A stretch of 64,000 nt of DNA from Gracilariopsis chorda (Eukaryota; Rhodophyta; Florideophyceae; Gracilariales; Gracilariaceae). The position numbers and the translations under genes were made by a program. The stretch spans positions 82,432 through 146,431 of the forward strand of contig NBIV01000188.1 in assembly GCA_003194525.1 (NCBI GenBank), in the 5' to 3' direction. Under the pieces are notes generated by a model. The model had not been told where the DNA came from. It saw only the letters and a list, made by a program, of their open reading frames with translations, and searched no databases. Shown here one piece after another: positions 1-64,000 of the stretch. Every line of letters begins with the position of its first letter. Positions within the stretch are counted from its first letter, which is position 1.

Positions 1-1
1 C

Positions 2-175
2 GAAAATGAGTGCAATGAAGACAAACTAAACAGCGCAGATGAGCGTAATGATGAAAAAGGCTTTGACATTACTCTTGTACTTTCCGCAGAATACAAAACA
101 CTTGCCACTATTCCCTACTGCAAACGCTGGGTGTCCACCACAGATATTTATATTCCAAAACAAGGAATGGTTTGA
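2..175 (+). CDS. 3' end of an unidentified reading frame (partial)
   Basis: An open frame enters from the left edge and stops with TGA at 173-175 after 57 codons. The visible peptide is acidic at its start and then has the stretch TLATIPYCKRWVST. I recognise no family. It could be the tail of a host gene or of another transposon, since everything to its right is transposon sequence. No start codon is visible. Low certainty that it is a real gene. Confidence 0.25.
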   Translation, partial: ENECNEDKLNSADERNDEKGFDITLVLSAEYKTLATIPYCKRWVSTTDIYIPKQGMV

Positions 176-343
176 AATCTGTTTAACACAACCGGTAGAG
201 AAGCCAGGTTCATGAATTTATTTTCAACCTCTACTTTCATAGAGTTTGTCACGTCATGGGCCTGTTAAGTACTCACAAAGTAAGCGAAAAAGACGTCGAC
301 ATTTATGAAACTTCACGCTTTTTTTGGAATTGAAGTAGCAACT

Positions 344-1928
344 TGTGGTGAGACCAATCGGGTTTCAAGTACCAGTGGGGTCGAGGGCTCGCTCTGAAGT
401 GGGGAATTTGAGTAACCGAAGAGGTATGGCAGCACGAAACCATTACGGCGCAAAATAAACAGACGGGCTTATCGTAACCAATTGGTAGTATTGATAGTAC
501 CGCGCAGACGGGTTATTAAAGCCTATATAGTCTTAGCTAAACCAAGAGGTTGACTGTAGAAACCAGTTGGTACCACACTTAGCCAAGAGGTGCTGGCTTA
601 CCTTAACCATCATTAGTGAGGGAGCACTATACCCATTGTGGGCGCCATCACGGGACGGTGACGCAAGGGGCCAAAAGGTTGTAATAATAAAAGCCAAAAG
701 GGTGCTCTTCGTAGCTAAAAGCCCCAAAACAAGTTGAAAACAGTGGGATCAAAAGAACTAAACCCACTCGATGAAATAAAACAACACTAGGGAGAGCAAG
801 AGGCTCAATCCCCAAATAAAACTTCTTAACTTCTTTGTTGAAACGGCGCGCAACCCAAGAATTATGTCAAGGATCACTAAGGGTCAGACCCTCGGCTTCC
901 GGTCAGACACTCCGGATGTGAAGTGGATTCTGCAGCCTACCTACCTCTGCACTAACCAGAAGCAGGCGCATACAATCCTTACAGGGCTTCCCGAGGAGAG
1001 CTACTAACAGCGGGATATGCTTTCACTCTATACCCAAGCTGGCCCTTTGCAGGAAAGGTTGCACGGCACGTCGCCTGCGGATAGCTTCCCGTCAAGTACT
1101 TCCGTCCGGAAATCACCAGGTCTTTCGACCGACACCGTTATCCGAGCAAAGCTCCGGTGGGGCTCACAGACGACAGAAACACCTTTGGTACACACTACCC
1201 GTCTCCCGTCCACGCCTAAGGCGCTTCAACCGGTCTTAGCGACGGTACTTCCCCACCCTATTGGACAACTAGCGGCATACGCCTCACTAGAAGCCCTTTA
1301 TCCAGTGGCGAACGCCTCACTGGTTGTTAATGATAGTTGAAGTGGCTGAAGGTTGATAGGGGGTGGGGCTTAGATGTTGGTCGATTGTTTTGGTGAGTTC
1401 AGACCGAAGTCCGAAGCTCAGAACCTCTTTTTATAGTGTTTAGAGGCACTACAAACGAGCTAAATACGCATTTCTGCTTGCTAGTTACTCATGTGTGCGT
1501 CTAGGTTACTCCATTGGCTTCTAGAGACCTCTGGAGCTGCACACTAACCAATAATAAAGCGACAATTTGCGCCAGCATCACTAAAATACTGTAGTCTTTG
1601 CTGGGCCAACAAAGCGTGCAATGTGCTAGACACTACTGGAACATTCTACACGTGTGTTCCAGCAATGTCTGGCACATTCCGCAACATTAGCGACCGACAC
1701 CCATCTTAAGGATGAGCGAGGCTCAACCTCAGGTACACTCGGCTACGTGGCATACGTTGGGCCTCGCCGTATTGGCATGGGCCCACACCACAGTAGTGGC
1801 ATGTAACTACCTATCTGAAAAGTAAATTAGTAAACTAATTAGTTAGGTACTCTAACCCAGGTGGCATACTCACCAATAGGTCCAGCGCGCGTTGCACTGC
1901 CCATGTGGTCAGATCCCACTGTATCACA
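344..1928 (-). repeat. 3' LTR of gypsy-1, interrupted by a solo LTR
   Basis: Two blocks, 344-636 and 1700-1928, align in order with the LTR at 10574-11127. On the minus strand the LTR starts TGTGATACAG and ends CCACA, the usual TG...CA form. Without the 1063-bp insertion and its 5-bp duplication the LTR is about 517 bp, against 554 bp for its partner. Many substitutions separate the copies, so the element is old. Confidence 0.85.
637..1699. mobile_element. Solo LTR nested in the gypsy-1 3' LTR
   Basis: Sequence between 637 and 1699 is absent from the partner LTR at 10574-11127. It starts TGTGGGCGCC and ends GACCGACA, so it has TG...CA termini. It is flanked by a 5-bp direct repeat CCCAT at 632-636 and 1700-1704. 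Removing the insert and one CCCAT copy restores collinearity with the other LTR. No coding sequence is recognisable in it. Its sequence resembles neither the gypsy-1 LTR nor the LTR family found at 45799, 47120 and 60597, so it marks a further family. Orientation is unknown. Confidence 0.65.
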
Positions 1929-1930
1929 GA

Positions 1931-1940
1931 CCCCCCTCCT
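1931..1940 (-). promoter_or_regulatory. Polypurine tract of gypsy-1
   Basis: On the minus strand the sequence reads AGGAGGGGGG, followed by TC and then the TG of the 3' LTR. A purine run directly before the 3' LTR is the expected plus-strand DNA priming site. It fixes the orientation of the element as minus. The same tract, with the same spacing, occurs next to the LTR ending at 61509. Confidence 0.7.
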
Positions 1941-2351
1941 ACCGACAGGCACGCGCTCGTGGCTGTACACCGTGGCCCAGCGGCCAGTGTAGGTGAACCA
2001 GTTTGGCGGCAACTCTTGCGTATGGTGCAGGATGCGTAGCCATTTGGTAATCGGGTCAACGGTCGGCCGTGCATCTTCCTGGCGGTAGATCCAGACCCCA
2101 GGGTTCCCACTTGGCCTCAACAACCTATTACACACCCGTTAGGCACTTGCCTCTTTGGAATAGCGCGACCCTTTCCTTAAAGAATGTTCATTTTCGTTCC
2201 TTTCGGTTGACTTCTTCCCGTGGACACGTCCGCGACAGCGAAAATTTTGCCACTTGATTGGCTGACAACTTGAACTTGGGCTGCCCTTTCACGGTTTCGG
2301 TTCCCTGCAATAGACGCCTCTACCTTCGGTCGGTATTACCTATTCGGTCTA

Positions 2352-4985
2352 TTGTGGGTGCGACGTAGGCGCGCTACGCGATTGCCCGTTGGTATTCCTC
2401 CCAATTGGTTAGTGCTGATCCAACACGTCATGCGTCCCCCACCCGAAGAAGTGGTAAACCTTTTGGACTTAGAAGAGCGAGAAGCCTCGCCAGCACACCC
2501 ACCGATTGGTTCTGGGGAGCCACCACCGCGGCGTCATGCTCCTCTCACGCCTACACAGGACATCGATACCAAGGGGGATGGGCCAGATATCCACTCAGGT
2601 CACTCTGAGCGGAGGGAACCACCTTCCACCCTTCGGCGTTTTCTCCGTGCCTCGAGGCCGTTCACCGATGGGTCACAGCCAACAGGCGAAGGGACGGGGA
2701 CTCCTCCAGCGTTCTGAGAACCAGGTGGCGATCCCTATTTAATCACTCCGAACGACTCCCCTCGTCGGTCTCCTTCCTCTTTTCCAACCGGATTTCACAC
2801 AGGCCCAATTGGTTTGTCGTCCGCAATGAACCATCACCCTCGGATGGGTTCTTAAGGGGGCATTTCCAAACGTTTTACTCGGTTCCAATCCCGGTGAGGT
2901 TCACAGACTCCCAGTAGTGGTCGAGGCCGTGGTCGCGGACACCCTTTCGGCTTCTCAGAGCAACTATCCAGACCTGGTTCCGAGTCCTGGGACTTCTCAC
3001 ACCGCTCCGGCAGCTGTTTTGCATATTGGTCAACCTAGTCCGCGTCCTCTTCCCGTTGTTGAAATGTTTCACCGCCAAGGTGGTTATAGAACTGCTCTGG
3101 AGGACATTGATCCCCGCATCTTCGATTCCAATTATTGGCCTATCAATGCCAACGTTCAGGCTCCAGACAAATACCGTTGACCCTCCGGTACCTATGTCAC
3201 TTACAGCCGATTAAATTGCGAGTGCCTAGCGCAGATTCCCACCTATAGGGCTCTTCCACTACCTGGTAGCCGAAACCGGTAGCTCAACCGATCAGCTTTG
3301 TTTGATGCCAAGTGGCTTCATACACTCTTCGTGTATGTTATACCTCCGATGGTTCCGTCTGACCTTCCCTTCGTCAACGGTGCCCAAGAGGTAAATTAAT
3401 TCCGCCGAGTGGTTTTATCCCTACACGATATGGATCCTCATCCTGCAGCCATGCGGTGTCACTTTGACTTGGGTTGCTTCGACAAACCGTTGCATACCAA
3501 CTGGTTTATGGACCGTGAACGGTGGGCTGGGGACTCACCTGACGAGTCCTGCCTTCGTCACCGCCGGACTAACGTGCGGACTATGCACACGTACAACCTA
3601 GTGGAATTCTTCTCGCAAGACAATGCGATGCGCCGTAAGATGCATGTGCCACGACGAAGTTGGTGGGAATACTACGAATTATGCCAGTCCTGGGACGTCC
3701 CAACCCCTCCAGTTTTAGCCTACTTTGGCAGTGCTATTATCGATAGCTCTCCTTTTGCAGGTACCGTTTGTACCATTGCCCTTGCGGAGTTTGCAACCAT
3801 GACGGCTCTTCTATCCTTCCAGTAGGCTCGAGAGGGCGTGACTTGGCTTACTCAGTCTAATGATCTACCTTTCTGGCCCACACTCTGTATCCTGTTGGTC
3901 GTATCTTTCGTATGTCGAAATACCAGTTGGGGATCGTACGCAACGAACTTGGAGCAGAAAAACAGGTAAGAGATACACCGTACTCGGTCTAGGAGCTCAC
4001 CGTCATTTTGAATGTAGCTGAAAACCACTTCTGGAGAGCAGGCCAGCCGTGGACGGTATGGAACCACAAGGAACTCCACGTAGCTACGACGGAGGAGCAG
4101 ATCCTCCTAGGTCGTCATGTCCATCAGGACAATGGGGACCACGAGGACGTTGCTATGCCCCAATCGGTTCTAGAGTCTTCAGCAGTGCCTGGAGCGTCCC
4201 TGTAGTGGCTACTTTACCTACTACGGTCGCGCCTCCTACTAGTCGCGGAACTCCTTCTACTCCAGCTTTTCAGGCTGTTTCCAGTCCATTCCGACCCGTT
4301 CCGGTAATTGGCCCTTTGGTTCCACGCGATTCCGGGCACCTCGACGGTATCGAAAGTGCTTTGCACCGAATCCATCATGGTTGTCTACGGTACTTTAACA
4401 GACCGGGCCCTCCGAATGCCATTGCTGTCGTTGATGCCCTGACCAGTTACCTTCTGGTACTGACACGGCGGGAGGCTCAAAACTATGGCCTCCACCGCTT
4501 CACGGACCAATTCCAGCACGCGCTGTACCAGGCGGTGCTACAATGTGGAAGCTCTTTCCTAGATAATTGACGATACGCCCTCGGCTGGTACTTCTTATAA
4601 CCAACAGGCTGCCTTGGGGCCGGCTAAACCATTCGGTGTTCCAGCTGCGACCACACCAACTGGCTTTCAATTACCAACTTCCACTGGCTTTAATTCCCAT
4701 CCAGGTGTTCCTTGCATGGCCCCAGTCGGTACTGCGCCCCCTTTGGCTCAACCGACGCAGACCCGTCCGTTCTATCTCAATTGTCTCCCACCAATTCCGG
4801 TTACACAGGTTTTACCAGCTGGTCAAGCCAGTCCCTCGACTGGTCCGTCTCCCATGGCAGGTACTCCTGGTGGTAGCTCCAGTGCCGGTGGGTCGGCCGG
4901 TGGCGTACGTGGCCAGGGATGGAATTCGCCAGGGCCTACGTTACTTCTGGGTCGGGGGAGTGGACAGGGCGGCTATGGTACTTGA
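2352..4985 (+). pseudogene. Decayed antisense reading frame of gypsy-1
   Basis: Between the chromodomain and the 3' LTR the minus strand has no recognisable gene, but the plus strand has a chain of open stretches (2352-2717, 2917-3180, 3409-3825, 4049-4570, 4614-4985). The 3409-3825 peptide resembles the intact plus-strand gene at 61560-63167. Both have AMR, then WW, then a PPxLxYxGS motif followed by I, then a hydrophobic helix-like segment. The 4614-4985 stretch is rich in Pro, Gly, Thr and Ser, as is the N-terminus of the intact gene. I infer that both chromoviruses carried an accessory gene antisense to gag-pol. Function unknown. Stops and frameshifts make this copy non-functional. Joining of the pieces is uncertain. 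Confidence 0.55.
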
Positions 4986-5153
4986 TCTCCGTCTGGTTAT
5001 GTTCCTTAAGGTGCGGTTTCTTCGTCGCCTTTGCACAACCTTTTGGGTGACAACATGCATAAATGTATTCTGTTGTTAGCTAAGTTGTTGTTACTTCCTT
5101 TTTAGTTATTCACCCCATAGTATTTCTTCAAAAAGTTCTCCCCTCCCCCATCC

Positions 5154-6811
5154 TTATCGTCCATGCATGGCATAGGCGTTGAGGGATCCAGTTGGTGAGG
5201 TTTCATTTCGTTTGCGCCAATAACTTATGAGGAAGTTATTGGGTATGTGTTGGGGCGCTTCCATGGTGTCATGGAACGCCATCCACCCATACCACCTTAA
5301 ACGGTAACAAATTCCCGATATGGTGACCTCGTGACCAACGATGGAGTCAATGACCACTTCGGTTTCTGTTGGTGCATTTCCAAGAGGTTGTGTTGCCTTC
5401 CATTGTGGTGGTGTTCCATTTCCAATCGGTGAAGCAGCGGGAGCGACCGTAGGGTCGGCGTTTATCGTCCTTGTTCCAATTGGTTTAGTGCTCCCATCGG
5501 GTGAAGGACTAGAGGCCGAGTCCTTGGGAGCTTGTTGTTCTAATTGGGTTGATGGAGCCGGAGCAAGGGTGTTCCATCTAGAATCTCGGTTGGTACGTTG
5601 GTTTTCCGGGCTTTTGTAACCCTACCAAGCGACACGGTGTTCTCTAAACTGCCTTCCAGGATAGTTACTCTGTGGTAGTTTGCTCGTATAACCTCGTAAG
5701 GACCAGTTGACTTTGGCAGTAGCCTGGAATTTATCTCCTCCGCTACGATCCGGTCATCTTTCTCGTCCATCCGGACTGGTGAAGCACCATTTGGTGGGAC
5801 ATCCACGAAACCGTAGTCCCCGACTTCCACTTTGGGAACCCTTTGCACCCTCTGGTCGAAGTACTTCTTGTACCGCTCCTGTGCTGCGGTCATCTTTGAT
5901 GATGCTACTGCAAGGGTTTCCCTCAACCTTCGTAGGTCATTCCTATTCACCTGAGTGGCAGATTGTGTCCCGGAGGCGCGGCGGTTTGCCGAACCAGCTT
6001 GGACAATAATACCGGTAGGGTGACTTGACAAAAACAAATCAAAGGGATTGGTTCCCGTTGAGCGATGTACCTGTAGGTTGTAAGCGTACATCAAGGGCTG
6101 TTCGAACTCAGCCCAATCCGATTGATGTTCAGGTACGTAATGACGCAATCGTTCCACAAATGTTTGGTTAAACCTTTCCACTTTCCCATTGGTCTGGGGG
6201 TGGTACGCCGTCGTAGAATAGTGCTTCAAACCTAACATGGTACAGACTGATTCGAAGAACCTCGAAGCCAGGTTAAGATAATTATCGGTGAGTAGTTAGA
6301 GTGGAGGACCGTACGGATATACCCATTGCTTTAGAAATGCTTCCGCTAGAGCAAGTGAGGTTGTGCTCTTGAGAGGGACTGCCCTTGTGAGCTTCTTAAA
6401 CCGATCAATGACTACCATCACGTACTTATACCCCTTTGTGGTTTCTAAAAATGGTCCCAATTGGTCAATAGCAATGAAATCCAAGGGGCTGGCCGCGAGG
6501 AATAGCTTCATGAATTTACCATGTTTTCGAATACCACCAAGGGTCTTAAAGCATGAGAGGCATGTAGCCACATAGGTATAGACTTACTGAGCTAGCAGGG
6601 GCCAGTAGAAGTCTCTCCTTATGGTGTACTACATTCTTGTACCTCCCGGGTGACCTGCAAACCGGGGCCGGTGAGACAGGTGTAGAACCCTTTGGCGAAG
6701 CGACTTCGGAACGACCTTTTGGAGCAGGCCATCTAAGGTGGATCGCCTGACTAAATAGCCCTCATGGTCCACATCGAACTTTGTATTCTTCCGCTCAACA
6801 AGGTGTAGCAA
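5154..6811 (-). pseudogene. Integrase with C-terminal chromodomain, gypsy-1
   Basis: Reading leftwards, 6811-6629 encodes the HxxxH part of the integrase zinc finger (HLSHRPRFAGHPGG). 6571-6296 encodes the first part of the catalytic core, with the first Asp in FIAIDQLGPF and DRFKK after it. 6238-5540 has HPQTNGKVERFNQT, with the catalytic Glu, followed by the C-terminal domain (VSLGRVTKARK). 5357-5154 encodes a chromodomain (VIDSIVGHEV...YRLRWYGW...APQHIPN). Integrase inserts the cDNA and the chromodomain steers it to marked chromatin. The segments lie in different frames with stops between them, and the second Asp region around 6240-6300 is damaged, so this is a pseudogene. Confidence 0.85.
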
Positions 6812-6819
6812 TCACTTGC

Positions 6820-7330
6820 AATACTTATCGGTTGCTTGCTCTGGAAAGAATTCCTCTTTGGTAATAGGGGATTATTATACTTCCTTCACTGCAAAAACTC
6901 CACTTGGGGCATCGTTTGCGACGATAACCTGACGGAATTCTTCCTTTTCATCTAAGAAAGGTACCTAATTCAGTTTTCCTTCCATTTCCATCCTTAACCA
7001 ATTGGATAGTGAAACACGGAATATCGTCCTCCACTGCCCGGTATTGTTGTTGGTGTATCGGCTTTGCTCCAGGAACCAGGTTGATACGGTGATGCGTGGC
7101 CTTGGTCACCGCTAGGTGGCCTCATCAGATGGCACTGAACGGATCCAATAGGTCGAGGATGTTGTCATTACAAGGTTTCCCTTCGTACCCTATGGTTACA
7201 TGCTTTTTCCAAGTGGTATTTCTGTCCTGTGTCGGTGTTGCTTTGGCATTTACCGTCATAGTTGAGTTCTTGTCTTCCGCAGTTGGCTTCCCCCCATTTC
7301 CCATAGTGGAGTTCTCTGGACTAACTTAAT
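6820..7330 (-). pseudogene. Reverse transcriptase stub of gypsy-1
   Basis: The minus strand near 7040-7110 encodes THHRINLVPGAKPIHQQQYR, the conserved segment just before the fingers of Ty3/gypsy reverse transcriptases. After it comes a short linker and then the region ahead of the integrase zinc finger. The palm with YxDD, the thumb and RNase H, about 1.2 kb in a complete element, are absent. An internal deletion is the simplest explanation. Compare the plus-strand copy at 13600-14500, which keeps these domains. Confidence 0.55.
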
Positions 7331-7511
7331 TGTGTCAGGGTAAATATGCTACCCAGAGCAGGAGATGCGATTCCAACAACGGTGTTTTGGGTAATCTGAC
7401 CATATGGTTGCTGAAGTTGCTTAAGAATACCTGAAAAGCTTGATTCTGTATACTTTCCAAGATTCCGTTCGCCCTTATCGTCATGTGGCGTTCCAATACC
7501 TTATAGTGGCT

Positions 7512-7835
7512 TTATAGTGTTAGCAAACTCGGTCGGTCGCATACCACTTTGGCTACCACTTGGTGCATGGGTTGAATTCGAATGTACTTCGCCAATCGAA
7601 CCTTATTGGGTACTGTAGCCGACGGGGATCCCTGTCTCGGACCTGATGCGGTTCTCGATTTGGGACGACCTATAATGGCGACTCTTGCACCCTTAAGTAA
7701 CAAAACCGTTCTGGTACGAGGCAGAAGTGCCCGGCCATAGTTGTTTATGAACGTACTTCCAAGGGTACAACCCGTTGCCAATTGGTTGATCAGGATAAAC
7801 CTTACCCGGACCTTAAGGTTTCCCAAGGCTACCAT
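7512..7835 (-). pseudogene. Retropepsin-like protease remnant, gypsy-1
   Basis: The peptide has a beta-strand-rich stretch ILINQLATGCTLGSTFINN followed by a basic region with LLPRTRTVLLL. The position between gag and polymerase and the similarity to the protease remnant at 12800-12900 (TNLATSCLLGTIFIDKHV) identify it as the aspartic protease. The usual catalytic D[ST]GA is not intact: the Asp is lost in both copies. Probably dead. Confidence 0.55.
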
Positions 7836-8289
7836 TAGGTCTACACTTACACGGACCGCTAATGATCACTGATTTGCTTCCATCAAAGGGTTTGTGATGG
7901 TACTCGGTCGTACCCTTTCAAAAACGTCTGGGGATAGGAACTTCGCATTAACCAGGTTCGGTCCAGCTCCCGTATTCAAGATGGCGATACATGGAACCAA
8001 ATGGGTAACAGAAAACCCAAGGGCGATGTTTACCTTGTAGTTATCATGCTTCAGAAATCAAACATGCACCGATTGGTCTTCTGCTGCTTCCTCTTCGGAG
8101 ACCACAGGGCGAACATCCATACAAGAACCAGCTGGTGCGGGTTGGCCTTCCGAATTTGACCGGTTGGGATTGGCCTGCGGCCTAACCTTTAGGCGTTTTC
8201 CGCATGTGGTGGTACAGTGGCGGCTTCCTCTGCCATCTCTGCACCGGTGACTGGATTAACCTCTTGATTTCCAAGAGTTTGCTCGTCCT

Positions 8290-10248
8290 GAACCTGTCAG
8301 TTCCCGCCCAATTGGCCAAATGCCACCTGATGGTTATGCTGACGCACCTGCAGGAGAGCTGCTCTAACCGGATGGGCGACATTAGGACTTGTCATAGCCA
8401 AGTGGTGAGATGACTGGCAAACCAAGAAAGAAGATTTCCAGTGGGTGGATCTCTCAACGCCATCCAGGCTCCGTGCATTGGGGTCCTGTTCATCGTTTGG
8501 ACACGCGCCGTATGGTGCGAAGACCACTGACTCCGAGGTGTGGTCCTAGCACTGGTTGTATGGCGAGTAATTGTTGATCAGAGACGGACACCTGCGTGGG
8601 TGGCGTCGACACCTTCGAGGCTGATGTTACCATTGGGGACGTCCAGGCAGATGAAGGAGAGACCGATGCAGTTGCAGGCCCGTTGTGTACCAAATGGACC
8701 GTGGATTCAACTGGTGTGACATCGTGCGCCGTGTCCTCTGAAAATGACAAATAATCCACCTCCAGGATCCTCCGTTTCGGTTTATCCTTGCCAGGCTTGA
8801 CAACCGTGCTGGGCTGTCTTCGACCGGGTCAGTGAGTGTCTCCAAGGTCTTGTGCATATCGCGCGAGCACGTTATAATCCACTTTTCCGTTTGTCGCGAG
8901 GTAGTTTCTCACCTGCGACCTAATAGATTTGTCAATTTTATTGGCTAACGACTTCAACAGCGTGATGCTGAATCCATTACCACACTGGGAGGCTATCGCC
9001 AACAACGACATCGCCAAATCCATTTCGGTTTGTCCTGACGTCTGATGGTAGCCGAGAAGCTCAGCGTAAGCTTCCTGAATAACCTCATCTATCACGTAGG
9101 TTTCTAAAAGGGTAGTTGACGACCTGCGGATAAGTCGAACCATCCTGTTTTGGTCTTAATCGACCGACATGGTATTTCCTTGCATCCTACTATGGAGCAA
9201 GGATCCGGCCTGCTTCTTCAAATAGAACCGAAATAATCACATGTCCGCACCTTCTGAAGGACCGTTCTGGTCACAAGCAATCTTGAACTTTGGAGAAAAT
9301 CAATGATTGCAATGGGATCATCACCTGTGAAGGTAGTATCACCCATTTGGAAACCAAGCCGTTTGTACTGCTTAGTAATCTTCTGAGCCACTTGTGAGGT
9401 ATACTCAGAATCTCGGTGCCGTAACCTGTAGGTCCTATAGTCAACTGCCTTGGCGAACAAGTAGTTCAACGGGGCCGAATACCCTTCAGGTCCGAATCCG
9501 TATCGGACTCATTGTCAAAGGATGAGTCATACCGTTTGGTCTTTCCGTCATAGGTTTTCTTCACCTTCCAACGGTGTTTTTCTTCCTCGTTTTCCTACCT
9601 TCACGGTGCTCGTCATCCTCCGACGGCTCCGTATCGGTACTGTAGTCCGAGGAATCAGTGTCCAACCCACAGCCCTTTCTCCTTCTCCTATTGGTCTTCT
9701 TTTTTCCTTTTGGTCTCCACCGCCGCTCATCCTCCGTGCTTGACTAACAACCACCATCAGGTTCATCTCCTTTGGGTCCTTGCTTGGCTCTACCAGTTGG
9801 TTCCGGAAGTTATATATACCCCAGGCCTCCGTCTACCTGAAGGTCTACCCGTTTCCGAAATGGGTCGGGAAGCTTTTCACCAGTTTATTTAATAGGAAGG
9901 TATGGCTGGATAGCCTACGTGACTGATAAAACCTGTGGGTTACCCTGAGCGGTTGGTGTCATTACCGGGACGGTTTGCGGGCTCTGCGGGGCCACCACTT
10001 GGTGTTCCTACAGACTCCTGTACCATTTGGGCAACATGTTCCCAAGTACTCTGCTCCAGGAATTGGAAAACCAATGCAGGTATTTGTTCGGCCAGCTGGT
10101 GTGTAGCACAGCCAACCACCATCTTGGTAACTGTATCCAAATCCAACTTGGGTAGCACCATCTTATGTTTCTCTATTTCCTTTTCTTTGACCTGTTGGTC
10201 AGATGTGGCACCGCTCCTCAGCCCCACTGGGGACGTGGTCTCTACCAA
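8290..10248 (-). pseudogene. Gag region of gypsy-1
   Basis: Reading leftwards, 10248-9940 gives a start-like peptide with KMVLPKLDLDTVTKMVVG. 9469-9218 contains FTGDDPIAIIDFL, which resembles the capsid start of Ty3/gypsy Gag (F.G.DP...FL). 9143-8829 continues with a helical stretch (AYAELLGYHQTSGQTEMDLA). A highly charged Arg/Lys/Glu segment lies near 9548-9766. Frames change several times. No CCHC zinc knuckle is visible, which is common in chromoviruses but may also reflect decay. Gag would form the virus-like particle. Confidence 0.6.
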
Positions 10249-10550
10249 ATTTGCTACCGGGGGAGCGGCATCCTCTGCCGTCTGCTCCCTTTCGTTGGCA
10301 TAGTCCTATAAGGTAGTTCCTCTCAATAGTTTCTTCGGGTTGTCCAATCTCGGTTCAACGAATCCCTGGGACGCGCCGCCGCCCGTTCCTCAACTCGATG
10401 AACCTCTGGACCTTGTGTTCGGTTGCGACATATCCAATTGGTAGACTGATGGTTCACTAAATCTCTGTCTCGTTATAACCCAACCAAATGGTGTCCAAAA
10501 TACACTTCCCTCCCTAAGTTCTTCTTTCCAAAATTAATAGGTATAATTCC

Positions 10551-10570
10551 ACTTCTACGTCGGGAGACCA
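10551..10570 (-). promoter_or_regulatory. Primer-binding-site candidate of gypsy-1
   Basis: Three bases inside the 5' LTR, the plus strand reads CTACGTCGGGAGACCA and ends in CCA at 10568-10570. This looks like the 3' end of a tRNA: an acceptor strand, a discriminator base, then CCA. The complement on the minus strand begins TGG, as primer-binding sites do. I could not identify the tRNA species. Confidence 0.5.
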
Positions 10571-10573
10571 AAA

Positions 10574-11127
10574 TGTGGTATGACCAATCGGGTGCCCAGT
10601 ACCAGCGGGGTAGTCCGTTTGGAAAACCTTTGGCTGGAGTGCGACGAAGGCTCGACCTGAAGGGTGGGCGTTGGATAACCGAATTGGTGTGGCAACACGA
10701 AACCACTACGGCGCAAGATAAACAGGCGGGCTTACCGTAACCAATTGGTAGTGTTGATACTACTGCGCAGATGGTTAGTAAAGCCTGAATATTCTTAGCT
10801 AAACCAAGAGGTTGACTGTAGAAACCAGTTGGTACCACACTTAGCCAAGAGGGGCTGGCTTACCTTTACCATCCCTGGTGAGGGAGCACTGCACCCACCT
10901 TAAGAGTGAGCGATGCTGAACCTCAGGTGCACTCAGCTACGTGGCATATGTTGAGGCCGGCCCTAGTGGCATGGGCCCACATCACAGTAGCGGGGTGTCA
11001 CTACCTATCTAAAATAATTAAGAAATTACTAAACTAATTAGTTAGGCACTCTAACCCACGTGGCGCACTCACCAATTGGTCCAGCTCGCGTTGCACTGCC
11101 CATGTGGTCAGATCTCACTGTATCACA
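10574..11127 (-). repeat. 5' LTR of gypsy-1
   Basis: This 554-bp copy is uninterrupted. On the minus strand it starts TGTGATACAGTGAGATC and ends CATACCACA. It aligns along its length with 344-636 plus 1700-1928. It contains an AT-rich stretch near 11010-11045 that could hold promoter elements, but no clear TATA box position can be chosen. Confidence 0.85.
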
Positions 11128-11610
11128 CGAATTCAAAATCTAAGAAAAATAGCATCCAGGATTATTAGAGCAAGAGAGGGTCTGCCGACCAATTACTTTT
11201 TCAAACTGTAATGTCTCGAATCCGTTTTCGAGATATCTGTAGCGCACTTCGACTTTACTGCTCTTATGATAAACATTCTACCGTTACTAACCCTCTATGA
11301 CATTTATAGATAATCTTAGAACATTTCCTGAGAAACGCAAGCTCAATAGCGGTACCTTTCATTGTATCAAATTTGGACCAAACCACAATACGTTGAAAGG
11401 ACAGGATCGCCGCAAGATCTTATATGAAATCCAAATCGGTTAAGCTCTGTTGTATTAGAGCGACCGTATGGGCTTCTATACACTGGGATGGTATAGCAGA
11501 CGTCGGGGAAGGTGACGTGGTAGGGCGAGAAGGGAAAGATTGACAGTTCGCGAGAATGGAATTGACGCACGGCGAGACCAGAAATCTGCAGCAATTCACA
11601 CTTATTCGAA

Positions 11611-11900
11611 CGAGAGAGGTGGCAAGCGCCACGTCTGCAAATATTGGGAGCAGTAAGGATGTGCTGTCATTGGCTGAGGTGCAAATATTTCTGTTGAACG
11701 GGTCCTAATATTTTTCTATTTTTGTGGTATAGTGGCCAAACGCAGTCATAAGCGGATGCACGAAGCCTATCGGGCAACAATGTGACAAAAGTGGCAAGCC
11801 ACACGTGTGGGAATATTGTGCAGTAGAGGGGTGTGCTGTTATTGGATGATGTGCCGATATTTTCGTGGATTGCTACCTAATATTTCTTATTACTTTTTTA
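11611..11900. repeat. Two diverged tandem copies of about 170 bp
   Basis: The segment from about 11620 (GTGGCAAGCGCCACGTCTGC) recurs from about 11790 (GTGGCAAGCCACACGTGTGG). Both copies continue with a similar string: AATATT, a GCAGTA, TGTGCTGT, ATTGG, a gTGC and then an AT-rich tail with CTAATATTT. The rest of 11128-12160 holds no gene that I can support. This could be a decayed LTR or upstream region of the gypsy remnant that starts at 12164. Confidence 0.5.
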
Positions 11901-12163
11901 AGTAGATCGGGTCGTGCATGGCACACTGCAAGGATACAAGGAAATAGTGGTTTGCATGCAGTTTTTCTGTGGCGCACTCCGTGATTCTACTTAGCCCGCG
12001 CGGACAGCGCCAAACCCTCAGTAACGCCGGACGGCTTCCCACCAAACGGACTAGTACCTTGTTCTCGTTGGCGATAAAGACTGCCCACTAGCCTGTTCTG
12101 CTAGCCCGTATGGTAAAAGAGTAGCGGTGCTTGACCGCCAACACTGTAAGAGTGTTCCCTGAC

Positions 12164-13131
12164 CATGTCTGACGCAGTTGCCCGTCCAGTTCCGCAGCCC
12201 TCCACCGGCGTCTTCTGACTTCGACCATTTGGAACATCGAGCCTATCTTCCGCCCGGGCATTCTAGGAAATTCCTCTAATGACCACAGAGGTACGTCAGA
12301 CTGCCCATAACCTTACAATAAGCATTGTGCTTTCCCACATTGGTCTCCCGACCTAGAAGACCAATGACGGACCCGTAATGGAATCGAGAATTCCGAAACC
12401 ACCGAGTTTGAAAGGTTCGCAGGGCAGAAAAACAGCTCCGCACGTTACGGAGTCGCAGACCGCCTCGGCAGTGGTCTCTGACATTGCTTTGGCCTCAAAC
12501 CGAAGCACCAGGAGTGCCCTGGCACTCCACTCGTCCCTCACAGAAAACCGCGAGTTACTGCTACGCACGGGAAGCGCGGCAGCGTCCTCGTCTAAACCAC
12601 CCGGACAGCCGGCACCTCAGTTTCGAACAAGGAGGAGTGGCGAAGGAGCCTCTTCTCACACCACATCGATCCGGAACGTAGGATTTGACGACTTGTGGGA
12701 CCGAATCTTTGGGAGCCATCCGCCTTTTCCTCGTAATCGGCAACCTAGAAGTGTGGGAACATTTCTTAGTCTCCACAAACCTAGCCACATCGTGCTTGTT
12801 AGGAACAATTTTCATTGACAAGCACGTGGCGGCCATATATCCACAGCGGAAACAGGTTGCTTTTCACCCTTCCCGACCGGTTGCTCTACATTCGGCAACT
12901 GCACGGTTTCAAACCAATAGTATTCACGAGTCTTTCCCGACAAAGGACAACTCGATCTCCAATAAGATTAGAGTTGCCCTATTGGTTAGTATACCGCTTA
13001 TGACCCAAGCGGAAGGGCAGGTAGCCGCCAATGATGGAGGACTTTCATTCCTCCAACTCAATCTTAAAAGGGTCAAGAAACGCCTGGTGCTCTTGGCCAA
13101 TGGCATTACGGAACTTAAACCGAAGCGGTAA
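12164..13131 (+). pseudogene. Gag and protease remnants of a second gypsy element (gypsy-2)
   Basis: An ATG at 12164 opens a short Pro-rich peptide (MSDAVARPVPQPST) that stops within 16 codons and is continued in other frames. An open stretch 12378-12818 is Ser/Arg/Pro-rich. From about 12780 a protease-like peptide follows (TNLATSCLLGTIFIDKHVAA), similar to that of gypsy-1 at 7512-7835. The catalytic Asp-Thr/Ser-Gly is not preserved. The Gag capsid region is much shorter than normal, so part of it has been lost. Assignment rests on order and on the downstream polymerase. Confidence 0.5.
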
Positions 13132-13599
13132 TTTCGAGTACTCGTCTCCAATTTTGGGTAGGCACCAATCCATCTGGCAAACAACGCCATAATCGGACTG
13201 GCTATGCCCGCACCAATCGCCTTAATTTCCCCGGCCCCATTCCTTAAAGACAAAACAAATAGGAAGGGGGGAGATAATCCCTCCCAATCCGATCGGGTGC
13301 AGAAGCTCGACACGCCCAAGCCCGACTATTAAAAGGATAAAGTCCGTATAAGAGAAAAGTACGAGACTACACGGGGAAGAATCACCGACTTTCATGAAGC
13401 GTTTGCAGACATTTGGGATGGACACCTGAAATCCATCACAATTGCCAAACATCGCATACGCCTGGAAAGGGATTCCAAAGCCATCTTCCAGGTACATTAC
13501 CGTGCCGGACAAAAACAGCGTGAAATAGAAAGGGAAGAAGTTACGAAGCAACTCTGGGCGGTGTAATAGAGCGGTCGTCCGCATAATGGGCAAGCCCTG

Positions 13600-14740
13600 T
13601 CGTATTCGCGCAGTAGAAAGACGGCACTCTATTCCTCTGCGTACTACCGCCGCCTCAACGCTATGACCGTACGCGATACGTACCCCATACCGAGAATGGG
13701 TGAGTGATCCACTTCGTAGGAGTTTTAATGGTATTCACCACTTTGAATGCCAATAGCGGTTATTGGCACTGCGAAGGTGGTGAGTCCGACCTGGATAAAA
13801 CAACATTCACTTCCCGCATGGGACAGTTTCGTTATGTTAGAATACCGTTCGGTCTCAAGAACGCACCTGCTACCTTTCAGAGGGCGCTCGATATCATCCT
13901 TTCACGGGTTAAACGGCAGTTCGCTCTAGACTATCTAGACGACGTCATTAGCTCCGTTTGGCCAGCATTACGCTGCGATTGGCCAAGTGCTCTTCTTCCA
14001 CCAGGTGGTCAGCTACCTTGGCCACATTATCCGTCTGGGCAAATTACAAGTATCCAGTAAGGCGTGCGACGCTTTGAGACAGGCGAACCCCCTTACTAAC
14101 CAGACGGAGCTACTGTCATTCCTTGGGTTTTGCAACGTTTTCCACCGGTTTGTTTGTGGGTTTTGCTCGCATTGCTAGGTCGCTTAATCAGAAAATTGAG
14201 AAGGACCAGCCATTCGAGATCAAAACTCTGGCTAATACGGAATATGAGGCTCTCGACGAGCTGCGTCAACGCCTCATACGCACACCAATACTGGCACCTC
14301 CCCGAAACGGTCATGAGTACGTCCTAGATAAGGATGCTTGTAAAACCCAAGTTGGATGCTGTCTTCTCCAGGAGGAGCCTGAGGGCGACCGTCGTCTTAT
14401 AGGCTACTGGAGCCACTCACTTACAAAACCGGAGCCGGCCTACTCTACCACTAAACAGGACTGTTTGGATATCTTTTGGGCCATTAATCACCTCTGACCG
14501 TACTTGGATGGCCCACGGTTCACACTCCGTACGGAACATCATGTATTACGATGAATTCTGAACTTGTGAGATGCGTCTGCATCCGGACGGTTAGCGAGAT
14601 TAAGACCCCGTCTCATGGCATCTCAGGGAGTACGAATTCGACGTAGTCAACCGACTGGGAACAAAGCACCAAGTGGCTGATGCGCTTTCCAGATTTCGTA
14701 CGGATGGGGAAGATACAGATCCACTGGAGGATGAAGTACC
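13600..14740 (+). pseudogene. Reverse transcriptase and RNase H of gypsy-2
   Basis: Fragments in successive frames give the Ty3/gypsy order. About 13620 has a DGTL...RLNAMTVRDTYPIPR region. 13704-14060 has FTTLNANSGYWH, MGQFRYVRIPFGLKNAPATF and the active site LDYLDD. 13987-14178 has the thumb (YLGHIIRLGKLQV...FLGFCNVFHRF). 14123-14497 has RNase H with YVLDKDACKTQVGCCL and the YSTTKQDCLDIFWAI motif. About 14500-14540 reads YLDGPRFTLRTEHH. The normal DANSGYWQ is changed to NANSGYWH, and several frameshifts and stops break the gene. It makes no functional enzyme. Confidence 0.85.
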
Positions 14741-14828
14741 ATGCATGATGACGGACACTATGCCCGAGACGGACAAAGAATATACCGTGGCTATGATATG
14801 TTGGGATGGTAAAGAGTAGACCGTAATA

Positions 14829-15490
14829 GTGCACTGGCCACAAGACAAACCGAACGGGATAGGACTTCCAGCAGTACTCGAGGTCAATGGAGAGATGCAG
14901 GAAGTCGCCCCTATTACGGTAGAAGCATTCCTCCTGGAACAGGAGGATGATCCTCTTTGCAAGTTCGCATGGGAAAAAGTCGGATACGGCAGATGTTTAT
15001 TCGAATTAATCCGTAAGGGGATATTAATACAGAAAGCTCCGCTAGACGGAGCTCTCCAATGGTTAGTATCGGAACCTCTGCAGTCCAGATTATTGTCACT
15101 GTCCCACTACCCACGGTTCCTGGACACTCTGCCGCAACGAAGATGTATTCCACGCTACCGCGGGATTACGACTGGACAGGAATGGCAAATGACGTGTTTC
15201 AGACCGTACGCAATTGTCGAACTTCTTTCTTCACAAGAGGGAGTCGCGAGCGCCATCATAAGCTACTGAAACTCTTTCCCGCAGCGGGCTCGCTGTAATT
15301 CGTCGCAATGGACTTCCTCGGTCCATTTAAAAAATCTGCACAAGCTCGCCAGTATATTCTGGTCGTTACCGATCGGTTTATAAAGTTCTGCCGAGCGGTC
15401 TCATGAATTCAAGTACGGCGGGAGCCGTATTCCAGGCTTTCCTGGAAAACTGGGTCTACTGTGGATCAATGCGTGCGCCCATACCCTCTA
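14829..15490 (+). pseudogene. Integrase N-terminal part of gypsy-2, truncated
   Basis: After the RNase H spacer the frame gives LLSLSHYPRF. A neighbouring frame gives PGHSAATKMYSTLPRDYDW and MANDVFQTVRNCRTS, the HHCC zinc-binding part. From 15303 comes VAMDFLGPFKKS with VVTDRF, the first catalytic Asp of the integrase core. The similarity ends near WVY at 15455, where LTR-like sequence begins. The second Asp, the catalytic Glu and any chromodomain are missing. Confidence 0.75.
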
Positions 15491-16397
15491 GGCGAAGTGG
15501 ATCATGAATGATTCAATACCGACGTGGCATCGGTTCAACTCAGGTATGGGTGGACCCTCGGAAATATTGAGTGAAATTCGATATGAATTTTAATTAGTAT
15601 TTTTGGAACCTTCCTGGGTGCTTTCTGTGGTATCTGGAACACATGGACGCGTGGTACGGATATTATTCATGGTTGGCAGGATTCACGCGTGTCGCGTTGT
15701 GCCGTGGCCGGCAGTGCCACCAAGTGATACAAGTGTGTGGACCACAAGTTTGGCACACTACAGTAGTTGTTCTCTTAGTTTATTGTGACCCAGTAGTGCC
15801 TAAGGGAGTACGGCCTTGCCGTTTCACCCTGAAGTAAAGACAGGCTGTGACTCGGCTGTGAGTTTATCATCTGCCCGAAGTGACCAACTCTTGCTGGGGT
15901 TTCACTGCGTTCGATCCCGTTATGTTCACCCGCACAGTATCACAAAAGACCGCGGATCTGTCTTAACCGTGGGTTCGCCCAGTGTTCACGTATTTTAACG
16001 TTTTGGTTACTTTCTATTATGGGAACAGATAGCCGTTCGACTCAGTATTCGGTTTTGCCGTACAAGCTGAATAAGCCACACCCCCATCGCAGGTTCTGTT
16101 CCCGCTTTCCGCACGACCCGCCGGGGTGTACTATTCCTTTTGGTTTCTCCCCTTTTTCCCTTTTCCATTTCTGGATTCCCCGTGGACCGGAACACCACTC
16201 ACACGCACCTTTGTACTACGTTGACCAGCTGGTAGCCCCATGCTCGATATCGCATCCCTCGGTATAGCCGGAAGCGACCTCGGGTTTACACCCGAACACC
16301 GTATGGTATGGGCGGCCCTGGCGCTGCGCCTACCTCACAAGAGAGGAAGGCTGCAAACATCTTGGGGGGATTTACCGCCTCGGGATATTGCTCCACA
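15470..16397 (+). repeat. Decayed LTR of the A/B/D family (LTR-C)
   Basis: The right half, notably 16320-16397, follows the 3' end of the LTRs at 45799-46625 and 47120-47974: an AGAGGAAG block, then a ...CTTGGGG... block, ending in an ATTG-CTCCACA block. The left end is uncertain. TGCGTGCGCCC at 15470 fits the family start, but other points up to 15604 are possible. No matching 5-bp flanks were found. Since integrase sequence lies to its left and piggyBac sequence to its right, it may be the 3' LTR of gypsy-2 or a later insertion at the junction. Confidence 0.5.
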
Positions 16398-16409
16398 GTT
16401 CCCAGTAAT

Positions 16410-16782
16410 GGTCTTAGAAACTACTACGCAACCTGGCTTTTAAATTTGTTCACATTGCATACATATTCCTGTGCTGAAGAGGTTTGCATAATTGCGTACC
16501 CGTTGAGAATGCTGGCGTCAATGAAAAACTTGAACACACTCAGTGGAATACACAATTCTTTTCACATGATTGTCTTAGTGAACGTCACCTGATCGAAGCG
16601 ATCGACGCCATTCATGAACATATTATACGCCACAATAATTGCAGGAACCCGAATAGTTGTTCTTTGAAGCTCTTCGTTTCCAAACCAACGCTCAAGTGAA
16701 GCTAACCGGTGTTCGCATATGATACCATGGCTACCTGAAATATTCGAGACCAAGGCGTGCAGGCCAAATCATTAGTGTAGAA
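16410..16782 (-). pseudogene. piggyBac-type transposase, C-terminal fragment (piggyBac-2, part 2)
   Basis: On the minus strand the sequence directly after the Helitron end reads FYTNDLACTPW, then in a shifted frame LASLERWFGNEEL, VPAIIVAYN and MFMNGVDRFDQ. The last is the diagnostic YNxxMxGVDxxDQ of piggyBac-like transposases (DDE_Tnp_1_7). It continues as KELCIPLSVFKFFIDASILN. One or two frameshifts are present. This piece is the direct continuation of the fragment at 22841-23215. The two were separated by the Helitron. Confidence 0.8.
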
Positions 16783-16832
16783 CTAGGAAAAGCGGCCTTC
16801 GGCTCCAGTGGGCGCTCCGCGCCGTTGCCAAA
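16783..16832 (-). terminator. Helitron 3' end with hairpins
   Basis: The minus strand contains GGCGCGGAGCGCC (5-bp stem GGCGC/GCGCC, loop GGA), then GCCGAAGGC (3-bp stem plus flanking pairs), then CTTTTCCTAG. A hairpin 10-20 bases before a CTRR end is the rolling-circle stop signal of Helitrons. Two adjacent GC-rich palindromes are visible here. Which one acts is not clear. Confidence 0.75.
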
Positions 16833-16875
16833 AGTTTGCATAAGATATCCGCACAAATTTTGGTTTAAGCATCAA

Positions 16876-18290
16876 CTAAATTATGTCAAATTTATGACGC
16901 CTCTCTACAAAGTATGCGGCTTCTTTTAGAACAGGGTTTTTGATGTTCACCGGCATTGCATGGAAATCATGTGCATTTCGGGGCGTCTCGTCTTCATTAT
17001 GCAGCAGTAACACATCATCAGATGTTCTCACAAGCGAAATTTCAACATAGACCTGACCCGGCGAGGAAAAGTTTGTTTGAAAGTCATTTATCATTTTCTT
17101 CAGCGTTTGGCCTTGCGCTTTATGCACAGTTCCTGCCAATGCCAATCTGATGGGAAACTGGCGACGTTTGATTTTCGCATCTGCAAACTCAAAAACAAAT
17201 TCAATGCGGTGCAGTAAAACGCTTTGCTGAATATTCCCATGTTCATAAATGTCCAATAGTCGAATCACTCTGCGAGAAATGCTGGTAACGTTAAACATCT
17301 TTCCATTCAGCACGTGCGGATGAAGTACGTTTCGAATCACCGTAACAGGAATACCCAACTTCAATTTCAAATTGTGGTGCGGGAATCCAGTTGGAGCGTA
17401 ATTATACGTCAGTTCAGGGCCAATGATACTAATTGTGTGATAGTTTTGACCAGTTGGCCCTCGATTTGGAACGATCGTCGTTGCAGACTTCAGGTCAAAC
17501 ATCTTTCCTGGGAAATACTCCAATGCGTTCTGGTTATGTTCCTCCACTAATTGATTTGTTGGGGCAACAATCAATCGGTTGAGCTTGACATCTTCTTTCT
17601 TCCGTGTTGTAAACAATTTCCAAAGCAACTTGTAAGCTTCGTGTAAATCTGACGTAGACATGAGTGGAAGCCTTGCAGATGCTGGAAACGTCCCACGACC
17701 AAGACTGAGCAAATCTTTTGCAAAAACCGGATCATCTTGTTGACGAACCTGTTCTGTAAGGCGGAGAACTTTGACTCTTCGGTCTCAAAGCTCTCAAGAA
17801 TAACATGGAAGCACCCTCAGGAGAAGCACTGGAATAACACGAGTTGTTCCATTCCTTTCGGATACTTTTTTCGTTCTTGGAACCACTGGCAACAGTTGCA
17901 TATAGTCGCCTGCCATAACTACGACCATGCCTCCAAAGTATTTCCTAGAGTTTCTTAAGTCCTTCAGTACGTTGTTTAAAATCTCTAAGAGCATTTCCGG
18001 GCACATTGAGACCTCATCAATTACCAGCAAAACAGTCTTCCGTATGAGTTCTGCTCTCTGTGATCGTGGTCCGTACTTGGAACGTGTCCAACGCTCTTTA
18101 ATTTTGCGAATCTTTGTTGTCTCCAACTCCCAATCCACGCGAACTATGCAAAGTTCTTCCTCCTTCATATAGGGCACCAGCAATACCTGTCGTGGCTGTC
18201 ATCTGCACCAATAGGCCTTCGTGCTCAACAATATCTCTTACCAAAGATAGGAAATAGGTCTTCCTTGTAAGAAAATACCCTTCCGTGTGT
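16876..18290 (-). pseudogene. Helitron Pif1-type helicase domain
   Basis: About 18270-18180 encodes the Walker A region, but the expected GxGTGKT reads GYFLTRKT, so the phosphate-binding glycine is lost. It is followed by TTGIAGALYEGGRTLHSS. After a frameshift near 18130, 18120-17794 has LLVIDEVSM (Walker B) and MAGDYMQLLPVV. 17712-16876 has VAPTNQLVEEHNQNAL, IPVTVIRNVLHPHVLNGKMF and the late motif LALAGTVHKAQGQTL. This order is that of the Helitron 5'-to-3' helicase, which unwinds DNA during rolling-circle transposition. Frame changes make it a pseudogene. Confidence 0.88.
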
Positions 18291-18443
18291 GTCGAGTCTT
18301 TCAGACTCTCTCATTCTCTCTCGGTATTGTATTTCTCTCATTACTTTGTCAAAAACTTGCTTCTGGCTTTCTTTCAGATCATCATATCGCTCTTTTAACC
18401 TTCGTCTGGACCTCGAACAAGAGCTACGATTTACGTCAGCTTG

Positions 18444-21400
18444 TTACTCTGCTAATTGCAGTTCGATCTCACTGAGATGAAGTTGTGATACACTATGATG
18501 AAAGAAGGGATCATTTCCGATATGCTGACAGCCATGTCTGTCCGAAATGACAATGATTCTTCGAAGTAGCTCTTCTCTTCTTTGTGCTCTGATTCCCTTG
18601 GTTACATCTGCAGTTAGAGCTCGTTTGCCCTTTTTAATCACACTTTTAGGATTTAACCCGTGTTGAAAGGAAGTGAATACCAAGTAACGCAGCTCAGAAA
18701 GAGTAAAATGGTATCCTACTGCCTTATCAAAAGCCGTTTCGTACTCTTCACCATAGATATATAGTCCACGGGCTACTGCCACTTCTCTATAAATTGAGTA
18801 GGATTCGCTCCCAACACTTTTCGGATCATCAAAGGAGCTCAATGCAGAGTTATTGACCAATATTCGAAGAGCGAAGAGTTCGGGATTTGTGGGAGAGGCA
18901 AATTAAATTCGAGTCAAAGTTCGATCATTTTCGGATAGCTGCACGACGTATATTCGTGGACGTCCTCCGTCCCAAGTAGAGTCAGACTATGATACAGATC
19001 GGGATAGCTTATCTTCTACACGTACAGTCTCGTAGTATTTCATTAGTCCAAGTCCATGTACCGGGAGGGTCGTTTGAAATATCTTTCCAGCAAGTAGTAC
19101 TTCAGACGTCTAGGCAGTCTTACCTTTCGAGTCAAAACCTGTCGCTCTCCACGGAGATGTATGTCAAGCGCCTGTACAGTTGAATTGATGCGAACATGCC
19201 TGAACTCAAAGAGGTTCCATGCAGCTTCGAACGCGCCCACCACTCCCGCTCTCATATACGCCCTGATCTCATTTTGAAGCATGTCCTTCTGTGCACTTGA
19301 TTGGCTTTCCGTTCGACTCGATACAACCAAATCCTGTCCTTTGGCACTGTTGAAAGCATAATTCATCAGGTATGCTACGGCGCTGCCACCTTGGGTTCTT
19401 TCAACATTGATGTGAGCCTTGTACTTCATTGTGAGATCTGGATTGTACCGAACCACTTTCAAATCTTCTGTTCTTCTTCTTCTTCGGTAGGTTACTAGAT
19501 TTGTGTACTCTTTTATCGTTGTTTCAGCCACAATTTCTTGTCGATCATACCCAAACCTGCACCTTCCGTCAGAGGTACGACCACGGCAATACGGAGAGTG
19601 TCTGGCATATTGAATATCTTCACCAATTTTCGGAGTTCCTAGTCCTCAGTGGAGTCACCCTGAGGCAGTTCGACTTTGATCAAAGTTTAAATGATCTCAG
19701 GATCTTCAACTACGCCCCCCTCCAACCAAGGAATAATGTGGTGATGTGGAGTATTTCTCTCCTGGACCTCAAGTTTGGCGGCAATCCCAATGAATTTCAA
19801 GCCAAATAGCTCTTCTGAATTATTCTGTATATCCTTCATGATTGAACTTGCATACTGGTTGTACACTATTGCAATAAGATCTGGCCTATCAAAAAGACGG
19901 CTTCTGTCTCCCTGTGGAGAAAATGCTCCGGTATTTTCGTTGTCCATACTAAGCCTTTTCATGTCTTCCCGCCGTACGTTCATTGTGACTTTGACGAAAA
20001 GCGTGAGGGAGCCCAGTCGAGCAACCATTGCTTGCACATCCAGTCGTTTTTGTCTACAGTACGCCAGAGAGTTTTTGTGATTACCTGGAAGGAAGAGTGT
20101 ACCGGGAAGGCCAAGTTCCTCTGTACCGGTAAGGATTCCAGACCGCAGCTTTCGTTCTTCAACCATTCTCATCAGTTCTGTTTCCATGTTACGAAGTCTC
20201 AAGTCTTCAATGTTTGTGCTAGCACGAAGCAACCATTCCTGAGGAAGAGTACCAGAGTTCTGCAGCCAAGCTTTTGTGTACAGTCTTCGCCTAGAGTGTT
20301 CTACCCATGTTAGGCTCCTTTCGTCTGGGTTGTTCGCATCCCTTGATGAAATATATGTTCCTGTATCATACGTGGCATGAATCTCACAGTAAGGGTAGAG
20401 AAGTGGAAATGCTCCTTTCTCAGCGTCCATTGAATTAGGCTTCAAACGCTTGTACTTGGCAACTCGACGCGGAAGATTTCTGGTTGACATGTGATAGGAT
20501 TCTCTTCCCCGTACCAGCTGGGCAACTGGGGCTTCCGACCTGACCAGTCCACTTGGCTCTACGACGAAAGCTCTCATTGCAAGAGGTCTGCCTCGGCTGT
20601 CATCTGGTAACGGTCCTGCACGGGAGCTCACCTCGATTCAGGCGTCTTGGGCACCTTGATAATTCCGGACAACTATGGAATCCTGAATAGGGTCTGCAGC
20701 GATGTCCAGAGTAGACTTGTCCGCATTTGATCTCCTGCGAACACTTTCGTCTGGTCTGAACAAATTTCTATATCTCTTTCGGACAATATTTGTTCTTTGT
20801 TGCATGATATCGTATAACTTTGGAACCAAATATCGAGTATTCGGGTTAGACACCAGTGTTCTTGTGAAAGAAGAAGAATGATCCCGTGAATTAAGACTTG
20901 GAGGACCTTCCGACCAGAAATATGTGTAGCGCACGTCCTGGCCTGGAACAGAAAGAGACAAATTGCTTTGAAGTCGTACAAATGATGGAACGCTACCCCG
21001 AACGCACTTCATATCCATGAATGTGACAACGGTTGCAAATAACCCATTTATGTGTGTTGATAGCGTTTTTAAAAAATCGCAAGCGATATATGTCTTCAGG
21101 TTGCGAATTGATGTGCGCTCGTCTGAAAGAAACTCCTAGCGATCTGTAGCTTTTATATCTACAGCATGCTCCTTCGGTCTCTGCACCAAGCAGAACTGCG
21201 TCACAATACTTACACATACGAATACGAAGCACCCACCCCGAATATTTGACAGGACACCGAGGTGCTTGATGGCCGTTTGCACCGCATGTCCTACAACAAG
21301 CTGGAAGTGTGCCAGTGATTGGTTGGTACTCCGGATATGAAGAGCGTGGACGTGCGAGGCCTTGAAGAATATTTTCTGCCCTTGCATCCCAGACATATTT

Positions 21401-21565
21401 TGCTCCATAGTGAATGCCTCTGCGAGTTCTCCCATCGAAGCGAATGACCGTCCTATCTCGTTCCTTTTGAATTCCAGAAGAATGAGAGGAGTTTAAGTAA
21501 ACCTCTTCAGGTTTATGAAGTTCCATAAAATTTTGGAGAAGCTTGGTTCTAGTTCCTAAGTCCAT
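18444..21565 (-). pseudogene. Helitron Rep region: zinc knuckle, HUH nuclease, linker
   Basis: Reading leftwards, 21565-20993 has a CCHC knuckle (CRTCGANGHQAPRC) and more Cys pairs. 21018-20638 is a linker. 20631-19687 is the Rep domain, with the LTLFVKVTMNVRREDMKRL block, DRPDLIAIVYNQ and the HUH motif in TPHHHIIPWLEGG. A shifted frame then gives GRCRFGYDRQEI. 19531-19043 has KYKAHINVERT and YLMNYAFNSAKG, the two-tyrosine region, although the usual Lys after the first Tyr pair is Asn. 18860-18444 has REVAVARGLYIYGEEYETAF, the linker seen before the helicase. Rep cuts and joins the DNA ends. Breaks between blocks inactivate it. Confidence 0.85.
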
Positions 21566-21917
21566 CTACGCAAGCTCATCGGTTCTGTCTCGATGATGCA
21601 TTTGGTGTATATTCTCTCTTAGACGACTGCCTGCTCCTGACTGGCATCCACCATGTCTTGATAGTGGTCGATGCGAATAAGAGCTCATTTTGGGCTCTGG
21701 GAACCAGAGAGAGATTGAGAGATTTAGTGATCACCTTTCGATGGAAAATGTACCTTATCTGCCCCCTAAGTAGAGAACTGGTGTTGCAAAATAGTTTCTC
21801 GCTTGAAGTATACGTATAAATATTGTCTTCAATTGTCTTCATTGTCTCAAGATGTTCCTGACACCAGCAGTACCTTGAAAGGTTACATACATAGTACTTT
21901 ACTGAGTACATATGCAT

Positions 21918-22840
21918 TGCATTCTTATTATGTTTTGGTTTCAGACGTCAATACATATCGAGTACGATTTACGTACGTATGCAACATATAGTTAGTTCCT
22001 ATTCTTGTTACAGCGTTCAACGTTTGTAGAACTGTGTGGCTTACGTATGCACTACATAGATTAAAACTATTTTTGTTAAAAGGGTATACGTTTGGAGTAC
22101 TGCGCAGCCTACGTATGCACTACGTAAACTATAACTATTTTTGTTAGAAGGGTATACGTAGGTTGTACTATACTTTATTTATTTTGTTGTTTGAATAGGA
22201 TACATTTCTATTTTAACTATTGTCTAATGTGCTGAAGATTATGTACTTAAGCTATAAAGTACCATAAAGTTGCAGAACACTTTTCTCCAAGCATTCACCT
22301 ACAACTTATTTCACTCTACTCCTTCTTTTCCACTATCGTCTAACACCATGGCTGATATTTCCCTAACAGAGGTTCGATACCCACAACTATGCCGTTTGCA
22401 CGACCGTAAGGATGCTCTTCTACCACCTTTGGGCACATTATTTAAAAAACTGTGCATAATACGGGCTGCATTGAAGTACATTGATGTGCACCGTGGCAAT
22501 GGCAATTGGTTTCTTTTCGGAAGAGATTTGTGCTCCATTGGCCCGAAGATCGACACCGTGTACACGCAATAAGAAGACTACCCCCTGAGTGGACGCAGCA
22601 AGGATTCGCCTGTTCACTGGCCGTCAGATTCATCCACGTGTGAGACGGCTTCAACGGGGTTGATAGAAGTTGAGGCTGTCGAGAGTAACAGATCATACGC
22701 GTGCTGATTGATTCGTGCCAGTAGAGCAAACCCTTTGATTACCTTTGGCTAGTCGTTTGGAGGAAAATGAATATGCGTTTATTGATGTATTCTAAGGGAT
22801 TAACTTGCTCATTGTCAGAGCAATCCTTAGGTAGGTTAGA
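21918..22840 (-). other. Helitron leader region, AT-rich, without a supported gene
   Basis: Between the Rep start and the 5' terminus there is about 900 bp of AT-rich sequence with a 68-bp tandem duplication at 22021-22156. A plus-strand open stretch at 22270-22572 (internal ATG near 22348) has no recognisable relatives and no other support. Captured host sequence is possible in Helitrons but cannot be shown here. Confidence 0.4.
22021..22156. repeat. 68-bp tandem duplication in the Helitron leader
   Basis: Two consecutive units each run from CGTTTG-AG-ACTG through ACGTATGCACTAC, CTATTTTTGTTA and GGGTATACG. They differ at several positions. They lie upstream of the Rep gene on its strand, so they could be promoter repeats, but nothing proves this. 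Confidence 0.65.
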
Positions 22841-23215
22841 TACTACAATCGTTGTGTCCTTCAACACGAGGTAACTGGGCTGTGGAGCAATAGTCAGTGT
22901 TTGATTTGGCTCTTCTGGTTTATCAAAGGCTTGGCAGAAAGCCCAGGAACCACGAAGATTGTTTCAAGGAAGAGCAATGGCCTCTTTGACAGCCATACGA
23001 TTGACATCATCGATGTTATTTATCCTTACCGTACACAAAGCTTTCATCTTATTATCTGCCATGTCAAAGAGCTGGCGTGTTATAGTGTGACGTGTATAGA
23101 ATATATCCATAACTACTACTCTTAGCGGGTTTCCATTCATAGCTGACACTGATGGGTCAATTGAAGACACCATAAGCCGATGAACTACATTTGTTAATAC
23201 GTCTGGTCTTCAGGT
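22841..23215 (-). pseudogene. piggyBac-type transposase, central fragment (piggyBac-2, part 1)
   Basis: The minus strand encodes VVVMDIFYTRHTITRQLFDM, which matches the conserved (D)NFYTS region of piggyBac-like transposases. It continues with LCTVRINNIDDVNR, NNLRGSWAFCQAF and YLVLKDTTIVV, and then the Helitron interrupts it at 22840. One stop codon lies near 22965. Above 23215 no further transposase blocks are recognisable, so the N-terminal half is missing or beyond recognition. The catalytic Asp residues of the first half cannot be checked. Confidence 0.8.
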
Positions 23216-25524
23216 TTCGGTCAAAAGTATCTCTGAGTGTCCGCAGGAGTGAAGTATATGCCACTGCTGGAGGAATGCTTGTTTTATTTCCTTATCCATT
23301 ATCCCACATGGTATGTATATAGGCATAATTCCATGCAACGACGGTATAGAATCGAACAACGATGTGGGGAAGTGCAATGCTTTGCGTAAGGTGCTGACAT
23401 GACGGACGTACCTCAGCGGTCAGTAGAGGAATTTCCTAGAAAGCCCGTGCGGAAGATGGGCTCGATGATTCAAACCGTCGAAGTCAGGAGACGCCGATCG
23501 AGTACTACGGAACCGGACGGGCAACTGCGTCAGGCGTGGTCAGGGAATATGCGTAGAGCGTTGGCTGTCGTGTACCGCTATTGGTTTACTGTGCAGGTTA
23601 GTAGAACAGCGCCAACTAGCACAAGATACTAGTCCATTAGGTGGGAAGACGGCTGCCTTTACTCAACGAGGGGTTTAGCGCACTTACTATACTGTATATA
23701 CCCCTCGGCCCTCAGAGTTGCCTCTCAGCTGCTGTGTCTCCTTGGGAGATATGGGCCAATGACCGTTTTGGGTGGAATCCCCTATCTCTAAAAATAAATT
23801 GAATAACAACACGTCCATGCGGGAGTATCGGTACTCGTTGCCCGGTTACCTACAGCGCCCACCATTTGGCCACGTGTACAATATTGCCAAATTTCCAGTC
23901 GCTCCTCCCTCTTGGTCCACCCTAGGCACCTGTCCACCTGTGCTCTGTTTCTGTCCTACGTCATCCATCCTCTGCATGCATCTCTCGTTGTGTACTACCT
24001 GTCTCCGTACGGTCGCTCTCCCACACCGGCACGAAATGGTGCAACCAAGTTTATTATGTTATTCAGCAGATGTGAACCAACGGAAGGGAATCTTGAATTA
24101 TAGGGGCAGTTTGCGCACCTGCTCAGATCATGCGTGGCTGCATATTGTCTTATGGGTGTTTTAGAACACGGACAATGGTTCATACCGTCCTTTTCTTTGA
24201 CTTTACGTACGTGTAGTCCACGTAGCTTACCTTGAGCTTGTTTTTTGTTTATTATTGCTTACTTTGCACACTCAGCAGAGTATAGAAATTTTAAAGTATT
24301 GCAAAGATATATTACGGCTTGTTTTCACAACTAAACTGGTTGCTGAGTACATCAATTATTACATACTACCTCTCCTCTCGTCGCTCTTCGCGACATCTTA
24401 TGTTGAACGGTCCACAACTTGCATTCAGTTCCATAAAAGCTGTGAGGTTTCACAGAAATTGTTTCTGGTCCGCCGTAGAACAAATTCAATTCTTATCTTC
24501 TAGAATTGGCTTTTTGCGTTTAGCCGCGTTTCCATAGAGCCTAACTGCTTTACATGATTTGCCACCCCACACAAAAGACCACAAATATATGGATATGTCT
24601 GCTTCTTTTGGCATCTATGATATAGAACGCACAAATGGTTTGGCATTTAAAGTATAACAGATGATATACGTCTTAAGTTTCATTCAAATCTTTTACTTGA
24701 GATGCATTGCTCACAACCATTGTCGTTTGCGATCGTGTTAGAGGTGCTGATATTTATTATTTTATTGCTTCACGTGAAGGCCTAAAAATATTTGTCAAGT
24801 GGCATATAGTGTGTAAAATGGCATTTACACGTTTCTGTTCGATGTTTTGTTTATGAATCAAGCACAATCTAGAATTATTCCTTTTCAAGTTTTCATTTGT
24901 TTATTATTTTCATTTGACATAGAGCTTGATTGAACAAACAATTTACGAATAATGTTTAGCTTTTTGTGTGGTTAAAGATGCAAGTTTTATTTTAACGTCT
25001 GGAAATATCCTTGCTTACTTTTTTAGTTGACTTTATAATTAAATGGCGTTATCTTGATTTATAGCACTTAAGCAGTACGTTTTGTTGTTTAAATTATATT
25101 ATTTTTTAAAAATGGTGTTGAAGGAACAAAACTAATTCCTAAAGCTAACAATTGCCTCATAGTTCGTGATTTGAACGCATATCGTTTGGCCAGTGATCTC
25201 ATCACCAAACTATACGGTTCAAAAGATTATTTTGACAGTTTGAACTTTTGGATCCTCATTTGTGAGCCCTTGTGTATTTCTCAATAATTAATCTATAGTG
25301 CTAACCACAATTTACATTCATAGTAAAGGTAGATTGCCACTTTTTTCATAGTCCAGATGCGGTTCCGTACTGGCCCATTCGCAAAATTTAATGTTTCTCT
25401 ATAATTCTTTCTAGACCGCAGTAATTTTGGTTGAGTAACCTTTGTACACTTTCTGAGGTGGCCTAACGATACGGTGGTGTTTAAAATTTGTCATGGGGAT
25501 TGGCAGCTACTTACAAAGCGACAA
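23216..25524. other. Gene-poor, AT-rich interval
   Basis: I see no supported gene. Open stretches at 23399-23632 and 23772-24164 are short, lack family resemblance and overlap others in different frames. Sequence from 24540 to 25450 is strongly AT-rich with oligo-A and oligo-T runs. It separates the split piggyBac copy from the next piggyBac element. Confidence 0.5.
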
Positions 25525-28274
25525 TAGTGTCTACAAGACACCTGTACTCATAAGGGTCTAAATGTACTCATGTGGGTCCAAACTTTAAAACATATTTCAC
25601 TAAAATTACTTCACCAATATGAGAACCTTCTCCGCCCGGTTTCCAGAGCAAAGTCTCTGCCTTCAGTTCCACGCAAAAAGCACAGGTCTGTTCCAACACA
25701 CGAGTCCAACATTCCCAAACTGTGGCTCTATATACTCTAAATCGCCGAACTAGTGCCAAGACCGTCAGATCCACGTCTGGCTGTTGGTAATGTCCTAAAT
25801 ACTCAGGCCACGCTGCTCACTTCTGATGCAGAATGTAAGCGTTTGTTCGGCTCTCTTTGGAAGACTAAGCGCTTGATTGGAAATGTCGTCAATGTTGTGG
25901 TATCCATTGAAACTGGTCGTCGCCAAACGTCAGTGACTGTTGATTGGAAGCTACCCACGCGTACTAAGCGATGTTTTATCAAAGTGTGCAGTTTAAAACC
26001 GGGTGCACCTGACTAAGAAATAATACCACCCGTGACAGACGATAACACCATTCAGCCTACAAATGATACACAAACCGTGACCGAAATGGAGAATGGCGTT
26101 CTTCCCAGCAAATTATGGCGCATCTGCTACTGGAGTACGGGGGTTGAGAATTCAAGTGCATGAAAGTGTTTGGACCAATAAGAAAGTTCATCTTGATCTA
26201 AATGGATCTTTAGCGGACCGATTATGGAATGTGATTGGTCCAGCTAGGGATATAATTCTACAGAACCATACTCAACATGCCATGCAACCATACGACTTTT
26301 TCATGTGGATATTTCCGCATGAATATTTACAGACCATAACTGAGCTTACAAATATAAAACTGGAGTCCGTCGGTCACGCTGCTATAACCGGTGGGGAAAT
26401 GCTAAAGCTTTTTGGTATATTGATTCTGATGCCACGATTCGAGTTCACCAGTCGTCGGTCTCTGTGGTCCAGTCAATAGGTTTCCAAATACATTCCCACG
26501 CCAAAGCTTGGAACGAAAATGTCCCGCAACCCATTTGAGGCTATTTTGTCCTGCATCACTTTCATTACGTACACAGAAAGCGAAAACTGTGACAAGCGAT
26601 GGTCGCATGTGAGCGGGTTTTTCGATGCCATCAATGGACATCGACGTGCTCATGTGGTACCGTGACATAATTTATGTGTCGATGAAAGCATGTCACGTTG
26701 GTATGGACTTGGTGGAGACTGAATCTCGATAGGCCTTCCCCATTAAGTGGCAATGAAACGTAAGCCCGAAAATGGCTGCAAGATAAAACCCGTTTGTTGC
26801 AGTGTTACCGGAATACTTCTTGGCATGGAACTGGTACTTTTCTCTCAAGATAAATCTGACAGACGTTATGAGGCGCATCATCCACATGGTACTGCTATCT
26901 TGTTACGTCTCACAGAACCCTGGTTTCATACAAATAGGGTTGTATGCGCCGACTCCAGATTTGCGTCAGTAACAACTGCTACGGCACTTTTTAATTATGG
27001 GTTACGATATACCGGAGTCATTAAGACCGCTACCAAACAGTAATCAATGAATTTTTGTCCCAGCAGGAGCTGTCACGGAGAGAAGATCAGGTTGTCATGG
27101 TAAGTGAAGGTACGAATAGTTTCCCATCTGTTAAGGCCATTTTATGGGTGGACAGATAACGTCGTTACTTCGTAAGAACAAGTGGCACAACGCTGCCGTC
27201 TGAGCCACTTGTTAGGTCCAGATGCAGAGATATTGGAAATGATGCTCAGTTTGTCACCATGGAAATACCTATTCCAAAGAATATCGACGCCTACTATCAG
27301 AAAGGTTCCCCAATTGATACGCACAATCGATGCAGCCAGGAAAATCTTAATCTTGAAAAGAAACTTAATGTGAAGCACTGGTAACTAAGGCTTAATAGTA
27401 CATTTCCTTCAATTTGTATTCTTGAATCTTGGTTGCTTTAGACGGGAAGTATGGGCGCAAGACATTGTGTGACGCGGAAAAAGTTTTAGGCGAGACTTGC
27501 AGAACAGCTGATTGACAATTCTTAAGATGTGATTGGCATCAGCCAAAAAAACAATGTTGATGAGGAAATATCTGAGGCTCCAATGGTCACTGGTAATGGA
27601 ATACCTTTGTTTGCAACCAATAAGAAACGAAAACTGAATAATGGCGCTATCTCTAAAGCCACCTATCAAGCGAGATGCAAATTATGCAAGATAGGTAAGA
27701 AGTCTAAGTACGTTTGTCTTGAATGTCAAAGCCAGATGGGACGTGACTGTTTCAAAAAAATTTTGTATACAAGCATTTTAAAACGTACAGTGGTATGTAA
27801 TTGCTATTATATCACGTGCTCTGAAAGTTTTAGTGATAAGAGTAAGATAGATACAGTTCTTAACTATAGCCGTCTATCTTTTTTATTCGCGTCATTTGAC
27901 TTCCTGAATCAGTTAACTGTTTAAAACGTAGTACTTCTATATGAAATTTAACCTTATTCGATTCCATGCTTTAGTGGGCGCTGTTAAGTTTACTGAAACA
28001 GTAACTTTAGCAGTAACGTCGACATTCTTTTCAGAAGTTTTTGCCCTCTTGATCAGCGCAGCCAGTTGAACTAACGACTTATTTTCAATTTCACATGTGG
28101 CTCTGAAGCACGAGAGGTGTTCTGCTCGCTGCACTAACTTTACGATATATGTAGTAAACTAAGAATGGGTTGTAGCTATTTCTGTACCGTAATTGACTAC
28201 TATTTCGCTACATTGACTCATATGAGTACAGTGCTGTACTCATATGAGTACATTTGGCAGTCCTGTAGATACTA
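25525..28274 (+). mobile_element. piggyBac-like element with recognisable termini (piggyBac-1)
   Basis: The left end TAGTGTCTACAAGAC (25525) and the inverse of the right end (TAGTATCTACAGGAC, ending at 28274) match at 13 of 15 positions. Just inside both ends lie repeated ATGTACTCATATGAGT-like units, two per end, so the subterminal organisation is also shared. The enclosed transposase reads on the plus strand. The exact outermost bases and the TTAA target expected for piggyBac are not clear, so each border may be off by some bases. Confidence 0.65.
25753..27924 (+). pseudogene. piggyBac-like transposase (DDE_Tnp_1_7), broken
   Basis: 25753-26016 gives the N-terminal domain (CKRLFGSLWKTKRLIGNVV...GRRQTSVTVDW). 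26093-26479 contains GLRIQVHESVW, NVIGPARDIILQNH, MQPYDFFMWIFP and GEMLKLFGILILMPRFEFT. About 26665-26720 has LCVDESMSRWYGLGGD with the first catalytic Asp. 26747-27043 has KPENGCKIKPVCCSVTG, and then VVCADSRFASVTTATAL with the second Asp and YTGVIKTATK. 27529-27924 has the C-terminal Cys-rich region (CKLCKIGKKSKYVCLECQ). Several in-frame stops and at least one frameshift make it inactive. Start codon not resolved. Confidence 0.88.
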
Positions 28275-29135
28275 AGGTGATTTACACCTGCGAACCAAGG
28301 GAGGGGCTTCATTTTGGCCCGTAGTCCATCATTGGACAACAGCTGCTGTTATTCTCACGCATTTTTCCATCAACACGGTATTGGATAGTGCTCATCAAAA
28401 GAATCTGTAAAGTGCAGTATAGATATTTCGAATTCACCGCCGATATTCCACTGTTTGAGGGATGTGATGGCGGCTCCACAGCCCCAAGTTCCACTGTACT
28501 GCGTCAGATAAGATAACAGCGGTACCGTCAGTGGATATGCTGCTACGAAGGGTAACTATGAGGGCGGGGCCACGACGCGACCTGGCCACTATAATCCACA
28601 AGCAAGGCGGAAGAATGTGGCCTGTGGTGAGCTTGAATTTCATGAATCATAATTGATGAGAATAGATATGAGAGACAAATCTAGTTCTTACACAGGCCAG
28701 GTATTTAACAGGAGATATGGTTGCGCCAGGAGACGAGTAATTGGGAGTATCCAGGAATTGATAAACTGAGAGAGTGACACGCTTGTATCCAATAGGGCGT
28801 GGCAGAAAAAAACTTCACCTGCTGCAAGTTTGTCGTTTTGCAGCGGGGTTCTGGTACCCGTTGTAGAACGACAAACGCTGATATCCAGTAAGTTACAAGC
28901 AACCAACTCTCCTTTTACGAATATCAGACCCAACCCACCTCTATCTCCTCAGCTGTTCCACATTATTAACTTCGACAACATGCACTGCGATATCTTTCAG
29001 GATGAGAACTGACACAAAATTGTTTTTTATGCTCTTTCTTATCGGTACTATGTAGTGGAATACAACCATGTTCCGTTTGAACACAGTGTACGCTCTTGAA
29101 CCGCAACGATGCATCTCGAAAAAGAGAAGGTTGAA
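28275..29135. other. Interval without supported gene
   Basis: Between the piggyBac end and the Harbinger transposase I find no gene. Short open stretches on the minus strand (28434-28643, 28688-28933) overlap each other and show no family features. The region may contain the upstream end of the Harbinger element, but no terminal inverted repeat was identified. Confidence 0.4.
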
Positions 29136-29229
29136 ATGAGTCGGGATAAAAAAAGGTATCCACGCTCAAGTCGGCACGGATTGGTATGAACTCTTATCCT
29201 GTGGTAAAGATGACAATTTTATCGTTCAT

Positions 29230-30189
29230 TTGAACGTCAACAGATGGCGGTCCTTCCACGATCTTCTTCCTCAAGTTGAAAACGTGCGTCAAACCTGTGA
29301 ATATTATTCCCCATATTCCAAGCATGGCAACAAGAGAGGACGAAAAACAGGTTTGCGATCAGTGGAACTTCTGGGATTGGTACTGTGGTATGTGAGAACA
29401 GCGGATGTTATGTACTCGCTTTGCCCAATTTTCTCCCTTGTGCCGTCTAGCGTGAGTGCGTGGTTAAAATACGGATTAATGTTGATGTTGAGAGCTCTAA
29501 AAGCCAGAACCATACCGGAAGCTCGAATTGAATGGCCAAGTATAGTGGAGATGCAGGATTCTGCAAGACGTCTGGAGCAGTCAAAACCAGAAGCAGCCAT
29601 ATATTTGAAGGGGGTGTTTGCCGTTGTTGATGGCGGCCGTTTCCGTTGCGCAAGTTACGATGATTCTAACCTTCAGGACTCTTACTTCGAAGGATATACG
29701 CAGAATACAGAGGTTACAAACCTGTCCCTGTGGAACTTCTGTGGGGAAATCATCCATGCAGCGATCAACTACCCAGGCTCATGGCACGATTCGAAAATAG
29801 CAGGAGTTTCTGGTCTATACTGGCCACGATTGTCTGACGAGGTCACGCCACCGGAGTACGCAATCATTGGTGATAGTGCATTCGCAGCCAACATAACAGT
29901 AACAAACAGGAAGTTGTTGCGCTCTAGGAAGTCGAACGAAGCGAAACAGGTGCCGAAGTCTATAGAGATGATGGCACAAGACTGTGTACTTGAGAAAGTA
30001 TATCTCTCTTACCGCCAGTCTGCGGAGTGGGGTGTGAAATCCTTAAAAATTCCTTTCCGGAGACTTCGTACGATAGTGCTAGCTAATAGTGGAAGACGGT
30101 TTGATATAATTGCGATTTGCTGTCACTTAATGAATTATCGAACACGTACAATTGGACATAATGAGATACGGTCAGTGTTCGAGGTATGA
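29230..30189 (+). CDS. PIF/Harbinger-type transposase (DDE_Tnp_4)
   Basis: The 319-codon frame has the three catalytic acidic positions of the DDE_Tnp_4 nuclease: Asp in VFAVVDGGRFRC (about residue 132), Asp in YAIIGDSAF (about 218) and Glu in RQSAEWGVKSLK (about 263). Between them is the long conserved stretch YFEGYTQNTEVTNL and YPGSWHDSKIAG. Harbinger transposases cut and paste with the help of a Myb/SANT-like partner. A DUF6818-type gene faces it at 31368-32108. The frame is open back to 29140 but has no ATG. An ATG at 29136 lies one frame off across a run of seven A, so a single-base indel or an upstream intron is possible. The catalytic part is intact. Confidence 0.88.
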   Translation: MNVNRWRSFHDLLPQVENVRQTCEYYSPYSKHGNKRGRKTGLRSVELLGLVLWYVRTADVMYSLCPIFSLVPSSVSAWLKYGLMLMLRALKARTIPEARIEWPSIVEMQDSARRLEQSKPEAAIYLKGVFAVVDGGRFRCASYDDSNLQDSYFEGYTQNTEVTNLSLWNFCGEIIHAAINYPGSWHDSKIAGVSGLYWPRLSDEVTPPEYAIIGDSAFAANITVTNRKLLRSRKSNEAKQVPKSIEMMAQDCVLEKVYLSYRQSAEWGVKSLKIPFRRLRTIVLANSGRRFDIIAICCHLMNYRTRTIGHNEIRSVFEV

Positions 30190-30431
30190 AAATGTTGCGG
30201 ATGTGGTTGGTGGTTTCACTTACCTGCAATATATACATTTGTGAACCCCTTTTTCCTAGTAAGCGGTAGCAGTAGGCTCTTGAAATAATTAAATTGCACA
30301 AACGCTGTTACCAAATCCATAGGCCTCAAACAATGCAATTGTGAATGGATGCCAGGCACAAAATCGTTGCCGTAGAATTTGAACTCCATACCAGCGGCGG
30401 GGAAGAGCGTGTAGCCGCAATCCGTGCATTG

Positions 30432-30749
30432 TTACGCATGTACATCAACCTTTGCTGGTTCCCCCGAGCGGGCGACATTATCTATGTGTTTCTTATCCAA
30501 CTCTGGTTCATGTTCTGCCTGTACAGCGGCCTCCTTGACAGCCTCTTGCTCACGTTGCTTAATGCGTTGTTGCACGACACCATCAAACAGCAACTCGGCA
30601 TGCGCCTCATGCAGACGTAAAGCTGCTGCGGCTACCATGGGCGCTTGTTGCATGTCGTTATGCTCAATTTCATGCGTCACTTGTTCAGCGCAGCTAAGAG
30701 TTCCCAAACCCCCCAATGAGAAATCTGACCATACCACATCACATAGCAA
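30432..30749 (-). CDS. Hypothetical small acidic protein
   Basis: The frame begins with an ATG-type codon at 30749 and gives about 105 residues rich in Glu, Gln, Ala and His. The middle is probably helical (AAALRLHEAHAELLFDGVVQ, RIKQREQEAVKEAAV). I recognise no family. It lies between the Harbinger transposase and the SANT-like gene and could be part of the same element. A Cys/Ser-rich plus-strand frame overlaps it and is probably its shadow. Weak evidence for expression. Confidence 0.25.
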   Translation of the reverse strand: MLCDVVWSDFSLGGLGTLSCAEQVTHEIEHNDMQQAPMVAAAALRLHEAHAELLFDGVVQQRIKQREQEAVKEAAVQAEHEPELDKKHIDNVARSGEPAKVDVHA

Positions 30750-31367
30750 CGAGAGAGAAAATAGTAAAGAGAAGTGCGGAAAAAAGAGAAGAAAACTCGT
30801 ACAAAGTGCACTGTAACCCGCCTGTCTGCAGTTCGTACTCTTAGCAACAGCTTATAGAATCTTCAGCAACAGTGCCAAGACCGTGTTTGCTGCGTCGATT
30901 GCTGCGCCTGGGCTTGCCCTCCACACCCTCGCCGTCCCTCTCGGCTGCATTCTTCTCAGCCCTGTGTGTTCGCCTGCCCGATCACTTCACGCCTCGCAGA
31001 CACATGTTGCCCCCTAATCAACGCGCCGCCTTCCGGTCCATTTCCAAACAATACCACCACCCCCGTCCTCAACAACATACCCCTTCAGGCGGCTGCGCGC
31101 CCAATTGGCTTGTGCTCGCCCTCAACTTCTTGCTCATCTACTCCTTCTCTCCTGATTACTCCCATCTCTACTCCTATTCCACCCAAAAACTATCGCACAC
31201 ATCTGCCACGCTCGTCTTGCTGCCCACCTGGCCACAACACCACCACGCCCCATTATTTCTACGCGTAAACTGCTTTCTGCACATTTCTTACTCATCCATA
31301 GTCATATATTCCTCTTCACTAATTCCAATCCAAACTCATCTCCTCTTCATCTCATTCTCAGATTCTG

Positions 31368-32108
31368 TTAAACATTGTCCTGGTTTAGACCATACGGGGA
31401 TTGGAATATCTCTCCTATATTCGGCATCACAGCTGGCGCACTTGCTGGATCCGAATACTTTTTCTGTCGAGGTAAAAGCTTCTTAAGAACTGTAAGCATT
31501 GCGGCTTCCGTTTCTTTTCGAACCAAGTCCTGAACAGGGGAAATAGATACAACACTTCCTTCCTTTTGCACAGAGCTCTGGAAACATTCAAAAATATCAA
31601 GCATGGTCGTCGTCAGAGTTTCCATGTGTTTTGCGATATCTACCTGCATCCGTTTCGCCAATGGTAGCCTGGGATTATCTGCTAATCTTCGTTTCCTACT
31701 TTCAACGACAACACCAGACATTCTTCTCGCATTCCCCATTTCCTTCTCGAACGGTGCAAGATTTTCATGGTGGTTTCCAAGCACAGTCGCCTGTGCTTTG
31801 GCTTGAATATCACGATATATTCGTTTTGCACGGCGCACTTCTGGTGGAATATGTGGATCTCCGGTTGGTTTCCACGTGTAAGCCAGATGATCAAACTTAT
31901 CCTTCAAACTGTCTGCGGTTCTTCTCGTTCGGCCGTTCTCTTCAGCCCACTGCATGAAAGTTTCTGCAACTTTGGCCCAATGGTTTCTACCAAGTGGTTC
32001 AATGTTCTCTACCAAATTAAGGAGCTTCCGCATATCTTTTGCATTGTAGTTGAGACTACTGCTACGAGAGTGAGTACCTTTCTGGAACTGTTTATCTATC
32101 TCGCTCAT
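31368..32108 (-). CDS. SANT/Myb-like DNA-binding protein (DUF6818-type)
   Basis: I choose ATG at 32108 (MSEIDKQFQKGTHS), because the upstream extension to 32339 has no domain and a different character. Residues about 25-100 hold the domain: MRKLLNLVENIEPLGRNHWA, KVAETFMQWAEENGRT, DSLKDKFDHLAYTWKPTGDP and PPEVRRAKRIYRDI. This pattern (GxNHW..VA..F, SLK.KF, KPTGDP, RAK) is that of the SANT-like DUF6818 family, common in transposon-rich protist genomes. The C-terminal half is helical with Leu repeats (HMETLTTTMLDIFECF) and may dimerise. It is convergent with the Harbinger transposase at 29230-30189 and may be its DNA-binding partner. The frame is intact at about 246 codons. Confidence 0.75.
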   Translation of the reverse strand: MSEIDKQFQKGTHSRSSSLNYNAKDMRKLLNLVENIEPLGRNHWAKVAETFMQWAEENGRTRRTADSLKDKFDHLAYTWKPTGDPHIPPEVRRAKRIYRDIQAKAQATVLGNHHENLAPFEKEMGNARRMSGVVVESRKRRLADNPRLPLAKRMQVDIAKHMETLTTTMLDIFECFQSSVQKEGSVVSISPVQDLVRKETEAAMLTVLKKLLPRQKKYSDPASAPAVMPNIGEIFQSPYGLNQDNV

Positions 32109-32723
32109 TGTAAAGTAGACGATAATACTTGTAGTTGTAACGGAATAGGTGAGGCAAGGAAGGAAACCAAAGAGAAAACCTGTGTGCTTCACAAGAAGTT
32201 GAGTTGGACAGGAAGCGCGAGCGAAACTGCATACTGGAACTTTGTACGAACGGCTATGCTTCTTTCTTGAAGCATGGCCATTTGTAGGTGTCGCTAACTG
32301 CGTATCCGTTTTTTTTTTCTGACGGTGGTAAGTGGCCAAAAACCGGCAAGGCCATATCCCCTCCCAAGATTGTCATTCTGTCAATTCCTGGATGCTCCCA
32401 TTAAACGAAAGAATATACCAAACCACAAACAGGGCAAGTAGCTGAGGAGTCGTTGGAGGGCGATGAGGTGCACTACAAAAGCAGACCTGCCCTCAGACCT
32501 GGTCAGGTTAAAGAGATCAGCCGTTGTAGCACACGCTGGCTATACATATCCTCCATTAGCCTGTGCGTTTGTCGTTCTTTTAAGCGGCAGTGCGTCGTAC
32601 TGGAATACAAACATTGGAGTGTACAAGTCTTAATACTCCCAGGGACTATTCTCATTTGGCAAACATTCCCTTGCCAAATGACTTGCACCGGGGGCGGCAT
32701 TACCGTCCGCAAATTCCAAAGTA

Positions 32724-35700
32724 ATGAAAGATGTGACAATTTTCATTGGATACGAAAGCTTCCTGGACGATGTCCCCGCAGGTCACTCATTCTTCCCAGC
32801 AAATGGTGGATGCCGCATTTTTAATTACAGTTCCGAGGATGACGCTATCAATGAGTGCCGTGAACTCAGCAAAGTAATGTCTTTGAAGCATAATGTATTC
32901 TTAACCGGATTTTCTGGGGGAAAGATTGTTATTAGTCATCGAAATCATCACAACATTAACAGAAGGGTGTTCATGCATGAGATATGTAACGCTTTGTCGC
33001 AATTTAATGGCCGCTTTCTCACTGGATGCGATTTGAACACTTCCGTCGGAGATATGAAGCTTCTTTCTGGGATATCTCAGAAGGTGCAACCGGAGAGGGG
33101 CTTTGTCCTCGCCGCGACCGAGTTAAAATGTGATCCAGAGGAAGCCACAGCCTTTGGGGTTGTAGCAGCAGTTCAGGAACTCTCAGAATTTATAGAACCC
33201 AATTTTGAGCTCTTCACTGTCTTATTCCTAGGTATCGGTAAAGTGGGATCGCACGTCGCTACTATTCTTGATCGAATGCCCAAATTTCAAGTCTTGGTCG
33301 CCAACATTCATCCGGGCCGGGCTTGTTCTGTGGTGCCGCACGCTATTGACTTATCTTGGACAGATTGGACTACGCATATCCTTGTCCCATGCGCCTGTTC
33401 CAACATCATCGACGAGCACGTTGCCCGACGAATAACTTGTCGAGGTATCTGCGGCTCGTCCAACATTCCGATTGCCGATGAAGTGGCAATGAAAGTCATC
33501 CAGAGACGGAATATCCTATTCGTTCATGAGGCCATTTCTTCAGCTGGAGCGGTCATAGAAGATTCAATTGAGTACTACAAGCCCAAACTCTTCCTGGAGA
33601 CTCATCCCTGCTATGTGTACAGCTTCATCGCTTCCCTAGTTGGCACCAAGACCCGCGAATTCCTTCAAAAATTAGTTGAGGAACCTGATCTTAACTCCCA
33701 CAATGCCGTAAAGCACGAGACCTGCATTACGTCAACACACATTCCAGTTGGCGGAAGGTTTCTAGACTGGATTTCTGAATACACAAAGACTTACGATGTT
33801 GCCATTATGGGAGCTGGAATGGCTGGTACAGCTTGTGCCTATAATCTGAGCAAGGATGGGTATGCAGGTTCGATAGTTCTCCTTGACCAAGTAACGGTGT
33901 CAGACCAACACGGATCCTCACATGGTGTAACACTGAAACTGGAGAGGTGGCACGATGGATGGTGTGGCTGGTTCTGAGGAGAGAACGTCCGACTTCATCT
34001 CCTTTAATAGAGTCTAATGGCTACAATCTATACATCTAGAAGATCCTGACACTACATTACGGGACACTAACGTCGGAGACAGAGCTTGTAGTCTGTCTTC
34101 GACTGAGCTCCGTGGCCCTACAGGTACTTCTGTGTTACACATGGGCACTCTAGAATGTATCGAGAAATGTATTCCGATCCTTTTATTCAAAATTGATATC
34201 CAAGGCTCTAGAGATGTGGTACGATTTGGAGAAAGTAGAGAGCACAAACCTGGTATCAAGAAATGGGCTTCTATTTTTCAGATCTTCAGGCATGGGTGAA
34301 ACGGCTGAAGGTTCTATCCTCGGTGCCATTGACACGATGAGAACTCTAGGGATCGAGCACGAGGTTGTTGACAGTAGTGAAGAACTTTGCAGACGATACG
34401 AAGGTCTTCGACTAGAAGACGGCGACATTGGTGTTTTTACGGTGGGGGATGGATCGATAAATGCCACAGCTGCTTGCCTAGGAATGGCAGAGTACGCTAT
34501 GCCCCATGGCGTTACACTTCAAGAAGAGGCTACAGTTCTCCGGTTTTACACCGAAGGGGTAGGGCACACGAACGCATTGCTCCTTCTAAACGATTTTAGC
34601 GTCATCCGTGTTAAAAGAAAGTTGGTCATGACAACAGGGGGGTGGACAACGAGAATCGTGAAGGAGGACTTCGATATTGATATGAACGCGGATGTGCAGA
34701 TGGTTGCCTGGGGTCATTTCGAGCTATTTGATGATGAAGCCAACATGCCTCAATGGTTTTGCTTCTGCGACGGATCTCACACGAATATACCAATGAGTGA
34801 AAGCCAGCATGGGCTATACTACGGCTTTCCAGCCATTCCATCGCATGGAAAATCTAGAACAAGCCGAATCGTGAAAGGTACCGACTTTACACCGGAATGT
34901 GCTTACATGGGATCTATCGTTCCAAAGTAAAACAAAAGAGAAGTGCACGAGGAATTTCGCGAGGATATTCAGTCTTTTGTACGAAGTCATTGGCCGATTT
35001 TGAGTGACATGTTAGACCTCCAGTACAGTCCCTACCACGTGACACCTTCGCAAGACTTTGTTTTGGGCCATCTACCGGGCCTACAGCACGTCCTGCTTTT
35101 TTGCGGGGGTTCGGGACGGGCTTTCAAATTCGCTCCGCTACTAGGTGCATGCCTTTCTGACTTGGTGTATGGAAAGAGTGCACGTATCGATATTTCTCGT
35201 TTTGAGCCAAGAAAGGTAATTCAAACGTCTCCGAAGAAGCTTCGGCGAACGGCAACTGAAGTACAGAGAACCGAGAGAAAGGTTTTGGGGAAGTCGCACG
35301 GTCCTTTTGGCGAAAAGGAAAGGGGAGTAAATTCGCTTGTAACTCAGGGATGTTTCGACGTGTTCAATCGATTTCAATCTCTTATCGCCAAAGATTTTGA
35401 AAACTCAATTCCCTACGAGCCTCTGGCTGATAGCCAAAGGCTCCTGGTTACACTTTATGACTTCGGTGCAGCCGACGGTGGAACATCCCTGCAGTTGTGG
35501 AATGACATCATTCGCAAATGTATGGAACTCTGTCCAGATCATGAAATCGAAATGAAGTACGAGGACCAACCAAACGCCGATTATCAAAGCCTATTCTACT
35601 ATATGCAAGGACTTCTTCAGGTTCCGGGAAGGACTGTCGAAACGTATCTTCAGAGCGAGTTTGCTGACAAGGTTTTTGTATCTGCAGTGGGTACGAGCTT

Positions 35701-36439
35701 TCACCAGCAATGCCTGCCGTCAAAGACACTCAGTTTCGGGTTTTCCGCGACCGCAATGCACTGGTTATGACGTTGTCCAGATATTGCACTCCCAAGCGGC
35801 GTACTTCATCATACTCAACTGCACGAAAGCGATGAAACAGTAGGGGCCTGGGCTCGAGTGGCCGCCGAAGACTGGGAAAGAATTCTGATGGCGAGAGCAG
35901 CAGAGCTGAAAAGCGGGGGCAGGATGATGATCATAAGTCTATGTGTGGATGAAGACGGTCAATCTCTCGGAAAAACTACAGTGGTGCCCCGGTCGATGTT
36001 TGATGAAATGGCGCATCATTGGAGAACGATGATGGTAGATGGGCTTATTTCAAAAGAAGAATTCGATCGAATGGAAGTGGTGAATTACTACCGTAGTTTG
36101 AAAGAGATAACGTCGGTTCTTCTGGATGAATCATCAGAGGTGTATAGAGCAGGACTGAGGTTGGAGACGGCTACAACATCCCTAACTCCATGCTTGTATT
36201 GGGCGCAATGGATAAGAGACGGCGGAGAGGCGGAGATTTATGCCAAGAACTTGACACTGACAATGCGTTCGTGGTCAAACAGTTCGTTTGCGTCGGGGCT
36301 AGACAACTCAAGGTCGGGTGACGATATTGCGGGGATCTGTGATGCTTTCTTTTCTCGGTTTGCGAAAGCAGTGGCAGAAAAGCCTAATGAACATGGAATG
36401 GATTACGTACATGCCTACATATCAGTAAGAAAGCTGTGA
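32724..36439 (+). pseudogene. Fused dehydrogenase - flavin oxidase - SABATH methyltransferase
   Basis: One reading order holds three enzyme domains. First, a Leu/Glu/Phe/Val-type dehydrogenase, 32724-33770: GFSGGKIVI with Lys67, CDLNTS with Asp103, the Rossmann glycines FLGIGKVGSHVA, and CGSSNIPIADE. Second, a DAO/sarcosine-oxidase-like domain, about 33790-35220: VAIMGAGMAGTACAYNL, SSHG continued as HSRMYREMYSDPF, TTGGWTTRIV, FCGGSGRAFKFAPLLG. Third, a SABATH-type methyltransferase, about 35320-36439: LYDFGAADGGTSLQ, YEDQPNADYQSLFYYM, FSATAMHWL, RAAELKSGGRMMI. Breaks: a 214-bp insert at 33926-34139, a one-base loss in a T run at 34181-34184, TAA at 34928-34930 and TGA at 35768-35770. Both stops are in frame and similarity resumes directly after each. 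The combination suggests amino-acid deamination, N-demethylation or oxidation, and methyl transfer on one substrate class, but no product is known. Confidence 0.85.
33926..34139. mobile_element. 214-bp insertion with 5-bp target duplication (TRIM-like solo LTR or MITE)
   Basis: The insert starts TGTAACACTGAA and ends TTCTGTGTTACA, inverted at 11 of 12 positions. It is flanked by CATGG at 33921-33925 and 34140-34144. Removing it with one CATGG restores the flavoenzyme frame exactly at the SSHG/HSR motif. TG...CA ends and a 5-bp duplication fit a small solo LTR, while the inverted ends and small size also fit a MITE. It has no coding capacity. Confidence 0.85.
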
Positions 36440-36528
36440 TTTACTTGGGGTTAGCAATCCTAGCCCTCTAACTTTCCTGAGGCTTTTTTTTCAGTACCGT
36501 CTGCGTCGTACCGTTGGTACTTGCAAAG

Positions 36529-36837
36529 ATGGAGACAAAATGCATTTGCTCTGCGGAAATCGTGACTTGCTCCATCCATGGTGTCGGGCATGTTACAAAC
36601 TGCATTCGCGGCTTTTCAGGAAAGGTGCTCTTTGAGAACCGTTTCAAGGAGCCGAATAGGAGCGTTTGCTTAACTGGACTTTTCTATATGGAGAGTGCAG
36701 GGAGATATGCTGTTTTTCTTACGCTCACCTCGCTAAAAGCCAGTCAGCTTTCCCCTGGAACGCTTGATGGACGGCTGTCAAAACTAGAGCCTGTTTACAC
36801 TGGACGAACGTTACCAAGCGGGGATAGGCTAAACTAA
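36529..36837 (+). CDS. Hypothetical protein downstream of the enzyme fusion
   Basis: The frame from the ATG at 36529 encodes about 102 residues (METKCICSAEIVTCSIHGVG...), with four Cys in the first third and no recognisable domain. It starts 90 bases after the stop of the methyltransferase domain. It may be a chance open frame. No signal peptide or membrane segment is evident. Confidence 0.2.
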   Translation: METKCICSAEIVTCSIHGVGHVTNCIRGFSGKVLFENRFKEPNRSVCLTGLFYMESAGRYAVFLTLTSLKASQLSPGTLDGRLSKLEPVYTGRTLPSGDRLN

Positions 36838-37275
36838 GGCTATACGAGCTAAACTATTGCTACACCATGTTTACTGCAATGGTATCTGCAGGTAGTCTAC
36901 CCGACGTACGCGAGTCAGTTGCATATGCAGTAATCAAAATAGAGAACAGTGACAGCGCACATTACAGTAGCTCAGAAACAGTAGCCAATAGAATCACCCC
37001 ATGTTTCGGATCAGCCAATACATCTCAAGATTCAGGACAGTTGTCCTCATGCCGCTCTCTCAGGCCGGCAAGTCAGGCTTGCACGTCAGGCTCACTACGT
37101 GGAGAAGTACGTTAATTGATCTGAAGTACACGCCACGTCGTTACGATTGTTTCGAAGTGGCGGGGTCTCAGGCTCGTCATATGAGTTTTTGAAACAGGAA
37201 ATATGGAAAATATGAAAACCTTCTAGCCAATAAAAATTGTCCACCTGTTTCAGACCGATTTCCAACTTCCATGCC

Positions 37276-37304
37276 TGTCGGGGAAATCTAGGATTTCCCC
37301 GACA
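37276..37304. repeat. Near-perfect 29-bp palindrome
   Basis: The arms TGTCGGGGAAATC and GATTTCCCCGACA are perfect inverted repeats of 13 bases around a 3-base centre (TAG). It lies between the enzyme fusion and the minisatellite, with no gene within 400 bp on its left. It could be a transposon end, a protein-binding site or a transcript hairpin. Confidence 0.7.
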
Positions 37305-37559
37305 TGCAATGAAACAATGAAAGTGACAGGTTCGCTTCGATTTTTCGCGGCCGACACCAACAACCCACATACTCTCACAATTACCATCCAAACCGCAACT
37401 ACCCACATCCTCGCCTTAGCCAACACCTTCCACGCGTGTACGGCGCTTTTTTCAAGTTTATCCCTCTACCACGGTCGCCTCCAGACCTGTCCGCCCATCA
37501 CTCACGAGATTCACCAACAGCTGCAACTATCCGCCTCCACATTATTACCGACTATCGTC

Positions 37560-38460
37560 CGCACCCTCAGCCGAACTACCGCAGTCGACATCCAACGTCC
37601 TCACCCTCAACCATCCTTTGTCCGAAACCACAACCATTCGCCGTCACTACCCATCCACCATCCCCAAACTCGATCATCCGCCGTCATCATCCACCGTCCG
37701 CAATCCCAATCATCTTCTGTCCTCATCCACCCACCGTCCCTAAACCCAACGAACCACCGTCATCATCCTCCATCCTTAACCCCAACCGTTCCTTATCCAA
37801 AACCGCAACTATCCCGCGTCATCTATTTTCCATTTTCCGCAACACAAACTATCCGTTGTCATCAACCATCTACCTTCTACAACCTCGCCACCTAACGTCG
37901 GCAGTCCTAATAATCTAACAATCGCAACGCCAACCATCCAGCGTCATCACCCCAACCGTTCGTTGTCATCATCGATCCCCTGTCCGCAACCCCAACCATC
38001 CGCCTTCAACATCCACTGTCCCCAGCCCCATCTCTCCGACGTTTTTTACCATCTACCCTTCGCAACCTCAACTATCCAACTTCCACACCCCGACTCATCC
38101 AACATCCGCCACAACCCGAACCATCCAGCGTTATCAACCCTAATCATCCGCCGCACCAACCCCCGTCCCAAAACTCAACCATCCGCTGTCATCATCGACC
38201 GTCCCTAACCGTTCATCATCTGCAACGCCAACCATACGCCGTCATCATCCATTCACCGTCCGCAACCCCAACAATCCGCCTTCATCATCCTCCGTCCCCA
38301 ACCCCACCTATCCATCATCCTCAACCATCTACCGCGCTGAACCGTGCTCATTCTCAACCATTCACTATCCTCACCCTAACCATCTACCGTCCGCAACTTC
38401 AACTATCTACCGGCCTCAATCATCCACAGTGCCGTCCAACTCCCCCACCGAGGCCAAAAA
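37560..38460. repeat. Degenerate pyrimidine-rich minisatellite
   Basis: The plus strand is almost free of G apart from recurrent CCG. It consists of shuffled copies of motifs such as CCGTCATCATCC, ACCGTCCGCAACCCCAACC and CATCCGCC. Units of about 30-40 bases recur many times with substitutions and deletions. The long plus-strand open frames across it (37317-37895, 37436-37918) result from the repeat and are not genes. Confidence 0.8.
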
Positions 38461-38623
38461 GACGACATAACACGGCTCTACTATCCACTCACCGTCCTAC
38501 TGCGTCTGCAACCGCAAACAAACGTTTCCAAAGCCAGCAAGCCGCAGGGATACCCGCGCGGCTGGCCTTTCAGTAGCAACCCGCTTCTAACGTTGACCTT
38601 CTGCCTCCGCTTTTCCAGTACCA

Positions 38624-40084
38624 ATGCAAGTACCGTCCACTGGTGCATCTAATGTGGAACCGTCCACACCGCAGCAAAACTTTGCTGAAAGTTTGGCGTC
38701 TGAGATAGCACCACGTCACAATGCTTCAGAAGGCATTGGGGAGAGTGAGAGCGGTAATGTAAATGCGCATGAAGACTTTCTTTTTGGCAGACCCGGTGCT
38801 CCTTCTCAGCAAGCACCTGCTGGGGCACGCGTGATTGAAGATGCAGACAGAGATCCCAGATGTGTTGTGCCCTGTATAGTCGAGGAAGGGAAAGAACTAT
38901 TTAGGAAGTATCCACTTGACAATAGCACTTGAAAGGCTCTGTTGCGGGCTCTAAAAATAACTGGTGCTCAGAAAAGTAAGATGAAAACGAAGGTGAATGT
39001 GCTCATTGTTAAAATGGTTCAGAGGGAGTTCAGCATCAACGATGCAATACAGGTTCTGGATTTTGTTGAGGCAGGGGAACAAGGGGAACGACCTCGCATG
39101 TATTCTATCCCAGCAACAGTTGTCAAGGTGAAGAGAACAGCAGCCGGCGAGGAGCATGTGGAGTGGATGCGAGGAGACGTTCAGTTATTCGATGGTGACA
39201 ATGTTAAAGTTGGTCAGCCATTTGTTGGGGAAGGGAGCAATATGAATTCAGGGACTGTCGTTAGGGAACCAGACTTCGAAGCCAATGAATATTGCAGGCT
39301 GTTGCATGTGCTCGCAGATGATCGCATGACCACTGCTCGTGCCCAGCTTATGGAACCGCGAACTAGAGAAGAACTTGATGCCGATAATATCGACCCTTGA
39401 TCTGATCACATCACTCCACTTTTCAATGATGACACCTTCCAACCTCCACCTGTTACATTGCTGGCTGGAGGAGTGACTCGAGGTGGTATCGCGTCTATAG
39501 ACACTCGTATTCGACGGTATGAAAGGCCTGCTGGTGTTCTTAAACGGAAGTTTGCGGAGTTCAAAAGCTTGTATGGGGCATGCCTTAACAAACATGAATC
39601 GTCAGGGCAAGGAGACCCTGACGCATTTGTTCTCTATGCCACCGGAAAGACCTACATTATGTACGCCTTTTGCTTCTTGAAGAAGTATCCTATTATTAGC
39701 CCTTTGGCTACTCGCGCATTGAAATCGGACGCGCAGCGTGAAGAAGGCGTCGGCGAAGGATTGGAACCACGCCGAGATAGTGGGAGAGACTCGGGTCGTA
39801 AAAGGAAAAGAGAACCACAAGAAATCAGCATTTTAGGCATTGATGCTCTATCTTCGGTCCTAAAGCCTTGCTCCGTGGATGTAGCGAGAGAAACCGAAAA
39901 AGCTGAGAGGGATAAAGCAGTCTATGAAGCAGCTGAGGCTAGGGGGAGATCGGCACAGTCGCTTCTTTCCGCAATCTCTCAAGCCAAGGATATGGAGGCC
40001 AATGCCAACTCGGCAGAAGAGAAAGAAATGTATTCGAAAGTGGTACAAGAGCTATTCAAGAATTTGTGCAATCAAGAACCTTAA
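38624..40084 (+). pseudogene. Harbinger-associated Myb/SANT-like partner gene with two in-frame TGA
   Basis: Three open stretches share one frame and are separated only by TGA at 38930-38932 and TGA at 39398-39400. Both stops fit CGA-to-TGA changes. The first part is an acidic low-complexity tail. The second has KALLRALKITGAQKSKMKTK. The third has TRIRRYERPAGVLKRKFAEF, then SGQGDPDAFVLYA and FCFLKKYP, a trihelix/SANT-like arrangement seen in Harbinger partner proteins. It ends with a coiled-coil-like region (ARETEKAERDKAVYEAAEAR). The stop lies 8 bp from the stop of the convergent transposase at 40093-41361, so the two form one element. Family assignment is by arrangement and pattern. Confidence 0.6.
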
Positions 40085-40092
40085 ACTTAAAT

Positions 40093-41361
40093 CTAGCATC
40101 GCCTAGTTCTCGGGCGTGCATATCCCAGTTCTGTTAACCGCCTTGCTACCCTGTCTCTAACAGTTGAGTTTTTCCTTCCCCGCTGTCGTGTTCGCTGTGC
40201 GTCTTGTTCCGTATGGAGAAAATTCTGCAAGTGAACCACTGGTGTTCCAATTACATTGTTCTCCTCTGCGATGCCCAATATGTTATGCATGCCATTAGGA
40301 GAGTTGTCAATTATGAAATTGTGAAGCTTACATGCGACCATGATGATAAGAGTACTCTTAGATAAAAGATGTTTGAGCGGTGACCAAAAAATACCAAACC
40401 GGTTGACAAGCATACCAAAGACTTGCTCAACGGTGATTCGGCAAGAAGAAAAGTAGAAGTTAAAAGTATCTTTCTCTTGAGAAAGATTGTTCCCAGAATA
40501 TGGCGTTAATATGTGGCTCCCGCATGCATAAGCATCATCAGCTGCAATGCATGCCCAATCTGGTAACCTACCACTTACAACCAATGTATGCAGCGATGAA
40601 GATTGAAAGGCAGTGGAATCATGAGTCGCGCCGGAGTGCCTAGCTGAAACGAATAGGAACTTATAGTTCGCGGACACAGCTGCTTGAACGCAAATGGCGT
40701 AGAACCCCTTTCTATTGTAATACTTCCGGGGATCTGGGGCATCTGTCAACTTTGGTTGCTGAATAGCAATTGCTATTCCATCGAGTGCTGCAACAATCCC
40801 TTTAATGGGACTCCTTCGCATTCTTTGATATTGTTCAGAACGCTGTATACATTCCTCTTCAGACTCCAGAAAAGCAATCCTCGGAAGAATATCATTCAAT
40901 GCGTCTAATGTTTCTTGGAAGATGTAGAAAGGGGTATTTCTACCAACACCGTATGGCCAACCTACATCCAGATAGCTTGCTCCAGCTATTATTCGCAATG
41001 TGATACACAGCATAAGTTCAACTGTTAGAGTAGAAGCTGGGCAGTTTCTGCGTAGTTGTTTCCGCTTAAGTTTCGGCGTTAAAAGCGAAACCAATATATG
41101 AAATTGTGCAATGCTGACGCGGTAAAGACGTTGAAGTAGTTCTTCTCCAATATCATTCACATGTTTTATGAAATCGAAGGGATGTCTTCGTTTCACTGTT
41201 CTATCGGATCTTCCATCTTTCACAGGAAAACGTGCCCCCAATACGCTGTAGGAAACTAGTATTGCCGACGCATACAGAGCGCTCTTCTTCGACGAGGAAA
41301 ACTTCATTGCCTTCTTGATCGCTTGCGATCGCTTTGCCACCCTTCGGATAGCACGGTTCAT
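40093..41361 (-). CDS. PIF/Harbinger-type transposase (DDE_Tnp_4)
   Basis: The 422-codon frame runs from MNRAIRRVAKRSQAIKKAMK to a basic C-terminus. The N-terminal third has the helix-turn-helix-like region (LYRVSIAQFHILVSLL, LTVELMLCITLRIIAGASYL). The nuclease acidic residues are visible as Asp in IVAALDGIAIAIQQP, Asp in ACIAADDAYACGSHIL and Glu in CRITVEQVFGMLVNRFGIF. Between them is FYAICVQAAVSANYKFLFVS and SGATHDSTAF. It has no internal stop, so this copy could be active, while its partner gene has two stops. It is convergent with 38624-40084. Terminal inverted repeats were not found by eye. Confidence 0.92.
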   Translation of the reverse strand: MNRAIRRVAKRSQAIKKAMKFSSSKKSALYASAILVSYSVLGARFPVKDGRSDRTVKRRHPFDFIKHVNDIGEELLQRLYRVSIAQFHILVSLLTPKLKRKQLRRNCPASTLTVELMLCITLRIIAGASYLDVGWPYGVGRNTPFYIFQETLDALNDILPRIAFLESEEECIQRSEQYQRMRRSPIKGIVAALDGIAIAIQQPKLTDAPDPRKYYNRKGFYAICVQAAVSANYKFLFVSARHSGATHDSTAFQSSSLHTLVVSGRLPDWACIAADDAYACGSHILTPYSGNNLSQEKDTFNFYFSSCRITVEQVFGMLVNRFGIFWSPLKHLLSKSTLIIMVACKLHNFIIDNSPNGMHNILGIAEENNVIGTPVVHLQNFLHTEQDAQRTRQRGRKNSTVRDRVARRLTELGYARPRTRRC

Positions 41362-41805
41362 GTCTCTTGACTGCGTTAATGTTACAACTTTCTCGTACTT
41401 CGCGGGGGAAGGGCATGAACTGGAGGAGCTGACAACCTAAGATCCTCAAAATGCCTTGCAATGGTACTTTTTGGCACCGTAGTGGGCAGTTCAAATAATT
41501 ATTTCACTTTTACCATACCAAAACCTAGAACGGAATCGTCGTAGTAATTTTGAAATTCATGACTTTGTCCTGATTCATGATTTCCGGTTTTCAAAATTTC
41601 AAGGAGTCATATGACGACCCTCATACTAACAGGGGGCAACTTACCGCATCACGCAATTAGCATTCAAATAGCGTAGGTGTTCTTGTATTTGCTTTTGGTC
41701 ATGTTCAGAAACGTTTCAAAGCACGGGTTGCATTTGACTACAACCACTTGGCTCATACCGAAAACCTTGCCGACGGCTGATCCGAAACATTCAAAGAGTC
41801 ATGAG
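41362..41805. other. Interval between Harbinger and copia elements
   Basis: No gene is supported here. It presumably contains the upstream part and right end of the Harbinger element and the flank of the copia LTR, but neither terminus can be fixed by eye. Confidence 0.35.
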
Positions 41806-41986
41806 TGTGAGAGGTAGAATTAGAGAGAGTTGCATTGTAATTATCTAAATTACAATGCAACTCCGAATTGAGACTGCATTTTATAACTCTCCTTTAGTTA
41901 GGATAACAAAAAATTAGATGATAGAGTCTATAGAGGAGCGGCCGGCGGCGCAGTCTGTGCTTTCTGCCGGCCACACACTTTTCACA
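41806..41986 (+). repeat. 5' LTR of copia element with 16-bp hairpin
   Basis: This LTR is collinear with 48780-48961. It contains a perfect inverted repeat of 16 bases (GAGTTGCATTGTAATT at 41827-41842 against 41848-41863) around a 5-base loop. The partner LTR carries the same structure with two mismatches in the left arm. Confidence 0.85.
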
Positions 41987-42689
41987 TGATCGCATCGCTC
42001 GCCCACCCCTCGACCGCAACTCCCCCGGAACTAACCCTCTTTCCACGTCACCCCCCCCCCTCCGACCGCCACCACCATCACTCGAAAACCTTCCTTTCTG
42101 ACATCAATCGCGTATTTCTCTCCTGAACGAAGGTACACAGCGCGCATCTCATTCTTCGCAACCTCTTTGGAGACTGTGGAATTCATCTTTGGACTCGAAG
42201 CTTACAACCTCATCTCGCTCACAGAACTCAGCTTTCCAACTTTTATTTATATCTTGGACATACAACCACCTCTTCCAACCTCAGGCTGAGCCGCTCGCAA
42301 GCCGAGTACCGGGACGGTAATCGGTTGGGCACTTGAATTAATCCTTAGGATTTGATATCACACTGGATAACCGGCTCAGCTGGGGTGTGCTCTGTCTGCC
42401 TTTGGTGACAAGATTTGTCGTCGTTCGACCCGAGCTGTTCAACAAGCCTTGTTCTTTACTAACCAACGAAGCTGCGCTCGAGTCTTGCAAGGAGCTGGAA
42501 GGGGTCAACTGGTGAAAAATTATCCTCAGTTAGTAACCTCCCTTGGACGTTCCGTAGAGACTAAACGCACCTCGCTCTTGTTCGCGCAGAGATTGGCAGG
42601 CTGCAGAAAGTCGGAACTCACCGGGAGAGAATAACCCGGGTCCAGAGGTCAAACCTCTAGGGTAGCGGAGGTAGTTTCTCCTGTCAGTG

Positions 42690-42825
42690 TGCCCGAACAA
42701 AAGAAGACTAACAAAAATAACCTCGCTAACTAGAGGTCAGGAAGACTAACAAAAGGAACCTCGCTAGCTAGAGGTCAAGCAGAATAAAAAAAGGAACCTC
42801 GCTAACCAGAGGTCATCAGCCTTCT
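42690..42825 (+). repeat. Short direct repeats in the copia leader
   Basis: The motif CCTCGCTA(A/G)C(T/C)AGAGGTCA, preceded by AAAA(T/G)(A/G)A or similar, occurs three times in a row (near 42719, 42757 and 42795), with a further related AGAGGTCA at about 42645. It lies just upstream of the gag start at 42846 and might belong to the packaging or leader region. Confidence 0.6.
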
Positions 42826-45798
42826 TTCACCGTTAACCCAAACAGATGAGTGGAAGTAGAGAAGAAGGCAAGAGAACAATCCTACGCCTTAAGGGATCGG
42901 CGGACTATTACACAGGGAGATTATATGTTCGAGACATAATGAACGATGACCAAGTTCTCTTTGTATTAACGGAGGCCCGCCCATTAGAAAGTGAGAGCTG
43001 TGCTCAAGCTTGCCGCCCATGGGACGACGCAGATAGAAAAGCCCGATCACATATTGTACAAAACATTGGCACTCAGCCAATAGTTGTCGTTTCAGAGCTT
43101 CTTGAAAGAACGAAATGTTCTGCATTAGATGTTTGGACCAAGGTGGAGACTACGTACAAAAAGGACAACATTCAAACGGAAATGAATCCTCGACAACGTC
43201 CCAATAGTCTTGTGTTCAAGGATGATGGGAACATTCTCGAACATTTTCATGAAATGGAAACAATATTCCTTGAGCTCGCTCGTCTCGAAGATACATTAAT
43301 CTACAAGGAGCGAACAGCTTGTTTGTTGAGAACCTTACCAGACTCGTTAATGGCAATCAAATTACTTGCAGATGCCAATAAAATGGAACACGACCAGGTG
43401 GTCTCGTTGATAAGATCTGAAATAAATTGCCGTAAACATCGTGATTCTACTAGTTTCATCAAAACCGCTGGTATAAAAATTGGTTCCCAATACTCCCATA
43501 TGGCCGCGCGGAAGTCCAATACCGCAATTCTAAAACCACGTAAGAGATCCACAACGGTTCGATGCTGGCATTGTGGAAGACCCGGCCACATTCGATCCGA
43601 TTGTCGTTGGAGAAAACATTCCAAACCAAACGAGAATTACCGGAAACGATCTTTTAGCCAAATACGTAATAGCAACTTCAGATCGAAGGAATGGGACTCC
43701 AACGGAAGAAATTCCAGCAAGACCAACCCGAATAGACAGAACACCGAGCCTCGTGGGTTTGTTGTGATAACACAGGCAAAGCTATCTGTTCACGAACATG
43801 AGGCAGTTACATGGTTGGACTGCGGCGCCAGTCATGTTTTCGTTGACTATAGAACCCTCTTCTGGGATTATAAAGCGGTGGAGAATCAATCAGTGCGTAT
43901 ATGCGACAGACAGTCTGAGATAAGAGGGACAGGAACGATCACGCTGCCTTTGGGAGATGGAATTTCCATACCTGCAAAACACACTCCCTCATTTGATTCC
44001 AATCTCATCTCTCTATCACTACTTGCAGATTATGCTACTGTCACATTCAGCAGTGATAATACCTTTACCGGGTTTAACATAAAGGATTCTCGAAACCAAG
44101 CACTGCTTCACCAATGCACAGCGAAGAACGAACTTTATCCACTATTAAGCTCAATCCCTCCGCCTCGTGCTCAAGCCAATTTTACAACACCTGGAGATAC
44201 ACCGAAAGACTGGCACGAAAAGTTTGGGCATCCTGGAAAAGATTGACTAATCTCTACGGTCCACCAGTCCAACGGCGTACCCAATCTCTCGAAGTCCGAT
44301 GTTAAAAGCATCCATTGCACATCATGCTTAGAAGCGGGATGGAGACGTGCTCCACTGCAACGACCCTCATCCTTAGCGACTTCCCCACTGGAGCTCACGC
44401 ACACAGACCTAACTGTTCCCATCACCCCACCGTCATTACAAGGATAAAAGTACATGCACGTTCTCCTTGATGACGCCACAAGAGCATCGTCGCTTTCCTT
44501 CCTATCGACTAAATCACAATTCTTCGTCTCCATAAAGTGGTACAAGGCTCTCGCAGAAATGAACAACCAAGAAACCGTCCATACTGCGTTCGCCTAGACG
44601 GAGTGGGTGAGAATAAAGCGAACGAGTTCGTCACTTATGCATTGGAAAACGGAATAATCCTTGAATATACACCACCCTATGCACACGAGTCGAACGGAGC
44701 TGCTGAGAAATTCATTCAGGATTTGTGGAAGAAGGCTCGAACATTTCTCTACGCATCCAAACTACCTCTAACGGTTCGGAAAGAACCCATATCCCATGCA
44801 AATTGGATACGGAATCGTCTACCGAACTCCAGAATCAACATGAAGGTCCCTTTCTTACACGGAATGGTTTGGTAAAAAGCCTGAGTTCCCCACTCTACTT
44901 AAGTTCGGACAAGAAGGTCGTGCGTATATCTATCGTTCTGATTCTGTACCGAAGAAGAAGTTACTACCCCGATCTTTGAAGGGACACTTCGTTGGAATGG
45001 AAAGCACTCAATCGTTATACAGAGTTTACATCCCTTCCACAGAAAAGGTGATCATGGTCAGGCAAAAGGACTTCAGGGTGTCAAAGAACTATCTACCATC
45101 CATCAACACGCTACTTGACTTCTCGTCCTTGGGCCGGACAGAAGCGGAGCAGCGGCTCCATGAAGAGAAAGAGGAGTACTATGACGCAGCTCTCGTGCAC
45201 TGCTTAGTTGCATACTCTCGCTTCTTGGATGAAAACGACTCGTTTAAGATACTAAACAACTTCGAGGAAGCAAGAAATATTCCCGTATGGGCAGAAGCAA
45301 TCAACATGGAATACGATGCTCTCGTGGAAAGAAAAACGTGGAGACTCATTGACAGGAAGGCAGGAATGAAACCCCTTCCATTTCTGTGGACTTTTAACTG
45401 GAAACACATAAGTATAAGTCCTCCAGAAATTCTCCCCAAAGCTCGATGTGTCGTAAGAGGCGACATGCAAAGACCATATTTGGACTACGATCCTGACAAT
45501 CTGTACGCACCTGTGGCTCGGCTCGAAACATTCTGACTAGCGTTAGCCAAGGCAGCCGCACAGAATCTGCTTTTGGAGACAATGGATATGAGCAACGCTT
45601 ATCTTTATGGTGAAATAGATGACCCGTTGATAATGGAGCAACCCCAGAATGCCTCGGGCTCTTCCTATGTTCCTGGTAAAGTTTGCTTACTGTTGAAATC
45701 CATTAACGGTGCAAAGCAAGCGGGAAAAACTTGGGGATCTCTCTTGCTCACAGAGGTAGTTCGACTGGGATTTAAACAGTCGAAGACGGACAGCAGAC

Positions 45799-46625
45799 TG
45801 AAGTGCAACACCCTCAGGGAGGGATTCCTGGTACTTGATCGTTTTCCCGATATTATCGGTTGTGTAGTGTGTATATGAACTACGCCCCACTATGGTGGAT
45901 ATGGACACGTGGGACACGGTTTTGGGTCAATTGGCGGTTGGCCACAGTAGTGGATGTTGCCACGAAATGTGGAGTATTTTAGTTAATATTATTTATTATT
46001 TTCACACCCATTTCTGGGAAGCTAGTACTTAGTGCGACGGCGCACTGCCGTCGCACCAGTAAACCTTCCCCAACAAGGGACCCCAACCTGGGGAATTGGC
46101 TCTATATGTTGCCGCTTGCGCGCGTGCTCTACTCCTCATTGGAGGGAAACGCCGTAAACCACGGGACATCTAACCCCCTTGCACATCTGAAGAAGCCCAT
46201 CCTTGGGAGTATAATTCTTCCAATCATATTGGTGTTTCGCCCTGTATAGGGAGTCCTGTCCACCGGCATTGCCGTATCTGTTCGTCGCTCTCGCGACTCA
46301 CTTCGTCCTCTCTTCCTCCTCTTCCCCCTTCCTTTTCCCCCTTTTTAGGGTAGCACCTCCCGCTATCCGCAGCCCTCGTGTGCGCATCCGCTCACACACC
46401 CCCACTTACGTGGAAACATACCTCTACTGAGGATCACACTCCGCTCACGCGGATACCGATTCTTCGCCTTCACCTCCCTGCGCGAGTCGCGACAGGTGTC
46501 CCTGGTCTTACAAACCGGCTTCGCCGTGACACCTCTGGGAGGGCTCTACCCAACTGGGTTCACCTCGTCAGAGGAAGATCCCGAACGTCTTTTGGAGTTT
46601 TTCCCCTTTGGGGCATTGCACCACA
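45799..46625 (+). mobile_element. Solo LTR A inside copia reverse transcriptase
   Basis: The insert starts TGAAGTGCAACACC and ends GCATTGCACCACA. It is flanked by CAGAC at 45794-45798 and 46626-46630. Excision joins KTDSR to LYIYRSGSGK and restores the polymerase frame. It is 827 bp with no coding region and belongs with 47120-47974 and the LTR at 60597-61509. Confidence 0.92.
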
Positions 46626-47119
46626 CAGACTGTACATTTACAGGTCAGGAAGTGGCAAAATAATTATTGTCTTCTTTGTAGATGACATTCTCACTCTCTC
46701 CGATTCAAAGTCTCTCTTGAAAGACTTTAAGGCCCAAATGAGAAACTGTTTCAGGTAAAACTTCTTGGTGAGGCCAAGTCTTTCATTGGTCTGGAACTAA
46801 AAAGAGATAAAAATGGCATTCGTGCAAGCCAAGAGAGGTATGTGGAGAAACTACTTGGCGATTACAATCTTTACAATGCGAACTCGGCAAAGACTCCATT
46901 ACCGTCACGTTCTACTGTTTCAGCGATAGGTCATGGTGAAGCAATTCTTCCATCATTGCTTCACGGAAAATACCGTGAATTGGTTGGTCACCTGATGTAC
47001 TTGGCAGTGGCATCGAGGCCTGATATTATGTTCGCGGCATCAATGTTGGCGAGACAGGTACATAATCATTGTCAGAGGCACCTTGCACTGGCAAAACGTA
47101 TCTTAAGATACTTGAAAGG

Positions 47120-47974
47120 TGAAGAGCATGCCTCGTCAGAGGGACATCTGGGGACTTGTTAAATTTCCCGGTCGCACCGGCTTTCATACATGTTCATACA
47201 TGACTTTTCCCCGTGCCAGGTGGCACTGCCTGCGAGCAGGAGTTGGCCTGGTACACCGGTGGTACACGTGGAACACGGGCGTTGGCAAGGGTTGCAGGCA
47301 AGGATAGATAGTGAACGGGTGGTTGTTATTTATTTATTTAATTATCTATTTAATTAGTTATTACACTAGGGAAGCTACACTACTTAGTGCGCCGGCCTCG
47401 CGGCCGCCGCACCATTAAGTCTTCCCTACCAAGAGTGTTCTACTCCAAGAACCTGGCTCTAAGCTCATTCGCCTTCGGCAGTACTCGACTCCATTTGGGA
47501 GAGATATCCCGTTGCCTACGGTGTGCTCAACCCCCTTGCTCGCCAAGATACCCCTCTTGAGAATTGTTCCCATTGTTGTGGTTTCGCCCGTGTATACAGG
47601 ATATTTCTCGGCAGTGCCGGGCCTCCCCAGAGCCACTCGTGTGACTCGTTGTAGTCCCTTTCCTTTGTCCCATTCCCCCCATATTCCTTTATATTTCCCA
47701 TTTCCTATTTTAGGATAGTTCCCGCTATCCACGCCTCATACCGACATTTGTCGTGTGTGGGTCACTGTGTGGAGTCATCCCTCCTCACTGGAGTATTGCA
47801 CTGCGTTACAGGTTTACCTATTCACCTTCCTGCGCTAGTCGCGAGGGTTGACCTCGGTGTACACCCTAATTCGTCGTGTCATCCCTGGAAGGGCTCTTTC
47901 GCCGTGCTACCCTCGTGAGAGGAAGCTCCTGAACGTCTTGGGCGTGTTTTCCCATCTCTGGGCATTGTACCACA
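47120..47974 (+). mobile_element. Solo LTR B inside copia polymerase
   Basis: The insert starts TGAAGAGCATGCC and ends GCATTGTACCACA, with flanks AAAGG (47115-47119) and AAAGT (47975-47979). Four of five flank bases agree. Excision joins LRYLK to VTKNLCLYFPSESL and restores the frame into RNase H. It is 855 bp and clearly related to solo LTR A, in the same orientation. Confidence 0.9.
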
Positions 47975-48779
47975 AAAGTCACAAAGAACCTTTGCCTATA
48001 CTTTCCGTCAGAGAGCCTTGCTCAGATGGAAGCAACCTGTGATGCTGACTGGGCTGGTTGTCACGAAACTGGAAAGTCTACAACTGGCATACTAGTGAAG
48101 TTGAATGATGGACCCGTATTATGGACGAAAAAGAAGCAAAAGATCATTGCTGTGTCGTCTAGAGAAGCTGAATATATTGCTCTCTTGTATTGTGGAAAGC
48201 TGCTATCGTGGTTACGAAGACTATTTTGGGAGCTTCGAATTGGTACCAGTCTTGAAGACAAACCGAATAAAATGTATCCAATTTGTATTATTACCGACAG
48301 CTCCCCCGCAAACTCTATTGTGAATGCTTCCAAGACTTCTGAAAGAAAAAAACATATTGCACTGAAGTTTAATCATGTTGGGAAACTTGTGAAGTCTGGG
48401 GTCTTAAGTATCTCGCAGATATGAAGCGAAGTTCAACCAGCGGACATTATGACGAAAGCTGTTTGTCAATACCACTTATATAAGCTTATTATATTTTTCA
48501 GTTTGAGATAATCTCCTTATAATACATTTCTAACCTATATTATTTCCCCTCTTTTTGTGTTGTGAACGTTTGCAGAACTTATGGAAAATGATGTTGTGAA
48601 AATCAAACAAAGCAAGGGGTATACCTTTTCTTATTGTACGCAGATATTTTTTCCTACTAGGTTTTTACTGGTACAAGAGTTTTTGAACGGTATCCATTAA
48701 GCTATACACTTTAGCATAGTTTTTATCTTGTATTCCCCGTTTCCAGCGCATAACATCTAGAGTTGTTTGCGTAGGATGG

Positions 48780-48961
48780 TGTGAGAGGTAGAATTAGAGA
48801 GAATTGCATTTTAATTCTCTAAATTACAATGCAACTCCGAATTGAGACTGAATTCATTACTCTCCTTTAATTAGGATAACAAAAAAATTAGAAGATAGAG
48901 TCTATAATGGAGCTGCCGGTGGCATAGTCTGTGCTTTCTGCCGGCCACACACTTCTTCACA
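48780..48961 (+). repeat. 3' LTR of copia element
   Basis: It aligns with 41806-41986 from TGTGAGAGG to TTCACA with scattered substitutions and one- to two-base indels. The polypurine tract expected just before it is weak (GTAGGATGG). Confidence 0.85.
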
Positions 48962-49994
48962 AAGTCTCGCCACAAGTGTTGGAGAAGCTACGAAGGTGCA
49001 TTCGTAACGCTTCGGTGGCGTAAGTTCTGCTCTTGGAAAAATGCTTCTCGTATCAAAGTTTTATCCAATAATCTAGATTCTGTAAAGCTTAATGCAATTC
49101 CTTTATTACTCTTTGAGAAGCTTGTTGAGCAAATATCTCGTCAGAAGTGTTGCATTTATAAGAGTACCCCTATATCGCCTTCGCCGTCTTGTTGAAACAC
49201 ACACTTTGCTTATAATTCGAAGAGATATTCGTATCTTTTCCTTGTTTTGGGGCTTGGATTAGGCATCCTGTTCTGCGCTGGTTACACAGTGAAAGTTCGT
49301 ACCATTGCATGACCTTAACTCTAAATATTTTTGAAAGTATGTGGCATAGAGTTACAGCAATGACGATGTTAGGAAGATGCCCAACGCTTTGTCGTGGCGA
49401 GGAAGCACTTTTGTCACGTGGGGTCTCAAAGCCGGGCGAAGTTCAGATACCCTTCGTACTTATATCGCCGTCCCAATAATTCGCTCATATGCTTCATCTC
49501 GTGGTCAATGTTGCACAAGCCCTAGATTTACTTGAGACAATTGGTCAAAGATACCGTCTGTAGACTACATCACGCAAGGTAGGTGACGTAGAAAGGGGAC
49601 CACATGACTCATTCCGACCTCTCTTTCCATGTTGCCTTTAATGCATTTACATTCATATAATGAAACGGATTCCTGCAGCCTGAGATGGTGAGCTCATATC
49701 TTGCAGATCCCAACCTTAACAAGAGAAAAACACGATGACCAAAAAGGACAATCACAGATATATTCGTTCACAGCGCCTGGTCTACTGAAGCGGCTACAAT
49801 AAGGTAAGCATTCTACCCCACCGCACTTACGTGTTTCCGGCACTCACAGTCAGGACAAAATAAGAATCTGCACAAGCTCACAGGCTTCTGGATTTCCAAA
49901 ACAGCTTTCTGTTTTCTCCAAGAAAGAACGTCACCACTGAGGGATACGGCTTAAAGCGCTGGGAATCCATTCCCACGTTCCGGACGAAGTGAAC
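48962..49994. other. Intergenic interval
   Basis: No gene or repeat is supported here. It lies between the copia element and the first membrane-protein gene, so its right part presumably contains that gene's promoter. No TATA-like element stands out. Confidence 0.4.
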
Positions 49995-51413
49995 ATGGAG
50001 CCTATTAAGCTTTCTATTGGAGTATCAGCGGCGAGCGTCCTTCGATTCATCATCTTGGAGACCGCAATAACACTTGTTGCTGCACCGTTGTTTACAAAGG
50101 TCTTGGAGAACTTGGCCAAGAGCCGAGTCACCTCCGGACAAGCCATCCAAATAAGGGCAGTTGACTTGGGATGGTTAACGCCCGTCAATGTGGCCTATTC
50201 CAAGATAAGCCGTTACACAGACGCCAAACCTTCCCCACACAAGAAGGACGAACGAGGTTCTCGGAGGTGGGCAATAATGAAACACCTGTTGGCTGTCATG
50301 GTGAAGCTTGGAGTAATTAACGCGCTGCTTATCACGGCAATTGTCTCTACAGAGATGACCGCAGGTGCAACCAATGAGCGAGTGATGGTCAGGAAACCAG
50401 TTAAGCGACATTCTGATCTCAAGCGGTCGCTGGCTGCGATCTCTGGCGAAACTGGTGTGCTCTTGAATCGTATAATAGAAATTGATCGATGTACCAGAGG
50501 CAGAGACGCACTCTACTACCACACTGTTGAAGGCGTGTGCCGAGACAGAGAAACAGAGCCTAGTGCGTGGGCAACGGTCCGAGGAAGGGAAGGAGAGCTT
50601 GTGGAAAAGCATGGTGATCAGCGCCTGATAGGACTAAACAAGTGGACAAACAACACTTTTGAAGCAGTGACTGGGACTATAGAAGGACATACGGAGAAGC
50701 ATTTCTTCTGGAAAAACGATCAGGTCACCATGTACTGCCATGATTTGAGGGAGCAAAGTGATTTAGAAATTGGTAGCGTGAACGGCCACTGCTCCGTTAT
50801 GTTTAATGCGGCAACGCGTCGAATACTGTACCTGGTCAAGGTGCATCGCACAACCGATGTAACAGGTCTTCAGCTGACCATTGACCGATCCGATTACATC
50901 GATGTGCTGGGGATCGAATTAGAAGACATGGGAGAGGCACAAGAGGAAATCATGGTCGCTTCTGTGACGATTGCAAAGAGGTATTTGGTGTTAGGAGTGT
51001 CCGTGGTTGAGGATCGAATTATTCAAGAGTACTATACTGAAGCCGCTACTATGGCCAAGATACTTCGGACGATGGTAGACGGGTACGGTGGAGATTCTGA
51101 GCAGATCGGGGAGTATTTCGAGGACCGCATCTTAGCAACACAAAGCATATGGTCAGTGGTCTTACTTGCGGCTGTAGTTTGTTTTTCTTTGTTGATCAGC
51201 TTGGCAACCAGGCAGAGGACCAGTATTTCGGTACCGTTCGACCTCAGTGGCCTGATCAAGAAGCTCGCGGTGATCAACGAAGGAGGAATAAGCAACAGTG
51301 CAGGAAAGTGGCCCGTTGTGTATGCGTTCAAAGTTAATGGTGAATCGAACGTGCAATTTCACGAAGTCGAAAGGCTACCAGCGGAATACGACATTGAGGG
51401 GCTACGTGGGTAA
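49995..51413 (+). CDS. Three-pass membrane protein, unrecognised family (member 1)
   Basis: I start at ATG 49995 (MEPIKLSIGV), which aligns with the paralogs' starts. The 472-residue protein has a membrane segment at about 13-36 (VLRFIILETAITLVAAPLF), one at about 95-118 and one at about 384-405 (WSVVLLAAVVCFSLLISLA). A region of about 260 residues between the second and third carries four Cys (DRC, GVC, MYC, GHC) and a glycosylation site (NNT). A C-terminal tail of about 65 residues follows. The same plan, with Cys in similar places and similar ends, is found at 52870-54333 and 54734-56260. It is probably a surface or secretory-membrane protein whose loop is outside the cytoplasm. I do not recognise the family and assign no function. 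The frame is intact. Confidence 0.85.
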   Translation: MEPIKLSIGVSAASVLRFIILETAITLVAAPLFTKVLENLAKSRVTSGQAIQIRAVDLGWLTPVNVAYSKISRYTDAKPSPHKKDERGSRRWAIMKHLLAVMVKLGVINALLITAIVSTEMTAGATNERVMVRKPVKRHSDLKRSLAAISGETGVLLNRIIEIDRCTRGRDALYYHTVEGVCRDRETEPSAWATVRGREGELVEKHGDQRLIGLNKWTNNTFEAVTGTIEGHTEKHFFWKNDQVTMYCHDLREQSDLEIGSVNGHCSVMFNAATRRILYLVKVHRTTDVTGLQLTIDRSDYIDVLGIELEDMGEAQEEIMVASVTIAKRYLVLGVSVVEDRIIQEYYTEAATMAKILRTMVDGYGGDSEQIGEYFEDRILATQSIWSVVLLAAVVCFSLLISLATRQRTSISVPFDLSGLIKKLAVINEGGISNSAGKWPVVYAFKVNGESNVQFHEVERLPAEYDIEGLRG

Positions 51414-52869
51414 AAACGGCGTACAGGGTTATTCAGAAATTTGCTTATGGCGAGAATGACAACACGTTCTGCGTTTCGGCGTCCAAACATCCGCCATAGA
51501 CGGGAGGACCGAGTTTTTGTTACTTCCGAGTGGTAGTTTGGTGGAACTGTGGCGGCTCATGTGCAAAAATTGCCAGAAAGAAAGGTGATGACAAAGTGTT
51601 CAATGTTGAGAGGGTGAAACAGGAAACATGGTTTGGAAGAGACCGTGAGCGAAGAATTCTCAACGTCGTCTCCGAAACTCTCAAGCCCGTAGCATTTCAC
51701 AGTGATGACATCATCGAGAGCTGTATCATAGATATGCATCCCCGATTCTCAAAGACCCCCCTATTCGCGCAGAGTCGTCACCGCGGACCAGTTCGTATCC
51801 ACTGCCGTTCAAATACTTTATGCAGACCCAAACGCTGCTATTTCCCCTAGCCCAATCTACCATCTCCACCCCTGCCCGTGCAAAGCTCTCCGCTCAAGTT
51901 CGGAAGAATATAGCAAGCTGCAGCAGAAAACCCAAGCATGCTCAGACTTTTGAGCTCTGTACGACAAAGATGGAAACCTGTCTTTGTTAGTGTCGCGGCC
52001 CTTATCGCCTTGATTTCCATTTCTTAATCAATGCTCCACTACCTTGGCTGGAAGGCATGGCTGTAACTTGTCATCAGATGATTCTTTTGGTCAACCATCG
52101 CGTCTTCTACCAGTTTGTCTATGCACATCGGTCTCACTCTGATGGTGATACTCGGTTTCATCATGCCTTCACGTGACGTAGAGGGTTCTGTAATGTCATC
52201 TTATTGTCCGCGGCTACTCCTTCTTTTTGTGTCCGATGGTATTCAGAGCACTTCTTCTGTTACTAAGCTTTCGTGTGCTCCGTCGGAAACTGCAATATAC
52301 GTCGGTTGCGCATCAGCTCGTCTTATTTCCCACGGCAATCCTCCGAGCGTTTCTCAACAACGCTCACTTTGGTGTCGTGCTTATGCCGGTAGTGTGATCA
52401 GTGTCCGGGTGAGCGGATGTATACCCGTTTTGCAGCTCATGATGCCATTTAGCATCGTGACAGGACAGACAACGTCAGCCTGACTCCCGTCGGTGCCATC
52501 GGGTTAGTAGTGGTTCTGCCCGATCTGGCGTTATGTCTGTCGTAATCCCATTATCGTCTTCGCTGCCGGGGACTGATGGCAACAAACGAAAAGGTCCACA
52601 AAACTCATTAGCATGTAATGGTTCGGTTAGTGAGAGGATATTCACCAATTGTGGCCGACACAATTCACGGAACGGTTTGTGCTTGGTTGAGGTGACCCAC
52701 GCAGGTAGCAAGGTAATCCCCGCTGCAGTAAGTGACACGTTGATTCGAAACGTTGAGAGATTGCTATTCGCAGGCGCGGTGGAAACGATACGGTGTGACA
52801 ACTAGGATGCTAAATTGAATGTTATTTTCAAAACAAGTGTCTATAACATAGAGCACTGATAGATTTGCT
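51414..52869. other. Intergenic interval with uncertain small frames
   Basis: Between membrane-protein genes 1 and 2 there are only short frames. One at 51939-52028 gives a 29-residue basic-then-hydrophobic peptide (MLRLLSSVRQRWKPVFVSVA...). 51530-51850 and 52533-52805 have no domain. The secreted-type candidate at 52115-52483 is listed separately. This may contain a decayed gene. Confidence 0.35.
52115..52483 (+). CDS. Possible small secreted Cys-containing protein
   Basis: The frame starts with MSMHIGLTLMVILGFIM, a plausible signal peptide, then SRDVEG as a possible cleavage area. It is followed by about 95 residues with five Cys, no Lys-rich tail and no second membrane segment. I recognise no family. 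It ends at a TGA. A second Cys-containing frame at 52533-52805 may be a further exon or chance. Coding status is uncertain. Confidence 0.3.
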   Translation: MSMHIGLTLMVILGFIMPSRDVEGSVMSSYCPRLLLLFVSDGIQSTSSVTKLSCAPSETAIYVGCASARLISHGNPPSVSQQRSLWCRAYAGSVISVRVSGCIPVLQLMMPFSIVTGQTTSA

Positions 52870-54333
52870 CTAAGCTTCTGTTGGAACCTTCGGTAACATT
52901 TGCAACTCGCCTGAGACTATTTTGAGAGACAGCTCCTTGCTTGATATGTTTCTGAACACGCCATCATGCAATAGGTCCTCACAAATGCGTTCTCGAAGCC
53001 ACTGAATTGACGTGTCCGCCCTTGATCCTGCCCGTGTGCAACCCCATATCTTTCTTCCTTGATGTTTTGTGGAGGAAGCAATGAGTTTGGAGAGTGTCAC
53101 TTCAACAACGAGTAAGAAGACTAGAAAAGATACTAAGATTGCAATAGGAACGAACGCTAGTCTCTTCATAGTTGCTGTCTGCGCTTGTCCTATAACAAAA
53201 GAACGTTTTCCAATTTTGTTCCGCGAGCCACCAACGCCCTCCTCATTGGCCACAACCAATACCAACAAGGCAAGGGTTTCCGTCTTATCCTTGGTGACCA
53301 GTTGGTGCGAAGGGCGTCGCCCCTCCACGAACGTATTCAGAAGCGCATTGCCACTGACGGTGGCAAGATACCGTAGCTTTCGTGTGCGGCTCCTCATGCC
53401 TTCTACGGGTTGCCCAGTTGCGTTCAAAACCACGGAAAGCAAGGTTTTGTCCGGTACCCGGTCAGACCAGATTTCTGAAGTACGTGCCAGGATGAAGGCG
53501 TTCATCACGTACATGGCGCACAGAAAGGTTTTTGATCTCGACCTAGACCTGATGCAAACTGCGTTATCGCTTGCCACCACTTGGACGTCATTCACGAATC
53601 CGTAGGAATCAAATGTACCACTTGTTAACGATTGGCGTACGTTTTCAGAGTTAGAGGTGTTCTTCAATGCCAATACTCCCTCAGCCCCGGTGGAGCTGTT
53701 AACGAGATAGACATGAGGAACGAAAAAGCTCACTCTTCCAATAGTTGTAGAGACGCTGCATAGCACTGAAGAGTTGTCTAATGCAAGGTAGGGCTTCCGG
53801 ATGACATATGTGTCCTCCATGTGATATTCAAATCCTGATATGAATTCTCCGTCTGCTTCGTTAGAACGACCTGTTCGTCTCATCTCGGACTCGCCTTTGA
53901 TGCAGGTCTCGGCGGCCAAAACCGGAAACTGAAAAGGCTCGCGTCGTTCGGGGCCATCGAGAGAACGGCGTGAAAAGGTATAATGTTCTGCGTGTGACGG
54001 AGGAAGCCAAACTTCGCGCGGCTCAGCAATGTCCAATGCTTGTGCAGAAAAGGAGAATTCAAAGATAAGTTCGGATGCGAAAACAAGGGAAGCGACAAGC
54101 AACAAGTAGATGCTGTTTCTCCGCCGACCCCAGTACACGGAATGGAGGGACAGAACACCGAGGTTAGATTCGGCAAACTGAACATGTTCACCGCGCATTA
54201 CATCGTAGGTGGCTTTGGTGTTGATGAAACGTTGCAGAAGAAATTCCAGGAGAGGCGTTGTTATGATGGTGAGGATGATAAACTTGAGAACATTCCAGGT
54301 AGAAGGATCTAGGTTGAGAACGATGTCCTGCAT
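52870..54333 (-). CDS. Three-pass membrane protein, unrecognised family (member 2)
   Basis: The frame is open to 54450, but I start at the ATG at 54333 (MQDIVLNLDPSTWNVLKF), because member 3 begins MGKQLLLNLSPSVWNVLKW. The 487-residue protein has membrane segments at about 11-33, about 75-95 (IYLLLVASLVFASELIFEF) and about 393-414 (FVPIAILVSFLVFLLVVEV). Shared N-terminal marks are NLGVLSLHSVYWGRRR and FSFSAQ. The loop has four Cys (ETC, VLC, AVC, FLC) and several NxS/T sites. The tail ends LKIVSGELQMLPK, like member 3's RVRVLPP region. It is divergent from member 3, 400 bp apart start to start. The frame is intact. Function unknown. Confidence 0.87.
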   Translation of the reverse strand: MQDIVLNLDPSTWNVLKFIILTIITTPLLEFLLQRFINTKATYDVMRGEHVQFAESNLGVLSLHSVYWGRRRNSIYLLLVASLVFASELIFEFSFSAQALDIAEPREVWLPPSHAEHYTFSRRSLDGPERREPFQFPVLAAETCIKGESEMRRTGRSNEADGEFISGFEYHMEDTYVIRKPYLALDNSSVLCSVSTTIGRVSFFVPHVYLVNSSTGAEGVLALKNTSNSENVRQSLTSGTFDSYGFVNDVQVVASDNAVCIRSRSRSKTFLCAMYVMNAFILARTSEIWSDRVPDKTLLSVVLNATGQPVEGMRSRTRKLRYLATVSGNALLNTFVEGRRPSHQLVTKDKTETLALLVLVVANEEGVGGSRNKIGKRSFVIGQAQTATMKRLAFVPIAILVSFLVFLLVVEVTLSKLIASSTKHQGRKIWGCTRAGSRADTSIQWLRERICEDLLHDGVFRNISSKELSLKIVSGELQMLPKVPTEA

Positions 54334-54733
54334 TGGATCGGATGACGGAATTGGGAGGGCGGTTGACCTCTTCGGCGGAGAGGATTTGAAGCGAACACAT
54401 TCGAAGACAGATGCTGGCCGTCGTAGTGTTCCTGTAAAGGAGCTCCACAAGCTTCCAAGGGAAGGAAGAGAAGTTGAATTGTTGGAAGAAACGAGGTAAA
54501 GGTAAGTCTCATATTCTGGTCGGTTTTGACGACAGCATTATAAGTAGTTGTCAGGACATTGCTAACCCTTTACTCTTCGATATTGTTCCCACCCCCACCC
54601 CCGATGAGTTGTTATGGCGGCAGCTAAGGATCCACGAATCCAAAGGCTAAGTCCTTTAGTTGTGCACACAAGAAGGGGAACTATCGTCATTGAAGCTCAA
54701 GTTACCTATCCGTATGGTGCGCATGTGTAGATA
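54334..54733. promoter_or_regulatory. Shared upstream region of two divergent membrane-protein genes
   Basis: The starts of members 2 and 3 face away from each other across 400 bp. The interval contains AT-rich sequence near 54537-54545 (ATTATAAGTAG) and a C-run near 54590-54600. A common or overlapping promoter is likely from the layout alone. No specific binding site is proposed. Confidence 0.4.
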
Positions 54734-56260
54734 ATGGGCAAGCAACTGTTACTCAACTTGTCACCGTCGGTGTGGAACGTGCTCAAGTGGGCGCTGTTCA
54801 CTCTTGTGATCACGCCAGCGTTTGAGATAATGACGGCGTCTTTGATGGCTTCCAGCGCCACAGCGCGCGTGCAGGCGGGGGCGCAACTGGAGCTTTTTGA
54901 CTCGCAGCTGGGCATTTTCGCGCTGCATAGCAGGTACGCGGGCAAGCGTCGCACGCGGCTGTGGCTGGTTTTGGGCACTGCGGTTCTGATGGCACTGGAG
55001 CTGTGGCTGGAGATGTCGTTCTCCGCGGCGGAGGTGGTAGTAACAGTTTCAGAAGAAGTCTGGGTAGGGCCGAACCACGACGAGCGCTACATGCGCCGGG
55101 AAAACTTCAGCATTAACGACGAGCCCACTCGCTTATTGGAAACTATGAGCCGGCAATGCATTGCGGGCCCCCGTGCGATGAAGCGTGATTCGGTGCAGCG
55201 GGCGACGGTCACGGTCTTGGAAGAAGCAGAGGTGATAGCGCAGTACAGTCTGACGGCAAACTGGACGGTGCGCGCGGCGTACGTGCGCGAGGAAGACTCG
55301 CTGGTAGCGTGCGACGCGGTAGCAGAAACGAAGTGGGCGTCGGTGGAAGCGCCGAACATCGTGTCACAATACGGCGTGGAAGGGTTCCACTCAGATTGCG
55401 ATCCGGCACTAGGCCTCGACAGCGAGTGGTTTCAGACTCTGCACAACGAGAGCTTCACGCAGCGCGGCGCGTTCGTCTTCGAGGGAGAGCGCGCACGCGC
55501 ATACAGCGGGACGCGCGCGACATGCGTGGAGCTGGACGCGGGCGTCGACAGGGCGGAGGACATCGACGATGTGCCGTTGCGGTTGGTGTGCGCGCTGCAG
55601 CTCAACTCGACGGTGGCGATAACACTGACGGCTGGTCTCAACATCGCGCGCTGCGTGGCGCTACTCCTTCATGGACCGGGTGTGGAGACGTTGGCGGGGT
55701 CGCACGCGCGGCAGCTGCGGCTTCTGGCGTTCGTAGCAGAGACGAGGATACTGTGGCCGGGATGGAGCAACACGCTGAAGGGCATGGTGCAGAAGCGCTC
55801 GCTTGAGCGTGTGGCGATGGCGGCGTTGATGGTGAGCGGCGAGCGCGCGGTGAGCGGCGTGGCAGAGCGACGTGAGCGACGGCGTGTCACGCAAAGCGGG
55901 GGCCAAGTACGGCAGGTGGCGACCGTAGACACACTGGCCGTGGTGCCGCTGGTAGCATTGGGCGCGTTGGGAGCGCTACTCGCCGTGTGCGACGTCGTGT
56001 TGCGCCTGCGGCGGCGCACAACGAAGCGCGTGCAGATGAGCTCGCCGTGGGTGGCCGCCGTGGTGGCCGTCGACGCGCAGCGGTTGGGCGTGTACGGAGA
56101 CAGTCCCGTGCGGCTGCGCCTGCAGCTGGACCGCGCCGCGGGGCGTGTGCGCGTGCTGCCGCCGCTCATGTCGCGCGCCGCCATCTCTCACTCGCATGCA
56201 ATATCTCAATGCAGCTGTATTCCAAGCGTTATACCAACCGTTCCAACCAGTAAAGTCTAG
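54734..56260 (+). CDS. Three-pass membrane protein, unrecognised family (member 3), GC-rich
   Basis: The 508-residue protein has membrane segments at about 14-35 (VLKWALFTLVITPAFEI), about 75-95 (LWLVLGTAVLMALELWLEM) and about 400-422 (LAVVPLVALGALGALLAVC). Marks shared with member 2 are LNLSPSVWNVLKW, SQLGIFALHSRYAGKRR, MSFSA and a loop with Cys at RQC, VAC, ATC and LVC, plus two extra Cys. NxS/T sites occur at NWT, HNES and LNST. The tail has RLGVYGDSPVRLRLQL and RVRVLPP. Third codon positions are far richer in G and C than in its neighbours, with runs of GCG, GTG and CTG codons. The frame is intact and the start is an ATG 400 bp from member 2. Function unknown. Confidence 0.87.
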   Translation: MGKQLLLNLSPSVWNVLKWALFTLVITPAFEIMTASLMASSATARVQAGAQLELFDSQLGIFALHSRYAGKRRTRLWLVLGTAVLMALELWLEMSFSAAEVVVTVSEEVWVGPNHDERYMRRENFSINDEPTRLLETMSRQCIAGPRAMKRDSVQRATVTVLEEAEVIAQYSLTANWTVRAAYVREEDSLVACDAVAETKWASVEAPNIVSQYGVEGFHSDCDPALGLDSEWFQTLHNESFTQRGAFVFEGERARAYSGTRATCVELDAGVDRAEDIDDVPLRLVCALQLNSTVAITLTAGLNIARCVALLLHGPGVETLAGSHARQLRLLAFVAETRILWPGWSNTLKGMVQKRSLERVAMAALMVSGERAVSGVAERRERRRVTQSGGQVRQVATVDTLAVVPLVALGALGALLAVCDVVLRLRRRTTKRVQMSSPWVAAVVAVDAQRLGVYGDSPVRLRLQLDRAAGRVRVLPPLMSRAAISHSHAISQCSCIPSVIPTVPTSKV

Positions 56261-57209
56261 GTGCCAATCGAAGATTCTGTGCGAGGTTGCGATGTGTTTC
56301 TGATGCAAGAGACGTGATACCCCAAGAATGAAAAGCTGGTACAGCTCCCATTAACGACCGAGGTATGCAGACGCACTTCTGCTCACCAAACCACTGGCCA
56401 TGATTCCATGCGATTATTATGCTCCCGAAGATGGTCGAATGGATCCCTTCGCCGACGACAGACGGGCTCACAATTAAGCCCGTTCCACATATGTTTTCAT
56501 CGGTTGGTGTGGACAGAATTGCTTATGGGTTCTCTGATATCCTTACTGATCATGTTTATGCGTTGAGTGTTCTGTGGCATCGGATGTTTGCGGTGTGGCA
56601 TGGGCTGTAGTAATTGCGAAAGGAATCAGTGACGCGCCAATGGCAATCATCGATAAGAGAAGGAATCAAGTAGTCGATTCCCTTGAACTCGAGACAGTTT
56701 CAAGTTGTGTAGGTTCTGCTTCTCCTTGAATTCCGTACAAGAACAAATCTTTCCGCTCAGACGGAGTATGCCAGCATCACTCACACAAGGGGAAAGGGCT
56801 AAACTACACGACGTAGATAGTGTAGACGAGTCAGCGCGCATTTGCACCAATAAAAAGAGAGAGTCAGCGGGCACGTGCCACGGCGAGCTGCGCAAGTGCC
56901 CGTGCCACTTGAGATCTTACTGTAGCCAATAATACGCCCCTATTTTGGATTTCAACCAGTAGATCCGCAGAGTCAGAGCATTCCCTCTATCCCTGCTCTC
57001 TCCGGCCGCCAAGTCAGCACAACGAAAATCAGATGTAGATGCAGTCGAGGTTACCGCGCGGCGTCGTCAAAATGTGTGGTAATGACAGATACGTCAGGTA
57101 CTACGTCCTCCTTCACATCTTCGACGACCCTTTCAAAGACTGCTGACTCTCTCTACGTCCCAATCTCCTTCCCTAACCGCTCTAGTGTATTGTTCTATTG
57201 CGTAGAGCA
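56261..57209. other. Intergenic interval
   Basis: No gene is supported. The 56419-56610 and 56647-56895 frames are short and without features. It separates the membrane-protein cluster from the Ulp1/FAR1 remnant and may contain the left end of that element. Confidence 0.4.
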
Positions 57210-60200
57210 ATGGAGCAAAAAAAAGCGTCTCATTACGTAAAAATTCTCCCACAACATGAACTATATGAAACGTTTACGTCGTTCTGGGAGAATCTTGAAA
57301 ATCGTACGCAAATGCGCATGAGAGATGGCGGTGCCAGTTCCGAAGTCGTTTTTGCGGTTGTGAAGGACCATGTAGCCAGAATCTTGATCGCAGAAGGCAA
57401 AGAAACATCACCGGCTTCTTTGGTACACAGTTCAAAACTTTATTCAGAAATGTTTAGCGATTTGATCGCAACAGCTGTGTTGAACATGGTACCTTCTGTT
57501 GGTGTGGCTTTTGCCTCATGTTCTATTGGAGTGATGCTGACAAGACTATGGAATTCATTCAAGGGAAAGAAGGCAAACAAACCGGAAGAGGATTTGGAAG
57601 TGTTCAAGAAGTGGTTTACCTTTAAAGGTAATGGTGATACAGAGATAAACACCGTTGTAGTCCCGTTGAACATGTCTAACAGCCACTGGGGTGTTTTGGT
57701 AGGGTAGAAAATTGTCAATGCGGCGCGAGGAACGCAACGATGGACGGTTTGGTTTGGAGAGAGTCTTGGAATGTCTGTTGATCGAAGGATTCTGAAACTG
57801 TTCTCTTTCTTGTTTCCCTTTTGCCTCACAGGAGACAAAGCGCTACGTGCGGTGATATCGGAGCGAAACTACATGCTACAGTTAAAAGGTTTTAAGCGAC
57901 AAAAGGACTCGCACAGTTGTGGTTGCTATGTTGTTTCCCTTTTCACCATGTTCAGTGCGGACCACGGCTGTATCCCGAAGCGAACCTACGCCTCTCGGTA
58001 CAGCCGAGCGTAGACTGAGAGGATTCGATGGATGTCCATTAGAATCCGGATTCTACACATACTCATCGCGAAGGAGTTCTTTCAAACCGACATTGTTACT
58101 GAAACAATGGTCGTACGGCTCCGGTCGGAGCATCGTTTAGAACTCCTTCGCATGAGAAAGGAAGGTAAACAACGGCAGCGTAGGACACGAAGCGTGGAGC
58201 GGAGCATTGGGAAGCAGACTGGAAAGGAAGAAGCTGGAAAGGAAGAGGGAACGGATGTGAATACAGTTCTGGGAGAACGGGATGCAGGAGAAGGAAAGGT
58301 CGTGGATGTTTTCAACGACCCCTGTAGAGAGACGAATCTTCAGCCAATGCCCTTGGGTACGCGTGACTCTGAGGCGCGTGCTATACGGAAAAACCAGCGA
58401 ACAAAGGGTGTTCATGAGCTGAACCAAAGTTCTGTTCAGAGCAGTAGGATGTGTCTACCCCTGAAGGTTCGCATGAAGCGACGAGTGCAGTATTTCTGAT
58501 TCTGCTCCGGTTGTAGCGGACATTGTGAACACATTGATTGAGATATGTGTATCACAGCGCTCCGAGGTGGTGCACAAAGCGCTAGATGAGAAAACTGGAA
58601 GAAGTTCTGAAGTAGGTGGAGTATCAGGTGTAGAAGAAGAGGAGAAAAAAGGATTCTGAATGGAGAAGGTAGTGAAGTAGACACGGCAATTGACGGACAT
58701 TCACCAGCAAAGACGATCAGTCGGACACAGTCACACGTAGAAGTTGAAGCTGAAGAAGGAGCGAAGGATACCGTGGCGTCTTCCGAGCTGAAGGCACAAA
58801 CTGAAAAACAGATTGAAGAGAAGAAGCAGGCTTCTGAGAATGGTGGTCAAGCTCAAGAGCTGAATGAAGAGCTGGCAGCCTGTTCTGATGCTCAGATACA
58901 GGAGAAGCCGCACATGGAGCTACCATCAATGAATATGTGTGAAGGACGAACTACGAAGACGGGTTCATGCACTGAGGTTCAGGCAGACTTCCAAGAGAGG
59001 TTTGAAAACAATGGAAGGCCTTCAGAGGTTGATGTGAAACTTCAGGACGGTCGTGAATGTAAGACAGAACTTGCGATGTCAAACGAGAGGCTTGTCTCAG
59101 CTCTGAAAGGTTTAAAGGAGGTCTTTGACCTCCCTGCACTGGTTGCCTACATCGCTAAGAACTTTGGCTACCTCTATGGTGTACAATACTTCTCAGTGTT
59201 TCAGACGAGGAAGTCGAGGTCATCTGCGCTGCTCACCGGAAAATTGCGGTGTCTGCGGAACAAGTCGCAGTGCCGCTCCAACATTCGGGCAAAGTTCTAT
59301 CCCATGGCAAGATGTTGGGTAGTTGAACAGGACCTGATACACACGCACACCCCCCACCAATTTCCATGCCCCGATGATGTTGTGAGAAGGAGGTTTGAGG
59401 GCATTGGCTCCTCTTTAGCCTCACGTCTACAAGAATGGGAAGAGCACATACGGAAAAATGGAGAATATGTACGTCTGTCATGCATATTTCGAGCCATACC
59501 CCCCTTCCAGGGAGCCGATTTCTACAACAGCTCATCATGCTACCTCATAGAGCATTCACATGGGCCTTTATCTCAAATCGATGCAGAGACAGGTAGCGAA
59601 GACGATATGGCGTATGGTGACTCCAGTGGCGTTGAGGACTTTTATCCCTTCTATTGCGTGTTGCATAGCACGAAATGCCCTGAGAGAGGAGGTGTTTTTG
59701 ATGGCCGTGCTTCGCAAAGAGGAGTGCACGAACCCAAACCCGAGCTTTGGAAGCAACACTCCTCGGTTTCACAGGAAGGAGGTAGGCCGTTTTCCACTCT
59801 ACCGAAGAGGCCGCAGCAAGGACCTATCTCAGGGGAAGGCATCGGGAAAGGTGGCGTAAACGATTTGAAATGCTCAGATGGACTTCTGGATAACGCGTTT
59901 AACGTCGACAGTGGCGTAAGAGGCGATTTTGGCATTAGCTGTTTTGAAGCTGACCCCCCTGCTGCTTCTCCAAACTCCTCAACACAAACAGTGGATGCGA
60001 AATGCGAGCGTGCACCCCGCAGCGCTGTGGGCGCCGAGTTACCCTCAAAAATGAGTGAGGAGAGTGAAACTCTCAACGCAAACGTTGCATATGCGCAGCA
60101 GGTTTCAGATGAGCAATCCGTTGAAGAAGAGGAGGCGCTGCTCATTGATCGATTCCTAGATGACGAAGAGGAGGTTCCTTCATGCTTCTTCGAAGACTCT

Positions 60201-60596
60201 GATGGTGGCATCCTGGATGAAGAAGAATCAGAATCAAAGGAGAAGGATGGCCTTGGAGAGAAGGACGAAAATTACTGGACAGAAGATGGTGATGAAGAAC
60301 TGGGCACGGAATCCGTACAGAACACGATACCGAATGAGAGAATTGAGGAGTGTTTTAAAGCAGCTGTCTTAGCCTATCTGGAAACCCTTCCTCTCAATGC
60401 TCCTGGTGTCACGGTTCTGAAGGAAGTTCAATTTATCGCGGACTGCTTCGGGTACAGCTTATTCGTAAGGAATTCTATATACTTTGGAGAACGAAAGCGA
60501 TATCCGGATAAGGCAAAGTCTCCGAAGAGTCGTGGTGCTGAACGTGGGAATAGAAGGGTGCTGAAGAAGGGAATCTTGAAGTGCGATCGATACAAT
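57210..60596 (+). pseudogene. Ulp1 protease plus twin FAR1-like zinc fingers (Mutator-type remnant)
   Basis: 57210-57707 begins MEQKKASHYVKILPQHELYE and ends with VVPLNMSNSHWGVLVG, the His region of a C48 (Ulp1/SENP-like) peptidase. After a shift the Asp position reads FGESLG, with Glu in place of the usual Asp. 57840-57960 has KRQKDSHSCGCYVVSLFTMF with the Gln and the catalytic Cys. Acidic, repetitive linkers follow (58032-58690). 58773 onwards has a FAR1/WRKY-GCM1-like finger (YFSVFQTRKSR...LRCLRNKSQC...LIHTHTPHQF, about 59170-59370). After an Asp/Glu-rich linker a second copy begins near 60420 (SLFVRNSIYFGERKR...ILKCDRYN) and is cut by the LTR at 60597. Ulp1 together with FAR1-type fingers is known from Mutator-like elements of plants. 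No DDE transposase is visible, so the class is inferred. Confidence 0.7.
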
Positions 60597-61509
60597 TGTG
60601 GTGCAATCCCGGTGTGGGAAAGGCACCCAAGGCAGCTCGAAGCCTTGCTCTCTTGGAGAGGTAGGCCCAGCTGGGTAGAGCCCTCCGTGTCCCGTATGAC
60701 GGGTGTAACTCCGTCGGGAGCCTGGATGTACCTCGGAGGTTTAGGGGTTAGAACGGGTCGGAACCACGGCTGGTCCGGAAGTAGCCTGCGAACAGGGGAA
60801 CAAAAGAGGGAAAGGGACCACCCGACGGGGGCGTGCGGAAAGCGGGAACAGACCCCGGAGGGGGGTGCCGATACACACACACGAACACGCACCGCGCGGC
60901 GGTTAGGGGATATGAGGGGAAGGGATGGTCTCACGGTCTCACGACACACGTCGGTAATATCAATACCCAAAACTGGGGCGGAGATAGGGCCTGTACGGGC
61001 GGTCATACGACAACAATGAATACCACGAGTGGTCACAACCCACTGGGTACGACGAGCACGGTCTCCTCGGTGGTGCGAGTCGGGTGAAACTATCGGGCAA
61101 GCGGTGTACCTCCGCGAGGATTTAGACACTTCGCATGGGGAATAGAGTCAGAGCCGAACTCTTGTTACTTTTCTTGGTGAGCTCGCCGTCGTGCGGCCGA
61201 CGCTCAAGTACTAGCTCAGTGCAGTACAGTAGGTAGTGCACTAGCCTAAGTAAAATTAACCCCTAAACTACACTAAAATAAGTAGCCGTTTTGGGCCTCC
61301 TGGCCGGGGCTGTAGCCACGTGTCCACCACCCTTGCCAGGCAAGTACCACAAAATATGAATGTTCCCATAACCACCCTGGGTAACCCGACCGCTAATTAG
61401 CCCGGTAAACGGGGGCTAAAATTCATGCATCCCGCTTCATCGCTCGCCCCGAGTACACCTCAGATATGAGTTTCACCATCGCCCGTACGCGGGAATGTAT
61501 TGCACTACA
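60597..61509 (-). repeat. 3' LTR of a second chromovirus (LTR-D)
   Basis: On the minus strand it starts TGTAGTGCAATACATTCCCG and ends with the inverse of TGTGGTGCAATCCCGG. It is the reverse-oriented relative of solo LTRs A and B: the CAGCTGGGTAGAGCCCTCC block and the CAAGTACTAGCT block match. At 913 bp it is the longest copy. A polypurine tract and coding sequence follow on its right, so it is the 3' LTR of a minus-strand element extending past 64000. It sits inside the second zinc finger of the Ulp1/FAR1 gene. The left flank is ACAAT. The other flank is outside the window. Confidence 0.8.
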
Positions 61510-61511
61510 CA

Positions 61512-61522
61512 TCCCCCTCCTT
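61512..61522 (-). promoter_or_regulatory. Polypurine tract of the second chromovirus
   Basis: The minus strand reads AAGGAGGGGGA, two bases from the LTR start, as for gypsy-1 at 1931-1940. It supports LTR-D as a 3' LTR and the minus orientation of the element. Confidence 0.7.
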
Positions 61523-61559
61523 AAGGGCCGAAAACGAACGTGAGTATAGGCGTGAGGAG

Positions 61560-63167
61560 ATGAGGCGCGATGGTATAAATAGTCCCGACAAGGGAATCGC
61601 CGAGATACCGGTCCCCCGTACCAACACGGTTACAACTGATCAACCCTCAGTACCTTCTTCAACAGACTCTGCGCCCCTCTCTGCTATGACCAACACTCCG
61701 TTTTCGAACAACCCGCCTGCGGGCGCCCCGCAGGGGACTTCCGCGAGCGGACAACCTTCCTTCGCGACGCCGGGGTCGCGGGTTCGTCACCCAACCTCTG
61801 GGTTCCTCTCCTTGCCTCTGCCTGGAGGATCGTCTCATGTTCCAACCTTGGATGCCTCGGATGCCGCGAGTATCGCCGCCTGGAATTCCGCTCAAGCGAT
61901 ACCGATCACTGCGACCGCCGCCGGCTGGGTGTCACCATCGACACTTTGGGCCCGCAATCCCCGGGAAGACGCTCTCCTCTTTTCGCGTGCGCCCTGGTTC
62001 CACCCCACATGGGTTTCCGACTCGGACCTCATCGACTCCTATGTGGAGGAGGGCGAGCTCCCAGGGGTACTAGGCCGGGATTTGGTCGACTCCTTCGACT
62101 GGAGGACGCGTATCGCGGTAGAGCCACAGTTCCTCGCACGGAAGCGCACCAGATATGGTTTCGAGACGCTGAATGAAGCCCGTGCCGGGATGGCCAAGGT
62201 CGCCTACGACCGTCTCGCCCGCGCGAGTTATCCGGATGAGCTGATACCAACGGAATACAGCTTTGACCTCTCGCGGTACCGTACCTACGGTGAAGTCTCA
62301 TACTGCGAGAACCTTGCTGCCTACCAGCCATCTACACCGTTCCGGTCCACTCCAATAGAAGCCGGGATGCTCCTCTGGAGGCGCCCAATTCTGCGTGCAG
62401 AGTTCCGATATCTTCGTCGTCCGAATCATCGCGGATCCTTCTTCGACCGACTCCGGTTTGAGCGAAAGGCGCGCTCCCGCTTCGGGTTCCTGGTACCATA
62501 CCAAAATCTCGAGGTCGAGAGGCTCCGTCCATCCGCGATGCGCGGCCGGTATGCACCTCTTCCCCATTGGTGGAGCAGGTTCGAAGTCCCGAGGGGATGC
62601 TTTGCGGAGATGCCTCCGTGCCTCAGCTACATCGGTTCACGATTAATCAACAATCCGGATTCCGGTTACTGGACTCTCTTTCTCACCGAATGGGCTGCTC
62701 GCGTTGCCGCATTTCTCCTCTGGGAGGTATACGACAAGAACCGTCTGTGGTACATTCCTCCTCACCTACGCCAGGTTATCCGCCGATTGGATCTCTATAT
62801 CCCTCTGGGATCCGAAGCCAATGTGGATGAGCTTCAGTGCCTTCTGAACACCATCGGTATGGTTAACTGGGATACAGTCCCAGTCTCCAACGTCCCTGAC
62901 GGTGAGCCTTCCAGGCATGATCGCTCTCCAGGCCGGAGAAATCCAAACGCTGGCAACTTCGTCTTCTATGACCCTTGGGAGGTATATGTGACTTCACGGG
63001 CTCACGCGCTAGCGTTACGCGATGTACCACGCTCCGTTCCGCGAGGCCACCCGGTTGGGTTCATGTTTTCCGATGACTGGCACGGTTCCTACGAGGATGA
63101 TCCAACCGCCAACGAGCGGCTCATCTTAAGTCAGGATCCTGGACCGTGGCACACACACCTGATATAG
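61560..63167 (+). CDS. Intact antisense accessory gene of a chromovirus, unknown family
   Basis: The frame is open from 61500, but the first ATG is at 61560 (MRRDGINSPDKG), giving about 535 residues. Residues 1-110 are rich in Ser, Pro and Thr and probably disordered. The rest is a globular, Arg-, Trp- and Tyr-rich domain (LWARNPREDALLFSRAPWF, RAEFRYLRRPNHRGSFFDRL, LPHWWSRFEVPRGC, MPPCLSYIGSRLI) with one hydrophobic helix (LFLTEWAARVAAFLLWEV). It reads opposite to gag-pol, between chromodomain and 3' LTR. The decayed plus-strand frame of gypsy-1 (3409-3825) has matching AMR, WW, PP-L-Y-GS and I positions. No stop or frameshift interrupts it, which suggests selection. Antisense frames between pol and 3' LTR are known in some plant elements such as Grande, without clear function. 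I recognise no domain. Confidence 0.75.
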   Translation: MRRDGINSPDKGIAEIPVPRTNTVTTDQPSVPSSTDSAPLSAMTNTPFSNNPPAGAPQGTSASGQPSFATPGSRVRHPTSGFLSLPLPGGSSHVPTLDASDAASIAAWNSAQAIPITATAAGWVSPSTLWARNPREDALLFSRAPWFHPTWVSDSDLIDSYVEEGELPGVLGRDLVDSFDWRTRIAVEPQFLARKRTRYGFETLNEARAGMAKVAYDRLARASYPDELIPTEYSFDLSRYRTYGEVSYCENLAAYQPSTPFRSTPIEAGMLLWRRPILRAEFRYLRRPNHRGSFFDRLRFERKARSRFGFLVPYQNLEVERLRPSAMRGRYAPLPHWWSRFEVPRGCFAEMPPCLSYIGSRLINNPDSGYWTLFLTEWAARVAAFLLWEVYDKNRLWYIPPHLRQVIRRLDLYIPLGSEANVDELQCLLNTIGMVNWDTVPVSNVPDGEPSRHDRSPGRRNPNAGNFVFYDPWEVYVTSRAHALALRDVPRSVPRGHPVGFMFSDDWHGSYEDDPTANERLILSQDPGPWHTHLI

Positions 63168-63507
63168 GTTAGCGCTTAACGCTCCATAGCTTGTGGTAAA
63201 CGACTTCCTTCTTCTATATCCGTATGTCCGGACTCTTCTTTTTCTTCTTCATAGCATCTTCATGCTGGACCGCTAGGCGGTATTCTTCATTAAACCGTTA
63301 CTTCAGTCGGACCGCTATGCGGTGTGACGTCCAATGACCATTGGCTTCCCTATCCAGTCCATTACTTCGTGTAACCTTCTGTAGCCAGATCTCTTCCTGT
63401 GTCCTCTTCTCTTCGGAGACTTCTCTTCCGTCTTCGGAATCTTCTGCATAGTGCAGCGTATCGTCCTACCCAACCTGGGCCATGTCCAAAGTGGATGGGA
63501 GTGGGAA

Positions 63508-64000
63508 CCGCGTCCGGCGGTGGTAGGTTATCACCTTGGAACGAGGGAGGTGCTGAATGGGCTCCCATGTGTCCTCTTCCGGGGGGTATCCGTACCATCG
63601 GATTTGGTAAAACCACACTCCTCTGGAGTCCAGAACATGATCCACGATGTGGTCAACGACAAACTCCTGGTCGTACGTAACCGGCTCCTGACCGTCATGG
63701 CAGGGCTTAAGGGGAGAACCCTGTGAGGGGACTTGCCTGAAATTGGCGCGACCCTGCGGGCAAACTCAGTTTTCCTCGACGCTGCGAGTGCTGGGATTTG
63801 ATACCGCATTGCGGTCTTTCCGCTTCCTAATCCTCTCCTTGTGGGGGGGCGTTTCCGTTCTAACCGGATTCCCCTATTGACTCGCAGCTCGCGAGCTCTT
63901 CTCCCACGCGACCCGTGCAACTCTGGTGAGTTTGACCGTTCACGGTGAGGGAGGCGGTTCACTACGGTTCCGACGCCAGGATGCGGATTGCCATGCATCA
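63508..64000 (-). pseudogene. Integrase C-terminal end and chromodomain of the second chromovirus (partial)
   Basis: On the minus strand 63693-63508 encodes a clear chromodomain: TYDQEFVVDHIVDHVLDS, WFYQIRWYGYPPEEDTWEP and IQHLPRSKVITYH. Upstream, 63790-63740 reads RKTEFARRVAPISGK, like the integrase tail motif VSxxRVxxA, in a different frame, so a frameshift separates them or the reading is imperfect. The gene continues beyond the right window edge. The chromodomain resembles that of gypsy-1 at 5154-5357, with RWYG in both. 63168-63507 holds no further gene that I can support. Confidence 0.8.

Follow-up and report, generated by a model that had tools for sequence, protein, structure and literature searches.

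Six families of chromoviruses, which are Ty3/gypsy LTR retrotransposons with a chromodomain, were found in the genome of the red alga Gracilariopsis chorda to carry a protein gene past whose stop codon an integrase, a chromodomain or both are encoded on the other strand, and this gene is under old purifying selection. We consider it probable that it represents a genuine chromovirus accessory gene, antisense to gag-pol, which would be expressed from a promoter within the 3' LTR or immediately internal to it and would encode a trans-acting regulator of its own element. The gene was noticed in a stretch of 64,000 nucleotides (C188:82432-146431; referred to here as the window), whose features are collected in Table 1, and was followed through a genome sequence of 91.3 Mb in 1081 contigs. 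The family of the window copy is designated F1; F2 (C41), F3 (C1038), F4 (C144), F6 (C460) and F8, the element gypsy-1 at the other end of the window, complete the set.

Table 1 Features of the two chromoviruses in the window
Feature	Position	Strand	Remark
Antisense accessory gene, window copy (F1)	61560..63167	+	535 codons from first ATG
TATAAATA, candidate antisense core promoter (weak)	61574..61581	+	14 nt after first ATG
Second in-frame ATG (codon 43), possible real start	61686..61688	+	Suggested by TATA-like stretch and starts of relatives
3' LTR of F1 chromovirus (TG..CA)	60597..61511	-	Inner edge 48 nt from antisense ATG
Polypurine tract of F1 chromovirus, adjoining 3' LTR	61512..61522	-	Motif at 61508, by eye
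Chromodomain frame, F1 chromovirus sense strand	63466..63765	-	Pfam Chromo (PF00385), E 8.7e-11
Decayed antisense gene, gypsy-1 (F8)	3400..4985	+	Pieces 3400-3825, 3864-3989, 3993-4202, 4022-4567, 4563-4982
Integrase frames, gypsy-1 sense strand	5540..6583	-	By eye; 5540-6295 matches Pfam rve_3, E 8.5e-5, below the Pfam cut-off
Chromodomain-like frame, gypsy-1 sense strand	5154..5621	-	By eye only
3' LTR pieces, gypsy-1	339..1928	-	Split by about 1.06 kb
5' LTR pieces, gypsy-1	10569..11127	-	81-92% identical to the 339-1928 pieces

The antisense gene in the window

An initial reading of the window from its letters alone (the sequence-only reading) had described an open plus-strand frame of about 535 codons. 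This frame is indeed uninterrupted over that length, and the longest minus-strand frame within the same span has 112 codons. From base composition alone, the chance of an open run of 565 codons (the stop-to-stop length) at a given start was estimated at about 1.5e-8. The same reading had taken this copy for the intact one, a view that was reversed upon comparison with copy L012: the window copy is damaged, lacking 268 nt (L012 ORF positions 1547-1814) at about 63105, and leaves its reading frame from about codon 518 on, with about 95 codons lost and an unrelated end of 17 residues gained. Full-length F1 copies have 613 codons, and this frame was complete, with ATG, no inner stop and a final stop, in 40 of the 47 other copies that could be aligned in register. 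These 47 remained from 53 retrieved copies after six, among them the window copy, had been dropped for gaps or truncation; as copies were ranked by protein match, the sample leans to intact ones.

The TATAAATA stretch was present in 47 of the 49 F1 copies scanned. Because it lies 3' of the first ATG, the second ATG would be favoured as the start in F1. In F6 a TATA-like stretch was found 30 nt ahead of the first ATG; none was seen in F4, nor in the F2 and F3 stretches read, which hold little or no upstream DNA. Such stretches were thus present in two of the three families for which upstream DNA was read.

The proposed location of the gene, between the chromodomain and the 3' LTR of a minus-strand chromovirus, was confirmed by a match to Pfam Chromo in the minus-strand frame 63469-63765 on one side and the polypurine tract and LTR edge on the other, the order in F1 being chromodomain, antisense gene, polypurine tract and LTR. 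The right end of the window is the end of the contig, and the window is therefore without most of the pol region of this element. LTR pairs of other F1 copies are spaced 10.45-10.58 kb apart (e.g. C4:675982/686519), and adding an LTR of 0.92 kb puts the whole element at about 11.45 kb.

The decayed relative in gypsy-1

A decayed antisense gene had also been claimed for gypsy-1, and this match proved to be real. In a tblastn search of the window with a 613-aa relative, carried out with low-complexity filter and composition correction off, 3484-3807 was matched at 28% identity and E 3.7e-5. A hidden Markov model (HMM) built from 11 group I proteins (families F1-F3, with gypsy-1 excluded) placed the frame 3400-3822 second of the 937 window frames of at least 40 aa (E 1.9e-8, 29.5 bits), compared with a best score of 8.9 bits over 20 shuffles of all 937 frames. 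A group II profile made of four proteins, one of them a gypsy-1 relative, marked further gypsy-1 pieces up to 4982 and also recovered the window frame 61470-63164 (E 3.3e-7). By eye, N-terminal remains of the gene could be followed from about 2274. A Pfam scan of the chromodomain-like frame of gypsy-1 gave no match.

Copies and families across the genome

Searching the genome by tblastn revealed at least 85 matching stretches, 70 of which were stop-free (81 of 1755 candidates scored). A 141-aa piece of the gypsy-1 protein found at least 150 places, itself first and then others whose identity fell from 77% to 23%; stop-to-stop frames of 600-850 codons enclose many of the more remote matches. 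Long frames are retained by distinct families that share 23-54% identity. Among the matches listed, all 11 F3 rows were stop-free and 52-54% identical to F2, and in family-separating searches F5 was mostly 54-66%, F6 45-47% and F7 37-42% identical to F4. Two groups were distinguished: group I comprises F1-F3, and group II comprises F4, F6 and F8, with RG-rich C-terminal ends. When the group I profile was run against three proteins of group II, it gave 47.5, 39.1 and 27.0 bits (E 2e-16, 7e-14 and 3e-10 for a set of three sequences), and since it finds them, both groups are treated here as one family. Relatedness was judged throughout by HMM-against-sequence comparison.

Nine proteins from outside the contigs of this genome matched at 30-56% identity and a tenth was more distant. 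The two matching proteins of named source belong to two red algae, Gracilariopsis chorda and Agarophyton chilense. With a 774-aa group II query, one near-identical protein (98%) was the only one found. A protein of 442 residues (P0011) is a distant homologue (E 1e-13; 24% identical to the F1 protein in a joint alignment) and may mark a third branch of the antisense protein family.

Slot and orientation in other families

The sense strand beyond the stop of the antisense gene was read in one copy per family, orientation being covered in F1-F4, F6 and F8, and LTRs were mapped for F1 and gypsy-1 only. On the opposite strand, Pfam Chromo was matched in F1 (L012), F2 (L069), F4 (L071) and F6 (L070), the chromodomain lying C-terminal to a Ty3/gypsy-type pol as in chromoviruses. 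Pfam rve and Integrase_H2C2 were matched in F1 (L073) and F4 (L071), F1 additionally showing RNase H, while the C-terminal part of integrase was recognised by eye in F2 (L072) and F6 (L070); F2 also gave an SH3_Tf2-1 match below threshold (E 0.0034). In F1, the gene is antisense to gag-pol and lies between pol/chromodomain and the 3' LTR; in F2, F4 and F6 the chromodomain side of this slot was read. The earlier claim that two families share an antisense gene in one slot was too modest, with six such families now found.

Among the matches listed, 55 of the 76 F2/F3 places had an F2-type integrase on the opposite strand no more than 6 kb past the stop, 42 of them at a distance of 1,870-1,891 nt, and none of the 76 had a same-strand integrase beyond the stop. 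The 21 places without an integrase match (among at least 150 integrase rows listed) include 10 of F3, for which an opposite-strand integrase was confirmed at one place only. At C705, two same-strand rows lie about 5.95 kb away on the other side, where two elements are close together. Conversely, 54 of the 82 F2-type integrases listed adjoin an antisense gene, and the 28 with no antisense match among the matches listed reflect either loss from the copy or genes missing from those matches.

Selection on the antisense frame

The case for antisense ORFs in LTR elements has often been built on copies of one or a few families. The presence of several families in one genome, with saturated synonymous distances, allowed a codon-level test of whether the frame is coding and constrained. 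Pairwise codon models of the GY94 type (F3x4, own script) were fitted to protein-guided alignments, and between families omega = 1 was rejected with 2dlnL of 100-284 (Table 2); because synonymous distance is saturated at this range, omega can be given only a small upper bound. The protein guidance of the alignments inflates amino-acid identity, by too little, however, to yield 54% over 559 codons.

Table 2 Codon comparisons of antisense genes between families
Pair	Codons	Identity at positions 1/2/3 (%)	2dlnL vs omega = 1
F2-F3	559	64/70/36	284
F1-F2	553	54/60/34	166
F1-F3	567	54/59/35	154
F4-F6	715	49/57/34	181
F4-F8	527	45/50/26	101

Within families, no significant constraint was detected in 47 F1 copies and three F2 copies, omega being 0.8-1.0. 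Specifically, the observed/expected N/S ratio in the 47 F1 copies was 0.84 for singleton changes (146 N, 74 S and 8 stop changes) and 0.87 for shared changes (31 N, 16 S and no stop), and the three F2 copies gave omega values of 0.83, 0.95 and 1.00. Divergence of F1 copies from L012, with copies of unequal length or more than 5% apart excluded, was 0.67% in the ORF (46 copies), 0.66% in the inner LTR (37 copies) and 0.51% beyond the stop (46 copies). An omega near 1 within families, together with similar divergence of ORF and LTR, points to drift after insertion: there is constraint in the transposing lineage and none in the resident copies. The sequence-only reading had regarded a dN/dS near 1 across copies as counting against selection. 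Such values were obtained within families, whereas between families omega = 1 was rejected, and as the within-family test mostly gauges drift after insertion, it is compatible with selection in the transposing lineage.

Trees of five families were built for the antisense protein and for the C-terminal part of integrase, the integrase pieces of F2 and F6 comprising only 88 and 147 residues. Both trees separate F1 and F2 from F4, F6 and F8 with support of 100; within the latter three they conflict, F4 grouping with F6 at 92 in the antisense tree and with F8 at 65 in the integrase tree. The gene was probably present before groups I and II split. Common descent and selection, both proposed at the outset, are upheld by the same slot in six families, the cross-group profile matches and the codon constraint between families.

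The protein and its relation to known antisense products

The protein consists of a variable Ser/Pro/Thr-rich N-terminus, a conserved Arg/Trp/Tyr-rich core and an acidic or RG-rich C-terminus. The core has 39 invariant columns, rich in Arg, Glu, Gly, Pro and Tyr. RG-rich tails suggest contact with nucleic acids. Strings resembling nuclear localisation signals (NLS) are scattered and occur in only four of 21 sequences. The product had been described as belonging to no known family, and the searches agree, no significant Pfam, PDB or PHROG relative having been found: the window protein had no Pfam match, and among 15 members Pfam matched single members only, at E 0.11 or worse; a profile search of PDB brought up a single chain (E 1.1), and with group II no chain at E up to 1; PHROGs gave none for two proteins. 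Phage records and viral contigs likewise held no relative. The protein family thus appears to be new.

HBZ of HTLV-1 carries a basic leucine zipper. Like the gene described here, that of HBZ is an antisense protein gene at the 3' LTR, although the likeness is one of working only: our protein is longer and has no significant Pfam domain, hence no sign of a basic leucine zipper, and when 15 members were scanned against Pfam at E up to 5, no bZIP family came up. In HTLV, the 3' LTR is reported to contain an antisense promoter (PMC7264820, PMC11963269).

Antisense ORFs between pol and the 3' LTR, termed aORF-3R, are described in PMC7264820 for plant Grande, RIRE2, Retand and PvRetro13 and for fungal Boty, gene23 of Grande having its own upstream promoter and a nuclear product. 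Their slot and orientation are the same as here, and in both cases many copies and several related families are involved (PMC7264820); the hosts here, in contrast, are red algal chromoviruses, and the protein has no significant Pfam match. According to PMC11963269, Retand belongs to a non-chromovirus lineage, with TRP28 (PF04195) proteins in 97% of clusters, and DNA binding has been proposed for these antisense proteins. Besides the difference in lineage, PF04195 matched none of our 15 members at E up to 5. PMC6338049 deals with other accessory domains. No report of antisense genes in red algal LTR elements was found among titles and abstract openings, a coverage that most subscription journals lie outside. 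The kind of slot and orientation is already known from plants and fungi, whereas the protein family, as far as Pfam tells, apparently is not. Our results add this apparently new family, and red algal chromoviruses as hosts, to a kind of accessory gene about which little is understood, and bring its function within reach of tests in a single gene family with many copies.

Possible roles of the antisense gene

We propose that transcription would start from an antisense promoter that lies within the 3' LTR or a short way internal to it, a placement suggested by the short distance between the first ATG and the LTR edge, and that the protein would act in trans on the expression or replication of its own element. 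By analogy with suggestions made for antisense proteins of plant LTR elements, it would most likely be a nucleic-acid-associated, perhaps nuclear, regulator.

We place this regulatory role ahead of one in integration, and the latter ahead of one against silencing. A product that assists nuclear import of the pre-integration complex, or partners the integrase or chromodomain, would agree with the position of the gene next to the chromodomain in each family read and with its tracking of the integrase groups at the deep split; we nevertheless regard this as unlikely, given that an antisense promoter would set its timing apart from that of gag-pol and that NLS-like strings are so few. VANC of the Arabidopsis transposon VANDAL21 has an anti-silencing role, and a comparable suppressor of host silencing that shields its own family could explain why the N- and C-terminal parts diverge fast and are family-specific, as well as the many young copies. 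The core is conserved over deep splits, however, and the protein has no known domain, which makes such a suppressor distinctly improbable.

Explanations that dispense with a regulatory protein fare worse still. The antisense RNA could itself be what matters, for instance as a source of double-stranded RNA, with the protein incidental, and antisense transcripts of other LTR elements may act so (PMC7264820); but conservation of codon positions 1 and 2 and not of position 3, over 527-715 codons, is not predicted by an RNA function, and we consider this very unlikely. Although env-like genes are also placed between pol and the 3' LTR, an envelope-like protein is highly improbable: the gene is oriented opposite to gag-pol rather than in sense, and mean Kyte-Doolittle hydropathy over 19 residues, the only measure used, peaked at 1.14 in the window protein, 1.29 in full-length F1 and 0.88-1.90 over 21 sequences. 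Finally, a high-GC stretch in a young copy could keep an accidental frame open, and the within-family omega near 1 would suit such a frame; yet this one is kept across families with third positions that look random. A chance frame, or the mirror of a sense-strand gene, was ruled out by the between-family codon test together with the absence of any long minus-strand frame.

Returning to the proposed regulator, we suggest more tentatively, at somewhat less than even confidence, that red algal chromoviruses possess an ancient antisense regulator of their own, pre-dating the split of the two main groups and having no sequence relationship to the counterparts in plants, fungi and retroviruses. If so, the slot at the 3' LTR would be a repeatedly evolved home for trans-acting control genes, with a logic comparable to that of HBZ.

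Other features of the elements

In F1 and F2 the chromodomain lies outside the frame of the integrase C-terminal part, in a short separate frame further downstream that ends in AQVG and a stop codon (L012 3682-4074 on the minus strand, L073, L072, L069 3-251 on the plus strand and window 63466-63998); in F4 and F6 it lies inside the integrase frame. The separate frame is possibly joined by splicing or expressed as its own ORF. On contig C74, a chain of F1 LTRs at 101821, 112360, 118542, 124724 and 135262, with spacings of 10.54, 6.18, 6.18 and 10.54 kb, looks like LTR-sharing elements or a shorter form. Next to the F1 element, the plus-strand regions 57186-58013 and 58611-61019 hold an 802-codon stop-to-stop frame whose 3' end enters the chromovirus LTR. 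By eye we take it to be MULE-transposase-like, its neighbouring frames being presumably Ulp1-protease-like; its ATG/GTG part (58773-61019) gave zero matches in Pfam. A second gypsy-like element, with reverse transcriptase and integrase pieces recognised by eye, is located at 13704-15298 on the plus strand of the window.
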